From the IMG/VR virus record IMGVR_UViG_3300049426_000001, positions 1-28,749 of that record: 28,749 nucleotides of DNA. One strand, given 5' to 3'. Below the pieces are notes generated by a model. It searched no databases. It saw only the letters and a list, made by a program, of their open reading frames with translations, and was not told where the DNA came from. Shown one piece after another: positions 1 to 28,749 of the stretch; positions within the stretch are counted from its first letter, which is position 1; each line of letters opens with the position of its first letter. The stretch comes from a virus. Both the position numbers and the translations under genes were made by a program.

Positions 1-82
1 GCAGAGCGGCCATCAGGCTGAATTTAAGGGACCACGCGCGCTTCAGCACCGCACGCCAGTCATCGATCAGTTTGATTTTCAT
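1..82 (-). CDS. Phage holin, N-terminal fragment (runs off the left edge)
   Basis: Only the first 27 codons are present, beginning MKIKLIDDWRAVLKRAWSLK and continuing off the window. This opening, a short amphipathic start with LIDDW and a basic RAW segment leading into a hydrophobic stretch, is typical of small class II-like holins of proteobacterial phages, which form inner-membrane lesions that start lysis. Its ATG overlaps the TGA of the upstream gene (ATGA at 79-82), so the two are probably translationally coupled. Its place after the tail genes fits a lysis cassette continuing to the left. The family call rests on recognition of the N-terminus only. Confidence 0.72.
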   Translation of the reverse strand, partial: MKIKLIDDWRAVLKRAWSLKFSLMAAL

Positions 83-360
83 TTCGGCACACCTCCAAAG
101 AAATGACTAATAGCGGCAGGGACGCCTATCAAGATCAGCAAGGCGCCTGCGACCTTTCCAACCCAGATCAACAGCGCGCCGGCGCGCCGCATCCATTTAA
201 AAAACACGCCGGCGTCTTTCCACATCTCGACCAACTCGGCCGTGTCGGAAGCCAGCTTCTCGGTGACCTGCGTGTTCGCATCGAGCTTTTGCTCGATAGC
301 GATAAACCGCCGCTGGTTATCCGCGTGGTGGGCGGCCTCTATTTGTTCATGTCCGGGCAT
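79..360 (-). CDS. Small membrane protein of the lysis region
   Basis: A 93-aa protein with a hydrophilic N-terminal half (residues 1-57, helical, with a possible short coiled coil around 20-48) and a hydrophobic segment at about residues 61-82 (AGALLIWVGKVAGALLILIG), consistent with one membrane helix. It overlaps the holin gene by ATGA and follows a weak terminator at 383-405. Proteins of this shape sit beside holins in many prophages and may be a second holin or antiholin; neither is shown by the sequence. An AGAG-type ribosome binding site lies about 8 nt before the ATG at 360. Confidence 0.6.
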   Translation of the reverse strand: MPGHEQIEAAHHADNQRRFIAIEQKLDANTQVTEKLASDTAELVEMWKDAGVFFKWMRRAGALLIWVGKVAGALLILIGVPAAISHFFGGVPK

Positions 361-382
361 GTTGTTGCTCTCTATAGTGCGT

Positions 383-405
383 AAAAGACCCCGCTTCGAC
401 GGGTT
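383..405 (-). terminator. Weak intrinsic terminator after the tail operon
   Basis: Read on the minus strand there is CCCG, a six-base loop TCGAAG, CGGG, then GTCTTTT. The stem has four strong pairs, extended by one A-T pair after a mismatch, and the U run is short and interrupted. It lies between the last tail-fibre gene and the lysis genes. There is too little room between it and the ATG at 360 for an obvious new promoter, so it may only attenuate. Confidence 0.45.
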
Positions 406-428
406 CGTGGCGTTCTACTGCGATGGCG

Positions 429-980
429 TCATTCCGGCCAGACCAGGGCGGGAAGTTCCGGCTCTATCTCTGCAAAACCTGTTGGCATCGGCCGGTCGCC
501 GGCCAGCACGTCGGCCTGGATCTGGTAGAGGATGTCCCAGGTCTGTTCGCGCATCGCCATGCAGTAGCGCCCCTCGGGGCCGTAGCGCGGATGTTCGCTG
601 GCGGCGTACGAGCAGGCCGCCACGATTGGCGAGGTCTGCGCGTCACCATAGTTGCGCGTTGCGGCGAAGGCGTTCAGCCGGTCAACCACACATTGCGTAA
701 CGGTGGCGATCAACGCGGCCTGCGCCACCCCAATCTCATCGGCCGTAGCGGCGCGCGCGGCCCATGGTTGGCACCAGACGCCGCTGCGCAGCACCGGTGC
801 CGCCGGCGTGAAGACCGTCGCAGGATCGGCCGGACAGTCGTCGACGCGCAGTTCGTGCACGCCGATGAAATCAAGGTCGGGTTCTTGCAGCACCGGCGGA
901 AGCATGATGTTCGGCGGCATCGCCGCCCGGATGGCGCTGTGGTCCTTGAGGACTTGGCCAGTTGAAGGCATGTAATACAT
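429..980 (-). CDS. Tail fibre-associated protein, DUF4376-like
   Basis: A 183-aa protein. The C-terminal half (about residues 100-183) carries the pattern LNAFAATRNY, then IVAACSYAAS, YCMAMREQTWDILYQI, RPMPTGFAEIEPELPAL, which I recognise as the small alpha-helical domain at the end of many phage tail-fibre or fibre-assembly proteins (DUF4376-like). It is the last gene of the tail cluster, after the glycine-rich adhesin, which fits a fibre chaperone or accessory fibre protein. The ATG at 980 is chosen because AGAGG lies 5 nt upstream; a GTG two codons earlier (986) is possible but lacks as good a site. Confidence 0.7.
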   Translation of the reverse strand: MYYMPSTGQVLKDHSAIRAAMPPNIMLPPVLQEPDLDFIGVHELRVDDCPADPATVFTPAAPVLRSGVWCQPWAARAATADEIGVAQAALIATVTQCVVDRLNAFAATRNYGDAQTSPIVAACSYAASEHPRYGPEGRYCMAMREQTWDILYQIQADVLAGDRPMPTGFAEIEPELPALVWPE

Positions 981-988
981 TCTCACCT

Positions 989-1885
989 CTACTTATTTTC
1001 TGTCTGGGTTGATGGGAAGAACCGATCAGGTCCGAAAATGGCGCGCACTGCGCCGCCTTGCGATACGCCCTTTGGACTCGGGTTAGATGCAGAACCATCG
1101 GGTAAGACTTGGGATCGGCCGACTCCTGCGGCCCCCCCGTACAAGCCGCCATTGCCGCCGGGACTAGTGAAGGAACCGCTGACCACACCATTCGTGCCGT
1201 TCGTGCCGTTCGAACCTGCGGTGCCCAGCTTGCCCTGCACGTTCCCGGCGGTTCCTCCTACGCCACCTATTCCATCTGCGCCTTGCCCGTAAATTCCTGT
1301 GCCGCCAGCGCCGCCGCCGGCGAAATACGTTTCGAAGGTGGTTTCGGTATTTGTGTAATAGCCACCACCACCGCCGCCGCCGCCGCCGCCGGTTCCATTG
1401 CCGCCCGGGGTCCCGTTCTGCGGCACGTCGATGCTCCCGGGCGCCGAACCAGCAATACCCCCATTGCCACCGTTGCCGCTGTAGCCGCCGGCTCCACCGC
1501 CGCCATCGCCGTAGTATCCCGAGTTGGTGCCGGTGGCTGCTCGGCCGCCATTGCCCCCCCCGTCACCGACAAATGTGCCGCCAGCGCTTGTGCCGCGACG
1601 GCCGCACACCGTCGCTTCTGACAGGAAGAACGACGTGCCGTCGCCGGTAGCGACATCGCCGACCTTGACGCTATAGAGCGTTCCTGGGATGGTCGGGATA
1701 TCGTTTTTCCAGCCGAGCCCGCCACCCATTCCGCCGTTCGAGGCGGCACCAATTGCGACCGCACACACCGAAAAGACGCCCGCAGGACAAAGCCACTGGT
1801 AGGTGCCGGGCGTGGTCCATTCAGCCTGGCCGACTGGGACGGTTATTGATGCGTTCGCAAAGAATCTTTGGCTTGTACGATCCAT
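989..1885 (-). CDS. Glycine-rich tail adhesin / distal fibre protein
   Basis: A 298-aa protein. Residues 1-90 form a beta-rich cap with the motif AEWTTPGTYQWLCPAG, common at the start of phage glycine-rich fibre domains. Residues about 100-265 are dominated by Gly-rich blocks (GGGG, GGNGG, NGTNGTNG), including a run of ten glycines near residues 168-177. The end, GGAVRAIFGPDRFFPSTQTE, matches the usual C-terminal signature of these adhesins. By analogy with phage S16 gp38, the glycine-rich part may fold as polyglycine-II helices whose loops contact the host receptor. It lies 2 nt after the preceding fibre gene. Receptor binding is inferred. Confidence 0.72.
   Translation of the reverse strand: MDRTSQRFFANASITVPVGQAEWTTPGTYQWLCPAGVFSVCAVAIGAASNGGMGGGLGWKNDIPTIPGTLYSVKVGDVATGDGTSFFLSEATVCGRRGTSAGGTFVGDGGGNGGRAATGTNSGYYGDGGGGAGGYSGNGGNGGIAGSAPGSIDVPQNGTPGGNGTGGGGGGGGGGYYTNTETTFETYFAGGGAGGTGIYGQGADGIGGVGGTAGNVQGKLGTAGSNGTNGTNGVVSGSFTSPGGNGGLYGGAAGVGRSQVLPDGSASNPSPKGVSQGGAVRAIFGPDRFFPSTQTENK
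1361..1391. repeat. CCG/CCA trinucleotide tract coding for polyglycine
   Basis: On the plus strand the sequence is an almost pure run of cca and ccg triplets, read on the minus strand as ten consecutive glycine codons in the adhesin. The unit is three bases, so slippage would change the number of glycines without breaking the frame. Confidence 0.85.
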
Positions 1886-1887
1886 GC

Positions 1888-2700
1888 TCAGCTCGGGTAA
1901 TTACGGTTCACCGCAGCACGCCATGTGGCGCCGCCGTCTTCCGTGACGAACACGAAAATATGGGCTTTTCCGGAAGTCAGTACGGGAACGACGTTGTCGC
2001 TCCAACGCACAGATGCGGGCAAAACGATGACGCCGCTCGTGTGTAAAATCCGAAACGAAAAACTGTAACCACCGGGTGGCGTGTTGGAGAAAGTGAACGT
2101 TGAATTTCCGTTAATTGCTTTCGTAAAATAGTTTCCCAACGAATGATCAATATTGAACGCTGCGACCGGGATCACGTCGAACTGCGTGTTGCTAGCCGTC
2201 AGGCCTCGCGGGCCAATCAGGCCCGACGTCGAGATAACCCAGTTCGCCACAGAGTCGCCGACAACCCCACTAATACTGGTAACGTTGATCGTCAGCGACG
2301 TGCCGGCGTATGAGCCGATCGTTCCGTAGACGTATTGCTCCACGTTGGCTGGGTTCACCGCGATGATCGGTACATTCACGGGCCACTGTTTGCCGGGTTG
2401 GGTAACGAACGTCTTCGGACCCGTATCGATCGTCACTGCCGTAGCGCTGGTACCGATAATCTGCACGCCCTGCGCGGCTGCAACGCTGACCAGCGCCGAC
2501 TCCTCCGCAGCCAGCGCAAATGCCTCGGCCTGGTCCGTGCTACCGCCGCCAGCGGCCACTACGTCAAGCGCATAGTTGGCCAGCGCGTTGATCGCGCTGT
2601 AGCCAATGAACTGATACTCCGGCGGGATGCCGGCGCCTTGGGCGATGATCGGATCGTTCGTGTAACGATGGCCGTTGATAGTGAAATCAATGGTATTCAT
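1888..2700 (-). CDS. Tail fibre protein
   Basis: A 270-aa protein. The N-terminus (DFTINGHRYTNDPIIAQGAGIP) looks like an attachment domain, followed by an Ala-rich, probably coiled-coil stretch at about residues 52-80 (QAEAFALAAEESALVSVAAAQ) and a beta-rich C-terminus. Its end (SFRILHTSGVIVLPASVRW, then DGGATWRAAVNRNYPS) is of the kind that caps fibre trimers in prophages. It lies between the tail-tip proteins and the glycine-rich adhesin, which suggests it links the two. An AAAAGG site lies about 9 nt before the ATG. I cannot name a specific family. Confidence 0.6.
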   Translation of the reverse strand: MNTIDFTINGHRYTNDPIIAQGAGIPPEYQFIGYSAINALANYALDVVAAGGGSTDQAEAFALAAEESALVSVAAAQGVQIIGTSATAVTIDTGPKTFVTQPGKQWPVNVPIIAVNPANVEQYVYGTIGSYAGTSLTINVTSISGVVGDSVANWVISTSGLIGPRGLTASNTQFDVIPVAAFNIDHSLGNYFTKAINGNSTFTFSNTPPGGYSFSFRILHTSGVIVLPASVRWSDNVVPVLTSGKAHIFVFVTEDGGATWRAAVNRNYPS

Positions 2701-2715
2701 TCAGTGAGGCCTTTT

Positions 2716-3585
2716 CTAAAATTCTTCGGTGAGCGCCAAGGCGAGCGTGTGAACACGCAGGTTGGTGTTTGTCGGCGGAGCTATCTCCTCGGCCGTGCAC
2801 ATGAAGCACTGCTTCTGTCGGAGCACAGGATCGGCATCCGAGTCGTAAATAAAAAAGAACGGTTGGGTAAGGCCATAGCGGCGCACAAACTCGTAGAACC
2901 CACCGTATAGCTCCATCGTGCCCAGCCAATTGAACTGCATCCGAGCAGCCCGGTATTGGCGCTTCCGGTCAGCGAACTGCGGGCCTCCCTTGGCACGCGT
3001 CTTGGTCGACGGGTCGACATAGAACGGCGGGCTGACACCATACGAAATATTCTTCTCCGAGGTGAGCGCGGGCGATGCGACGACCTGTCCAAGATCGATA
3101 TATCCGCTCGGGTTATTGCGAAAATCCAGCTGGATGTCGAGGTAACGCCCAATTTGGGCCGTCGGTGCGACAAACATCCACGGATTGACGACGCCGACGG
3201 CGTCCTCGGCGGTCAGGCGCCCATCGATCCATTCGACCCGACTGGGGTCGAGCGTTCCGTAGGGATAGATCACACCGAAAAATTCCAACCACCCGGAATC
3301 GATGACCGCGTCGGTGAGCGCCGCATCGGTACAGAAACGGATCCTGGCGCTATCCCTGATACCAGCGTTGTGAAACGGAATAGCCAGCACCGACACGTTG
3401 CGCAGCTGGCCAAGGTCAATCACCAGGCGCGAGCCGGCCAGGTCGACCGCAGGGTACCGCGCCATCTCCGAGAGCACCTCGCCCTGCAGGTTAGCCAGAT
3501 CGATCCAGCCAGCGCCGCTGACGGTGGGCGTGACATTCGCCGTCGGCAAAGTCCAGTTGGGAAAACAAAGTTTAGGATGCGCCAT
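2716..3585 (-). CDS. Tail-tip (distal tail) protein
   Basis: A 289-aa protein starting MAHPKLCFPNWTLPTANVTP. The first 150 or so residues look like a beta-sandwich (discoidin-like) fold: VDLAGSRLVIDLGQLRNVSVLAIPFHN and later GRYLDIQLDF. The C-terminal half has an aromatic, Arg-rich stretch (RKRQYRAARMQFNWLG, FYEFVRRYGLTQPFFFIYD) of the kind seen in distal-tail or fibre-attachment proteins. It is a single gene away from the tape measure, and its ATG lies 1 nt after the stop of the upstream hub-like gene. Found as a pair with the upstream gene in related prophages, from memory. Exact role unproven. Confidence 0.55.
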   Translation of the reverse strand: MAHPKLCFPNWTLPTANVTPTVSGAGWIDLANLQGEVLSEMARYPAVDLAGSRLVIDLGQLRNVSVLAIPFHNAGIRDSARIRFCTDAALTDAVIDSGWLEFFGVIYPYGTLDPSRVEWIDGRLTAEDAVGVVNPWMFVAPTAQIGRYLDIQLDFRNNPSGYIDLGQVVASPALTSEKNISYGVSPPFYVDPSTKTRAKGGPQFADRKRQYRAARMQFNWLGTMELYGGFYEFVRRYGLTQPFFFIYDSDADPVLRQKQCFMCTAEEIAPPTNTNLRVHTLALALTEEF

Positions 3586-3586
3586 A

Positions 3587-5188
3587 TCAGCCCCAGCACG
3601 AGAGTTCGGTTTTTCGGGTTTGGCGGTCGATCATCACGCCGGCCACACGCATTAGCCGGCCGGCGTCATATCGCCAGCGCTCTTGCTGCACGGTGACCAC
3701 GGTGCCTGCGCGCACGGTATCGATCTGCGCTGGCGAGAGCCACATCGACAGAGTCACCATGTGGCGGGCCTGCTTGTACATCAGCAATTGGGCGTCGACG
3801 AAAGCCTGCGCCGCCGCGGCGTCGGCGATCAGCGACGTCAGCTCAAGCACCACGGCGTTTTTATAGGCCGCCTGCACGGTCAGATCCGTCGCCTCGGCCG
3901 TGCGGTATTCGTTGTTCAACCAGGCACGGGCGGCCAACCCTGCCCGACCAGCCGGCGCGCGCACCGGGTCGGCGCCGGCCGTCTTGTCACCGCCCAGCGC
4001 CGAATCGTCCATCGCGGTCCAGTTGCGCCCGTAGGAAAGCTTGACCCGGTAAGCCGGCGCCACAGCTCCGGTGCCGATGACATCGGAGATATCCATCGCG
4101 TCGGTGCGCAGCGATGTCAGCTTCGCCATCGGCGCGCCGGCCGGCGCCGACCATCTCAGCAGCCGGTAGACGCCGGTCTGATCGCCGAACCACGCCGCCG
4201 CCGCGCTGCCGGCGATTGTGCTCAGCGCCGCCTCGAACTCGGTTTCATCGAACACCGCGAACTCGATTGCGGCTGGCAACGCGGCGTCGAGCGCCGCGAT
4301 GTCCTCCGCCGAGATGGCCGCACCACTGACACCCGAGTAGGCAAGCACGCGGCGCCAGGTTTGCGCGTGCGTGCGGTCGGCGGCGACGCCATAAGCAGCG
4401 TCACAGGTCAGTGCACGGGCGGGCGAGGAACCGAGCCGGATATAGGTTCCATCCGTGATATTGCTCAAGATGCGATAAGCACCGGCCGCCGGCGCCGTAG
4501 CGATCATGTCGGCCAGGCTGGCGTATGCTGCGCCGGCCGTCAGCGGCAGGCCACCATCGCGCACTGCGGAGACGGAGACGGCGGCGGTACCGGTGGCAAT
4601 CGATACCTGGTAGATCAACTTGGAGGTGTTGCACAGGACCGGCGACATGTTCGACGCCATCGCCCATACGATCGGCTTCACCTGCCCCTTGATGTCATCG
4701 ACTCCCTCGACACCATTGGGGAGCACGTTGCTGCCGGCATAGCGCAGCGACTGCATCGATTTTCTTTGCGCCGCCGTGATGTCTGCGGGGTGGAAGGTAA
4801 TGCGCGACCAATCGAAAGATGGCTGGCCGCTCAACGTTCCGCTGATGACAGTGACGTAGTCGGTCGGGTATGCGGCGCCACGATCGCCGATCCTCACCAC
4901 GATCTGACGGCCGTCGAAGGCGTAGTCGATCAAGGACGCGCCGAGGGCGCCGCTCGAATCGTCCAGCACCAGCTCGCCGGGCGTGATCTGTCCGTACTGC
5001 CCCGGGCCGGTAAATACGTCGACACGGCACCAGCCGGGATCCAGCAGCATTGGCCGGAAAAGCGCGTTCGGCGGCACCTCGGTGGGCCGCGTACGATAGG
5101 CCAACCCGTCGCAGAACCGTAGTGTCTCTACGGTGCCGCTGCTCAGCTTGTAGGCCTCGATCTCGACGAGGACGATTTGCTCGCTCAT
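3587..5188 (-). CDS. Tail hub / baseplate-like protein
   Basis: A 533-aa protein whose ATG overlaps the stop of the tape measure gene (ATGA at 5185-5188), the usual place for a tail-tip hub component. The N-terminal 150 residues contain short beta-strand patterns (ITPGELVLDD, DGRQIVVRIGDRG, DYVTVISGTLSG) followed by LKGQ-like linker sequence, and the C-terminus ends in VRAGTVVTVQQERWRYDAGRLMRVAGVMID, resembling the OB-like end of hub proteins. No enzymatic motif is visible. The function comes mainly from position and general shape. Confidence 0.55.
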   Translation of the reverse strand: MSEQIVLVEIEAYKLSSGTVETLRFCDGLAYRTRPTEVPPNALFRPMLLDPGWCRVDVFTGPGQYGQITPGELVLDDSSGALGASLIDYAFDGRQIVVRIGDRGAAYPTDYVTVISGTLSGQPSFDWSRITFHPADITAAQRKSMQSLRYAGSNVLPNGVEGVDDIKGQVKPIVWAMASNMSPVLCNTSKLIYQVSIATGTAAVSVSAVRDGGLPLTAGAAYASLADMIATAPAAGAYRILSNITDGTYIRLGSSPARALTCDAAYGVAADRTHAQTWRRVLAYSGVSGAAISAEDIAALDAALPAAIEFAVFDETEFEAALSTIAGSAAAAWFGDQTGVYRLLRWSAPAGAPMAKLTSLRTDAMDISDVIGTGAVAPAYRVKLSYGRNWTAMDDSALGGDKTAGADPVRAPAGRAGLAARAWLNNEYRTAEATDLTVQAAYKNAVVLELTSLIADAAAAQAFVDAQLLMYKQARHMVTLSMWLSPAQIDTVRAGTVVTVQQERWRYDAGRLMRVAGVMIDRQTRKTELSCWG

Positions 5189-8100
5189 GCTGCCGCCCTA
5201 GCAGGCATCGCCTTCGCAGACATCGCCTTGCCCAAGTACTGGCGCGTCCGGCGCAGTCCTTCGTCGGTTGCGCCATTTTCACTAATCGATTTGAGCAGCT
5301 CGTTCTGTTTCTCGATGAGAGCATTCTGGCTCTCAATTGCGGCTGTCTGTTTTTTCATCTCAAGCACAGCCGCAACGCTGGCGGCATCCCCCTGCCGTAC
5401 CGCCGAGGCGGTCTGCACACGCTCATCCTTGTGCAACACAGCGCGGTAATTATCGAACGGCACGCGATCAAGCCCGTTGGCGTGCGAACCATGCATACCC
5501 AAATATTCAGGCGACTGTTTGAAAGCTGCTGCTATCTGCTCGAGCGTGACGCCGGACATGGCTTTGTTCTGCCAGAACGCCAACCCGGCAGAATCTGGCG
5601 CGCGACCGAGCAGCGACTGGTAGAGTGAGCCAATCACGCCCGCCTGAGCGCCGGCCGCGTCCGACGTTTTCCCACCCGCCTGCAGCGATTGAGCAAGAGC
5701 GAAAATCGCCTCCTGCACGCCAAGGACGCGCTTGTCGATTGAGATCAACCCCGACACCTGCTTGTCCAACGCGTCCAGCTGTTGCTGAGCTACCGTGGCG
5801 GCGGCCGAAGATGATGCGGCCGACAGCGCGAGCGCCGCCTGGACCTTAACGTAATCCTTGACGTAGGCGCCGGTGCTGCCGTTGTATGCGCGCGAGGCCT
5901 CCAGCAGCGCATTCGCGGCCGCACCCTTGTCGGCCAGGCTGGCCGTATCGAACTGGCGCTGTGCTTCGGCGTACTTCTGCTCCGGCGACAGGATCGAACT
6001 GGAGCTCAGTTTCAGGGCATCAATTTGTTTCTTGGTCGCTGCGGCCTCGGCAAGCTTCGCGGTGACCACCTGCTTCAGGGCCGCCGATTCCGTGGCATAC
6101 GCGTTCGACAAGGCGGCACGGTCATCCGCGATATCCTTGGCGGCGTTGATCGAATCGTACAGCGCCAGATTACTGGCAGCGATGGTGGCGCGCTCTTTCT
6201 CACGCAACTGGATCGACGTCAACGTCAATTGGTCGAGCTGGTCCTGAAGGCCCAGGCGCTCGCTGTTTACCTTATCCGCGACCTGGGCGGCGACGACCGA
6301 ATCGTACAGCGCCAGATTGCTGGCAGCGATGGCGTTACGTTCCTTCTCCCGCAACTGGGTCGATGTCATCGTCAATTCGTCGAGTTGGCTCTGCAGGTCG
6401 CGGCGCTCGTCCATGATGTCGGAGGCGGACCGGGCCTTGACGCCGGTGGTCGCCTCGGCCAGATCGGCGGCGTATTCGGCTGCGGCCTGGAACGCCGGAG
6501 CGATAGCGATCATCGATGCGTACAGCGCCTGGTTGGCGGCGGTGGACAAGTCAAGCCCTCCCACCAGCTGGCCAGTGGCGTCCGCCTGGCCAACGATCAC
6601 GGCGGCGAACTGGTCCATGGTCGTGATGCCGGACATCCCCAGACGCGCCATCTCGGTTTTGACCGATGCGGTGATCGGCGCCATCTTCTGCGCCTCGGTC
6701 AGAAAGTTGTCGACGAAGAAGGCTGTGCCGGAGGTCAGCGTTTCGAGGTCACCGGCGGCCGAGATCAGGCCTTGGCCAAGCGCGACGGCGTCCAGACCGG
6801 TGACTTTGAATTCCTTGCCCAGCACCGCCAGCACGTCGCTCACCTGGACATAGTCGTTGGCAACGCGCGCCAACGTCTCCAGGTAGCCTTCACCCACCTT
6901 CTGATAATTCTCCAGCCCGGCAACGCCGAAGCGCGCCATATCGTCGCCAACCTTGGAGAACGCCGTTTCCAGCGCGGCTTGCTGTTCTGCACCGGTGAGG
7001 TCCTTGAAGGAGATCTTACCCAGGTCAACGACGAACGAATTGAGTTTGTCGGTGAAGCCATCGCGCGCCAGGCCCAACAGGGTGGCCTGTTCAGTGATCG
7101 CGGTGGCCATGCCGGTGACGATCATGGAGAACTGGCTGTTGATCTCCGCGCTCAGATCCCGCTTATCGGTGTTATTTTTGCTGCTTGAGAACCAGCCGCC
7201 GCTCGTCTTGGTGTCGGTGTAGGCCTGCGCAGTGAGGCCGCTTTGGGCGATGGTACCGAGCGAGGACTTTCCGACGACGACGCCGGTGTCGAGCACCGAC
7301 GTCTTGCCGCCGAAAATGCTGCTGACCACGCTGCCGATGAAGCCGCCACCACCGCCGCTCGCAACAGCGGCACCGGCCTTGGCGATATCGTCGCTACGCA
7401 CCAACAAGCTGCCGAGCCCGCCAATTCCAGACACGATCTGTTTCAGCGAGACAACCATGGAAGCGGAATGCGCCAGACCAAGCCCGGAATCCTTGGCGAT
7501 GATGTCCAAGGCGTTGGCAATCGATTCGCTTTTTGCGGACGGGTCGCCGAGCACGGAGCCGGTGCCGTTGGCGGCCTGGCGCTGCTCGGCGACGCTTGGG
7601 GAGGCACCGCCACCGCCACCACTTGCCAAGCCGATGGCGGCGAGCATCGCGGCGACGATGCCGACGGCCACCAAGCTCCCCGGAAAAGGTACAGCGATGG
7701 CGCCAGCCATGGCGGTAGTCGCCAACGCCGCTTGCTTGACGCCCTCGGCGGCCACAGTCACCGGAACGGTGGCCACGGTAGCCGCCGTCTCTACGGTCTT
7801 GGACGTGACGAAAAGGCCGGTGAATGCAGCGAGCAGGCCGCTTTTTGTCAGCATGCTCTCGACCGCCATCGCCATCTCATAGGCACGATAGGCTTTCTCG
7901 GTGGCCTCCAGGACCTTATAGCCCTTGGAGTTCTCCTTGAAGAAGCCCTTTGCCGCGCTGGCCATGTCGGCGTACTGGCGCACTTGGGCCCGACCTGAAG
8001 CCTCCGCCGCTTTCCCCTGCGCGGCCGCCTGCTTGACCGGATCGGCGCCCGCGTCTTTCATCGACGCGGCCAGCTCGGCGGCCACAGCGGCCTGCGTGCG

Positions 8101-10566
8101 AGCGTATCCGCTGAGTGCGGTAGTCAACCCGCCGATCGCCTGGCCGACACTCCCGAAGGACTCGGCCATGCCGCTGGCGGCATCACGCGCCACATCGTCC
8201 AGCGCGGTCATCACGGCCAGAAGTTCGGTGGCGCGCGTCAAATCAGCGCCCATCTGCGACTTCACCGATTGGTTCTTGTACCAGGTGTCGTATTCGGATT
8301 GCAGCACCTTCTGTGCCTCTGTCCCCTCGCCGGCAAGGCGAATCCGCCCCTGCCAGACATCCGCATCGATCTTGAGCAACGCATCGGCACGAGCCTTGGG
8401 ATCGGCGAGCGATTCAGCCGCGAAGGTTTTGTTCTCGGTAGATAGTTGCGCCGCGTAGCCCAGCGCCTTACTTTGCGCCAGCGTGGCCTGCTCGACAGCT
8501 GCGCGGGCCATCGCCTCGCCCTTCAGTTCCACGATCTGCTCGGCTGTCAAGGCACGGCCGGCGACCTTCTGCTGGTTCAGGAACTGCTCCAGGGCGGTCT
8601 GCTCTTTGATTGCCACCATCGCAATGTCGCGTGCATCGCTGGACTGCCCATACGCCTGATATTCGGCGGCCAGCTGGGCGGTCGACGCCGAACGGGCGAT
8701 AGTGCTCTGCTCGATGTATTTGGAAACTTCCTTCTCTGTGGCGCGCGATTTGAGCAACTGCTCAACTGCAGCCTGCTCGTCGAGCAGTCCGCGAACGGTG
8801 GCCTGGTGCGCACTGGTCAGCTTGATCTTGCCCGACGCCAGCTCCTGATCGAGCTTGACGCGCGCCTTTTGGCTGTCGGTAGCGTTTTCGTTAAGCGCCA
8901 GTTCCAGGCGGCCCTCTTCAATTTTCGTCTTGATGCCGGAAATCAGACCGACATACGCGCTCTGTTCCGCCTTGATCGCATCGGCATTGTCCTTGGCGGA
9001 CTTCAGCACCTTCTTCTTGCCCTCTTCCACGGTCCCATCCGCCTGCGCAACGGCCTTGGACGCCATTTCATACGCCATCAGTTCCACGATGTTCTTATCG
9101 ATGGTGTCGATCTCTGCCTTGTGCGCCGCATCGAGCTCAGCCGTGCGGTTGGCGAAGGTGCCGACGGCGACGCCGGCAGCGCGCAGGCTGGCCGCGTAAG
9201 CTTCCATCTGCGCGGCCCGATCATCCTGGCCGATCAACGCGAATCCCTTTGCGACAGTCGAGACGAAGCCCGCGTGCGCGATCTTCATCGTGCCAACGGT
9301 CTTATCCCAGGAGAATCCAATAGCCTCAAACGCGACGGTCAGGTTATATTTAAGGTTCTCCCAACCCTTCAGCATCAGGCCCACGAATGTCAGCCCGGCA
9401 AGGCGCGCTTCGACAAAGTTGTCGCGGAGGTAGGTGCCGATCTGCCAGCCGGCGAATGCTGCGAAAAGCACATTACCGGCCAACGCCAATTTCGTTAGGG
9501 AACCGGCGGCCAGCTGCGCCGCCACCGAGGTGCCGAACAGTGTCGTGTTGAAACCAATAGTCGCGGTCTGCCCAATCAGGACATTCATCGCAAAGGTTGC
9601 TATTGCGCCGAACAACGTCGTCACGGCGGCCGCGACCGCCGTATAGATAACGGGCGCGGCGACGAATAACGCGAAGTAGGCGGACGCAACTTTCACCGCA
9701 GGGACGATAGCGCTGACCACGTAACCAACGCCGGCCGCGATGTTCTCGGCCCATTTGCGCAGCTCGCCGCTTTTACCGAGCGCGTCGATGCGGCCAGACA
9801 GCCGGCTGATGACGCCATCGCTATCAAGCAGTCGCCCCGTGAACACGGCCAAGGATGGCAGCAGGCTGTCGGTCAGCATGTCGTACATCTCCGCCGTTCG
9901 GACTTTCATCAGACCCATGGCATCCTGGAACCCCGATGCCTGCGCCGCCGCCTGGCTGGAGCGTCCGGAGAATTGGTCGACGCTCTCCGCCACGTCGTTC
10001 ATGAACGGCAGCAGCTCCTCGGCCGATTTTTTGAACAGCTTGTTCATCACAGCTGACTTGCCAGCGCCGTCCTCGTAATTTTGCAGACTTTTTGAGATCC
10101 GGATAAACGTGGCGGCAGTATCCTCCCCCTGGATGTCCTTGGCGGAAATCCCGAGATCCGCCAACGCCTTGCGCACGGCGTCGGACTCCTCGCCCACCGC
10201 GCCGAGCGTTTTGGCCAGGTTGAACACGGCCTTGTCGACGTTACCGAACTCGACATTGGTCATCATCGCGACTTTTTGCAACTTCGACAGGCTCTCGACG
10301 ATGGACGACCCCGTCTTCTGCGCCGAATCGTCAAGCTGGGCAAGCCGCTCGATCGAATCGTTGACGCCGCTGATGATCCCGCTGAAGCTTAGGTAGGCAG
10401 CGCCGGCGGCGGCGACGGTGCCGGCGATGCCCGCCATCACTTTGGTGGCCGTCCCGCCGAGCGCCGAGATGTTTTGCAGGGAGCCTGTGGCTGCTGCGAG
10501 CAGGCGCTGGAATTCGCTCACCGCCTGGTTCGCGTCGCCGGTGATAACCACCCGAGTTTCAGCCAT
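5185..10566 (-). CDS. Tape measure protein
   Basis: A very long protein (1793 aa from the chosen ATG; GGGAGAAAG lies just upstream) directly after the G/GT chaperone frames and before the tail-tip genes. It is helical and Ala/Gln/Lys-rich with long coiled-coil segments, two hydrophobic patches (about residues 281-331 and 953-988) and a Gly-rich hinge (LASGGGGG). This is the typical build of tape measures, which set tail length and help eject DNA. At roughly 0.15 nm per residue the length suggests a tail near 270 nm if unprocessed. A DUF4214-like segment (LYQSLLGRAPDSAGLAFW) lies at about residues 1646-1690, and a 49-residue unit is tandemly duplicated at about 1387-1473. An upstream in-frame start at 10599 is possible. 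Confidence 0.93.
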   Translation of the reverse strand: MAETRVVITGDANQAVSEFQRLLAAATGSLQNISALGGTATKVMAGIAGTVAAAGAAYLSFSGIISGVNDSIERLAQLDDSAQKTGSSIVESLSKLQKVAMMTNVEFGNVDKAVFNLAKTLGAVGEESDAVRKALADLGISAKDIQGEDTAATFIRISKSLQNYEDGAGKSAVMNKLFKKSAEELLPFMNDVAESVDQFSGRSSQAAAQASGFQDAMGLMKVRTAEMYDMLTDSLLPSLAVFTGRLLDSDGVISRLSGRIDALGKSGELRKWAENIAAGVGYVVSAIVPAVKVASAYFALFVAAPVIYTAVAAAVTTLFGAIATFAMNVLIGQTATIGFNTTLFGTSVAAQLAAGSLTKLALAGNVLFAAFAGWQIGTYLRDNFVEARLAGLTFVGLMLKGWENLKYNLTVAFEAIGFSWDKTVGTMKIAHAGFVSTVAKGFALIGQDDRAAQMEAYAASLRAAGVAVGTFANRTAELDAAHKAEIDTIDKNIVELMAYEMASKAVAQADGTVEEGKKKVLKSAKDNADAIKAEQSAYVGLISGIKTKIEEGRLELALNENATDSQKARVKLDQELASGKIKLTSAHQATVRGLLDEQAAVEQLLKSRATEKEVSKYIEQSTIARSASTAQLAAEYQAYGQSSDARDIAMVAIKEQTALEQFLNQQKVAGRALTAEQIVELKGEAMARAAVEQATLAQSKALGYAAQLSTENKTFAAESLADPKARADALLKIDADVWQGRIRLAGEGTEAQKVLQSEYDTWYKNQSVKSQMGADLTRATELLAVMTALDDVARDAASGMAESFGSVGQAIGGLTTALSGYARTQAAVAAELAASMKDAGADPVKQAAAQGKAAEASGRAQVRQYADMASAAKGFFKENSKGYKVLEATEKAYRAYEMAMAVESMLTKSGLLAAFTGLFVTSKTVETAATVATVPVTVAAEGVKQAALATTAMAGAIAVPFPGSLVAVGIVAAMLAAIGLASGGGGGASPSVAEQRQAANGTGSVLGDPSAKSESIANALDIIAKDSGLGLAHSASMVVSLKQIVSGIGGLGSLLVRSDDIAKAGAAVASGGGGGFIGSVVSSIFGGKTSVLDTGVVVGKSSLGTIAQSGLTAQAYTDTKTSGGWFSSSKNNTDKRDLSAEINSQFSMIVTGMATAITEQATLLGLARDGFTDKLNSFVVDLGKISFKDLTGAEQQAALETAFSKVGDDMARFGVAGLENYQKVGEGYLETLARVANDYVQVSDVLAVLGKEFKVTGLDAVALGQGLISAAGDLETLTSGTAFFVDNFLTEAQKMAPITASVKTEMARLGMSGITTMDQFAAVIVGQADATGQLVGGLDLSTAANQALYASMIAIAPAFQAAAEYAADLAEATTGVKARSASDIMDERRDLQSQLDELTMTSTQLREKERNAIAASNLALYDSVVAAQVADKVNSERLGLQDQLDQLTLTSIQLREKERATIAASNLALYDSINAAKDIADDRAALSNAYATESAALKQVVTAKLAEAAATKKQIDALKLSSSSILSPEQKYAEAQRQFDTASLADKGAAANALLEASRAYNGSTGAYVKDYVKVQAALALSAASSSAAATVAQQQLDALDKQVSGLISIDKRVLGVQEAIFALAQSLQAGGKTSDAAGAQAGVIGSLYQSLLGRAPDSAGLAFWQNKAMSGVTLEQIAAAFKQSPEYLGMHGSHANGLDRVPFDNYRAVLHKDERVQTASAVRQGDAASVAAVLEMKKQTAAIESQNALIEKQNELLKSISENGATDEGLRRTRQYLGKAMSAKAMPARAAA
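6148..6409 (-). repeat. Tandem duplication inside the tape measure gene (147-bp period)
   Basis: Two copies of about 115 bp, at about 6148-6262 and 6295-6409, share long identical runs; for example cgaatcgtacagcgccagat begins at 6151 and again at 6298. The period is 147 bp, or 49 codons. Both encode LQ(S/D)QLD(E/Q)LT followed by QLREKER and AIAASNLALYDS. A 49-residue step added to a coiled-coil rod would lengthen the tail by about 7 nm. Confidence 0.85.
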
Positions 10567-10921
10567 CTTTTCTTTCTCCCCATGCGCGCAGCGTCGCACG
10601 TTCCATCACTTGAATTTCGCGAAATACGCGCTGCTCGTCGCGGCGCTTGATGCGCCATTTGCGCATCACCACTTCGACACCCTGGTAGTTCAGACCGGTG
10701 GCGCCGTTGACTCCGACGATCCACTGCGTGTTGACCGCATTGAAGAGATTCCAAGCCAGGACGTTCTCCGGCCAGAGATGCAGATCCTCCAGATTGGAGA
10801 CCGGCGCTGTCGCCACGAGGCCGATTGCGGCCAGCGCCTCATCGACCTCCTCCAGTTCCTGCGCCAAGGTCTCCTCGGTTTCGATCAGGCCGAGCGCCGC
10901 AAGGCGCGCGACCCGCTCTAG
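10559..10921 (-). CDS. Tail assembly chaperone, T part (reached by -1 frameshift; DUF1799-like)
   Basis: This 120-codon frame begins where the -1 frame leaves the slippery site (reading LERVARLAALGLIETEETLAQ) and ends with LRAWGERKDG. The block LHLWPENVLAWNLFNAVNTQW followed by GATGLNYQGVEVVMRKW is the pattern I associate with DUF1799 phage tail proteins. No ATG with a ribosome site opens this frame, so it is probably made only as an extension of the upstream protein, a G-GT fusion of about 235 aa. In lambda the GT form recruits the tape measure and tube subunits during tail assembly. The frame ends 8 nt inside the start of the tape measure gene. Confidence 0.8.
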   Translation of the reverse strand, partial: LERVARLAALGLIETEETLAQELEEVDEALAAIGLVATAPVSNLEDLHLWPENVLAWNLFNAVNTQWIVGVNGATGLNYQGVEVVMRKWRIKRRDEQRVFREIQVMERATLRAWGERKDG

Positions 10922-10927
10922 TTTTTT
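10918..10927 (-). other. Programmed -1 ribosomal frameshift site (A AAA AAC before UAG)
   Basis: The G frame reads GAA AAA AAC TAG, placing the canonical heptamer A AAA AAC in the correct phase immediately before the stop codon. Slipping back one base gives AAA AAA CTA GAG and opens the T frame. Frameshifting between the two chaperone frames just upstream of the tape measure is widely conserved in long-tailed phages. I did not model the downstream RNA structure. Confidence 0.85.
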
Positions 10928-11265
10928 TCCGTCGCCGACTGACCTTTCATGTAGGCGTTGAAGCAAACCTGCGCCATACCGCCGATCTCCAGCATTGCGG
11001 CGTAGGACTCCGCGTTGAACTCCGCCGGCGTACCGTCCTGCTCCAGCACCAGAGTCTGCTTCTCCCAGCCGGTGGTTACATCCTGCAGCACCTCCTGCAT
11101 CAGCGTCTCGCCGCCGGCCAGCTTGTCTTTCAGCTCGGTGGCGCCTATGCGCTTGCACAACAGGTTGAATTTAAATGGGACTGGTTTGCCGTCGGCATCG
11201 GACAGCGAACCTTTTACGGGAATGAGAGCGATGTTGCTGACGATCGTTTTGTATTTGGTGCTCAT
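10918..11265 (-). CDS. Tail assembly chaperone, G part
   Basis: A 115-aa protein between the tube protein gene and the tape measure, in the slot of lambda gpG. It opens MSTKYKTIVSNIALIPVKG and contains LSDADGKPVPFKFNLLCKRI and an acidic, helical second half. It ends ATEKN at a UAG directly after a slippery heptamer, so most product is the short G form and a minority is G-GT. AAGGA lies 5 nt or so upstream of the ATG. A GC-rich hairpin without a U run sits in the 37-nt gap upstream (around 11282-11297). Position and slippery site are stronger evidence than sequence similarity. Confidence 0.82.
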   Translation of the reverse strand: MSTKYKTIVSNIALIPVKGSLSDADGKPVPFKFNLLCKRIGATELKDKLAGGETLMQEVLQDVTTGWEKQTLVLEQDGTPAEFNAESYAAMLEIGGMAQVCFNAYMKGQSATEKN

Positions 11266-11302
11266 GTTTTTCCTTGGGTATGGGGCGCGGCGGCCCCGGG
11301 GT

Positions 11303-12274
11303 TTAGAAGCAGGTAAGACGGAACTCGTCGTTGCCGGCGACCGGCACGGCGCGCAAGGCGTAGCCGATCAGGCGCTGGCCGTTCAGTTCTTCCTTGGTCG
11401 GGGTGGTGAACTGAACGCTCGGCATGAACACCTGGATCTTGTTCGCGTCCACGGTGCCGTGCTGCAGGCCCACGCTGGACAACTCCGCCAGCAGCACCTT
11501 GTTCATGTATTCGACCTCTTGCGCCGCCGACATCTTCAACTTGATGGCGCCGGTGACGTTGCGGTCGGTGACCTCTACCGATTCCTCGCCCAGCAGCGGC
11601 TGGAACGTGGCGGTGATGCCCAGGTCGATGGTCAGGCCCTGGCTGGTGACCGGCGTGCCGCCGATCAGCGCGGGCGCCGTAGTGGCCGAGTGGGTGGCAC
11701 CCAGCGTCACGTCGCCAGACTGCGCATTGACGACGATCTGCGGCACCTTCCAGGCGGTCAGCGTAGTGGCCGGCGCGGCCTGCTCGGCGATGCCGCCGTA
11801 GATGCCGATGAACTTGAACGAGATAACCGGCTTGACACCCACGGACAGGTCCATGGTGGCGGTACCGCGCACGCCCAGCAGCTTGTGCAGCACGCCGTCG
11901 TCGTACCAGTAGATGGTGGCCGATTCGATATCATCGGAAATCGGCGTGTAGTCGACGCGCAGCGCGGCCGTGATGGTTTCGGCGAAACCGATGGAACGCA
12001 TCAGCGGGCCCCAGGCTGGCGGCGTGCCGGCGACGCCGGAACCAACCAGCTCTACATCGAAGCCGCATTCCATGTAGCGGGTACCGACCAGCTGTTCGGA
12101 GCTGCCGAAATAGGCACGGATCAGCGCGCGGTCGACGTTGTTAGCGTTGAGCGGGTTGACGCTGAGGTTGCTGGCCAACATCGCGTTGGCGGCGCCGGTC
12201 GGCACAGCGTCAGTGCCGTAGGTGGTTTCCAACTTTGCCAAGATGGCGGTTTTTTTGATCAGGCGGGAGGCCAT
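11303..12274 (-). CDS. Major tail (tube) protein
   Basis: A 323-aa protein beginning MASRLIKKTAILAKLETTYGTD, the usual N-terminus of long phage tube proteins, which carry an early E-x-TYGTD motif. Two repeated beta-rich halves follow (TYWYDDGVLHKLLGVRGTATMDL and LTIDLGITATFQPLLGEESVEV), as expected for tube subunits that stack as rings. It lies between the tail terminator and chaperone genes, the standard order in siphoviruses. It is preceded by a short gap and a 55-aa gene. Confidence 0.88.
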   Translation of the reverse strand: MASRLIKKTAILAKLETTYGTDAVPTGAANAMLASNLSVNPLNANNVDRALIRAYFGSSEQLVGTRYMECGFDVELVGSGVAGTPPAWGPLMRSIGFAETITAALRVDYTPISDDIESATIYWYDDGVLHKLLGVRGTATMDLSVGVKPVISFKFIGIYGGIAEQAAPATTLTAWKVPQIVVNAQSGDVTLGATHSATTAPALIGGTPVTSQGLTIDLGITATFQPLLGEESVEVTDRNVTGAIKLKMSAAQEVEYMNKVLLAELSSVGLQHGTVDANKIQVFMPSVQFTTPTKEELNGQRLIGYALRAVPVAGNDEFRLTCF

Positions 12275-12277
12275 GTG

Positions 12278-12445
12278 TTACTCCTGGGCGGTTGCCGTGG
12301 CCGGGTCGGAAGGTGCTTTTTCCAGGACGCCGGTGGCGAGGTTGCGGGTGTAGCTGCCACCCCGTTGCGGCTCGGCGTGCTGCACGGCCGGAACTGCGGC
12401 CGCAGGCACGGGAGCCTCGCTTGTGGTTTTTTTGATCTCGGTCAC
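12278..12445 (-). CDS. Small hypothetical protein before the tube gene
   Basis: A 55-aa protein rich in Ala, Pro and Thr (VTEIKKTTSEAPVPAAAVP at the start; a basic SYTRNLATGVLEKAP near the end). The GTG at 12445 is chosen because it overlaps the upstream stop (GTGA) and AAGGA lies 8 nt before it. Small proteins of this kind directly before the tube gene are common in related prophages. No function is suggested by the sequence. Confidence 0.6.
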   Translation of the reverse strand: MTEIKKTTSEAPVPAAAVPAVQHAEPQRGGSYTRNLATGVLEKAPSDPATATAQE

Positions 12446-12879
12446 GTCAGTGTCCTTCCGGTGGTTTGGTGTTGAATTTGAAAAATCGCGGTGGTGCATT
12501 CGAGCTTGTCGTCCAGTTCTTCCGAGTCCCAGTTCAGCGTGTCGCCGGGCAGCGGCACGCACTCCAGCACCTGGCCGCCCAGCGTCGGATCGACGGCCAA
12601 ACGGGCAAACAGGTCTTCAACGACCTGGTCGGCACCGGTTTCTTCGGAGGCGGCGCGGCCGTAGCATTCAAAGCTGACCAGCGTGGTCCAGCCGGTAGGG
12701 CCTCCAATCACAGACGACAAGGCCGAGCCGCTGCGCCGCAGCCGCACGACGACGGCGTTGGGCATGTCCACGCCAATGGAGCGGTCACGGTCTTTGAAGA
12801 TGCGGCCGCCGGCGACGGCCGGGGCCACCTTTAGCAGATCGACCAGCGCCTGTTGGAGCGCGCGATGTGCTGTCCTCAT
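12442..12879 (-). CDS. Tail terminator / minor tail protein (gpU-like)
   Basis: A 145-aa protein. It begins with a helical HRALQQALVDLLK stretch followed by GGRIFKDRDRSIGVDMPNAVVVRLRRSG, and continues through LVSFECYGRA and EDLFARLAVDPTLGG. Opening with a helix, then a strand carrying a conserved charged turn, is the layout of gpU-type terminators that cap the tail and join it to the head. Its ATG overlaps the previous stop (ATGA at 12876-12879). Position between head-tail joiner and tube protein supports the call. Confidence 0.72.
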   Translation of the reverse strand: MRTAHRALQQALVDLLKVAPAVAGGRIFKDRDRSIGVDMPNAVVVRLRRSGSALSSVIGGPTGWTTLVSFECYGRAASEETGADQVVEDLFARLAVDPTLGGQVLECVPLPGDTLNWDSEELDDKLECTTAIFQIQHQTTGRTLT

Positions 12880-13181
12880 GGCTTTTCCAGAATGATCAAC
12901 GTCAGGCCGGCTTCAAGCTGGCCGTCCGGACGGCGCTCGGCTACCCGCCAAGGCTTGCCGTTTACCGTGATCTCCGTGCCAACGAAGTCGGGCGGAACGG
13001 CGGCGCTGCTGATCACCATCTGCGGGTCCGCCGCACCCATGCCGGCCGGGCCGACCATACCCTGCCTATACTCGGCGTCGAAAACTACCGGCACATCGCT
13101 GCCGCCGATGACGGCAGTCGCGTTGGCCAGGTGTTTCATCACGCTGACGTTGAGCCGGGCTTCGGAGGCGGCGAAGGACAT
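12876..13181 (-). CDS. Head-tail joining protein (gpFII / Gifsy-2 type)
   Basis: A 101-aa protein. The middle of the sequence (VPVVFDAEYRQG) and the end (TEITVNGKPWRVAERRPDGQLEAGLTLIILEKP) match the beta-barrel head-tail attachment proteins of lambdoid phages, where a conserved G-x-W-R-V precedes D-G. It lies directly after the decoration protein gene and is coupled to the tail terminator gene by ATGA. These proteins finish the neck before tail binding. Confidence 0.76.
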   Translation of the reverse strand: MSFAASEARLNVSVMKHLANATAVIGGSDVPVVFDAEYRQGMVGPAGMGAADPQMVISSAAVPPDFVGTEITVNGKPWRVAERRPDGQLEAGLTLIILEKP

Positions 13182-13195
13182 GGTCGCGGGGCCGC

Positions 13196-13528
13196 TTAGC
13201 GGACGGCGCCATCCAGCAGCACGCGAGCCGCGGCAACGCCGTTGGTCTTGGCGTCGGTCAGAGCGCCTACCAACGTGTTGCTGCCGGCGGTAACCGTGAT
13301 GCGGCGGTTGGTGTTGTCCCAGTAGACCTTGACGCCGATGGCGCCGGTGTCGGTGGACAGTGCGGCGACATCGAACACGCCTTGGCGCTTGATTTCGACG
13401 GCGGCACCGCTGGCGGCATCGCAGGTGGCGATGCCGAACAAGGCGCCCACCAGCACGCCCTGGCCGCTGGACACCGCGTAGGGCGCCGGGACGGTGATGA
13501 CATCACCGGTTTGGATAAAATTTCGCAT
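13196..13528 (-). CDS. Capsid decoration protein, DUF2190-like (copy 1)
   Basis: A 110-aa protein. It contains FIQTGDVITVPAPYAVSSGQ, then GVLVGALFGIATCDAASG, GVFDVAALSTDTGAIGVKVYWD and TNGVAAARVLLDG, the arrangement of DUF2190 proteins, which decorate or cement capsids at the position of lambda gpD. It directly follows the protease-capsid fusion. AGGAT lies 6 nt before the ATG. A longer relative is encoded at 19498-19914. Confidence 0.85.
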   Translation of the reverse strand: MRNFIQTGDVITVPAPYAVSSGQGVLVGALFGIATCDAASGAAVEIKRQGVFDVAALSTDTGAIGVKVYWDNTNRRITVTAGSNTLVGALTDAKTNGVAAARVLLDGAVR

Positions 13529-13579
13529 GGTCTGATCCTGATTGGTATTGGTGGAGTGGGCTCGCTTGCCGGGCGCGGG

Positions 13580-15631
13580 TTACGCTGCTGCCTGGCCTTT
13601 GTAGAGGCCACGGTAGTCGATCGCTTTGGTAGCGAAGTCCAAGCGGCACTTGTACGAAATGCCGTCGATCTCGAAGCCGACTTGGCTCTCGATCACAGGA
13701 CCCTCGGCGCCGTCCAGATAGCAGTACTCGACGGTGTCGATCTGGCCGTTGTTGCTGGCCATATACCAATCGGTCAGACTCACGCCATCCAGCACCGACT
13801 CCACAATCGGCTCGACCGCAGTGCGGCCGCCAGCCCGGAATTCGTTGATATCCGATTGCTTGGCCGGAACGTAGTTGGAACTGGTCAACTGGTAGGCGTC
13901 CTGCTCGAGCGCGGTCGGCACGATCAGGAACTGCGGCGCGATATTCAAATCCTCGCCTTGCAGGCCCTTCTGCTGGCGCATGGCAGCGCGGCCGGCTTTC
14001 AGGCCCGCCATGGCCAGCGGCGCACCGGTGCCCAGGTTTTTGTGGTCGGCGTGGAAAACCGCTTTACCATCGGCCATGACGCCGTTGGTCAGCTGGCTGT
14101 ACACCAAGCGGTTTTCGAGGCGCCGCGCGCTGGCGCCAAAGGCGCTGACCAGACGGTCGAAGCCGCGCAGGTCGTCGTTGACGATCGCTTGGCGCGTCAG
14201 GCCGACGATGCGGCCGTGGGTGAGGACAGCATAGGTTTCGCCACCGTCGCTCATGGTGCCGTATTTGAATTCGCCGTGTTCGTTCGTGCGAAGCAGTTCG
14301 GGCGCGCCGGACAGCTGCACCACGTTGATGCCCTTGAAGTCCGGGGCGTTGGGTGCCTTGCGTGCCCACAGGTCGTAGGTGCCGACCGCGCCGACGTAAC
14401 CATCACGCAGCCGCTTGTTGGCGACGTTCGAGAACAGCGCGGCGAAGTCGCTGGTGGTGTGCATGCCCGAGCGGAAGTGCAGCATTTCGGTGGCCAAGCG
14501 CATCTTGTCCATGCCACGTGTCTCAATACCGCGCGATGCCAGGAACTCACGGCCGATTTCGAGCACGCTCATGCCCCGGAACTGGCGGCCGTTGTCGGTC
14601 AGCGTGGTGCCGCTGTGCACGCGGTGCATGAAAGCTTCTTCCATGCCGGCCATGCGAGTCACATGCTCGTCGCTGACGGTCTGGATCCGCACATTGCGCT
14701 GGTTGCCGCCTGCGTTGTCCGCACGGGCCAGCTCTTCCAGCACCGCGCTGCGGGCCTGGTCGACGCTGTTGCCGCTGCGGATCAGGCCGGCTGCCAGCTG
14801 GCCAACGTTGTGCCGGGTACACAGTTCGGTGATGTCGGCGGCGCGTGCGGCTGCGGCGGTGCCGGCGGCATCGATGGCGGCCTGGTTGGCGGCGCCGGAT
14901 GGGTCGGCAGCGCGGGTAGCGTCGACGACTGCTGGTGCGGCTGCTGCTGGAACGACCGGTGCGGCGCCGCCCTGAGTATTTGGTGTAGGCATGGAATTTT
15001 CCTGAGTGGGTAAATGGGCGGGCGCCCGGGTGAACTCGCACGGCAAACCGTTCGAGGGCTGTTCGCGGGTGCTCGCATTGGCATCCGCTGGAACGGTGAC
15101 GAAACTGATTTCGTAGGGCTGCCAGGACACGGCGCGGTAGAGCGGCATATTGACGCCGTCGGTGCGGTCGATGGCACGGGTGATTTCGTATTTGGTAACG
15201 GCGTAACCGAAGCTGATCGAGCGAATGATGCCGGTGCGGATGTCGGCCACGATGCCGGCGATCTCGGGGCGGGTGGACAGGCGCAGCGTGGCGCGGCCCT
15301 CGCCGTTATCGATGCTGGCTCGGACGGCGACACCCAGGATGGACTCGACGCCGCCGTAGGTCTGATGGCCGTTCAGCACCTGCACCACGCCGGCGTCGAA
15401 GCGGGCCATATCCACCGCTTCCGAAGTGACGACCAGCTCTTCCTCGTAGGGCTGGTCGTTGTACCAGTCGTAGCGGCGCACGCGGCCGCCAACAGTCCAC
15501 ACGCACTCAATGGTGTTGTCGGCTTCGTTAAAGGTTGCCGGCACGAGCTCCGCCGCGCGCGCCATTTGCGGCATCGTACGGGGGGCGCAATCGTCTGCCG
15601 GCGCGGTTGGGGAGGTGTTTGGAGTAGGCAT
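13580..15631 (-). CDS. Prohead protease / major capsid protein fusion
   Basis: One frame of about 683 aa joins a protease (first 213 residues) to a HK97-fold capsid protein. In the protease part VLNGHQ carries the probable catalytic His (residue 89) and RSISFGY the Ser (residue 140), as in family S78 enzymes. In the capsid part, after a Pro/Ala-rich delta-like linker, DNGRQFRGMSVLEIGREFLAS and VFHADHKNLGTGAPLAMAGL are typical. The fusion must be cleaved, or the capsid part started separately: an ATG at 14992 (also MPTPNT) has AGGA 7 nt before it. The main start is uncertain, as MPTPNT at 15631 and MRQLNP at 15661 both lack a clear ribosome site; the second lies inside the 31-bp dyad. Confidence 0.92.
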   Translation of the reverse strand: MPTPNTSPTAPADDCAPRTMPQMARAAELVPATFNEADNTIECVWTVGGRVRRYDWYNDQPYEEELVVTSEAVDMARFDAGVVQVLNGHQTYGGVESILGVAVRASIDNGEGRATLRLSTRPEIAGIVADIRTGIIRSISFGYAVTKYEITRAIDRTDGVNMPLYRAVSWQPYEISFVTVPADANASTREQPSNGLPCEFTRAPAHLPTQENSMPTPNTQGGAAPVVPAAAAPAVVDATRAADPSGAANQAAIDAAGTAAAARAADITELCTRHNVGQLAAGLIRSGNSVDQARSAVLEELARADNAGGNQRNVRIQTVSDEHVTRMAGMEEAFMHRVHSGTTLTDNGRQFRGMSVLEIGREFLASRGIETRGMDKMRLATEMLHFRSGMHTTSDFAALFSNVANKRLRDGYVGAVGTYDLWARKAPNAPDFKGINVVQLSGAPELLRTNEHGEFKYGTMSDGGETYAVLTHGRIVGLTRQAIVNDDLRGFDRLVSAFGASARRLENRLVYSQLTNGVMADGKAVFHADHKNLGTGAPLAMAGLKAGRAAMRQQKGLQGEDLNIAPQFLIVPTALEQDAYQLTSSNYVPAKQSDINEFRAGGRTAVEPIVESVLDGVSLTDWYMASNNGQIDTVEYCYLDGAEGPVIESQVGFEIDGISYKCRLDFATKAIDYRGLYKGQAAA
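14990..15005 (-). promoter_or_regulatory. Internal start of the capsid domain, with ribosome binding site
   Basis: On the minus strand AGGA, then seven bases, then ATG begins MPTPNTQGG inside the fusion, at the junction of protease and capsid parts. The strength of this site compared with the weak upstream starts suggests free capsid protein could be made here. Confidence 0.5.
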
Positions 15632-15644
15632 GCAGACAGTCTGC
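15632..15644. repeat. Perfect inverted repeat GCAGAC-1-GTCTGC at the protease-capsid start
   Basis: Six-base arms around one central base, ending 1 nt before the ATG at 15631. It may fold in the mRNA and block or replace a ribosome site, or bind a regulator. The half-site is the same as in the 16-bp palindrome at 25603-25618. Confidence 0.6.
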
Positions 15645-15654
15645 GGATTTAACT

Positions 15655-15685
15655 GTCTCATTTCCCGGAAAGCTGAGACGATTTT
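15655..15685. repeat. 31-bp dyad, copy 1 (before protease-capsid gene)
   Basis: GTCTCA and TGAGAC form the outer arms and TTTCC and GGAAA inner arms, with a two-base bulge. A 30/31 identical copy is at 21679-21709. This copy lies between a terminator (15706-15729) and the start of the protease-capsid gene, where a promoter would be needed. Confidence 0.75.
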
Positions 15686-15705
15686 CTATTTCGGTGTTTC
15701 GGACG

Positions 15706-15729
15706 AAAAAAAACCCGCCGAAGCGGGGT
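15706..15729 (-). terminator. Intrinsic terminator with a UUCG loop before the protease-capsid gene
   Basis: On the minus strand CCCGC, the stable tetraloop TTCG, then GCGGG is followed by eight T residues. It lies 25 nt after the stop at 15754, and 2 nt after the alternative-frame stop at 15731. Transcription of the capsid and tail genes must then read through or restart at 15.7 kb. Confidence 0.88.
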
Positions 15730-15753
15730 ATCAGATCATGCGCCTCAGATAGA

Positions 15754-15918
15754 TCAGCCCATCCCACGGTGCGCTGCTGATACCGGCGCCCTTGGTGTTC
15801 GCTGCACGCTGTGTAGGCAGGCAGTCGCCTGACCGATCTCGGATGGCGAGAACAGGACGGTGAAGGGTCGGCGCGCGTAGTTCTCGGCATCCGGCAGGCC
15901 GGTTTCGATGATGAGCAT
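15754..15918 (-). CDS. Tiny ORF at the end of the esterase cassette, possibly frameshifted
   Basis: A 54-aa ORF beginning MLIIETGLPDAENYARRPFT, with AAAGG 7 nt upstream and its ATG 3 nt after the 461-aa gene's stop. The start resembles the N-terminus of DnaT-like or gp6-like head-completion proteins, which are far longer. In the -1 frame the second half reads QRAANTKGAGISSAPWDG and LIYLRRMI, ending at a TGA (15731) directly before the terminator, and looks more protein-like than the zero frame. The gene may therefore be frameshifted, or end at 15731. Function unknown. Confidence 0.5.
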   Translation of the reverse strand: MLIIETGLPDAENYARRPFTVLFSPSEIGQATACLHSVQRTPRAPVSAAHRGMG

Positions 15919-15920
15919 GG

Positions 15921-17306
15921 CTAGCCTTTCGGTGCGGCCAAGTACTCGGCCTCGGTGATCTTGCTCAGCGTCGCTTGCAGCACGCCGGCCGGGCCGGGGA
16001 ACTTCCACGCCACCAGGGCGCACCAGCCGCCAAGCGGCCACTTTACGTACGCAGGCGCGCCGTCGGTCGGCACCAGCACGATGTTCGCTGCAGCGCCGCC
16101 CTCGGGCTTCTGGCCGTAGACGATCATCTTCAGCCGTGCGCCGCAATCGGAGTTGGTCGAGAGCTTGAAGTACTCACCGGCCTTAGGCTTGAGATTCTGG
16201 ACGCGGAACCCGGTGCCGTTGGTGTTGGCCACGCTGACCAGCTCGGTGTTGGCCGCGAATCTCAGGCCTTGGGCGAGCGTGTCGTAGAGGCCGGGTGCCA
16301 GCGCGCTGGTCTTCTCATGTAGCCAGGGACCGCGCAGCGACATGATGCCCGGCTCCGAGATGGTTTCCTCACCGGCGATCCAGCCGTCTTGCGATACCAC
16401 CTGGCGCAATTGCGTGCGGATGTACTCCAGCTCGGCGGCCATGCCGTTGTCCCAGCCCACCACACTTGGCGACATGTCCCAGGGTGCGCCGTTCTCGACG
16501 TAGATCGAGTACGGGGTGTATTCGTTGCGGTCGACCACGCGCGCGCCGTAGACCTTGAGCGTTTCGGCTACCTTCTTCAGCAGCGGCCAGCGGGTCAGCC
16601 GTGCCGTGTCGTAGCCGGGCGGCAGCATCATCAGGGCGCCCTGCGGAATCTTGCCGGTGTTGGTGCTGGCTGCATTCCAGTCGGAGATCGTGGCCGGCGG
16701 GATAAACGCGGGCGATGCGGCAAGGCCGGACTGATCAAGCGACATGGCCAGCGCGTGCTCGAACAGCGGCTTGCCGTCGGCGACCTCGTGCTTGCGGATC
16801 ATGCCGGCGCAGGTTGCTACGCCGGTGGCGCGCGCCCCTTGATAGTAGTGGGCGGCGTCGCCCCAACCGCTACCCTTCAGCGGACTCCAGCCGTACTGGC
16901 GCGCGGTGAAGCGCCCGGCCGCGTCCCGCTTCAAGATCCAGAACGAATGAATCACGCCGGCCGCCTCGTCGATGATGTCGCAGTGACCATCCGATCCCGA
17001 AGCGCCGACAGCGTCAGCCGGCCAGTGCGGGATCGTGATTGATGGCTTCCACTCATCGGCGTCCGAGTCGAAGATGCCCTTCGACCCTGCCACTGCGTAG
17101 ATCGTGCGCGGCAGCTCGCTCGGCAAGGCGCGGTAAATACCCGTCGAGAATGCGCCGCCCTCAATCGACGGGTAGCACTTGTACGCGGTCCCACGCGGCT
17201 TGAAGCACGCCGGGATCACCCAGGCGCCGAGAACCGGATTCACCGGGCGACTGTTCCACGGCGAGTTGGCCGCGAACGGCCGCAGGAAGGTGCTGAATTT
17301 GGTCAT
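15921..17306 (-). CDS. Unknown protein of the portal-capsid cassette (461 aa)
   Basis: Opens MTKFSTFLRPFAANSPWNSR and has about 4% Trp and many aromatic residues. The middle part, GARATGVATCAGMIRKHEV, GKPLFEHALAMSLDQSGL, IPQGALMMLPPGYD and LKVYGARVVDRNEY, resembles from memory a motif set in secreted bacterial proteins whose role is not established but which often accompany carbohydrate-active domains. The C-terminal part (about 330-461) looks like a beta-sandwich. There is no signal peptide. It lies between the SGNH esterase and the tiny ORF and is probably co-transcribed with them. A link to polysaccharide binding or cleavage is inference. Confidence 0.6.
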   Translation of the reverse strand: MTKFSTFLRPFAANSPWNSRPVNPVLGAWVIPACFKPRGTAYKCYPSIEGGAFSTGIYRALPSELPRTIYAVAGSKGIFDSDADEWKPSITIPHWPADAVGASGSDGHCDIIDEAAGVIHSFWILKRDAAGRFTARQYGWSPLKGSGWGDAAHYYQGARATGVATCAGMIRKHEVADGKPLFEHALAMSLDQSGLAASPAFIPPATISDWNAASTNTGKIPQGALMMLPPGYDTARLTRWPLLKKVAETLKVYGARVVDRNEYTPYSIYVENGAPWDMSPSVVGWDNGMAAELEYIRTQLRQVVSQDGWIAGEETISEPGIMSLRGPWLHEKTSALAPGLYDTLAQGLRFAANTELVSVANTNGTGFRVQNLKPKAGEYFKLSTNSDCGARLKMIVYGQKPEGGAAANIVLVPTDGAPAYVKWPLGGWCALVAWKFPGPAGVLQATLSKITEAEYLAAPKG

Positions 17307-17318
17307 ATTGGCTTTCTT

Positions 17319-19484
17319 TTAGGACAACGTTACGACGCCACGGAACGCTTTCGAGCCGTCCGCGTTCGTCAGCACCAGATAACCCTGCTGGCCGGCGGTC
17401 TTGGTCGAGAACACCGACAGACTCAACGCTCCGCCGCTGATCGCAGCAGTCGTGCCGCTGTCCGCCGCGACCGTCAGGCCATCGGCTGACGTTTGATCGA
17501 AGAAGGACCAGACCAAGCCCGTTGCGTCGGCCGCCGGCACCGTGCCCGCCAAGTCCTGGAACAGCGGCAGGCTGATGGTGCGAGCGGTGCGGGCGCCACG
17601 AATCGGCGCAACAAAGGCCTGGATCGCGTTGACGACCGCCGGCGCGATATCACCGATATTGGCATTGCCGAACGGATGCAGGCTGTCCGAAGACTTCGAC
17701 GTGACGAAGAAGCCGTTGGTGTCGACGAACAGGCAGCGAGTCGGCGCGGTGCAGGCCGCAATCGCCGCCTGCAGTTGTGCACTGCGGGCCGTGCCGTTGA
17801 ACGGGCGCAGCACCACGATGCGGGTGGTTTTTGGCGTCGCCGCAAGCAAGCCGTTCAACACCGTAGTCATCGCCGACGTAATGTCTGCCGAATCATTCGT
17901 GCCGATGTTGATGACGATCACGTCCGGCGCAACGGCGAACGAGCGGGCGACACCGGAATACAGGAAGTTGTAGGTGCCAGTCAGCGCGGGAACGCCACCC
18001 ACGCCGGTCTGCACCGCGCCTTGCGCGGAGAATCCGACAACGCCGAATTCAAAGCCCATCAGCCGAGCAACTTCCGGCGCCCATCCAAGGAACGCGTCGT
18101 GGCTGTTCAAGTCCGGCGTGCCGGCGATCTTCACCGTACGGTCGCCCTCGGTGATGCTGTCACCCAGGAACAACATCGAGCGCGGCAGCTTGGTCGGCAG
18201 CGTCAGCGTCTTGGTGGCGTCCAGTACGATGCCAACCAAAACGACCGCCGTTGCCTGCGTCGCCCAGCGCAATTGCGTTTCGGTCATCGACTTGAAGCGA
18301 ACTTCCAGGAGGCGCCCGCCGGCGTTCGCCCAGCCAGCAGTGTCGGACGGGATCGCCAACGCCACGCTGGCGGCGATATCGACGGTGGTCCAGGCGCCGT
18401 AGCCGTCGACGCGGTAGCTTATCTGAGGCAGCGGCGTCAGGATGCCGGTCATGTCGAATTGCAACGTGCACGAGGTGCCGCCGAAGATCGTGCGGAAGTA
18501 AGCGCCCGGGTTGATTGTTTTTGCGTTACCCGCGCTGACATTCCAATTCAACGGCGAAAACACCACCTTGGTCTGGTCGAAACCCGCCCCCGAAGCCGAT
18601 GCCGTGTAGGTGATGTTCGATGGATTCGCCAGGCTGCCGTCGTTATTTACTGCTATCGTTTTTGCGCCGGCGGTGCTCGCCGTGGCGGTGAAGGTCGCGG
18701 TAGGCGAAGCGCTGCTGATCGAGACGCTGGTAGGGGTGAATGTTACGCCGGCTACCGGGGTCGGCGTAACTACCACAGTTCCGGTTATAACGCCGTTGGC
18801 GCCCACCGAGAAGGCCGAAGAGGCCGCACCCACGGCGCCAGTGGTTGGGCCGGACAGGGTGACAGCGGTCGCCGCGACAGCACCGGAACTGTCCGTGCCG
18901 TTACCGTCGAGATGCCAAAGACCGATCAGATTGTTCTCGGTGCCAATATATGCGCTTGTTTGCGGCGTGAAGTCGGCCGTGTGCAACACGGCGCCCCACA
19001 GGGAAACTTCATCAACCTCGCCGCCCCAGGCATTCGCGCCGCCGCCGAAGATGTTGATGCCGATGACGCTTGCGCGGGATGGGGTGGCGGCCGCCATGGT
19101 GGTTGCGCTGGAACCCGCGAGGACGCCGTCGATATAGAACGTAGCCCCGGTGGTCGGGTCCATATTCAGTTCCAGATGGTGCCATGCGTTGTCGCAGACG
19201 TTGACGGTGGTGGCGACCGTTACCTCGTTGCCGCCAGTGCCATAGCGAACCTGCGCAAGACCGCCGGTGGCCTGCACGCCCATCCAGAACGTACCCACCG
19301 AACCGAGCGCGACGACGACCGCGCTTGGCGCAGTTGCTCGCTTCACCAAAAGGCTGGCGGTCCACGGTGCATTGTTAGCTGGCAGTAGCGCGATTGGGAC
19401 GGTACCGGAGCCAGCGTTCAGGCTCTGGCCGAATTTACCGGTGGCGTTGTAGCCTGCGCCCGTCATTGTTGCGTTAGTTGGCAT
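17319..19484 (-). CDS. LamG-like plus SGNH/GDSL hydrolase (esterase) of the portal-capsid cassette
   Basis: A 721-aa protein. Residues about 30-175 match a LamG/concanavalin-like fold (WHHLELNMDPTTGATFYIDG, then GGEVDEVSLW). Residues 230-300 look like a bacterial Ig-like repeat (TFTATASTAGAKTIAVNNDG). Residues 435-625 are an SGNH hydrolase: FLGDSIT with Ser443 (block I), NIGTND with Asn530 (block III), and DSLH with Asp600 and His603 (block V). These enzymes remove acetyl groups from sugars or lipids. Residues 636-721 are an unassigned beta-rich end. No signal peptide. AGGG lies 10 nt upstream of the ATG. Deacetylation of host surface polysaccharide by a virion-bound enzyme is a reasonable inference. 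Confidence 0.83.
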   Translation of the reverse strand: MPTNATMTGAGYNATGKFGQSLNAGSGTVPIALLPANNAPWTASLLVKRATAPSAVVVALGSVGTFWMGVQATGGLAQVRYGTGGNEVTVATTVNVCDNAWHHLELNMDPTTGATFYIDGVLAGSSATTMAAATPSRASVIGINIFGGGANAWGGEVDEVSLWGAVLHTADFTPQTSAYIGTENNLIGLWHLDGNGTDSSGAVAATAVTLSGPTTGAVGAASSAFSVGANGVITGTVVVTPTPVAGVTFTPTSVSISSASPTATFTATASTAGAKTIAVNNDGSLANPSNITYTASASGAGFDQTKVVFSPLNWNVSAGNAKTINPGAYFRTIFGGTSCTLQFDMTGILTPLPQISYRVDGYGAWTTVDIAASVALAIPSDTAGWANAGGRLLEVRFKSMTETQLRWATQATAVVLVGIVLDATKTLTLPTKLPRSMLFLGDSITEGDRTVKIAGTPDLNSHDAFLGWAPEVARLMGFEFGVVGFSAQGAVQTGVGGVPALTGTYNFLYSGVARSFAVAPDVIVINIGTNDSADITSAMTTVLNGLLAATPKTTRIVVLRPFNGTARSAQLQAAIAACTAPTRCLFVDTNGFFVTSKSSDSLHPFGNANIGDIAPAVVNAIQAFVAPIRGARTARTISLPLFQDLAGTVPAADATGLVWSFFDQTSADGLTVAADSGTTAAISGGALSLSVFSTKTAGQQGYLVLTNADGSKAFRGVVTLS

Positions 19485-19497
19485 CTGGTATCCCTAT

Positions 19498-19914
19498 TTA
19501 TGCGAAGATTGCGTTGCCATTGGCGGCACGTTGAGTGGAGAAGTTGCCGCCGAGGACGCCCTCGGCTGGCGGCGAAGTGGATACGAGACAGACGCCACTC
19601 AAACAGGCGCCTCCCTGAGCGACGCCAGCCGCGACATCGGCCAGGGCAGCCCCGATCAATGGCCCCGACGCGCTCGCGGTATCGCAACGATTATTTGCAT
19701 CGTCCCAATAAATCCTCTGGCCTGACACCCAAGCTTGCCCGACAGTTTTAGGCAGCGAGAACACGCCGTGGATTTTGCTCTCGACAAGCGAGCCGCTAGC
19801 GGCCGACGTTGTCGCGATGGCGAAAATTGTGCCTACCACAAACGGATCGCCCGCCAGTAGATTGCGCGGGGCTTCCAGCGGCAGCACACCGCCCTTGTGA
19901 TTAAAATTCTTCAT
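19498..19914 (-). CDS. DUF2190-like capsid decoration protein (copy 2), with C-terminal extension
   Basis: A 138-aa protein. FVVGTIFAIATTSAASGSLVE and GVFSLPKTVGQAWVSGQRIYWDDANNR align by eye with copy 1 at 13196-13528 (GVLVGALFGIATCDAASG, GVFDVAAL, KVYWDNTNRR). It carries about 30 extra C-terminal residues, ending FSTQRAANGNAIFA. It comes first in the cassette between portal and protease, where a second decoration protein is unexpected. AGGAAAAACGA precedes the ATG. It may be the capsid anchor for the esterase proteins that follow. Confidence 0.72.
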   Translation of the reverse strand: MKNFNHKGGVLPLEAPRNLLAGDPFVVGTIFAIATTSAASGSLVESKIHGVFSLPKTVGQAWVSGQRIYWDDANNRCDTASASGPLIGAALADVAAGVAQGGACLSGVCLVSTSPPAEGVLGGNFSTQRAANGNAIFA

Positions 19915-19957
19915 TCGTTTTTCCTAAATCACGGCTGTTTGGTCGAGCGCGCCACAA

Positions 19958-21442
19958 TTATTTCGATGGCTTCAGTTCTGCCGCCGTTCCGGTTTCAGTT
20001 GGGAGGTTGCCTTTTTGCAGGAAGAGCAGGATGTCCAGAATCCCCATCTCGGACAGCTTGTCGAAGTCGCTCTTGATCTCGGCGAACACGTCGTCAGGGT
20101 TGTCGCCGCGCTGACGAATTTTTTCGCTCAGGCTGCACAGGCCACCGCCGATCTCGGCCAGGTCTGACTTAACATCATCTACAGGGTTGACGTAATCCCA
20201 TTTCGGCGGGCTGTAACGCACCGCGTAGTCGGGCCGGCGGATGCTGCCGTTGAGGTAGGCGGCATCGACGACGGCACGGTGGATGGGATCCAGCAGCTTG
20301 GGGATGATCACCAGCCACTGCATGCGGCCGACAGAGCGCCGGAAGTCGAGCAGCCGCACGCGCGCGCTGCTGAAATTCACCTCGTTCATGTCGCCGGTCA
20401 TCATTTCGTAGGGCACGCCGAAACCGGCCGAGATGATGTGCATGTTGTATCTCACGTATTCGACGTAACCGGGCGCCGCTTTCGGCTCGACGACAGTGAC
20501 ATTGGTCCCTGCTGGCATCTGGAAAACGCTGCCGCTCGGCAGTTCACCCAGGTCGCCAGTCTGATTAGCGTGCCGCGCTGGATCCGCGCTATCACCGAAC
20601 ACAGGTGCATTGCCCATCTGCGACACATCACCGCTGCCAATAACGCTCAGCCGGGTTTCTAGGTTTTTGCGCGCGAGCTCGGCGTCTTCGTACAGTTGCA
20701 GGTCGCGCACGCGGCCGATGATCGGCGCCATGCGGGGGAAGCCCCGGCCCTGCCCTGGCCGCTTGGGGCTATACAAGTGGATGATGAACTGAGCCGGAAC
20801 GCGCTGGCTCTGGTTTTTCTTATTGCGCAGCCGGGTGGCGTCGCCGGGATGCTGGGGCCACAGGTAGTAGGCCGTCACGGCGCCCAGGCCGTTGTATTCG
20901 ATGCCGTTAATAACGTCCTGTCCATCGACCACGCCGGTACGAGTGCTGTCGAGCCAGTCGATTTCCAGCAACTGCAGCTGCAAGGGAATCGGAAGGCCGT
21001 CGCTGGGCCGGCGCGGCCGCAACCGTATCATGAGTTCGCCGTCCGCTTCCATCGTCTCGTAGGCGGCCGCTTGCATGCCGTAGTAGTCGAGGCGGCCGTC
21101 GGCGTCGCAGACCTTGGTCCACTGCTCGAACAGCGCATTGAACTTGTCGGCGTCTACGCCGATCGAACGCGGCATGATGCCGACGCCGATGGTGGCCGAG
21201 ACCAAACCCTCGAATCCGGCCTGAATGTAGGGTACGTTCTGAATCAGCGAGCGGGACTTGGCGCGCAGCGCGGGCGCGTCGGCCAGGTGATCGGCGTTCG
21301 CGCTGGCGCCAGCGCGGCGCGGGCGCCAGGTGTCGCGCGGGCTGGCGGCCTCGTAGGCGCGCTCCAGCTGTTTGCGGGCGAAGTGGCGCTGGATTCCCGC
21401 GTTCGGGCTGACCCAGCCGACAACCCAGTCGATGATGTTCAT
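19958..21442 (-). CDS. Portal protein (lambda GpB type)
   Basis: A 494-aa protein. NIIDWVVGWVSPNAGIQRH, then ALRAKSRSLIQNVPYIQAGFE, GELMIRLRP, LQLLEIDWLD, IIHLYSPKRPGQGRGFPRMAP and IISAGFGVPYEMMTGDMNEVNFSSAR are the successive signature blocks of the lambda-type portal, which forms the twelve-fold entry vertex of the head and binds terminase. The ATG overlaps the gpW stop (ATGA at 21442). The last 30 or so residues are a flexible tail. Confidence 0.92.
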   Translation of the reverse strand: MNIIDWVVGWVSPNAGIQRHFARKQLERAYEAASPRDTWRPRRAGASANADHLADAPALRAKSRSLIQNVPYIQAGFEGLVSATIGVGIMPRSIGVDADKFNALFEQWTKVCDADGRLDYYGMQAAAYETMEADGELMIRLRPRRPSDGLPIPLQLQLLEIDWLDSTRTGVVDGQDVINGIEYNGLGAVTAYYLWPQHPGDATRLRNKKNQSQRVPAQFIIHLYSPKRPGQGRGFPRMAPIIGRVRDLQLYEDAELARKNLETRLSVIGSGDVSQMGNAPVFGDSADPARHANQTGDLGELPSGSVFQMPAGTNVTVVEPKAAPGYVEYVRYNMHIISAGFGVPYEMMTGDMNEVNFSSARVRLLDFRRSVGRMQWLVIIPKLLDPIHRAVVDAAYLNGSIRRPDYAVRYSPPKWDYVNPVDDVKSDLAEIGGGLCSLSEKIRQRGDNPDDVFAEIKSDFDKLSEMGILDILLFLQKGNLPTETGTAAELKPSK

Positions 21443-21654
21443 CAGTCGCCTCGGAAAGTGGTGAAGCGAAATTGGAAGCTGCTGCGCCGCGCCACAGGAG
21501 CTGCGGCGCGCAGGATGCCGGCAACGTGCTCCCGCGCCTGGATCAGCTCGGCGGTGGAGCGGTATTTGACGCGGCGGCCGTCCATCTGAACTTCCAGTTC
21601 GCTGGTGGCGATTGCGCTATCGAGGGCGTCGAGGTCTGTTTGTGTGAGGGCCAT
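21442..21654 (-). CDS. gpW-like head-tail joining protein
   Basis: A 70-aa protein. MALTQTDLDALDSAIATSELEV followed by DGRRVKYRSTAELIQAREHVAGILR is the two-helix and hairpin pattern of gpW, which stabilises the packaged DNA and binds the neck. It is coupled to the portal gene by ATGA. No ribosome site precedes the ATG: the preceding bases are a small hairpin, which itself follows a 31-bp dyad (21679-21709). Confidence 0.85.
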   Translation of the reverse strand: MALTQTDLDALDSAIATSELEVQMDGRRVKYRSTAELIQAREHVAGILRAAAPVARRSSFQFRFTTFRGD

Positions 21655-21678
21655 GCCGCCGACTGTATCGGCGCGGCC

Positions 21679-21709
21679 GTCTCATTTCCCGGAAAACTGA
21701 GACGATTTT
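21679..21709. repeat. 31-bp dyad, copy 2 (before gpW)
   Basis: Identical to 15655-15685 except for one base in the bulge. It starts at the stop codon of the Mor-like gene and ends 24 nt before the gpW ATG. Outer arms GTCTCA and TGAGAC, inner arms TTTCC and GGAAA. Confidence 0.75.
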
Positions 21710-22068
21710 TAGCGCCCCGACGTTTTGATGATGCGGTACACCGTTGCGCGGCTCACGCCCAAGCGGCGCGCCACCTCGGTTGGGTTGCGGCCGTTGAACA
21801 ACCGCATCACGTCTTCCACCAGCAGCTGGCGTTGGGTCTTTGACCGGCGGGGGATGTAGGTTTCGATGCCCGAGAATTCCTTGCGTGCTGCCTCCTTCAG
21901 TTCTGCCGCGCGCGCGGAGATCTCGGGGAACTCGGCCAGGATGTATGCAAAGATCGCTTCGACCAGGTCGGCCTCGATGATGGCGGCCGAGCTCACCAGT
22001 CCCGCGCCGTGGTTTTCTTGGGTGCCGGAGGCCGTGATGCTGCTGATGTTGTCGATTGCTTCGGCCAT
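21709..22068 (-). CDS. Mor-family transcription activator
   Basis: A 119-aa protein. Residues 70-115 read TYIPRRSKTQRQLLVEDVMR, LFNGRNPTEVARRLGVSRAT, VYRIIK. The YIPR motif followed by a helix-turn-helix with the A-R-x-L-G-V-S-x-x-T-V-Y-R-I-I pattern is typical of the Mu Mor/C family, which binds dyads upstream of -35-less promoters and recruits RNA polymerase. The first 60 residues are helical, for dimerisation. AGAGGCG lies 6-7 nt before the ATG. It overlaps the end of the terminase gene by 76 nt in another frame, and its stop touches a 31-bp dyad. The regulated promoters are not proven. Confidence 0.75.
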   Translation of the reverse strand: MAEAIDNISSITASGTQENHGAGLVSSAAIIEADLVEAIFAYILAEFPEISARAAELKEAARKEFSGIETYIPRRSKTQRQLLVEDVMRLFNGRNPTEVARRLGVSRATVYRIIKTSGR

Positions 22069-24023
22069 TGGGCGCCTCTTTCAGTGGTTGCTGCGTTGTT
22101 TTCTTGTGGTGCTGCTGGTGCTTCTGGCGGCGCTGGCGCTTCGGCTTTTGGTGCGGCTGGCGTGTCCGCTTCCGGTACGGGCGCCGGCGCCGATTCATCG
22201 AACAGGTCGCCGGTCGGCGGGTCGACCTTATCGCGCACGCCTTGCCACTGGCTCTCGTTCAGCTTGTGCAGGCCCAGGTAGTAGGCGGCGGCAAGGTTGT
22301 AGACCATCAAGTCGCCGGCCTCGTTGCGGGCACCATTCGGTTTCTGCCATACGCTGATCTTTTTGCCGCGTTTATAGGTAGCCACGCGGAACTCGACCGT
22401 CAGCTGCTCGTAGTATTCGTCCGGCAGGTCCGTGGAGAAGTGGACTGCACCCGGCCCCTTGGCGAACTTGTAGCGCGCAGCCAGCCAGTCCTTGGCTGTG
22501 TCGGTACCAATGAACCACAGCTTTGCGCCCTGAGGTACCTTACGGCCCATCCAGTCGATGTCCATCAAGCTCGGCTTGGCGCTCAGCACCGGCTTATTCG
22601 GCTGTGACGCCCCCTTGATGGCGAAGACATGGCGCCACTGACGGTCGGCCGTGAAGTTGTACACGTCCTGCGTATTGTGCCCGCCAGAGTCGACAAAGGC
22701 AGCGCTGATCGGCAGCATCTTGCCGCTGGCGTGCCGGTACCGGCCGATCAGAATGGCATCGAGCTTTTCCCACACAGCAGTTTCCGCTGGCGCGCCCTGC
22801 AGGACCTGGTAGTCGACGATCCAGCTTTCCATACCTACGCCCCAGGCCACCACCTTCACCTCCAGCCGGTCCGGTTGCGTGTCGACGGTGGCGGTCAGGA
22901 TCAGGCCGCCTTTCGGCACGGTGCCCAGACGGTAATCCTCGGCGCGCGCCTTCAGCTCCGTCGCCTTGGTCTGCTCCTTCTGCCGCGCCCAGCAGCGCGC
23001 CAGGCGGGTGTTGTAGAAGGTGATCATCAGCTCTTCGCTACCAGCGGCCAGCTTCTCTTTGGCGGCCCGATATTCCTTGAGCATGCCCAACCAAGAGAAC
23101 CAACCATAGGGGAGAAACATGCCGGAGATCGTAAGGCTGACCGTTTCACCGTCGCCCGGAACGCCCTCGGACCAAGCACCGCGCGCGAACATGCGGCTTT
23201 TGTCGCTCTCCACCATGCATTCCCCGCACTCGATACAAGGGTACAGCGCGGTCTGACCATCCTCGGACAGCTGCAGGCGCTCGAACACCAAGGTTTGCTC
23301 CTGCCCGCAATGCACGCAATCGGCTAGCGCCTCCTCTTGCGTTCCCATCTGGAACAACTCATCGATGATCGACTCGCCTTCGATCGTCGGCGAGCTGGGA
23401 TAGTACGATTTCTTGTTTTTCTCGAAGGTTGTCTGGCGCGCCTCGGCCAGCTTCCAAGAAGCGCCCTCGCCGTTCACGTTGACCTCGGACCGATCGATCT
23501 CGTCGTACAGCACGTAGCGCGCCGGCAGCTCCGATAAGTTCGCTGCCGCGCCGGACGTGACAATGGTCAGAGCCCCGCCGATGTATTCTTTCGTGTCGAG
23601 CGTGTTGACGGAGTCGCGCGAGCGCGGCGAGGCGACGCGTTCGGCCAATTCCGGCACGGCCGCAATGGTCTTCGAGATGCGCGAACTGGTGCGTTTCTGG
23701 AGCTTGCCCGTCGGCAGAATCCACAGAAAATTTGCCGGGCTTTGGTGCACAGTGGCGCCGAACCAGTTCAGACCCACCTGCGTTTTAAGCATCTGGCTAG
23801 CCCCCTTCAGCGCCACCCGCTTGCACGGGTTGTTTGCAGATAGCGCCTGCATGACGCGACGCGCATGCGGCGTACGCGAACTGCGGTATTTGCCGTGCTC
23901 GTTGGCGCCGGAATCGGCAGGGATGATCATGTATCGATCCGCCCATTCGTCGACCGGCATATCGGGATCGGGCTCGAATCCGCGCGCGACTGCATCAGCG
24001 ATGACGAAAGAGGCAGCGTTCAT
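21993..24023 (-). CDS. Terminase large subunit (GpA family)
   Basis: A 676-aa packaging ATPase and nuclease. GASQMLKT at 74-81 is the divergent Walker A of this family, and LYDEID (Asp174/Glu175) the Walker B. Two CxxC pairs (Cys236/239 and Cys263/266) make a zinc site. ATVDTQPD (Asp381), FVDSGG (Asp445) and GDL (Asp571) are the likely nuclease acidic residues. A Pro/Ala-rich linker at about 605-650 leads to a basic tail. Its ATG overlaps the stop of the small subunit. GpA-type enzymes cut at cos, so the phage probably has cohesive ends. Confidence 0.93.
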   Translation of the reverse strand: MNAASFVIADAVARGFEPDPDMPVDEWADRYMIIPADSGANEHGKYRSSRTPHARRVMQALSANNPCKRVALKGASQMLKTQVGLNWFGATVHQSPANFLWILPTGKLQKRTSSRISKTIAAVPELAERVASPRSRDSVNTLDTKEYIGGALTIVTSGAAANLSELPARYVLYDEIDRSEVNVNGEGASWKLAEARQTTFEKNKKSYYPSSPTIEGESIIDELFQMGTQEEALADCVHCGQEQTLVFERLQLSEDGQTALYPCIECGECMVESDKSRMFARGAWSEGVPGDGETVSLTISGMFLPYGWFSWLGMLKEYRAAKEKLAAGSEELMITFYNTRLARCWARQKEQTKATELKARAEDYRLGTVPKGGLILTATVDTQPDRLEVKVVAWGVGMESWIVDYQVLQGAPAETAVWEKLDAILIGRYRHASGKMLPISAAFVDSGGHNTQDVYNFTADRQWRHVFAIKGASQPNKPVLSAKPSLMDIDWMGRKVPQGAKLWFIGTDTAKDWLAARYKFAKGPGAVHFSTDLPDEYYEQLTVEFRVATYKRGKKISVWQKPNGARNEAGDLMVYNLAAAYYLGLHKLNESQWQGVRDKVDPPTGDLFDESAPAPVPEADTPAAPKAEAPAPPEAPAAPQENNAATTERGAQWPKQSTTSAASRPPAPKKTTARDW

Positions 24024-24562
24024 TCGGCGACATCTTCCACAGGAAGTTCCAGCTCCGCACTAAGCGCCTGCCGCATGCTATCGAGCAGCGCACGATGCTC
24101 CCGGGTGATCACTTCCTCGCAATCGTCCGCGCTGTTCAGCGCAGCGACGTCGGCGCCGATCCGGCGCGCACAGTTCGTAAGCCCATCGCGCAGCGCGCGA
24201 GAAATTTTAAAAATAGCTGAAGCCACATCATCTTTCACCAGATACTTGCCGTTCATCTCGCCGAGTTTCATTTCCGAGATCGAAGCTTCAGCCGCTTCGC
24301 GTCTAGCGCGCGCGCTGTCGTAACTGCTGCTGGCGGCAGCCGGATAGGCGCCGCCCGGCGCAGCTGAAAAGCCGGCCGAAAGTGCATCTCGTTTGCCATT
24401 TGCACGACCACGCGTGTTGCGCTGGTACAGCATCGTGGCGTATTCGCTGTCGACCTGGCCGTCGATGACCGGAATGTCGCAGCGCTTCACGGCGTCATAG
24501 GCGGACTGGCGCGAAATATTTATGGATTTCGCCCAGTCGGCAATCTTTATCAGGTTCGGCAT
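24020..24562 (-). CDS. Terminase small subunit (Nu1 / DUF1441 type)
   Basis: A 180-aa protein. The N-terminus, IADWAKSINISRQSAYDAVKR, is a winged helix like Nu1 for binding the packaging site. The stretch YDSARARREAAEASISEMKL is the hinge helix that often precedes the large-subunit contact. The C-terminal 70 residues are helical. Its stop overlaps the start of the large subunit (ATGA). The 147-bp gap upstream is a natural place for its binding site. Confidence 0.87.
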   Translation of the reverse strand: MPNLIKIADWAKSINISRQSAYDAVKRCDIPVIDGQVDSEYATMLYQRNTRGRANGKRDALSAGFSAAPGGAYPAAASSSYDSARARREAAEASISEMKLGEMNGKYLVKDDVASAIFKISRALRDGLTNCARRIGADVAALNSADDCEEVITREHRALLDSMRQALSAELELPVEDVAE

Positions 24563-24709
24563 TTGTCAGGTTTTAAGGTGTGTCAGGCGATTTGTAAGGA
24601 AATTGTTTGGCCATCCGCTAGCGTTTTGTCGGGGTTCGAATTACCCTTGCGCGGCACCTCTTGGGGAGGACCCAAATAGGGGGAGGGGTAGTTACTAAAA
24701 TGTAATAGA
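24563..24709. other. Non-coding gap, candidate cos region
   Basis: No ORF is supported in these 147 bp, which lie immediately upstream of the small terminase gene. They include a GC-rich segment (TTGCGCGGCACCTC around 24647-24660), a hairpin TTGGG-5-CCCAA at 24661-24675, a G-rich tract (AGGGGGAGGGG) and a TTCGAA palindrome near 24635. In lambda the nicking and Nu1-binding sites lie just before nu1. The location and base make-up fit, but I cannot identify the nicks. Confidence 0.4.
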
Positions 24710-25465
24710 TCACGGGCGAGCCGTTCGGACGGCCTCGGCGAAGGCGCTCTGGAACTCGCTATCGAACTCGGTCTTCACTGTCTGCTCGACGACGTACTTG
24801 AAGTCGAAGATGGGTTGATACAGGGCAGAGCGCACGAACATCAGCACCGGCTTAATGGCCGTGCCACCGTTGAAGCTGACGCGCTGGTAGATGCCTAACG
24901 GCAGACGGTCGCCGGGAGTGCCGACGAAGTAGCTGAAGCCTTGCGCGCGCTTGTTGCCGCGCGCCAGACGGGCCTTGCCCTTATCGGTCATGTTGGCCTT
25001 ATAGCCCATCTCAGGAAAGGCTCGGAAGAAGGCGAGGATCTGCACGATCTGGCCTCGGCTCATGTTGCCGTAGCTGTCGACCTTGGCACCTTGGCCTGGT
25101 ACGGCGCGATAACCGACCGGCATCACACCAGCGGCAGTCAGTGCCACCTCGAAGCGCTTCAATTTCCGCTGTCCACCGCTCACCTGTGCGGCGAGAAACT
25201 TCGACGCAGGCACCGCCTTGGCCGAGTCATCCTTCAACTTGACCTCGGCCTCCAGCCTAGCCGTGGTCGCAGGCCGCACAAACGTGCTGCTCAACGTGAA
25301 GGGCGTAGGGTTGTGGAAGACGTCCAGCATCTCACGCACCTCGGCCAGCTCGGCCTTCTTAGCGGTACGCGTCAGCGCCAACCTGGTAGCGAACCGGACC
25401 TGCTTCTGACCGGCGGCGGTCTGCGAAGTGAGCGCATCGATTGCGCCACGTACATTGATATCCAT
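24710..25465 (-). CDS. GpZ-like virion morphogenesis protein
   Basis: A 251-aa protein. VRFATRLALTRTAKKAELAEVREMLDVF, then FTLSSTFVRPATTARLEAEV, LKRFEVALTAAGVMPVGYRAVPG, DSYGNMSRGQIVQILAFFRAF and RLPLGIYQRVSF match a family I know as minor tail protein Z-like or virion morphogenesis protein in proteobacterial phages. A good ribosome site (GGGAGGACC) precedes the ATG. Unusually it lies before the terminase genes, just after the late promoter, and not in the neck block. The exact role in tail completion is inferred. Confidence 0.62.
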   Translation of the reverse strand: MDINVRGAIDALTSQTAAGQKQVRFATRLALTRTAKKAELAEVREMLDVFHNPTPFTLSSTFVRPATTARLEAEVKLKDDSAKAVPASKFLAAQVSGGQRKLKRFEVALTAAGVMPVGYRAVPGQGAKVDSYGNMSRGQIVQILAFFRAFPEMGYKANMTDKGKARLARGNKRAQGFSYFVGTPGDRLPLGIYQRVSFNGGTAIKPVLMFVRSALYQPIFDFKYVVEQTVKTEFDSEFQSAFAEAVRTARP

Positions 25466-25502
25466 CGGTCCTCCCTATTGGCTGCTGAATCAAACTACAA
25501 AT

Positions 25503-25525
25503 AAAAACGCCCGCGCGAGGCGGGC
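25503..25525 (-). terminator. Intrinsic terminator before the first late gene
   Basis: On the minus strand GCCCGC, loop CTCGC, GCGGGC is followed by CG and TTTTT. It lies 38 nt before the start of the GpZ-like gene and about 300 nt after the candidate late promoter, so late transcription must pass it. Confidence 0.8.
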
Positions 25526-25553
25526 AAAACGAAATGGCAACTGTAGGCACCGC

Positions 25554-25688
25554 TTATAGCTGCGGGTCAGACGGGATCACCTCCTTCGCTGTGTGAACTG
25601 GAGTGCAGACGTCTGCACGATGGGCCACAACCTTAGCCCTTGCCCCGTCCAACAAATCCTTGCCGATCGGAGCACGCTGGCCTACCAT
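25554..25688 (-). CDS. Possible 44-aa ORF in the late leader
   Basis: The frame opens at an ATG (25688) and reads MVGQRAPIGKDLLDGARAKV and on to CTPVHTAKEVIPSDPQL. The composition is ordinary but the ribosome site is poor. It contains a 13-nt exact complement of the 16S rRNA 3' end within its last codons. The leader RNA could instead simply contain no genes. Low support. Confidence 0.25.
   Translation of the reverse strand: MVGQRAPIGKDLLDGARAKVVAHRADVCTPVHTAKEVIPSDPQL
25603..25618. repeat. 16-bp perfect palindrome in the late leader
   Basis: GTGCAGACGTCTGCAC reads the same on both strands. It lies between the candidate late terminators at 25719-25754 and 25503-25525. It shares the GCAGAC half-site with the inverted repeat at 15632-15644. 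Possible regulator or antitermination site. Confidence 0.55.
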
Positions 25689-25718
25689 CGCGTTACTGGT
25701 AGGCTCTCGCGAGGGACG

Positions 25719-25754
25719 AAAAAAAACCTCGCGAGGCAAGTGCCCGGCGAGGTT
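25719..25754 (-). terminator. Strong intrinsic terminator downstream of the late promoter (tR'-like)
   Basis: On the minus strand AACCTCGC pairs with GCGAGGTT across a 14-base interior that contains a second small stem (GGC/GCC), followed by a run of eight T residues (two of them in the stem end). It lies about 65-100 nt after the predicted transcription start, like tR' after lambda pR'. Without antitermination, transcription would give a short RNA of about 100 nt. Confidence 0.82.
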
Positions 25755-25823
25755 GATTTACTCAGCAGCTTCTTAATCCGGCGTAGATCGTTGCCTAGAT
25801 ACAGTTACTGCGAGAATGACGTA

Positions 25824-25853
25824 AATATAGTTCCTGTGTAACACGTGTGTCAA
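25824..25853 (-). promoter_or_regulatory. Candidate late promoter (pR'-like)
   Basis: On the minus strand TTGACA (25853-25848), an 18-nt spacer and TATATT (25829-25824) form a near-consensus sigma-70 promoter, with a start expected near 25817. The spacer contains ACACGTGT, an 8-bp palindrome that could bind an antiterminator, as Q binds between -35 and -10 in lambda. It starts 7 nt beyond the stop of the Q-position gene. The rest of the 394-bp gap (25466-25859) is the leader with the two terminators and the palindrome described separately. Confidence 0.75.
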
Positions 25854-25859
25854 CCGCTT

Positions 25860-26531
25860 TTAGAAAATAGATATCATGCCCTGATCGACGAACTGCCGGT
25901 CGAGACGTTGTAAAGCAAGCTTCTCCAACTCGCGCACACGTCCCTTCAAAAGTTTGAACGATCGCGCGTACGCCATATGATTGCCACCGAAAGACTGTGC
26001 TAAGCCTCGGAAGCTGATTTCAATCTTTAGGTGGTTCGCATATAGCTTGCCCAGCAGGCAGTCCAACGCGAACGGCGGAATCTTTGGAAACGATGGAGCA
26101 AACCAATCCGACAACCCTTTTATCGCTACGATTCGCTCGGCTGAAAATGCGAAGCGCCGGCGTGGCGGATTGCAGTGCGGCTGCCCATCATCGATGTCTT
26201 CGAATTCCACCTGTCCGAACTTCGCCTGCAGCGCCCAGGTCTCCGGCGCGGGAAGCCCACGGACCGCCTGTGTGACCCTGGCACACAGCGCACGCACCTC
26301 ACCCATCTCTAATCCACGGAAGTTGATCGCGCTCGATGGCCCGCCGCGCAGCTGGAGGAGCCAGTCGCGCTGATTGTCGGTCGTTAGATTCGTATCCTCC
26401 ATGATCCGAATCAAAGCCTTGCGCAGCGGCGCGTCCTGCTGTGCCTCTTGCGCGAGGATGAGGAAAGCGACATGCACGGCCTGGCCAGCGCTTTCAAATA
26501 TCCACTCTTTCGATACCGTTGTCTCTTGCAT
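25860..26531 (-). CDS. Probable late-gene regulator in the position of antiterminator Q
   Basis: A 223-aa protein from the ATG at 26531 (AGGAAAAACG just upstream; an upstream in-frame extension to 26600 has none). The C-terminal 60 residues, IEISFRGLAQSFGGNHMAYA then RSFKLLKGRVRELEKLALQR, look like a helical DNA- or RNAP-binding region. The N-terminal half is helical with the segment TTDNQRDWLLQLRGG. Sequence alone does not assign it to a Q family. Its place directly before a strong promoter with a terminator shortly after is the basis for the call. It follows the zinc-ribbon gene, with an 8-bp gap. Confidence 0.5.
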   Translation of the reverse strand: MQETTVSKEWIFESAGQAVHVAFLILAQEAQQDAPLRKALIRIMEDTNLTTDNQRDWLLQLRGGPSSAINFRGLEMGEVRALCARVTQAVRGLPAPETWALQAKFGQVEFEDIDDGQPHCNPPRRRFAFSAERIVAIKGLSDWFAPSFPKIPPFALDCLLGKLYANHLKIEISFRGLAQSFGGNHMAYARSFKLLKGRVRELEKLALQRLDRQFVDQGMISIF

Positions 26532-26539
26532 CGTTTTTC

Positions 26540-26716
26540 CTAGAAGATGACCACGTCCGCATCGGCGGCGATCGTGTACGGCTTGTCGCAATCGTCGCAA
26601 GTGTCATCGCGCCCGCGAGGGTCAATCATCCACCCGTCAACATCAGCGCCGCAGTGCGGGCATTCAAAGCAAGGCTTGGACACTGTAATTTTTTTGACCG
26701 TCTTTTTCTCACACAT
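26540..26716 (-). CDS. Small zinc-ribbon protein
   Basis: A 58-aa protein. The ATG at 26716 is chosen because GGGAGAA lies 5 nt before it; upstream in-frame starts at 26749 and 26797 have none. CPHC (Cys19/22) and CDDC (Cys40/43), with Cys16 nearby, form a four-cysteine zinc ribbon. Basic residues precede it. Typical of small phage DNA- or RNA-binding adaptors in the early region. Function unknown. Confidence 0.65.
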   Translation of the reverse strand: MCEKKTVKKITVSKPCFECPHCGADVDGWMIDPRGRDDTCDDCDKPYTIAADADVVIF

Positions 26717-26775
26717 AATTTCTCCCTGGTTCAGACTCGTTTTAGACATTTCATGCAGCGCTACTCCAACCACAA

Positions 26776-27009
26776 CTACTCCCCCACGATCACGCACTTG
26801 TTGCCCTTGCCGGTGAAACGCACGCGAACGCCTGGTCGACCCAGCGTTCCGATCTCCTGCCCATTCTCCGAGGCGTAGAACACGGGCTCGCCAGCCATCC
26901 CACGCCGAATGACATCGTGGATATTCTCGGCGCCGAACGCCTCCCGGAACTGATCAATCAGCGCGGCGGTCACCGGCATCGCCTCCCGCAGATCCAATTT
27001 CTTCGCCAT
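26776..27009 (-). CDS. Small phage protein of unknown function
   Basis: A 77-aa protein, MAKKLDLREAMPVTAALIDQ, then FREAFGAENIHDVIRRGMAG and ending FTGKGNKCVIVGE. A GAGGAG site lies 6 nt before the ATG. The first half is helical and the second half a small beta-hairpin. It lies between the repeat block and the zinc ribbon gene and is probably co-transcribed with it. I do not recognise the family. Confidence 0.6.
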   Translation of the reverse strand: MAKKLDLREAMPVTAALIDQFREAFGAENIHDVIRRGMAGEPVFYASENGQEIGTLGRPGVRVRFTGKGNKCVIVGE

Positions 27010-27315
27010 CCTTCACTCCTCGGTCAAGTTTCAATGGTTTTAGATGCTATTTATGACCAACCCGTCATACCCATCACATACCCATCACATCGCCAGCCCG
27101 CATAGACACTCACTTGTTATGGGTGTTATGGGTGTTATTACTACTTTCTACTTTCTGACAAAAAAAATATGCAAGCCGAAGCACAAACCCGGACGAACTT
27201 TGCAGCCTCACGCGCATGTATACGTGCGCGAGGAACCCGTAACACCCATCACACCCATAACAAGTGAGCATCCATGCGGGCCGGCGGTGTGATGGGTTGC
27301 TCCCGATGTTATGGG
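27010..27315. repeat. Non-coding block with eight ATGGGT repeats in nested inverted repeats (candidate origin)
   Basis: Two arms, 27069-27141 and 27239-27316, are inverted copies of each other with a few mismatches. Each arm holds two ACCCAT and two ATGGGT elements (starting at 27069, 27080, 27119, 27128; and 27244, 27253, 27292, 27311), usually 9-11 bp apart, within TGT(T/G)ATGGGTGT. The 97-bp centre has an AT-rich tract (ACTTTCTACTTTCTGACA then eight A) and a 20-bp near-palindrome. No gene is supported; the 69-aa ORF on the minus strand uses TTG and is made of repeats. It directly follows the helicase gene. Confidence 0.8.
27211..27230. repeat. 20-bp near-palindrome in the repeat block
   Basis: CGCGCATGTATACGTGCGCG is palindromic except for one mismatched pair (positions 7 and 14). 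It lies at the centre of the nested inverted repeat. Confidence 0.65.
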
Positions 27316-28749
27316 TCAACCCTCAACATTGACCACCGAACGACTGCGATAGCTCTGCAAATGCTTCTCGAACAACGACGACGCATCAGCCACCCAGTCG
27401 CCCAGCGTCTTGTCCTCTGGCTTCGCGCCGTGCAGGAACACGTTGCGCTGCTTGACGGACTCGCCGTACTCGTACTTGACGACACGCTTCTCCAAGTCCT
27501 CCCCGGCGTAGCGCAGCACGGTGGGCGTAAAGAGGGTCTGCGAGATGTACTTCGACTCGCCCGACTTCTCGCACCACACCTTGTAAGCGTCGTACAGCTG
27601 GGTGGCCCCGCACGTGATGAACGGCAGCGGCAAGAAGCCCCGGCTCCACTCGCGGTAGAAGCGTTCGGCCGGCGTCAGGCTCTTCTCGATCAGGTCGTCC
27701 TTGGCATCGGTGTAGAGCGGCTTCGTGTGCTCGTTGAACTCGCCCATTTCCAGGTCGTGCAGCAGGTAGTGGAAGTAGGCCTCGATCCCGCCGGCGTCGA
27801 TCTCTTCTGCCACCTGGACGTAGAAGTCGCGTGACAGCGCCGGCGGCGTCCAGATCACCAGGTAGCGGCGGTCCGTCTTATCCAGGGCGAGCGGCTGCAG
27901 CTCATTCGACAGGAACACGAAGTTCATGTGGTTGGCCTCGCCGTGTTCCGGCAGGCCTTTCGGGTTGATGATGATCATGTCGCCCGACACCAGGTACTTC
28001 AGCTTGCCCTTCATGTGCTTGAGCTCTGAGCGAGTCACCACCTCATCGGCGACCATGAACAGCTTCTTCGAGGCCCAGTCGTTGAACTGCGACTCCAGCT
28101 GCGCATTGCCGATCACGTAGCCGTACTCACCGTAGATTTTTTTGATGACCTTTTCGAAGAAGAAGTTCTTCCCGCTGCCCTCGTCGCCGTGCATGATGAT
28201 CGACGTCTCCATCTTGGCGCCACGGTTGCGCAGCGGATAGGCCAGCCAGCGCTCGATCCACGTCATCAAGTCTTCCTTGCCATCGCACAGGTGGTTCAGC
28301 AGGGTCTGGATCTGAAGGTGCGCACCGCGCTTCGGCTTCATCGCCCAGCCGTTGAACAGGTTGACGGTGGCCGTCGGACCGCTGGTGTCGGGAGAGCGGG
28401 TTTCCTGCGGATCAAAGACGATGTTCTTCTTCAGCACCCAGCGCCGGTTGTCGCCACCCCAAAAGCGCATGACGTCGTTGTTGGCCACGATCGTGCGCAT
28501 CGACGAGATTTTCATAAGCATGCGCTGGCTAACGTCCCACACCAGGTCCTCGCCGTAGACCAGGACGAAGTTGCGCAGCACGTATTCAACCTGGTCCCAA
28601 TGCTCGGGGCCGAACTCCTTCTTTGGCTTTTCCTTCGCCGGCTTACCCCCTCCCCCGGTGCCAGGCGCAGCGGACTCGTCTTCATCATCGTAAATGGGGT
28701 CTTCGGCCGGATCGACGGCGTAGCGCTTCTCCAGGGCGGCCACCAGTCG
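27316..28749 (-). CDS. Primase/helicase-like replication ATPase, 5' end missing
   Basis: The frame is open to the right edge, and the true start is probably outside the window. MHGDEGSGKN (about 55 nt into the ATPase core) is a Walker A, FMVADEV a Walker B and FVFLSNE with a following DRR the sensor and arginine finger of an SF3-like (DUF5906-type) phage helicase. These proteins often carry a primase domain at the missing N-terminus. A low-complexity Gly/Pro/Lys stretch near the start of the visible part suggests a linker between domains. It is the only replication enzyme seen and lies next to the candidate origin. Confidence 0.8.
   Translation of the reverse strand, partial: RLVAALEKRYAVDPAEDPIYDDEDESAAPGTGGGGKPAKEKPKKEFGPEHWDQVEYVLRNFVLVYGEDLVWDVSQRMLMKISSMRTIVANNDVMRFWGGDNRRWVLKKNIVFDPQETRSPDTSGPTATVNLFNGWAMKPKRGAHLQIQTLLNHLCDGKEDLMTWIERWLAYPLRNRGAKMETSIIMHGDEGSGKNFFFEKVIKKIYGEYGYVIGNAQLESQFNDWASKKLFMVADEVVTRSELKHMKGKLKYLVSGDMIIINPKGLPEHGEANHMNFVFLSNELQPLALDKTDRRYLVIWTPPALSRDFYVQVAEEIDAGGIEAYFHYLLHDLEMGEFNEHTKPLYTDAKDDLIEKSLTPAERFYREWSRGFLPLPFITCGATQLYDAYKVWCEKSGESKYISQTLFTPTVLRYAGEDLEKRVVKYEYGESVKQRNVFLHGAKPEDKTLGDWVADASSLFEKHLQSYRSRSVVNVEG

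Follow-up and report, generated by a model that had tools for sequence, protein, structure and literature searches.

We find that a phage with a lambda-type head gene cluster very probably (about 0.88) places its head genes under the control of a Mor-family protein, with two near-identical dyads serving as the operators of activator-dependent promoters. The window, that is the whole stretch of DNA analysed, is a 28,749-base IMG/VR fragment without an attached host genome, and the putative activator is encoded at 21709-22068. This reading agrees with the earlier note, which had proposed that a Mor-like activator switches on two head-gene promoters; it is supported by matching switches of recognition helix and half-site and by co-occurrence, in the absence of any binding or transcription data. 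On the same basis, a Mor/C-type activator with two or three operators appears to control the head promoters, and sometimes the lysis promoters, of a lambda-type phage family. This little-known family infects beta-proteobacteria; its activator would read the same 25-letter mirror-image signal upstream of each target gene, and helix and signals have changed together several times in evolution.

All genes concerned, from the terminases to the head decoration, lie on the minus strand of the window. They run from small terminase, large terminase, Mor-family gene, dyad 1, gpW and portal through a cargo region to a terminator, dyad 2, the protease-capsid fusion and head decoration; the cargo between portal and dyad 2 consists of a head decoration protein, a GDSL/lectin protein and another large ORF. 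The main features are:

21709-22068, minus strand: Mor-family activator gene, 119 amino acids, recognition helix SRATVYRIIK, with Pfam, PHROG and PDB profile matches
21679-21703, minus strand: dyad 1 (gpW site), GTCTCAGTTTTCCGGGAAATGAGAC, kept before gpW in relatives
21442-21654, minus strand: gpW-type head-tail adaptor, first gene of head unit 1 (PHROG Ad1, E 2e-18)
19958-21442, minus strand: lambda-family portal gene (Pfam Phage_portal_2, E 2e-85)
15714-15727, minus strand: intrinsic-terminator-like hairpin upstream of dyad 2, with a run of eight T at 15706-15713
15655-15679, minus strand: dyad 2 (capsid site), GTCTCAGCTTTCCGGGAAATGAGAC, kept before the capsid gene in relatives
13580-15631, minus strand: protease-capsid fusion, first gene of head unit 2 (Pfam Peptidase_S78 and Phage_capsid_4)

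By its sequence, the product of 21709-22068 is a member of the Mor/C transcription activator family. It matches Pfam PF08765 (Mor) with an E value of 2.2e-8 (34.5 bits, curated cut-off 24.9) and the PHROG late transcriptional activator with 3e-10, and a profile search of the PDB returned Mu Mor (1rr7/9l0y) and Mu C (9l0x). The same Mu Mor and C structures (1rr7, 9l0x, 9l0y) were the best hits of a fold search against 350,542 chains, with weak E values of 0.04-0.2, and the AlphaFold model predicts helices with a confident helix-turn-helix (mean pLDDT >90, residues 81-110). The likeness to Mu Mor 1rr7, which joins an N-terminal dimerisation domain to a C-terminal helix-turn-helix, is only suggestive at the level of the fold. 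The gpW-type product also matches the PHROG connector category, and PHROG assigns the product of 13580-15631 to major head and protease. Two head-decoration (Phage_cement_2) genes are present, at 13196-13528 and 19498-19914, the latter directly downstream of the portal gene and beside that of the GDSL/lectin protein (17319-19484). Elsewhere in the window, a 58-nt inverted repeat (27080-27137 and 27240-27297, 90% complementary, 102 nt apart) sits between a primase-type gene and a small ORF.

The two 31-bp dyads described in the earlier note are indeed present, GTCTCATTTCCCGGAAAGCTGAGACGATTTT at 15655-15685 and GTCTCATTTCCCGGAAAACTGAGACGATTTT at 21679-21709, with 30 of 31 bases identical. Their placement just before gpW and just before the protease-capsid gene is confirmed by the Pfam and PHROG matches of these genes, and the contact of the first dyad with the stop codon of the Mor-like ORF (21709-22068, minus strand) holds as a one-base overlap at 21709. 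The relaxed palindrome GTCTCA-N5..30-TGAGAC occurs twice in the window with 0.04 expected per shuffled window, and for a stricter form the expectation in shuffled copies drops to 0.00. A terminator before the second dyad, which had also been claimed, exists here as a hairpin with eight T, but is rejected as a general feature, since among non-redundant relatives it precedes only 5 of 55 capsid sites and 0 of 80 gpW sites. We likewise rejected the dyad as a terminator of the Mor transcript: it lacks a T-run downstream on the gene strand, and in several phages inserted genes part it from Mor. The capsid gene likely starts at the ATG at 15631 rather than at 15661, because the latter falls within dyad 2 and because the dyad-to-ATG distance is conserved.

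The comparison with relatives refined the element to a dyad of 23-25 bp, TCTCA-N13-TGAGA with nested TTTCC..GGAAA, which has an A-tract upstream and a -10-like hexamer at a fixed 12 nt downstream. In the window these parts are:

21706-21708, minus strand: A-tract (UP-element-like) directly upstream of dyad 1, conserved A positions
21662-21667, minus strand: -10-like hexamer TACAGT, separated by 12 nt from TGAGA and by 7 nt from the gpW ATG
15682-15684, minus strand: A-tract directly upstream of dyad 2, conserved A positions
15638-15643, minus strand: -10-like hexamer CAGACT, separated by 12 nt from TGAGA and by 6 nt from ATG 15631

Positions 13-18 past TGAGA read xAxxxT in 79/80 gpW and 52/55 capsid sites (non-redundant), whereas base composition predicts about 3% (3.3% for gpW sites). 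Three of the four exceptions have the hexamer shifted by one, and the fourth (L293) seems to be a chance match. The share of A at -4 to -6 before TCTCA amounts to 66-90% in the 80 gpW sites and 74-96% in the 55 capsid sites, and this conservation occurs in GC-rich phages. The first base of the hexamer is mostly T at gpW (TACCCT, TACCGT, TAGCGT) and mostly C at the capsid gene (CACAGT, CAGAAT, CACCAT), a conserved difference that might set the relative strength of the two promoters. A further inverted repeat, weak and of changing sequence, recurs around the -10 in relatives (z 3.0 at gpW sites and 4.2 at capsid sites); in the window it lies at 21656-21673 and 15632-15644.

This anatomy can be compared with the Mu promoter Pm, which has a -10 but no -35 hexamer, an activator dyad, and upstream of it an A/T region bound by the alpha-CTD; the Pm site itself spans 16 bp, has its centre at -43.5 and consists of two 5-bp repeats 6 bp apart (PMC4390567, PMC4287176). 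Scanning the window from 13000 to 22200, we found no sigma-70 -35/-10 hexamer pair, and a -10 hexamer without a -35 hexamer is what both sites have. The conserved A positions also fit the partial A/T-rich UP element upstream of the activator site, as far as this can be judged without alpha-CTD binding data. The site design of Pm is not met, as the 5-bp repeats are mostly 13 bp apart and the dyad is centred near -36. Therefore, the promoters described here are a variant and not Pm itself, and since centre and arm spacing differ, the protein-DNA contacts may differ as well. An objection that Mor-type binding at -43.5 would put the start past the ATG was dropped, because the hexamer at its fixed 12 nt gives a start at the ATG.

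The start codon follows the hexamer after 6-8 nt in 48/77 gpW and 48/55 capsid sites, and few sites show a Shine-Dalgarno core (7/77 and 2/55, respectively). If the hexamer is taken as a -10, transcription would consequently start at the ATG or at most about 1-2 nt away from it, and the gpW and capsid mRNAs are probably leaderless or nearly so; both the start and leaderless translation are inferred. Leaderlessness is not universal, as about a quarter of the gpW sites have their ATG 20-50 nt downstream of the hexamer. In these cases the distance between hexamer and dyad is unchanged, from which we conclude that the two form one unit.

A scan of viral contigs for the dyad alone yielded 56 stretches, and a second pattern variant yielded 102. 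Searches starting from the Mor protein, from portals or from divergent Mor proteins converged on the same loci. Throughout these relatives, viral contigs as well as prophages of Burkholderiales (Massilia, Undibacterium, Caldimonas, Delftia, Comamonas and Rhodoferax), gpW and the capsid gene are each preceded by one dyad. Genes inserted between Mor and gpW (e.g. L053, L070, L073, L083) leave the first dyad next to gpW, and cargo between portal and capsid leaves the second next to the capsid gene; with cargo of varied length the distance between the dyads ranges from about 1.8 to 7.9 kb. Nearly all of 36 long records contain two or three TCTCA-N-TGAGA dyads, the outliers being two short or partial records with one and a single record with four matches, and a reversed control pattern gave no match in the same 36 records. 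A search without any consensus, for the best repeated palindrome pair in 161 distinct Mor-carrying loci, recovered both sites in most of them.

The earlier note had suggested checking related prophages for co-occurrence of dyad and Mor, and this is near-complete in the phages. A Mor match is found in 42 of 47 dyad-bearing records; of the remaining five, L007, L035 and L054 end before the Mor region, the others being L004 and L028. Among 393 whole genomes of the host family, Mor is present in eight (E < 1e-39), and precisely these eight carry 2-3 composite motifs of dyad and -10; the other 385 have no composite motif beyond two single unrelated chance matches, so that at least two sites occur in 8/8 genomes with Mor vs 0/385 without. 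In one genome Mor survives only as a decayed remnant, and there is no site. Relatives that carry dyads but no Mor, which would have refuted the proposal, are limited to fragments and three satellite-like elements. The named Mor-less relatives RcOceanus, RcKemmy, Psul1, LPPA33, Haddon and PBb001, which share the head cluster, have no dyad, and in all of them except PBb001 little or no gap separates gpW from the terminase gene ahead of it, or the portal from the head gene that comes next. Neither blastn of the dyad region nor tblastn of the window Mor protein matched any named phage; only a distant Mor variant did so, in Mu-like Pseudomonas phages and one coliphage.

A tie between protein and dyad comes from the recognition helix. 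In 139 distinct phages, [S/G]RA helices go with TCTCA, GRT with T[T/C]CCA and HR. with TCGCA, without exception: all nine GRTT helices accompany TTCCA or TCCCA, all six H helices TCGCA, and the other 124 TCTCA. This association covers only the three half-site classes that our search patterns can reach. On a tree built without the helix, and from 96 columns only, eight independent switches fall on supported branches and all are concordant (sign test p 0.008); six of the independent helix/site pairs concern GRTT. The gpW and capsid sites share the switching half-site base in 72/73 phages. A GRST helix (L252) comes with a hybrid site whose left half is TCCCA and whose right half is TGAGA; STAS/STQT helices accompany another altered dyad. 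The two sites of one phage also resemble each other more than sites of different phages, with 0.20 vs 1.90 mismatches in the inner 9 nt and 0.39 vs 1.12 in the dyad arms, a similarity reached in 0/20,000 permutations. For the flanks the effect is only small (downstream 12.76 vs 13.30 mismatches, 118/20,000 permutations; upstream 16.24 vs 16.83, 534/20,000). Measured in this way, the two sites of one phage co-evolve. Since helix and half-sites change together, the Mor-like protein is tied to the dyads, and this covariation is strong, albeit indirect, support for dyad binding, which itself is unmeasured.

Other explanations for the dyads have to account for the same data. As hairpins in the leader RNA of gpW and capsid they could steer translation or stability, for example when bound by a head protein; they can indeed fold as stem-loops (z -1.4 and -2.5), and most lie near an ATG without a Shine-Dalgarno core. 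However, their arms are near-invariant across diverse phages instead of covarying freely, the changes that do occur track the Mor recognition helix, the distance to the hexamer stays fixed even with the ATG 20-50 nt away, and the same dyad is found before lysis genes and before the alpA genes of satellites. Moreover, the start predicted from the hexamer lies downstream of the dyad, which would therefore not be transcribed from that promoter, and we regard a role in RNA as very unlikely.

Slightly less probable still is that the dyads serve a different regulator as operators, be it a phage repressor or a host factor, with the Mor-like gene merely adjacent. Repressors commonly use dyad operators and three elements carry the dyad without Mor, but these elements resemble satellites, whole host genomes show dyads only alongside Mor, and mere adjacency explains neither that the dyad stays with gpW despite genes inserted between it and Mor nor that all eight independent helix switches match half-site switches. 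The variable length of the cargo, with dyads about 1.8 to 7.9 kb apart, and the two head-decoration genes at 13196-13528 and 19498-19914 would suit boundary or recombination sequences for swapping the portal-capsid cargo, without any regulatory role. Recombination, however, needs neither hexamer nor A-tract nor ATG spacing, all of which are conserved; besides, cargo-free phages retain both dyads in the same places and the first dyad is retained where genes separate Mor from gpW, which leaves this the least credible of the explanations.

Under activation by the Mor-like protein, the favoured reading, the activator would be expressed from the final gene of the terminase operon and would bind the dyad, centred near -36 if the hexamer is placed at -12 to -7. 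There it would take the place of the -35 contact, act with the alpha-CTD on the A-tract and recruit the host RNA polymerase. Promoter 1 would start transcription of gpW and portal, and promoter 2 would restart it at the protease-capsid gene past the cargo and, in the window phage, past the terminator. Starts no more than about 1-2 nt from the ATG would yield leaderless or nearly leaderless mRNAs, and in a subgroup the holin/lysis cassette would come under the same activator as well. What the genomes themselves show is conservation, fixed spacing, co-variation and co-occurrence, while binding, activation, the start at the ATG and leaderless translation are inferred.

The subgroup in question has a third dyad with the same hexamer spacing before holin/lysis genes. 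It was noted in Massilia-type loci (L119:3457, L120:2501, L121:3253, L122:2203, L124:2802, L126:3443); no third dyad was seen in the window. In Mu, C activates Plys, which is comparable to this third site.

With the Mu system, in which Mor (middle) and C (late) serve the promoters Pm, Plys, PI, PP and Pmom, the phages described here have the PF08765 family in common, together with a dyad upstream of a -10-only promoter, an A/T-rich region directly upstream of the site, and several late promoters, lysis promoter included, under one activator. In contrast to Mu, the activator gene lies between large terminase and gpW in a lambda-type head cluster with a protease-capsid fusion, there is a single activator instead of two, TCTCA-N13-TGAGA with its nested inner repeats is about 7 bp nearer to the start than the 16-bp Mu element, and start codons are at the predicted +1. 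The order TerS-TerL-gpW-portal-protease/capsid is the same in Stenotrophomonas phage S1 and in Rc-type phages of Rhodobacter, whose portals are 53% and 36% identical, respectively, and whose head clusters are homologous. However, the Rc phages lack both a Mor gene and the dyad, their genes abutting, and S1 offers no more than a weakly Mor-like ORF, its inverted repeat being a different one. In the open-access literature (subscription journals were not covered), we found no description of Mor-like control of lambda-type head genes.

Three elements have a dyad but no Mor gene:

L004 (IMGVR 3300032607_002001), 142-518: dyad before AlpA; integrase, AlpA, primase domains and capsid; no Mor
L116 (JAFEER010000171.1, a MAG), 6346-6663: dyad before AlpA; integrase and Toprim primase; no Mor
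L028, 7640-8253: dyad before a primase operon; DUF927/Toprim primase, capsid without the protease part; no Mor

The xAxxxT hexamer is kept in all three, which are probable phage satellites and may borrow the activator of a helper, an inference in both respects. The L116 element adjoins chromosomal genes and has the order integrase, dyad, AlpA, Toprim primase. In L004 and L116, for which only one contig and an 8-kb stretch were available, we detected neither TerL nor portal nor Mor. Like P4-like/PICI satellites with AlpA, these two carry integrase, AlpA and primase genes; unlike them, they have the dyad promoter of the phages immediately upstream of alpA, a placement suggestive of induction by the activator of the helper. 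That everything holds together, a Mor-type activator, leaderless head (and lysis) promoters, a helix code, and satellites whose AlpA-primase genes are under the helper activator and which start only once the helper enters late expression, is tentative and falls somewhat short of even odds.

If our reading is true, Mor/C-type control would reach beyond transposing Mu-like phages to lambda-type head clusters, and a testable regulon of one activator with two or three promoters would be at hand. The natural swaps A108T with T[T/C]CCA and S106H with TCGCA represent a small recognition code, which could provide orthogonal activator-promoter pairs. Besides, head mRNAs without leaders, as predicted here, are relevant to the translation of structural genes that lack a Shine-Dalgarno core, and the dyad copies in satellites suggest a route by which a parasite may sense the late phase of its helper.

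Follow-up and report, generated by a model that had tools for sequence, protein, structure and literature searches.

A putative replication origin of 9-bp iterons directly 3' of the DUF5906 primase-helicase gene in a phage and its relatives

The stretch of DNA analyzed here, called the window throughout, comprises positions 1 to 28,749 of IMG/VR virus record IMGVR_UViG_3300049426_000001 (28,749 nucleotides) and carries, directly 3' of a gene for a DUF5906 primase-helicase, a block of 9-bp repeats that is very probably a phage replication origin, bound and unwound by the adjoining protein. An earlier note on this DNA had proposed that the block, together with the neighboring helicase gene, looks like a replication origin or a strong regulatory site, and comparison across related loci favors an origin tied to the helicase. 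The sequences point to this reading through the architecture of the block, its constant place 3' of the gene, its 9-bp pitch, the concerted change of its units, and a link to a predicted winged-helix domain of the helicase.

Results

The gene content of the window, encoded on the minus strand, includes a GpA-type large terminase, a lambda-type portal, and TerS-like and minor-tail-like genes. No tRNA was found in the window, and no known structured RNA was matched in Rfam at an E value of ≤1 between positions 26500 and 28749. A 721-aa structural-looking open reading frame (ORF) at 17319-19484 contains, as judged by eye, a GDSL/SGNH-hydrolase-like stretch, FLGDSITEG. The presumed initiator gene, of the DUF5906/SF3 primase-helicase type by Pfam, PHROG, and model comparison, occupies the right end (27316-28749, minus strand), where its 5' end is cut off by the contig end. 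Its product, P0001, matches Pfam DUF5906 (PF19263) with an E value of 5e-20 and 72.6 bits, above the gathering score of 27.6, and is assigned to DNA primase in PHROG; against the P4-family primase C terminus (TIGR01613), it reached 31.3 bits, compared with an NCBIfam cutoff of 108.7. In an AlphaFold2 model of the protein, residues 346 to 477 (codons at 27319-27714, minus strand) form a predicted C-terminal winged-helix domain, the presumed iteron reader, with helices at 382-396 and 404-418 and a two-stranded wing at 420-439. The mean pLDDT is 73 to 92 in 10-residue blocks across residues 341 to 470, and the ATPase core is modeled with low confidence. The solved folds nearest to the model are the C-terminal region of NrS-1 polymerase (6k9c; Z score of 22.3), which was also matched by sequence (E value of 1e-20), the SaPI5 primase-helicase (Z score of 15.8, with model residues 36 to 471 aligned), and other helicases of the NrS-1/SaPI5 kind. 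The N-terminal half of the DUF5906 helicases is of two kinds, with and without PriCT_2, and the same kind of element is found behind both. Several genomes of one host family also contain stand-alone ATPase-core homologues of about 245 aa that lack the winged helix and sit beside small ORFs (G002:C28:279311-279910, L149 976-1719; G121:C36:5496-6146, L151 637-1368); in G002, the stand-alone homologue is about 8 kb from the full-length gene.

The block starts at the stop codon of the DUF5906 gene (27316-27318), which is touched by the last ATGGGT (27311-27316), bearing out the reported helicase neighbor. All eight exact copies of ATGGGT listed previously were recovered, at 27069 and 27080 (minus strand), 27119 and 27128 (plus), 27244 and 27253 (minus), and 27292 and 27311 (plus). 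The hexamer occurs 14 times in the whole 28.7-kb window, compared with 9.1 copies expected from dinucleotide shuffles, and 8 of the 14 fall within 248 bp. When 9-mers were counted with one mismatch allowed, the 330-bp stretch contained 9 copies, whereas 30 shuffles gave 2.5 on average and never more than 3. A per-locus weight matrix resolves ten 9-bp units, all fitting TRTKAYGGG, two of which (27236-27244 and 27061-27069) are variants beyond the earlier count. Read in the direction of the helicase gene, cluster A comes first, with two backward units on the plus strand (A1, TGTTATGGG, 27307-27315; A2, TGTGATGGG, 27288-27296), followed by a spacer and by cluster B, with three tandem units on the minus strand (B1, TGTTATGGG, 27254-27262; B2, TGTGATGGG, 27245-27253; B3, TGTTACGGG, 27236-27244). 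Next come a 22-bp alternating purine-pyrimidine tract (27209-27230), the longest in the window (the next is 14 bp), and an AT-rich stretch with an A8 run (27133-27174), a candidate unwinding region between B and C. Cluster C has two backward units on the plus strand (C1, TGTTATGGG, 27124-27132; C2, TGTTATGGG, 27115-27123) and is separated by a spacer from cluster D, with three units on the minus strand (D1, TGTGATGGG, 27081-27089; D2, TGTGATGGG, 27070-27078; D3, TATGACGGG, 27061-27069). Thus, A faces B and C faces D, with the tract and the AT-rich stretch in between, and the units are spaced by 19 bp in A, 9 and 9 bp in B, 9 bp in C, and 11 and 9 bp in D. The two spacers contain a motif, CCCGCATGNAT (27090-27114 and 27263-27287), that by eye recurs in loci with quite different iterons and is inverted in the A-B spacers of L048, L096, and L130; it is perhaps the site of a second protein.

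To compare this element among relatives, we assembled loci from a helicase search (38 loci in viral contigs, 13 further viral contigs from 51 rows of which 38 were already counted, and 12 loci in named bacterial genomes, including Duganella, Janthinobacterium, Massilia, Herbaspirillum, and others), from the 392 genomes of one host's family (48 with a match; 30 loci returned and 27 used, three being copies, with weaker matches lacking loci left aside), and from phage records (nine of the closest among 413 with a match, plus Bordetella phage BPP-1). Removal of one entry that was too short (L020) and 17 near-duplicates from these 101 entries left 83 nonredundant loci, the window included, with helicase identities of about 28 to 87%. 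The stretches were inspected by eye, and each was scored by its commonest 9-mer, with one mismatch allowed, on both strands of the 330 bp from the stop codon, against 30 dinucleotide shuffles. The array directly 3' of the helicase stop codon beat all 30 shuffles in 76 of the 83 loci, which are related, so that these and the following counts are not independent. At least 5 copies were present in 69 of 83 elements; among the controls, 1 of 83 gene interiors and none of 82 stretches lying 600 bp farther downstream had as many. The shuffles were not exceeded in L037, L039, L051, L093, L123, L126, and L138, in several of which degenerate units are visible by eye. An array is absent 3' of the gene in L123, which has hardly any repeats, and in BPP-1 (L138), whose 3' region scores 3 repeats, within its shuffles, and which we therefore do not count as a member. 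The array is irregular in Moraxella phage Mcat7 (L142); for L123 and L142, loss of the array or a different origin is possible. On inspection, the window has an AT-rich region with a set of iterons on either side, and an AT minimum between B and C was found in only 31 of 47 relatives. In Stenotrophomonas phage S1 (L106 2454-2804), the iterons that follow the primase gene are covered by an annotated ORF, gp2, which is probably not a true gene.

The letters of the iterons vary widely among loci, and the 9-bp pitch is retained. Weight matrices gave units of the types TGTTGAGGG, TGTTGGCGG, and TGTGAACGG; further types are TGTGCAGGG in Moraxella phage Mcat4 and prophages, TGTGTTGGG in Pseudomonas LPPA56 and pAN, TGTGCGGGA in Stenotrophomonas S1, GTAGCGGCA in a Tepidimonas contig, and CAGACAGA in Halomonas H4907. 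Across 87 elements (L138 left out, and two plasmids entered with a longer stretch picked after their repeat positions were known), we counted 474 matches at a lag of 9 bp, 175 at 18 bp, 122 at 11 bp, 44 at 8 bp, and 19 at 10 bp. The single best lag is 9 bp in 44 of the 87 elements, and the rest peak at 18, 11, 12 (as in Halomonas H4907), 8, or 20 bp. Because a 9-bp pitch rotates successive units by about 50 degrees on 10.5-bp DNA, the units are not kept on one side of the helix, and the suggestion that a protein binds along one helix face is doubtful.

We asked which part of the helicase reads the iterons by building one unit matrix for each of the 47 loci with at least 60% identity, the window included. 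Position 5 of the unit is nearly uniform within a locus and is A or G between loci. On a tree of helicase residues 45 to 365, the unit class changes at least 7 times, and the AA class (L045; L048 and L081-L100) is forced into two separate places by the starred branches. We then correlated iteron distance with protein distance in 24-residue windows for 46 loci, holding the rest of the helicase constant; L039 was left out because its array was miscalled. Iterons were best predicted by residues 381 to 404 (partial rank correlation of 0.40; raw, 0.69), followed by residues 389 to 412 (partial, 0.32), and the N-terminal primase half gave a partial value of -0.09. The best-predicting residues fall in the predicted helix-turn-helix of the AlphaFold2 model. 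Under three null models, each simulated 300 times, the value for residues 381 to 404 was never reached there, and some window anywhere reached it in 45%, 16%, and 4% of simulations, so that the location of the peak carries the weight. Together with the model, this comparison suggests that the C-terminal winged helix is the presumed reader of the iterons. A single specificity residue (I/T at about position 401) was rejected, as it fits the clade of the window and L045 and fails for the L048/L081-L100 group.

If the block were instead a transcriptional control region, its iterons would serve as operators, and the operon downstream would be under the control of the helicase or of another phage protein. 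Autoregulation is common among the initiators of iteron plasmids, and the block sits between codirectional genes. Against this, a search for the sigma-70 consensus found no promoter- or terminator-like site at 26700-27500, the element stays while downstream genes vary, and an operator would not require ten units in facing clusters around an AT-rich region. We therefore consider regulation very unlikely as the function of the block. A small downstream ORF of 77 aa (26776-27009, minus strand) is a common but not constant neighbor, is without a match in many relatives where the element persists, and is not a likely iteron reader. Neither this ORF nor TerS holds up as a constant partner, since neighbors are not constant among relatives.

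The alternating tract is a further feature shared by most of the relatives. Of 83 elements, 76 have a run of at least 12 bp located 60 to 180 bp past the stop codon, compared with none of 83 gene interiors and none of 82 downstream stretches. Its start has a median distance of 97 bp behind the stop codon (quartiles of 89 and 99; 82 loci), and its letters vary between loci. A local shuffle test gave P values of <0.05 for 79 of 83 elements, versus 4 of 83 and 7 of 82 controls treated alike, although this test flatters the tract by being centered on the longest run. With so clean a control comparison, the tract is a new candidate origin element.

The tract and the dyad around it also bear on a different mode of initiation, at a stem-loop or single-strand site of the kind described for pRN1. 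The structure seen by the helicase would then be a hairpin or cruciform extruded from the DNA, with the repeats as no more than its arms. The earlier note described nested inverted repeats of over 70 bp around a 20-bp near-palindrome and suggested that the large dyad could form a cruciform. The near-palindrome was found at 27211-27230, inside the alternating run, and the inverted repeat is real, with arms at 27080-27137 and 27240-27297 that are 90% complementary and 102 nt apart; at 58 nt, they make the given length slightly generous. There is also precedent for a stem-loop 3' of an AEP-SF3-winged-helix gene in pRN1 and, by prediction, in Bordetella phage BIP-1 (available text of PMC4234260). 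Among relatives, however, only 2 of 76 tracts were palindromic at a P value of <0.05 beyond their purine-pyrimidine pattern, and complementarity between the spacers that would extend the dyad was no higher for spacers of one locus than for spacers taken from different loci (Wilcoxon P = 0.78; 46 loci). The extra stem is not maintained, and despite the strong dyad of the window, a cruciform or hairpin is rejected as the conserved signal of the family. Since the tract is not palindromic beyond its pattern, it is alternation, and not cruciform formation, that appears to be under selection. The units, moreover, are tandem repeats conserved as a pitch, and BPP-1 lacks such an array, so that the stem-loop and iteron arrangements look distinct. 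Hairpin-based initiation is accordingly a highly improbable account of the element.

That the repeats are a packaging (cos/pac) site for the small terminase subunit is scarcely credible: the window does contain the large terminase of the GpA type and, downstream and about 2.5 kb away, a TerS-like gene, but this TerS was matched in only 9 of 82 other loci, in varying places (with many flanks short and divergent TerS proteins liable to be missed), Halomonas H4907 and Pseudomonas LPPA56 have other genes behind the element, and small plasmids carry arrays with no annotated terminase. A dispersed host repeat, which the earlier note had named as speaking against an origin, is rejected for three host genomes: two that carry a close prophage contain the paired-unit pattern a single time each, and the third lacks it.

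Nine plasmid records contain a distant DUF5906 homologue, and we analyzed the five of 7.6 to 9.8 kb. In four of these (from Roseomonas, Vibrio vulnificus [pMP1], Proteus, and Citrobacter), the repeat window that scores highest in the entire record lies at most 350 bp 3' of the DUF5906 gene; in the Methylobacterium plasmid, the 3' window scores 6, compared with 7 elsewhere. The alternating tract is absent from all five, with a longest run of 11, and their PLSDB entries name no replicon type. These arrays are suggestive, fitting an initiator-origin pair without proving one.

Discussion

The putative origin described here most resembles those of the SaPI/PICI type (pri-rep-ori), in which, according to the accessible parts of PMC6092414 and PMC7581432, the origin lies immediately 3' of the gene for a helicase initiator. 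SaPI Rep reads iterons directly 3' of its own gene through its C-terminal domain (PMC7581432, in part), and PICI origins, one of which was tested for plasmid maintenance, have two iteron sets around an AT-rich region immediately 3' of rep (PMC6092414, in part). Unlike these elements, the window is from a phage that itself encodes a terminase, a portal, and tail proteins and does not class as a satellite; its block has four clusters at a fixed 9-bp pitch, and its alternating tract has no mention in the available text of either source. From the sequences compared, the origin most likely functions in the SaPI/PICI manner, its carriers being phages equipped with virion genes of their own, and relative to the available SaPI/PICI text, the 9-bp pitch with drifting letters and the conserved alternating tract are apparently new.

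Other systems are less alike. NrS-1 polymerase provides the nearest solved helicase region (6k9c), but it recognizes an 8-nt sequence that occurs twice near the center of the genome (PMC7102993, excerpts) and binds it via a domain of its N-terminal part (PMC8718748, excerpts), and the sections available of the two papers describe no iteron array 3' of the gene. Recognition of this 8-nt kind was set aside, as its layout is different (accessible text of PMC7102993). As far as PMC4234260 could be consulted, pRN1 ORF904 is a single protein with primase, SF3 helicase, and winged-helix parts and has a required stem-loop origin 3' of its gene, and phage BIP-1 is predicted to have a large stem-loop origin in the same place; the protein type and the position of the origin are shared with the window, whereas a stem-loop without iterons is not. 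SCCmec Cch2, a D5-type helicase, binds in vitro to direct repeats that lie downstream of the gene encoding it, which is a likeness, but has three 5-nt iterons and does not belong to a phage (available portion of PMC7581432). A literature search covering titles, the beginnings of abstracts, and few subscription papers returned no description of the element in these phages, and the available text of the Halomonas H4907 paper (PMC10580944) contains none of the terms "origin of replication," "replication origin," and "repeats."

For binding, melting, two rings, and a bidirectional start, we infer the following course. The DUF5906 primase-helicase would bind the 9-bp iterons through its C-terminal winged helix, and the four clusters, with A facing B and C facing D, would seat two helicase assemblies flanking the tract and the AT-rich stretch. 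These two elements would then melt, the helicase rings would unwind outward, the fused primase half would prime, and host or phage proteins would complete the forks. A bolder and tentative proposal, which we hold to be possible but somewhat doubtful, is that these origins keep two constants that are physical and not defined by sequence: a 9-bp pitch set by the spacing of neighboring winged helices and a Z-DNA-prone or weakly stacked alternating tract, fixed about 97 bp behind the stop codon, that is the actual element for melting or ring loading. The iteron letters and the recognition helix would then make up an orthogonal code that drifts and sorts prophages with a common helicase frame into groups of replication compatibility.

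If the origin reading is true, a large and mostly unannotated group of temperate phages would have a predictable origin just behind the DUF5906 gene, and the prediction would also cover small plasmids with distant homologues. A layout said to be unique to phage satellites would be extended to ordinary phages. The related loci would supply a ready-made set of DNA sites, each paired with the helix that reads it, and would make initiator specificity directly testable, a specificity that perhaps decides which prophages can share a cell.
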